This document shows positions 1 through 12,404 of a stretch of DNA of 12,404 nucleotides, piece by piece. Below the pieces are notes generated by a model. It made no database searches. It saw only the letters and a list, made by a program, of their open reading frames with translations, and was not told the DNA's origin. Within the stretch, counting starts at the first letter, position 1. Every line of letters begins with the position of its first letter. The translations under genes were made by a program, and so were the position numbers. Source of the stretch: Candidatus Omnitrophota bacterium (GTDB lineage Bacteria > Omnitrophota > Gorgyraeia > Gygaellales > Profunditerraquicolaceae). The stretch is taken from contig JAHFFQ010000026.1 of the NCBI GenBank assembly GCA_023247875.1, positions 1-12,404 of the forward strand, read 5' to 3'.

Positions 1-1940
1 ATCTTTTAGTCAATGGCTCAAGCGGTATTGCCGTGGGCATGGCCACTAATATCCCGCCGCACAATTTAAATGAAGTTTGCGATGCGATAATTTATCTTCT
101 TGACCATCCCGAGGCAGAGATAAAAGACCTGATGCGTTATGTTACAGGCCCGGATTTTCCTACCGGGGGTCTTATCTGCGGAAAAGCCGGGATCAAAGAC
201 GCCTATACCACGGGAAGAGGCAAGCTCCTGGTGCGCGCCAGGGCGACCGTGGAGCACCAGAAGAACGGCAAGGACCTGATTGTTTTTACCGAGATCCCTT
301 ATCAGGTGCAGAAGTCCGGGATCATTGAGGCCATTGCCGCTTTAGTCGATGATAAAAAAATCGAAGGCATATCCGATGTCCGCGATGAATCCGACAAAGA
401 CGGTATGCGCATTGTGGTCGAGCTCAAGCGGGATATTGAGTCGCAGATTGTTTTAAACCAGCTTTTTAAGCATACCCAGTTGGAAAATACCTTTGGCATT
501 ATTATGCTGGCTTTGGTGGATAACCGGCCTAAGGTATTAAATTTACGCCAGGTATTAGATTGTTATGTTGAGCATCGCAAGATTGTTATCCGTCGACGCA
601 CCCAGTTTGAGCTGGATAAGGCTTTGAGGCGCGCCCATATTTTAGAAGGCTTAAAGATCGCGCTTAAATTTATTGACCGGATCATCAAAGTCATCAAGAC
701 CTCCAAGAGTGTTGAGGCGGCCAAGATAAACTTAATGAAGGAGTTTGAGCTTTCCGAGCTTCAGTCGCAGGCCATCCTTGAAATGCAGCTGCAGCGCCTC
801 ACTGCTTTGGAGAGGGATAAAATTGACGCGGAGTATGCTGAGCTCTTAAAGAAGATCGAGCTGTGCCGGGCGATTTTAGCTTCGGAGAAGAAGATAGAAG
901 GGATTATTAAGGAGGAGTTGGAGAACCTGAAGAAAAAATACGGCGATTCCCGGCGCACGGATATTGTCAAAGAGGCAGAGGAACTAGAGGTTGAGGATTT
1001 TATTGCCGAAGAGGATGTAGTGGTGACAATCAGCCATGGCGGATATATCAAGCGCCTGCCGGTAAGCGCCTACCGTAAGCAAAAACGCGGTGGTACAGGG
1101 GCAACTGGAGCGGAGTTAAAAGAGGAGGATTTTAGCGAACATCTTTTTGTGGCTTCTACCAAGGACTACCTTTTGATTTTTACAGATAAAGGGCAGGTGC
1201 ATTGGTTAAAAGTTTATGAAATACCTCAAGCCAGCCGTATTTCCAAAGGCAAGGCAATCGTTAACCTGGTGCAGATGGAGCAGGCGGCTAAGGTCAGCTC
1301 AACTATTCCGGTCAAGGAGTTTTCCCCGGACAAATATCTGGTAATGGTAACCAAGCTTGGACAGGTCAAGAAGACAAAATTGGAGGCTTACAGTAACCCG
1401 CGCAAGGGCGGGATCATCGGGATTACATTAGATAAGGATGACGCGTTGATCGGCGTGGAGATGACCGATGGGAAGCAGGAGCTGCTTATCGGGACCAGGC
1501 AGGGTAAGGCCATAAGATTTTCCGAGGAAAATGTGCGCGATATGGGCAGGGGAGCGCATGGGGTGCGGGCGATATCCCTGGCCAAAAAAGATGAAGTTAT
1601 TGATATGGTTGTCCCGCAGAAGGATTCTACGATACTTACGGTTACGGCATTGGGCTTTGCAAAACGCACCACCATTGATGAGTATCGCCTGACCAGCCGC
1701 GGCGGTAAAGGGGTGATCAATATCAAGGTTACGGATAAGAACGGCGAAGCGGTAAATTTAAAGACCGTCAATGATAATGACGAACTTATGGTCATCACTC
1801 AAAACGGCATATTCTTGCGTTGTGCCATAAAGGATATCCGGGAAACCGGCCGTTCAGCGCAAGGCGTACGGTTGATCAAGCTGCAGGATAAGGACCGGGT
1901 TTCCTGTGTTGCCCCGGTAATTGCCGAGGAGGAAGAGTAG
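1..1940 (+). CDS. gyrA: DNA gyrase subunit A, 5'-truncated by the window edge
   Basis: This is the A subunit of DNA gyrase, which breaks and rejoins DNA while the enzyme (A2B2, cytoplasmic) introduces negative supercoils using ATP bound by GyrB. The reading frame is open from base 3 with the hallmark [20 protein letters not shown], so the true start and the catalytic tyrosine lie upstream. About 646 residues are visible, and by comparison with usual GyrA lengths some 160-170 are missing. The segment [11 protein letters not shown] and the following helical, coiled-coil region belong to the breakage-reunion domain. The C-terminal beta-pinwheel follows from about base 1000 and carries a GyrA box QKRGGTG at 1080-1100. 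The canonical box is Q-R/K-R-G-G-R/K-G, so threonine replaces the usual basic sixth residue. The box and the repeated blade motifs favour GyrA over ParC. The protein ends in an acidic EEEE tail, and a tRNA starts 5 nt after the stop. Confidence 0.96.
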
Positions 1941-1945
1941 ATTCC

Positions 1946-2020
1946 GACCCTGTCGTCTAGCCTGGTCTAGGACAAGAGCTTTTCAAGCTCTCGACACGGG
2001 TTCAAATCCCGTCAGGGTCA
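1946..2020 (+). tRNA. tRNA-Glu (anticodon UUC)
   Basis: The 75 nt fold into a complete cloverleaf. The acceptor stem pairs GACCCTG (1946-1952) with CAGGGTC (2013-2019), followed by discriminator A2020. The D arm GTCT/GGAC encloses an 11-nt loop containing the conserved AG and GG. The anticodon stem AGAGC/GCTCT encloses TTTTCAA, placing the anticodon TTC at 1982-1984, which reads GAA and GAG. The variable loop is 4 nt, and the T arm ACGGG/CCCGT has the loop TTCAAAT. No CCA is encoded, so a CCA-adding enzyme is required. The gene sits 5 nt after gyrA and 18 nt before glmS on the same strand, so co-transcription and release by RNase P and a 3' nuclease are likely. Confidence 0.95.
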
Positions 2021-2026
2021 CTAATT

Positions 2027-2041
2027 GAAGGTGTTATTGTG
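2027..2041 (+). promoter_or_regulatory. Ribosome binding site and GTG start of glmS
   Basis: GAAGGTG at 2027-2033 is a Shine-Dalgarno-like sequence 5 nt before the GTG at 2039. The start is fixed by protein chemistry: the next codon is TGC, and the catalytic cysteine of class II glutamine amidotransferases must become residue 1 after methionine removal. The whole untranslated space after the tRNA is 18 nt, which leaves no room for a glmS ribozyme. Confidence 0.8.
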
Positions 2042-3874
2042 TGCGGAATAGTCGGATACATAGGTGAGAGGCCAGCGCAAGATATACTCTTGGCTGGCCT
2101 TAAACGTCTGGAGTACCGCGGTTATGATTCCAGCGGTATAGCCGTTATTCTTCCCGGCAAAAACACCCCTTCTGTCAGAAAGTCTCCCGGTAAGATCAAG
2201 GCCCTGGATAAGTTGCTTAAATCAAAACCCCTTGCAGGTTCGGTAGGTATTGCGCATACCCGTTGGGCCACCCACGGTGCGCCTACTCAAAATAATGCCC
2301 ATCCGCATATTGACTGTGAAAATGAAATAGCGCTCGTGCATAACGGAATAATTGAAAACTACGAGCCCCTTAAAGCCCAGTTGCTTAAAGAGGGGCATGT
2401 CTTCCGCAGTCAGACCGATACCGAAGTTATCGTGCATCTGATCGAGAAGTTTTATAAAAATATCCCGTTAGAAGAGGCGGTGCGCAAGGCCCTGAAATTA
2501 GTCACCGGTTCTTTTGCCATTGCGGTTATCGCCAAGCAGGAGCCGGATAAACTTGTGGGTGCGCGTTCAGGCAGTCCTTTGATCATCGGTATCGGCCAAA
2601 GGGAGAACTTGCTTGCCTCGGATGCCCCGGCGATCCTTGAACACACCAAAGATATAATTTTTCTGGATGAGAATGAAGTGGCGGTCTTAAGCAAAAACAG
2701 CTGCAAAATAATAGATCTTAACGGCAGGCTAGTGACCAGGGAGACAAGGCGGATCAACTGGGATATTGAGCAGGCGCAGAAACAGGGGTATAAGCATTTT
2801 ATGCTCAAGGAAATCAATGAGCAGCCCAAGATCATTGAAAACCTGCTTGACCTGAGAATACAGAAAGATAACGGCATTCTTTTCCAGGAGCAGGATATCC
2901 CGCTTGAGAAGTTGAAGAGCATAAAGAGTATTTTTATCGTTGCCTGCGGCACAGCTTATCACGCGGGACTGGTAGGCAAATATGCCTTAGAGTCCCTCTG
3001 TAAGATACCCACATATATAGATGTTTCAAGCGAATTCCGTTACCGGGACCTGCTTATTGATAAGGATACCCTGGTATTGGCGATCAGCCAGTCCGGAGAG
3101 ACCGCGGACACCTTGGCAGGGGTCAGGGAGGCTAAAAAGCTGGGCGCTTCGGTAATTTCTATATGCAATGTCCTGGGTTCAACCTTAACCCGCGAATCAA
3201 ACGGGGTAATGTATACCCACGCCGGACCGGAGATCGGGGTTGCATCCACCAAGGCCTATACCGCGCAGCTGGCCGCAATTTATTTATTTGCTTTTTATCT
3301 GGCAGAGGTGCGCGATATAATCCCCCAAAATAAAATAAATAAATTACTTGAAGAATTAAGAGCTATACCCAAGAAGCAGGGGGCGGTCCTTAAAGAGCAG
3401 GATGCTATTGCCAGGCTTTCCCGCAGGCATTCGCATTTTGGCTCGTTTTTGTATTTAGGCAGGAATATAAATTATCCGTCGGCTTTGGAGGGGGCGCTTA
3501 AATTAAAAGAAATTTCATATATCCCAGCGGAAGGTTACGCGGCCGGAGAGATGAAGCATGGGCCAATTGCCTTAATTGATGAATACCGCGCCGTGGTTTG
3601 TATTGCCCCGGCGTCAAAGGTTTATGAGAAGATGATTTCTAACATCCAGGAGATCCGCTCCCGGTGCGGCAAGATCATTGCCATTGCCACCGAAGGAGAC
3701 GCTAATATCAAGGAACTGACCGCAGAAGTAATTTATATCCCTAAATGCGAGGAGCTGTTTTCCCCTCTCCTGGTAGTATTGCCGCTGCAGTTATTGGCAT
3801 ACCACATTGCGGTAAAACGCGGATGCGACGTGGATCAACCGCGCAACCTCGCTAAATCAGTAACCGTGGAATAA
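2039..3874 (+). CDS. glmS: Glutamine--fructose-6-phosphate aminotransferase (isomerizing)
   Basis: This enzyme makes glucosamine-6-phosphate from fructose-6-phosphate and glutamine, the first committed step to UDP-GlcNAc for peptidoglycan and, where present, lipopolysaccharide. At 611 residues it has the usual family length. The N-terminal glutaminase domain opens with Met-Cys-Gly-Ile-Val-Gly, giving the nucleophilic cysteine at residue 2, and contains RLEYRGYDSSGIAV, HTRWATHG and HNGIIENY. Two SIS sugar-isomerase domains follow. CGTAYHAG (from about residue 303) and SQSGETADTL (from about residue 350) are sugar-phosphate binding segments, and ASTKAYTAQL is also conserved. The C-terminus DQPRNLAKSVTVE is the classic GlmS ending that reaches the active site. 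It starts with GTG, follows tRNA-Glu closely, and its TAA overlaps the ATG of rsmI by one base (TAATG), suggesting translational coupling. Confidence 0.98.
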   Translation: MCGIVGYIGERPAQDILLAGLKRLEYRGYDSSGIAVILPGKNTPSVRKSPGKIKALDKLLKSKPLAGSVGIAHTRWATHGAPTQNNAHPHIDCENEIALVHNGIIENYEPLKAQLLKEGHVFRSQTDTEVIVHLIEKFYKNIPLEEAVRKALKLVTGSFAIAVIAKQEPDKLVGARSGSPLIIGIGQRENLLASDAPAILEHTKDIIFLDENEVAVLSKNSCKIIDLNGRLVTRETRRINWDIEQAQKQGYKHFMLKEINEQPKIIENLLDLRIQKDNGILFQEQDIPLEKLKSIKSIFIVACGTAYHAGLVGKYALESLCKIPTYIDVSSEFRYRDLLIDKDTLVLAISQSGETADTLAGVREAKKLGASVISICNVLGSTLTRESNGVMYTHAGPEIGVASTKAYTAQLAAIYLFAFYLAEVRDIIPQNKINKLLEELRAIPKKQGAVLKEQDAIARLSRRHSHFGSFLYLGRNINYPSALEGALKLKEISYIPAEGYAAGEMKHGPIALIDEYRAVVCIAPASKVYEKMISNIQEIRSRCGKIIAIATEGDANIKELTAEVIYIPKCEELFSPLLVVLPLQLLAYHIAVKRGCDVDQPRNLAKSVTVE

Positions 3875-4527
3875 TGTTCTACATTGTGGCCACACCGGTA
3901 GGTAATTTAAAAGACATAACTTTACGGGCAATCGAGGTTTTAAAAAACGTGGATTTAATTGCCTGCGAAGATACCCGCCACACTAAGATCCTGCTCCAGC
4001 ATTACGGTATCAAAACTCCCACCACAAGTTTTTATCAGCATAACAGATTCAGCAAAGGCGGGTATATTATCGGCCTGCTGCAGGAAGGTAAAAATGTTGC
4101 GCTTGTGTCTGATGCCGGAACGCCCGGAATACTTGATCCCGGCTATAGCCTGATTAATCTGGCGATAAAGAATAAACTGGAGATGACTTTTATCCCCGGA
4201 GCCGCGGCTTTTATAAATGCGCTGGTACTCTCCGGAAAGCCAGCGCATGAATTTTTCTTTGCCGGGTTTCTTGCGAATCGCTCCCAGGCGCGCAAAAATC
4301 AACTGGAAAAATTAAAACAACTCAATTGCACCCTAGTTTTTTATGAATCCTGCCACAGGATTTTGACCAGCTTGGAAGATATCCAAACTGTCTTTGGCGA
4401 TAAAGAGGTGGTAGTAGCCAGAGAGCTTACCAAAAAGTTTGAAGAGGTCAAGCGTGCTAGCGCAAAAGCCATTCTTGAATCCCTCAAGCATCAAAAACCC
4501 CGCGGCGAATTCGTAGTGATCATCTAA
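3874..4527 (+). CDS. rsmI: 16S rRNA (cytidine(1402)-2'-O)-methyltransferase, short form
   Basis: RsmI uses S-adenosylmethionine to 2'-O-methylate C1402 in the decoding centre of 16S rRNA. The fold is the tetrapyrrole-methylase type. The N-terminus MFYIVATPVGNLKDITLRA, then LIACEDTRHT, the SAM-binding VSDAGTPGILDPG (from about residue 78), the loop IPGAAAFINAL, FYESCHRI and VVARELTKKFEE all match the family in order. The protein has 217 residues and stops right after GEFVVII. Proteobacterial relatives of about 280-290 residues continue with a further C-terminal domain, which is absent here. There is no sign of frameshift, and the downstream bases do not continue the homology, so this looks like a natural short form. 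Its ATG shares an A with the glmS stop, so the two are probably translated together. Confidence 0.93.
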   Translation: MFYIVATPVGNLKDITLRAIEVLKNVDLIACEDTRHTKILLQHYGIKTPTTSFYQHNRFSKGGYIIGLLQEGKNVALVSDAGTPGILDPGYSLINLAIKNKLEMTFIPGAAAFINALVLSGKPAHEFFFAGFLANRSQARKNQLEKLKQLNCTLVFYESCHRILTSLEDIQTVFGDKEVVVARELTKKFEEVKRASAKAILESLKHQKPRGEFVVII

Positions 4528-4544
4528 GAAACCGCTTTCTTTTT
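4526..4544 (+). terminator. Possible weak intrinsic terminator after rsmI
   Basis: AAGAAA (4526-4531) pairs with TTTCTT (4536-4541) around a CCGC loop, and T residues continue to 4544. The stem is A/T rich with a single G-C pair, so it would be weak. Its place directly after the rsmI stop and before a promoter makes it plausible, but it could be chance. Confidence 0.3.
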
Positions 4545-4559
4545 ACCCCCCCAATACCC

Positions 4560-4587
4560 TTGTCAGCGCTTACCTATAATATATACT
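4560..4587 (+). promoter_or_regulatory. Predicted sigma-70-type promoter for the 1454-codon gene
   Basis: TTGTCA (4560-4565) and TATACT (4582-4587) are separated by 16 nt and match the -35 and -10 consensus well. Transcription would start near 4594, about 40 nt before the ATG at 4635. A perfect TATAAT at 4575-4580 lies nearby but is only 9 nt from the -35, so it would have to act without it. There is no obvious Shine-Dalgarno sequence in the short leader. Confidence 0.55.
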
Positions 4588-4634
4588 TTTTATAACACGG
4601 CTGATAGACCGCATCTTAAAATCAAGCTCAAAAC

Positions 4635-7600
4635 ATGGGACGCAAATTCAGGAAAACTATATCCTTATTTTTATCTTTCTGCCTTCTCTTTACTCAGACA
4701 GGCCTCGCCCAGGTTGCCGGGGAGCTGGATCTTTCTAATCATTTTGCCAGGCTAGGCAGCGCCTTCCTCCAGCCGGACACCTTCCGTCCCCTGCATCTAA
4801 GGTATCTCTCATATGACCGCCTAGCCAACAGCTTTAACCTGCTCCTGGATAAAGGAGACTCCCTCAAGGCTGTCCCAAAGGGGACGCTCCCCCAGGGGAC
4901 ACCCTCTCAAGACAAACTTAAACAAGAGACAAGAGAACTCCTCAACTACTTCTTCATCGGCATCTCCCTGCCTAACTCCAGCTTCTGGGTAAACTTAAGG
5001 CCTGATTCACCGGATAACATCATAGACCCCGAGCTTGCCCAGACAGACATCGGCAAGGTCTTCCTGGAGGCAGACCTTAACCTGAAGAAGGATACAGCTC
5101 AAGCTACCTCACCCTCTACTCCTGAAGGCAAGGAATACTGGGATAAGCTATACAAGAAGGCAGGAGAGCTCTATGGCTCTGACAACATCACCATCCCCAC
5201 CCTCACCCGGCCCTGGATAGTCCCGGATGAGATCATTATCAGGGAATCCTCTGACAATGCCTACATCTACAAGGCTACCCTCAAGGTCTGCTTAGAGCAG
5301 GACTACCTCAAAACCACCTCCAATGCCATTACCTCTACCACAGACTACACCTTAAAGGATGAACGCTCCAAAGCCTTAAATGCATACTCTACCCAGCTGA
5401 TCAAGGAACTCATCATCCCCAAGCTCACTAAAGAGGTCAACTCCTCTAAGCGCTATGCCTCCCTACGGCAGGTCTACTACTCCCTAATATTAGCCCAGTG
5501 GTTTAAGACCAAGTTCTACGGTCAATCCGGCACCTACAGCTACCTCATAGATCGACATAACCTCCAGGGATTAACCTCCCAAACCCCCTGGGACAAGGAC
5601 ACCTACTTCCAGGCCTACAAGCAATCCTTTGCTCAAGGCGAGTACAACATCAAAGAGCCCGTATATACCCCTTCCGGACAGACTATCAGGAGCTACATGA
5701 GCGGGGGGATAGCGTTTGGTACGGAAATAGGTGGAGCGATTAGTGCCGGTAGCGTGATTACCCAAAGAAGCTCTGTAGCATCTAGAGACATCCCTTATTT
5801 AAAATATTCGCAAGCCAACGGAGGTACGCTAGACAGTCCTTTTGAGGTTAAAATAGAAGAAGATAATGCGCCTACGGTTGGCCAGATAGCTAAAGCTAGT
5901 TCGTCGATTGGTTTGCCGGAGGAGAAGATAGAATTAAGAATTTATCAAAATAGCGATGAAGCAAAAGCAGTTCTCAGGATTTTTGGTTCCTCTAATGCGG
6001 TGTTCGAAGTGGTAAAAAATCTTTATAATATTAATATAGTATCCAGTGACGTAGTGAAGGTAATTGTTGAAAACCTTCCCGCTAAGGCGAGGCAAAAAGC
6101 AATACTAAAAGTGAGCGTGTTGTTAAGGCAAGAGGTAAACAAAATCAGAGAATTGAGCTTTGTTATTTATGCCCCAAACTATGGGAGAACAAGCCTTGAT
6201 GAAGAAAGGAATTTGCCTTTATTATCAGCCATTAGCGATCAAGTTATTAAATTCGCGGGATTATATAAAACTAATGTTCAGGGATGGTCAGGCGAGAAGA
6301 CAATTACTTTAGTTGCCGCAGAATTTGTTGATGGGGATAATTTATATGATATCTGGCAGAAAGGTAACTTGGATTTACAGGCATCGATTTTATTGCAAAG
6401 AAAGGCAGTTGCGGCTTTCTTCGATATATGGGCAAAAAGTCATGGCAGGATGTTTATTGCTGACGTTAGCTTAGGCCAAGTTGTGCGGCGTTTAAGCGAT
6501 GGAGCAGTGAAAATCGTAGACACCGGTTTTCTGCGCAAGGTAGAAGCGCCGAATAAGTTAAGTCCCGCCAAGATTATGGGGTATTTTGAGGGAGTTTTTG
6601 TACCCCCTATTCCAGGAATGGAGCAAAGCCGTTGGGTATGGTCAGATATGAAGGATAAGACCGAGTTTTTTCAGGGCATTGTTGACGCCTTGGGATTGGT
6701 AGAGGGGATAGATTTTTTAAGAGAGGCCAAGAAAGGTCTTAATAGTTTAATAGCTGAACATAAAGCAATAACCGCAATGAGTGAGGCCATAGATGATTAC
6801 TTAGAAAGCGGGATTAAGAAACATAATCTTTTTGTAGCTGGTGAATTTTGGGGAAATCCGCTTAAGGCAAAAGAAGAAAAGCAGCTTTTAGCCACTCCAG
6901 AACGATTTAATCCCCCACATCTTAAAGCGCTATATGACAATAAAGATAGTGTTTTTAAAGATCGTGATTCTCTTAATGCGGAAATTTCGTTTAATCCGGG
7001 TATCTTTAATGACATCGCTGCTTCTCTGGAACCACTAAAAAATAAATTCAATGAACCGCCGGATGGAAGCGAAATAAAAGGTTCTTCTCCTGTTTCAGAA
7101 ACGCAGACCACCGCCGGCTCGCCGATACTAGATGAAGAAATAACCCGCAGTAATAATGGGAAGATTTTTTCTGATGATTTTAGAAATGTGCTATTTAAGG
7201 AATCTATGGGGGGAAACGCAGGGCGCAATCGCGCGGCAGTAAACGGCTTGGCCGATAAATCCGGAAGGATAATCATATTTGGTAATTTACAAAACTTCCC
7301 TCAAGAAATCCAGAAAAAATATCATGAGAGCGAGTATTACCAGTTTACCATTCTTGTGACTTTTGGCAGGGGATTTGGAAGGGGAATAACAGAATACGCT
7401 TTATTTATTGAAGATCAACCTTTGCTTGGCGAGCCAATGCCTGAAACCGCAAGAGCCGCATTGCAAGAGAGCGTCGATACGGCTAACCAAAAGATAAGCA
7501 GCAGTGTTTCTCCTAAGGACTCAAGCGCCAGCGCCGCCGGCTCGCCGGCTGCGAAGGAGCCCATTTTTAATTCGCCGTCCACGCAGATACCGAACCGGGA

Positions 7601-8999
7601 AGATATTGAGAAGAAGAGTGCAGAGAGGTACGCTAAATGGAAGAGCGAATTGCGCGGGAGAATAGAAAAAGCAAAGACTATTTTAATCTGGGCCCCGCAT
7701 TCTTATGGCGGAATAACATTAGGTGATGTAGCCACCACCATGCCAATACTTATTAAATCTATTCTTGCTTCGGGCGCAAAAATTGAAGAGATAAGAGTAA
7801 GGTGCGATTCTTACCCGGAATTGATAACGGCGATAGGAGATAAGAGAATCACATTAGCTGGGAAGCAGGAGACAATCGAAGGAGCAAATTTGACTTATGC
7901 TCCGGATTTGGTTATGGATTTTACCTCTTCGATTAGCGAGAGAACAGGGTTCGATAATACAATATATTTTCCTTGGGGTGAAATAGGGTTATCTCTTGGG
8001 CGTTATGCGGGCATGCGCTTTGTCTTAGAAAGCGCGGGGTTAAAAGTTCCTGCCCCCGATGAACCAATTCTTGAGAGAGGAAGAAAAGATAGAAAAAACG
8101 GAGCGACTGTTTTTGTTAACCCTCACGGCGACACCATTGATATTAATAACATAGAGGCGTGGAGTAAATTAATTTCTGACCTTATAACCTTTGGTTATAA
8201 GGTCATTCTTAATGAAGGTAAGGAAAACAAAGAGCAAGATATTCGTAGGACCAAGTCAATCCTAAGCGCGGTTGGTGAATTAGGCCAAACCCCTGAAACG
8301 TTTCATGGTGCGATAGATGATTTATTAAAGGCTCTTTCTGTAGTTGATGCAGTGGTAACCGTAGATACCGGAGTTTTTCATGTGGCGCGCCTTTTTGCTC
8401 TTCCCACTGTTGTTTTTACTGGTGATGCTTCAAATGGATGGGTGCCCAATGGAACAGGATGGAGTTCAAGGGATAGAATAGGAGATGATAAGTTACTTAA
8501 GACAATTAAGCTATCCGAATTTAACGATCCTTCCGTTGTCTTGGATTTTATACAAGATAAATCCGGCGTCAGCTCCCCGGTGGCGGTGAAAGATATCGGC
8601 GGTATTGATATGCGGTCGCTGCCTAAGTATACGAAGGTAGAAAAGATAGCGACAGGGCGTTCTTCAGCGAAACAGGGACAGCCCCTTGCAGGGACAGCCC
8701 CTGTTTCTGATAAGGAATGGCTGGAGATAGAGAGGATGGCAAATTCAGGGATAGCCCCTTCCTGTGAACGTATAAGAGAATACCTTTTGTCCTTGAGAGA
8801 CCCAAATAGTCAAATAGATAAGGTGCTCGCCTGTATTGCGGATATTTTAAGGAGAGAGGAGGAGCAGGCCTGCGCCACGGAATCATCCTTAAAAGAGATA
8901 CTGGTTCTGCTTGAATCGGGCAAGCCGGTAAATGAATTAAGGCTGGCATTAATAAAAATACAGGTTTTTGCTAAAGAGCCGCAATTGATAGCTCAATAA
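4635..8999 (+). CDS. Large modular secreted protein with kinase-like and GT9 glycosyltransferase domains
   Basis: This 1454-residue mosaic has no function I can name as a whole. Residues 1-25 form a signal peptide: basic start, hydrophobic core, probable cleavage after GLA before QVAG. A module to about residue 355 (FRPLHLRYLSYDRL, LTRPWIVPDEIII) uses codons unlike the rest. A kinase-like region follows: hinge-like AAEFVDGDNL with Glu563, loop H603-G-R with Asp610 and Gln615 (D-x4-Q where kinases have D-x4-N), and VDTG with Asp629 in place of DFG. No clear ATP-binding lysine is visible. Linkers (SSPVSE, TTAGSP, SASAAGSP, SSPVAV) flank an unidentified domain (about 830-965) and a GT9 domain (about 1014-1300: ITLGDVATTMP with Asp1031, VNPHGD, VDTGVFHVARLFALP with His1249). 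GGIDMRSLP and a helical module (ACIADILRREEE) end the protein. It sits alone between a promoter and a terminator. The GT9 call is firm, the kinase call moderate, and the resemblance to Omnitrophota proteins is from memory. Confidence 0.85.
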   Translation: MGRKFRKTISLFLSFCLLFTQTGLAQVAGELDLSNHFARLGSAFLQPDTFRPLHLRYLSYDRLANSFNLLLDKGDSLKAVPKGTLPQGTPSQDKLKQETRELLNYFFIGISLPNSSFWVNLRPDSPDNIIDPELAQTDIGKVFLEADLNLKKDTAQATSPSTPEGKEYWDKLYKKAGELYGSDNITIPTLTRPWIVPDEIIIRESSDNAYIYKATLKVCLEQDYLKTTSNAITSTTDYTLKDERSKALNAYSTQLIKELIIPKLTKEVNSSKRYASLRQVYYSLILAQWFKTKFYGQSGTYSYLIDRHNLQGLTSQTPWDKDTYFQAYKQSFAQGEYNIKEPVYTPSGQTIRSYMSGGIAFGTEIGGAISAGSVITQRSSVASRDIPYLKYSQANGGTLDSPFEVKIEEDNAPTVGQIAKASSSIGLPEEKIELRIYQNSDEAKAVLRIFGSSNAVFEVVKNLYNINIVSSDVVKVIVENLPAKARQKAILKVSVLLRQEVNKIRELSFVIYAPNYGRTSLDEERNLPLLSAISDQVIKFAGLYKTNVQGWSGEKTITLVAAEFVDGDNLYDIWQKGNLDLQASILLQRKAVAAFFDIWAKSHGRMFIADVSLGQVVRRLSDGAVKIVDTGFLRKVEAPNKLSPAKIMGYFEGVFVPPIPGMEQSRWVWSDMKDKTEFFQGIVDALGLVEGIDFLREAKKGLNSLIAEHKAITAMSEAIDDYLESGIKKHNLFVAGEFWGNPLKAKEEKQLLATPERFNPPHLKALYDNKDSVFKDRDSLNAEISFNPGIFNDIAASLEPLKNKFNEPPDGSEIKGSSPVSETQTTAGSPILDEEITRSNNGKIFSDDFRNVLFKESMGGNAGRNRAAVNGLADKSGRIIIFGNLQNFPQEIQKKYHESEYYQFTILVTFGRGFGRGITEYALFIEDQPLLGEPMPETARAALQESVDTANQKISSSVSPKDSSASAAGSPAAKEPIFNSPSTQIPNREDIEKKSAERYAKWKSELRGRIEKAKTILIWAPHSYGGITLGDVATTMPILIKSILASGAKIEEIRVRCDSYPELITAIGDKRITLAGKQETIEGANLTYAPDLVMDFTSSISERTGFDNTIYFPWGEIGLSLGRYAGMRFVLESAGLKVPAPDEPILERGRKDRKNGATVFVNPHGDTIDINNIEAWSKLISDLITFGYKVILNEGKENKEQDIRRTKSILSAVGELGQTPETFHGAIDDLLKALSVVDAVVTVDTGVFHVARLFALPTVVFTGDASNGWVPNGTGWSSRDRIGDDKLLKTIKLSEFNDPSVVLDFIQDKSGVSSPVAVKDIGGIDMRSLPKYTKVEKIATGRSSAKQGQPLAGTAPVSDKEWLEIERMANSGIAPSCERIREYLLSLRDPNSQIDKVLACIADILRREEEQACATESSLKEILVLLESGKPVNELRLALIKIQVFAKEPQLIAQ
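4871..4901. repeat. GGGGAC-type palindromic repeat inside the N-terminal module
   Basis: TGTCCC (4871-4876) and GGGACA (4896-4901) are perfect inverted arms enclosing a second hairpin, GGGG (4880-4883) ACGCT CCCC (4889-4892). The segment is read in frame as part of a Gly/Pro-containing stretch (VPKGTLPQGTP). Its nested, G/C-run structure is like the short palindromic REP elements that spread in some bacterial genomes. Only sequence form supports this. Confidence 0.5.
7111..7547 (+). repeat. Two identical 14-nt linker repeats (7111-7124 and 7534-7547)
   Basis: The string CCGCCGGCTCGCCG occurs at 7111-7124 and again at 7534-7547, in the same reading phase, encoding the AGSP of the TTAGSP and SAAGSP linkers. 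It is much richer in G and C than the surrounding A/T-rich coding sequence. The copies bracket the unidentified domain and mark domain borders of the 1454-residue protein. The entry spans both copies and the sequence between them. Confidence 0.6.
8669..8707. repeat. Palindromic and tandem repeat near the 3' end of the large gene
   Basis: CAGGGACAGCCCCT occurs twice (8673-8686 and 8689-8702, period 16). The outer arms GAAACAGGG (8669-8677) and CCCTGTTTC (8699-8707) form a perfect 9-bp inverted repeat. It is translated in frame (KQGQPLAGTAPVS) between the GGIDMRSLP segment and the C-terminal helical module. The core resembles the GGGGAC palindrome at 4871-4901, which suggests one repeat family. 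Confidence 0.6.
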
Positions 9000-9070
9000 A
9001 AGGGGCGTTTACCTTCCCAAAAGGTTTATCAGCCAAAAAGAAGGTCCCTATTAAGCGCCCCTTTTTATTT
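8998..9070 (+). terminator. Intrinsic terminator of the large gene, with a long branched loop
   Basis: AAAAGGGGCGTTTA (8998-9011) pairs with TTAAGCGCCCCTTTT (9052-9065, leaving one unpaired or wobbling base near the top), and the T-rich tract TTTTTATTT ends at 9070. The 5' arm begins inside the TAA stop codon (8997-8999). The 40-nt loop holds ACCTT (9011-9015), which can pair with either of two AAGGT copies (9021-9025 or 9041-9045). Termination is likely. The loop structure is unusual. Confidence 0.7.
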
Positions 9071-9105
9071 GTGATCTCCAGGGGAGGAGCGGAAAATAAA
9101 TGCCC

Positions 9106-9134
9106 TTGACAGGGCGCCTTTTGGATGCTATATT
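9106..9134 (+). promoter_or_regulatory. Predicted strong promoter of the pyrimidine operon
   Basis: TTGACA (9106-9111) is a perfect -35 and TATATT (9129-9134) is a good -10, with the optimal 17-nt spacer. Transcription should start near 9141, giving a leader of about 120 nt before pyrR. The -35 lies in a 5-bp inverted repeat, GCCCT (9102-9106) and AGGGC (9111-9115), which could be an operator or chance. Between 9071 and 9101 I see nothing. Confidence 0.75.
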
Positions 9135-9151
9135 TATATCAATAAATTAAC

Positions 9152-9183
9152 CCTTTAAGCTGGCTCTTGAGAAGCTGGCAAGG
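9152..9183 (+). promoter_or_regulatory. Predicted PyrR-binding hairpin (anti-antiterminator) in the pyr leader
   Basis: Bases 9159-9165 pair with 9173-9179 (7 bp, two G-U) around the loop CUUGAGA. A lower stem, CCUU (9152-9155) with AAGG (9180-9183), is separated by a bulge UAA on the 5' side only. Known PyrR-binding loops share this plan of upper stem, 5' purine bulge and lower stem, and a GAGAGGCU-like loop side. Here GAGAAGCU (9169-9176 region) differs slightly from it. Closing this hairpin hides both CUUGAGAAGC (9166-9175), which can instead pair with the attenuator arm 9219-9227, and the AAGGA ribosome site of the leader ORF. The role is inferred from structure and from pyrR lying just downstream. 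Confidence 0.55.
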
Positions 9184-9192
9184 AAATAAAAA

Positions 9193-9237
9193 ATGAATAC
9201 CGTAAACAAAAAATCAAGGCTCTTAGGCAAAACCTAA
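9193..9237 (+). CDS. Possible 14-codon leader peptide overlapping the pyr attenuator
   Basis: An ATG at 9193 follows AAGGA (9180-9184) by 8 nt and opens a frame encoding [14 protein letters not shown], with TAA at 9235-9237 in the descending arm of the attenuator hairpin. A ribosome on this frame would cover the terminator stem and let transcription continue, as in the coupled attenuation known for enterobacterial pyrBI. It is not related in sequence to that leader peptide as far as I can tell. The frame could be fortuitous, but its ribosome site and its exact overlap with the hairpin argue for use. Confidence 0.4.
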
Positions 9238-9248
9238 GGGCCTTTTTT
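9216..9248 (+). terminator. Attenuator (intrinsic terminator) upstream of pyrR
   Basis: AAGGCTCTTAGG (9216-9227) pairs with CCTAAGGGCCTT (9233-9244) in 12 continuous base pairs, one of them G-U, with the loop CAAAA. Six T residues run from 9243 to 9248. It ends 11 nt before the pyrR ATG and about 100 nt after the predicted transcription start, so it is an attenuator rather than an end-of-gene terminator. The competing pairing of 9219-9227 with 9166-9175 (9 bp, one bulged A) would be the antiterminator. Confidence 0.85.
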
Positions 9249-9259
9249 GTGGGGTTAAA

Positions 9260-9799
9260 ATGAGAGAAAAAGCCAAGATATTGGATAAAGAGGCGATCAG
9301 CAGGGCGGTAATGCGCATTGCCCACGAAATCATCGAGAAAAATAGCGGCACGGATGCGCTCTGTCTGGTAGGCATAAGGAACCGCGGAGTATACATTGCC
9401 CGGCGCATTGCCGGATGCATAAAAAAGATTGAAGACAGGGACATCCCCGTGGGCGCCCTGGATATTACGCTTTACCGAGATGATCTGGCGCTGGCTTCAG
9501 GACAGCCGACAGTGCGCAAGACCGAGATAGATTTTGATATTAACGATAAGAAGCTGGTTTTAGTTGACGATGTGCTTTACACCGGAAGGACCATCCGTGC
9601 AGCCCTGGATGCCTTAATAGATTTTGGTCGGCCAAACTCCATCCAGCTGGCGGTTCTGGTGGATCGCGGCCATCGCGAGCTGCCGATCCGGGCGGATTTT
9701 GTAGGAAAAAATATCCCTACCTCTAAAAAAGAGGCCGTAGAAGTACGTTTAGAGGAAAGCGATAATACTGAAGAAGTAGCGATTATGGAGAAGGATTAG
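9260..9799 (+). CDS. pyrR: PyrR: pyr operon attenuation regulator / uracil phosphoribosyltransferase
   Basis: PyrR binds a hairpin in pyr mRNA leaders when uridine nucleotides are plentiful and so favours transcription termination. Many members also convert uracil and PRPP to UMP. The 179 residues match the usual length. The type I phosphoribosyltransferase signature [13 protein letters not shown] (about 99-111, with the Asp103-Asp104 pair) binds PRPP, and [24 protein letters not shown] and [19 protein letters not shown] are characteristic of PyrR. The ATG follows GGGG at 9251-9254, a modest ribosome site. The gene lies directly behind a leader with a matching hairpin and attenuator, consistent with autoregulation. 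Its TAG is followed immediately by the ATG of pyrB. Confidence 0.96.
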
Positions 9800-10732
9800 A
9801 TGTCCTGGATGAGGAAAGATTTACTGGGCTTGGAGTATCTTACGAGGGAAGAAATAGAGCTGATCCTGGATACTGCGGATTCTTTTAAAGAGGTTTCTAC
9901 CCGCGAGATCAAAAAAGTCCCGGCCCTGCGCGGCAAGACCGCGGTAAATCTTTTCTACGAGCCCTCAACCAGGACAAGGGTTTCATTTGAGGTGGCGGCA
10001 AAAAGATTATCCGCGGACGTAATTAATATTGCTACCGAAACTTCCAGCGTCCGCAAGGGGGAGACCCTGATTGACACGGGGAAAAATATCCAGGCGTTAA
10101 AAGCCGATATAATCATTATGCGGCATAATTGTTCGGGCGCAGCGAATATGCTTGCCCGTGCATTGGATATCAGTGTGGTAAATGCAGGTGATGGCTGGCA
10201 TGAGCATCCCACGCAGGCCTTGCTTGATATTTTCACGCTGAAAGAAAAGCTGGGGAAGATAAAAGGCTTAAATGTAACTATTGTAGGTGATATCGCGCAT
10301 TCCCGGGTTGCCCGCTCCAACATCTGGGGCCTGACGAAGTTAGGAGCCAAAGTCACGGTGTGCGCTCCCGAGATGCTGCTCCCGGTTGGGATAGAGAAAA
10401 CCGGGGTGAAAACCTCCAGCAATATAGATGAGGCCCTCAAAAACGCCGACGCGGTGAATGTCTTAAGGATGCAGTTTGAGCGTGATGAAGGCGCGGCATT
10501 CCCGGAGCAGCTGGATTATTTTAAGAGGTTCGGTATCACCGGCGAGAGATTAGCTAAAGCCAAAAAGGATATAGTGGTTATGCACCCCGGCCCGATCAAC
10601 CGGGGGATTGAGATGTCCAGCGAGGTGGCGGATGGGGCAAATTCGGTGATCTTGGAACAAGTAACCAACGGTATTGCCGTAAGAATGGCGGTTTTATTCC
10701 TGGTCGCCCAGGCAAGGGAAGCAAAAGCATGA
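9800..10732 (+). CDS. pyrB: Aspartate carbamoyltransferase catalytic subunit
   Basis: PyrB joins carbamoyl phosphate and aspartate to N-carbamoyl-aspartate, the second step of UMP synthesis, as a cytoplasmic trimer. The 310 residues are typical. FYEPSTRTRVSFE carries the carbamoyl-phosphate motif S-T-R-T-R (56-60). HPTQALLD (136-143) and the later HPGPINRG (from about 262) complete the active site. The aspartate-binding half begins with the nucleotide-like VTIVGDIAHSRVARSN. The start follows GGAG and AAGGA at 9787-9795 and abuts the pyrR stop. The 3' end overlaps pyrC by 4 nt (ATGA). No pyrI regulatory chain gene is seen next to it, so feedback control by PyrI is not indicated and control probably lies in the leader. 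Confidence 0.97.
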   Translation: MSWMRKDLLGLEYLTREEIELILDTADSFKEVSTREIKKVPALRGKTAVNLFYEPSTRTRVSFEVAAKRLSADVINIATETSSVRKGETLIDTGKNIQALKADIIIMRHNCSGAANMLARALDISVVNAGDGWHEHPTQALLDIFTLKEKLGKIKGLNVTIVGDIAHSRVARSNIWGLTKLGAKVTVCAPEMLLPVGIEKTGVKTSSNIDEALKNADAVNVLRMQFERDEGAAFPEQLDYFKRFGITGERLAKAKKDIVVMHPGPINRGIEMSSEVADGANSVILEQVTNGIAVRMAVLFLVAQAREAKA

Positions 10733-12003
10733 GTATACTGATCAAAGGCGCAAGGGTAATTGACCCGGCAAACAAAATTGACGCCCTGCTGGATATTTTA
10801 ATCGAAGACAACAAAATATCTAAGGTTGCCAAAAACATCAAAGCGCAGGCGGAGAATACAATTGATGCATCGGGGAAGATCGCTGCCCCTGGGATCATTG
10901 ATATGCACGTGCACCTGCGCCAGCCCGGCAGGGAGGACAAAGAGACAGTGGTTACTGCCACAGCTAGCGCTGCCAAAGGCGGGGTAACCACCGTTTTAGC
11001 CATGCCGAATACTAATCCGGCTATGGATTGCGCAGAGAGCATTGAGCTGTTAAAAGGAATAATCAAAAAAGACGCCAAAATAAATGTGCTTATCTGCGGG
11101 ACCATTACCAAGGCACGCCTGGGCAAAGAATTAAGTGAGATTGCCGCGTTAAAGAAAAGTGGGGCTATTGCTATATCAGATGATGGCTGTTCGGTAGACA
11201 GTGATGAGTTGACGCTAGAGGCATTTAATAAAGCAAAACAGTCCGGAATCCTGACTATCTGTCATTCTGAGGATAAAAAACTTTCCGGCAAAGGGGTAAT
11301 TAACCTGGGTTTTAATTCTACGCGCCTGGGCCTGCGCGGCATATCCAATGAATCAGAGTATAAAAGAATAGAGCGGGATATTGAATTGGCGGAAAAAGCT
11401 CAAGCGCCTGTACATATCGCCCATGTGAGCTGCCGGGAATCGGTAGAAATAATCGCCAAAGCCAAGAAAAAGGGTATCAAGGTAACCTGCGAAACCGCCC
11501 CGCATTATTTTTCTCTTACCGAAGATGCTCTTTTAGGGTATGATACGAACATGAAGATGAATCCGCCATTAAGAAGCAAGGAGGACCTTGCGGCGATAAA
11601 AGAGGGATTAAAAGATGGGATTATTGACGCGATCGCTTCCGACCATGCCCCGCATACGGAAAATGAAAAGGATATCGAGTTTGAGCGCGCGGAGTTCGGG
11701 GTGATCGGCTTAGAAACCGAGTTAGCCGTGGCTGTAACCGAGCTGGTTCATTCTAAAATATTGGACTGGGGAGAATTGGTTGAGAGGTTCTCGGTCAACC
11801 CTGCCAGGATTTTAGGTATAGACAAAGGGACTTTAAGCGAGGGCAAGGTAGCCGATATAGTGGTTATCTCTCCCGCAGAAGAATGGCAGGTCAGTAAAGG
11901 CGGGCTGATCTCAAAATCCAAAAACTGCGCGTTTCTTGGCCGAACTTTAAAAGGCGCGGTAGATTATACGATCTGTAACGGGAAAATAGTTTATAAAAGG
12001 TAA
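10729..12003 (+). CDS. pyrC: Dihydroorotase, class I
   Basis: PyrC cyclises N-carbamoyl-aspartate to dihydroorotate, the third step of UMP synthesis. It is an amidohydrolase-fold zinc enzyme of 424 residues, normal for the class I (Bacillus/Aquifex-like) group. The expected metal ligands and catalytic residues are present: His60 and His62 in DMHVHLRQPG, Asp152 in ISDDG, His179 in CHSED, His232 in HIAHVSC and Asp305 in ASDHAPH. These are each one residue beyond the positions I recall for the Bacillus anthracis enzyme. The ATG overlaps the pyrB TGA, with AAGGGA at 10714-10719 as ribosome site. The order pyrR-pyrB-pyrC is a common pyr operon arrangement. A PHP-domain gene follows 3 nt after the stop. 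Confidence 0.97.
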   Translation: MSILIKGARVIDPANKIDALLDILIEDNKISKVAKNIKAQAENTIDASGKIAAPGIIDMHVHLRQPGREDKETVVTATASAAKGGVTTVLAMPNTNPAMDCAESIELLKGIIKKDAKINVLICGTITKARLGKELSEIAALKKSGAIAISDDGCSVDSDELTLEAFNKAKQSGILTICHSEDKKLSGKGVINLGFNSTRLGLRGISNESEYKRIERDIELAEKAQAPVHIAHVSCRESVEIIAKAKKKGIKVTCETAPHYFSLTEDALLGYDTNMKMNPPLRSKEDLAAIKEGLKDGIIDAIASDHAPHTENEKDIEFERAEFGVIGLETELAVAVTELVHSKILDWGELVERFSVNPARILGIDKGTLSEGKVADIVVISPAEEWQVSKGGLISKSKNCAFLGRTLKGAVDYTICNGKIVYKR

Positions 12004-12006
12004 AAG

Positions 12007-12404
12007 ATGGAATTTATTGCCGATTTTCATATCCACTCAAAATACTCCCGGGCAACCAGCCGGGATATGGATATTAAACACCTGGCAGAATGGGCACAAT
12101 TAAAAGGCATTACTTTAATGGGCACCGGAGATTTTACACACCATCTCTGGCTGGAGGAATTAAAGCATAATTTAGAGGATTGCGGAAACGGCCTCTTTAA
12201 GCACGCCGGAATTTATTTTATGCTCACCGCAGAGGTAAGCAGTATTTATTCCAAAGGCGGGCGCACCTACCGTATCCATAATTTGATTTTTAGCCCTTCA
12301 TTTAAAAGCGTAGACAAGATAAATGAGCGGTTAAGCAGGATCGGTAACCTGGCCAGCGACGGCCGTCCGATATTGGGTTTAGACGCGGCGGAGTTGGCGC
12401 GCAT
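12007..12404 (+). CDS. Endonuclease Q-like PHP-domain protein, 3'-truncated by the window edge
   Basis: The first 132 codons are visible. The opening MEFIADFHIHSKYSRATS is a PHP phosphoesterase motif with His8 and His10 as metal ligands. MGTGDFTHHLWLEEL, TAEVSSIYSKGGR, RIHNLIFSPS and SDGRPILGLDA follow in the order I know from the endonuclease Q family. Characterised members, mainly archaeal with a few bacterial, cut DNA 5' to deaminated bases such as uracil and hypoxanthine. The ATG is 3 nt after the pyrC stop, with AAAGG at 11996-12000 inside the end of pyrC, so it is probably part of the pyr transcript. The C-terminal part needed to confirm EndoQ activity lies outside the window. Confidence 0.85.
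   Translation, partial: MEFIADFHIHSKYSRATSRDMDIKHLAEWAQLKGITLMGTGDFTHHLWLEELKHNLEDCGNGLFKHAGIYFMLTAEVSSIYSKGGRTYRIHNLIFSPSFKSVDKINERLSRIGNLASDGRPILGLDAAELAR

Follow-up and report, generated by a model that had tools for sequence, protein, structure and literature searches.

The rsmI–pyrR locus and its gene

The window analysed here, a stretch of 12,404 nucleotides from a Candidatus Omnitrophota bacterium, is the whole of one contig in a MAG of 177 contigs. The order around the gene under study is gyrA, tRNA-Glu, glmS, rsmI, the gene itself, pyrR, pyrB and pyrC (NCBIfam names). The gene is a single open frame of 4.4 kb, confirming the unbroken frame of the original prediction, and is the one family copy detected in its own genome. 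Its parts are as follows.

4635..8999, + strand: whole gene, 1454 aa, flanked by rsmI and pyrR
4635..4712, + strand: signal-peptide pattern, residues 1–26 (pattern test)
4713..5729, + strand: conserved N-domain, residues 27–365, matched in 120 of the 120 homologues listed (of 594)
5748..7082, + strand: module 1, residues 372–816, the kinase-like region of the original prediction, without family or PDB match
7083..7127, + strand: linker, residues 817–831, with two SSPV/GSPI motifs (sequence motif)
7128..7538, + strand: module 2, residues 832–968, about 137 aa, recurring in the family member P0002
7539..7550, + strand: linker GSPA (GGC TCG CCG GCT; sequence motif)
7602..8570, + strand: module 3, residues 990–1312, divergent GT9-like domain (Pfam, profile and hhalign matches)
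8571..8582, + strand: linker SSPV (sequence motif)
8598..8624, + strand: C-tail signature GGIDMRSLP, residues 1322–1330; GGI[DN] is common to 112 of the 120 homologues listed
8625..8996, + strand: C-tail, residues 1331–1454, with Cys 1377, 1400 and 1413; matched in 119 of the 120 homologues listed

The protein begins MGRKFRK-TISLFLSFCLLF-TQTGLAQ, an n-h-c signal-peptide pattern as judged by our own pattern test and not by a dedicated predictor. This agrees with the signal peptide proposed from the sequence alone, and its c-region pattern is kept in 137 of 176 family members. Position −1 is Ala in 121 of these 137 and position −3 is Gly or Ala in all of them, while 115 of the 116 c-region-matching members that start with Met carry a Lys or Arg within the first nine residues. 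Besides the signal-peptide pattern, mean hydropathy (19 residues) exceeds 1.5 in the window protein only at the GT9 core. An AlphaFold2 model of residues 1–365 (mean pLDDT 81.2, pTM 0.76) is without a clear structural relative, and the N-domain has no PDB match at E ≤ 0.001.

Several features of the surrounding DNA were recorded. GC skew is negative (−0.16 to −0.25) across 4201–5400, over the last part of rsmI and the stretch coding for the N-domain, and positive again from 6001. Upstream of pyrR lie a promoter-like site (9106–9134, an 11/12 match with TG) and a terminator-like hairpin of 12 pairs (9216–9244), a candidate pyr attenuator; within 9101–9259 no family reached its Rfam gathering score, and site counts were not clearly above those of shuffles. 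The truncated last gene (12007–12404) starts FIADFHIHSKYSRATS and has no NCBIfam match at 1e-10; we take this start to resemble a PHP-type domain. A PADLOC search gave nothing at E ≤ 0.01.

Fixed ends and variable middles

Phmmer found 594 homologues, and among the 120 listed the match takes in the N-terminal ~360 residues of all 120 and the last ~130 residues of 119. The tail match ends fewer than 10 residues from the protein end in 105 of them, 10–19 residues in 13 and 30–39 in one, and GGI[DN] lies inside the last 260 residues of 112. Between these ends the proteins diverge. In a single MAG a subset of the copies was compared, namely ten members from eight loci, each exceeding 700 aa: their N-domains are 55–88% identical, and related middles were found in 1 of 45 pairs (E ≤ 1e-5). 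In a set of 176 members, obtained from 194 sequences by dropping 18 for shared middle words, 222 pairs have a common middle stretch of at least 60 aa; in 187 of these pairs what is shared amounts to under half of both middles, and in 4 it exceeds 80% of both. Module 2 of the window protein is one such reused piece, as window residues 810–977 are 55% identical to residues 658–829 of P0002 (E 2e-49), where the arrangement differs. Surveying domain architectures in related genomes, as suggested along with the original prediction, has placed the window protein in a family with fixed ends and swapped middles, of which its own is one.

The rsmI–pyrR slot itself was surveyed in 30 genomes searched for both flanks, with G018 fetched in addition. 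A family gene lies between rsmI and pyrR in G000 (the window), G005, G011, G023 and G030, and G018 is the sixth case. The slot members range from ~1.45 to 6.8 thousand residues and their middles differ. Those of G000 and G005 are 66% and 77% alike at their ends and have no common middle; those of G011 and G018, with middles of ~4300 and ~6300 aa, are 70% and 70% alike at the ends and 78% in a GT9 module, with nothing more at E ≤ 1e-4; those of G023 and G030 are 64–69% alike save for one replaced stretch. The G018 member is a frame of 6849 codons, more than 20 kb. In ten genomes (G001, G004, G009, G010, G012, G013, G015, G025, G031, G032) the rsmI–pyrR gap is ~160–390 nt by match coordinates, and the eight of these that were fetched hold no family frame in the slot; in six (G002, G006, G014, G017, G029, G034) the gap is 0.7–2.9 kb without a family frame, and in nine others one or both flanks are absent or the flanks lie apart. 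The nearest relatives of the two flanks conflict: rsmI is 91% identical to that of G000 in G011, 90% in G018 and 74% in G005, while pyrR is 89% identical in G005, 85% in G011 and 82% in G018. This pattern, seen in few genomes, would fit recombination in the slot. At the sequence level, shared ends, unrelated middles, reuse of a module and differing middles in one slot are evident. An assembly artefact joining unrelated genes, a concern for an entire contig of a MAG in 177 pieces, is barely credible given the single open frame and the fact that five other genomes have members with these ends between rsmI and pyrR.

Among 39 whole genomes searched with the window protein, 27 gave matches, its own included. 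The N-domain is present in 136 of 384 Omnitrophota genomes (own included), all 136 of them in the same class or nearer. Copy numbers are rough, since few candidates were scored per genome, and reach up to 17 matching stretches per genome in the 39-genome search and up to 65 first-look candidates in the 384-genome search. Congeners such as G002, G003, G006, G016, G017 and G022, some of whose genomes are incomplete, gave no N-domain match, and the family is therefore not essential. The GTDB collection yielded 210 stretches coding for relatives; among the 77 loci kept, 71 are named Omnitrophota or Omnitrophica, five belong to unnamed bacteria and one to Thermodesulfovibrionia. This last (L083), from a short contig in a MAG so labelled, would reflect misbinning or transfer, perhaps a binning error. 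Two contigs of a viral collection carry family members (L135, L136), by host contamination or virus carriage. Viral contigs gave six weak GT9-like loci, two N-domain loci and no locus for the kinase-like part.

Many middles are punctuated by short [SG]SP linkers, found in 112 of 176 and absent from 64, including the slot members of G023 and G030. Module breakpoints lie within 10 aa of such a linker in 46 of 560 cases, against 12 for random and 19 for composition-matched positions. We treat this excess as supporting evidence only, because the ends of local alignments tend to lie in fast-evolving stretches in any case. Linker disorder as the sole cause of breakpoints falling in linkers was considered and set aside; under the composition-matched control the excess shrinks, the number expected for the 46 observed rising from 12 to 19. 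The linkers are also distinctive in codon use. Their Ser codon is TCG in 45% of cases (n=154), against 15% in the other Ser-Pro pairs of the family (n=426) and 17% in Ser-Pro pairs of neighbour genes (n=401); chance occurrences of [ASG]SP[VILA] in neighbour genes, a weaker control, give 23% (n=31). In the window protein, TCG-CCG occurs in 2 of 4 linkers. The bias suggests homology between linkers at the DNA level, as would be expected of exchange seams.

The modules of the window protein and the putative payloads of its relatives

Module 1 had been read as a kinase-like region, and this half of the original interpretation is not supported. Residues 401–802 gave no Pfam match at E ≤ 10 and residues 375–816 none at E ≤ 1; a three-sequence profile of the module found nothing in the PDB at E ≤ 5; hhalign against a segment where Pfam detects a protein kinase returned a probability of 0.2%; and no relative was found in a large protein set (8000 candidates scored). 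For want of Pfam, PDB-profile and hhalign support, the kinase reading was set aside. The module has two weak relatives in other megaproteins (E ~7e-4). In the alignment of the three, inspected by eye, candidates for the Asp of a catalytic loop and for a DFG-like Asp are both present, and the putative Asn column of the loop holds Gln in the window protein. This two-Asp pattern, common to module 1 and the two other megaproteins, is a lead only.

Module 3 had been assigned to the GT9 glycosyltransferases with its motifs intact, and here the outcome is divided. PF01075 matches the window protein with 27.3 bits (cut-off 22; E 2.7e-6), and both motifs quoted, ITLGDVATT and VDTGVFHVAR, are present; the alignment spans only profile positions 123–206 of 247, leaving most of the N-terminal half unmatched, and the usual Lys is absent. 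Relatives of the module align across ~330 aa. When five megaprotein GT9 modules were combined into a profile, the PDB yielded two matches at E ≤ 1, the better being heptosyltransferase II (1psw; E 0.0043). Five further GT9 matches above cut-off occur in the same genome, and hhalign of the window module against an ordinary GT9 of that genome gives E 5e-4 with a probability of 31%. The likeness to the GT9 heptosyltransferases (PF01075) lies in the C-terminal, nucleotide-binding half, in DTGVFHVA (the DTGxxH motif) and in a GD...P motif early in the module, kept as judged by eye. Unlike these enzymes, the module sits in a chain with a signal peptide, contains a segment of its own (NPHGDTID) and carries Asp where all three ordinary GT9s aligned from the same genome carry Lys. 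The GT9 modules of G011 and G018 keep this Lys and have Glu in place of the first Asp. The Lys and Asp columns presumably have roles in GT9 enzymes. Because of these replacements the catalytic activity of the window module is uncertain, and with the Lys missing, module 3 is called GT9-like and not an active GT9. Domains with new substrates, a further option of the original prediction, are conceivable here. A hairpin-forming inverted repeat of 13 pairs (8177–8205) lies within its coding stretch.

Synonymous differences between the modules are near saturation, and pN/pS only was used; module ages from synonymous differences were dropped for the same reason. Between G011 and G018 the GT9 module has a pN/pS of 0.26, which shows constraint on the module in this pair. 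Because the window module gives 0.63 and 0.60 against G011 and G018, constraint on its own copy appears less clear. Other genomes of the class encode related GT9-like modules within frames of 1991, 2499 and 29111 codons (L036, L037, L038), and among 4833 candidates no stand-alone relative of the GT9 module was found at E ≤ 0.001.

No precomputed Pfam domain is present in 81 of the 120 homologues listed. The precomputed domains of the others, together with a Pfam scan of 28 members, a non-random choice from the 39 of 120 already having a precomputed domain (P0012 and P0047 were left out), include Metallophos, PPDK_N, HATPase_c, GNAT, several methyltransferases, Pkinase, Hpr_kinase_C, NUDIX, DnaJ, radical SAM and M23. 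Among protease-like motifs, HExxH occurs in 48 of 176 middles (2.9 in shuffles) and 10 of the 176 have a caspase-like pair (0.1 in shuffles); by the same kind of pattern test the pair is absent from the window protein. In P0007 and L110, radical-SAM-like CxxxCxxC motifs persist within Cys-poor middles.

Such modules could also belong to megaproteins that the bacterium keeps on its own surface or in its periplasm, in which enzyme folds would have turned into catalytically dead binding or structural units of an adhesin or coat, varying against phages or predators or to match partners. This is the strongest rival to the reading that we prefer, a real possibility although we lean against it. It would explain export without having to supply substrates to enzymes of intracellular type outside the cell, and it agrees with the missing Lys of the window GT9. 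An adhesin or coat role has been put forward for the giant ORFs of Omnitrophota, as described in PMC10066038. The rival accounts less well for protease-like motifs in excess of shuffles (HExxH and the caspase-like pair), for the persistence of the CxxxCxxC motifs amid Cys-poor middles and for the pN/pS of 0.26 in one GT9 pair.

Proposed export and delivery, and comparison with known systems

The amino acid composition of the family bears on its location. Family middles contain 0.245% Cys (95% interval 0.217–0.275), against 1.40% (1.31–1.51) in presumed cytoplasmic neighbour genes (n=391) and 0.92% (0.69–1.16) in presumed exported ones (n=54), or 0.78% without the lipoprotein- and cytochrome-like ones, the neighbours having been sorted by our own crude rules. 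Relative to the cytoplasmic set, middles have a Cys ratio of 0.17, and none of the 20 residues is more extreme. N-domains hold 0.071% Cys and tails (n=149) 2.05%, and 118 of 147 tails have a Cys in the 1400 column; the middle of the window protein has one Cys in 914 residues. The depletion, evident in the N-domain and middle and not in the tail, supports adaptation to oxidising surroundings outside the cytoplasm, and because presumed exported neighbours hold 0.92% Cys it would go beyond what export alone explains. A literature search on the cysteine content of exported proteins found nothing.

In a simple scan, 157 of 176 middles are without a membrane-like segment and 19 have one. Tat-like signal sequences occur inside the middles of P0016, P0021, P0043 and L087, perhaps as traces of fused genes. 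Two secretins are encoded in the window's own genome, which shows that outer-membrane channels exist there. A search of that genome for an ATP/ADP translocase gave no match, as did the control genomes, so that this negative carries no information.

The original prediction had offered an N-terminus that is not cleaved and orients the protein inward as one of its options. More broadly, the N-terminus could be an uncleaved anchor, or unused, with the modules being ordinary intracellular enzymes fused together in the cytoplasm or facing it. HATPase_c, GNAT, NUDIX and Hpr_kinase_C domains need intracellular substrates, and their presence in the family speaks for this arrangement, which we nonetheless consider quite improbable: a signal-peptide pattern is conserved across the family, and the Cys depletion, seen also in the window middle, speaks against it. 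An inward orientation is further disfavoured by the positive charges before the hydrophobic stretch, by the Cys content of middles relative to cytoplasmic neighbours and by the scarcity of membrane-like segments. The alternative raised alongside it, an effector delivered into another cell, would fit the swapped modules. The earlier interpretation is thus partly supported, its kinase half finding no support.

The data presented above have led us to propose a model, to which we give a probability of roughly one in two, whereby the window protein represents one allele of a carrier that has two fixed ends, is exported by Sec and holds swapped payload modules. The fixed frame would consist of the signal peptide and N-domain together with the C-terminal GGIDxRxLP tail, and these ends would carry export and anchoring or release. 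The middle would be a payload of interchangeable, linker-separated modules, which in the window protein comprise an unassigned domain, the reused ~137-aa module and the GT9-like domain. It may act beyond the cell, the likeliest place being on or in a nearby cell, prey or host, that supplies nucleotide-type substrates, and conflict with this partner cell may drive the swapping of modules. The pattern of ends and middles suggests, and does not prove, that interchangeable payloads are sent out of the cell. We infer their delivery into another cell as effectors, which would fit both the swapped modules and the intracellular type of the enzymes; entry into a partner cell would solve the substrate problem raised in the original prediction. 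Several observations weigh against the model: a Cys depletion beyond that of presumed exported neighbours, the Cys-bearing tail, the 19 middles with membrane-like segments, the pN/pS of the window's own GT9 copy and its lost Lys, the 81 homologues without a precomputed Pfam domain, the 64 middles free of a linker, the lack of an immunity-type gene beside the window gene and the congeners without an N-domain match. Such delivery would also fit the predatory or parasitic life proposed for Omnitrophota, in which, by the account in PMC10066038, the mode of partner interaction is not known.

Two known systems resemble this carrier in logic. MARTX toxins, as described in PMC6315884, are likewise large exported proteins with conserved N- and C-terminal parts and exchangeable central effector domains. 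The comparison, made by description and not by sequence, shows differences: here the ends are short (~365 and ~130 residues) and the N-terminus has a Sec-type signal-peptide pattern, MARTX being secreted by an atypical type I route; in place of repeat-containing arms there is no tandem repeat array at score 50 in 4500–9300 (DNA level); and the caspase-like pattern is absent from the window protein, where MARTX has an inbuilt cysteine protease domain. Polymorphic toxin systems, as described in PMC3482391, also combine a conserved trafficking part with recombined, diverse enzyme domains, count Sec-dependent export among their routes and in some cases contain caspase-like peptidases. Their variable part is C-terminal, whereas here it is central and the C-terminus is a second conserved end, and at the window locus no plus-strand frame of at least 25 aa lies between the gene and pyrR that could be an immunity-type gene. 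Because defining features of both fail, the family is a member of neither. The giant ORFs of Omnitrophota described in PMC10066038 come from the same phylum and, as here, are large proteins with few annotated domains; at 4.4 kb the window gene is below the size of more than 20 kb that defines them, and the likeness is one of description, not of compared sequences. No description of the family was found in the open-access literature searched; subscription papers and bioRxiv, with the preprint on giant genes that PMC12057145 cites, lay outside this scope and may hold an earlier one.

A wider form of the model, which is unlikely as a whole, would see a combinatorial export system of Omnitrophota. 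Its two-ended carrier would use SSPV-type linkers, favouring TCG-CCG, as DNA-level seams for the exchange of payloads among paralogues and species; the alleles of one slot would run from empty to more than 20 kb, at least some giant ORFs could be the long end of the family, and the payloads would act in partner cells. Each nanobacterium would then have a swappable enzyme arsenal.

If the proposed carrier is real, hundreds of members would be concrete candidates for what Omnitrophota cells send out. Searching with the two ends would find more of them and may reveal a possible origin of some giant ORFs, and the combination of a Cys-poor payload with a Cys-bearing tail could point to the machinery of export or anchoring.
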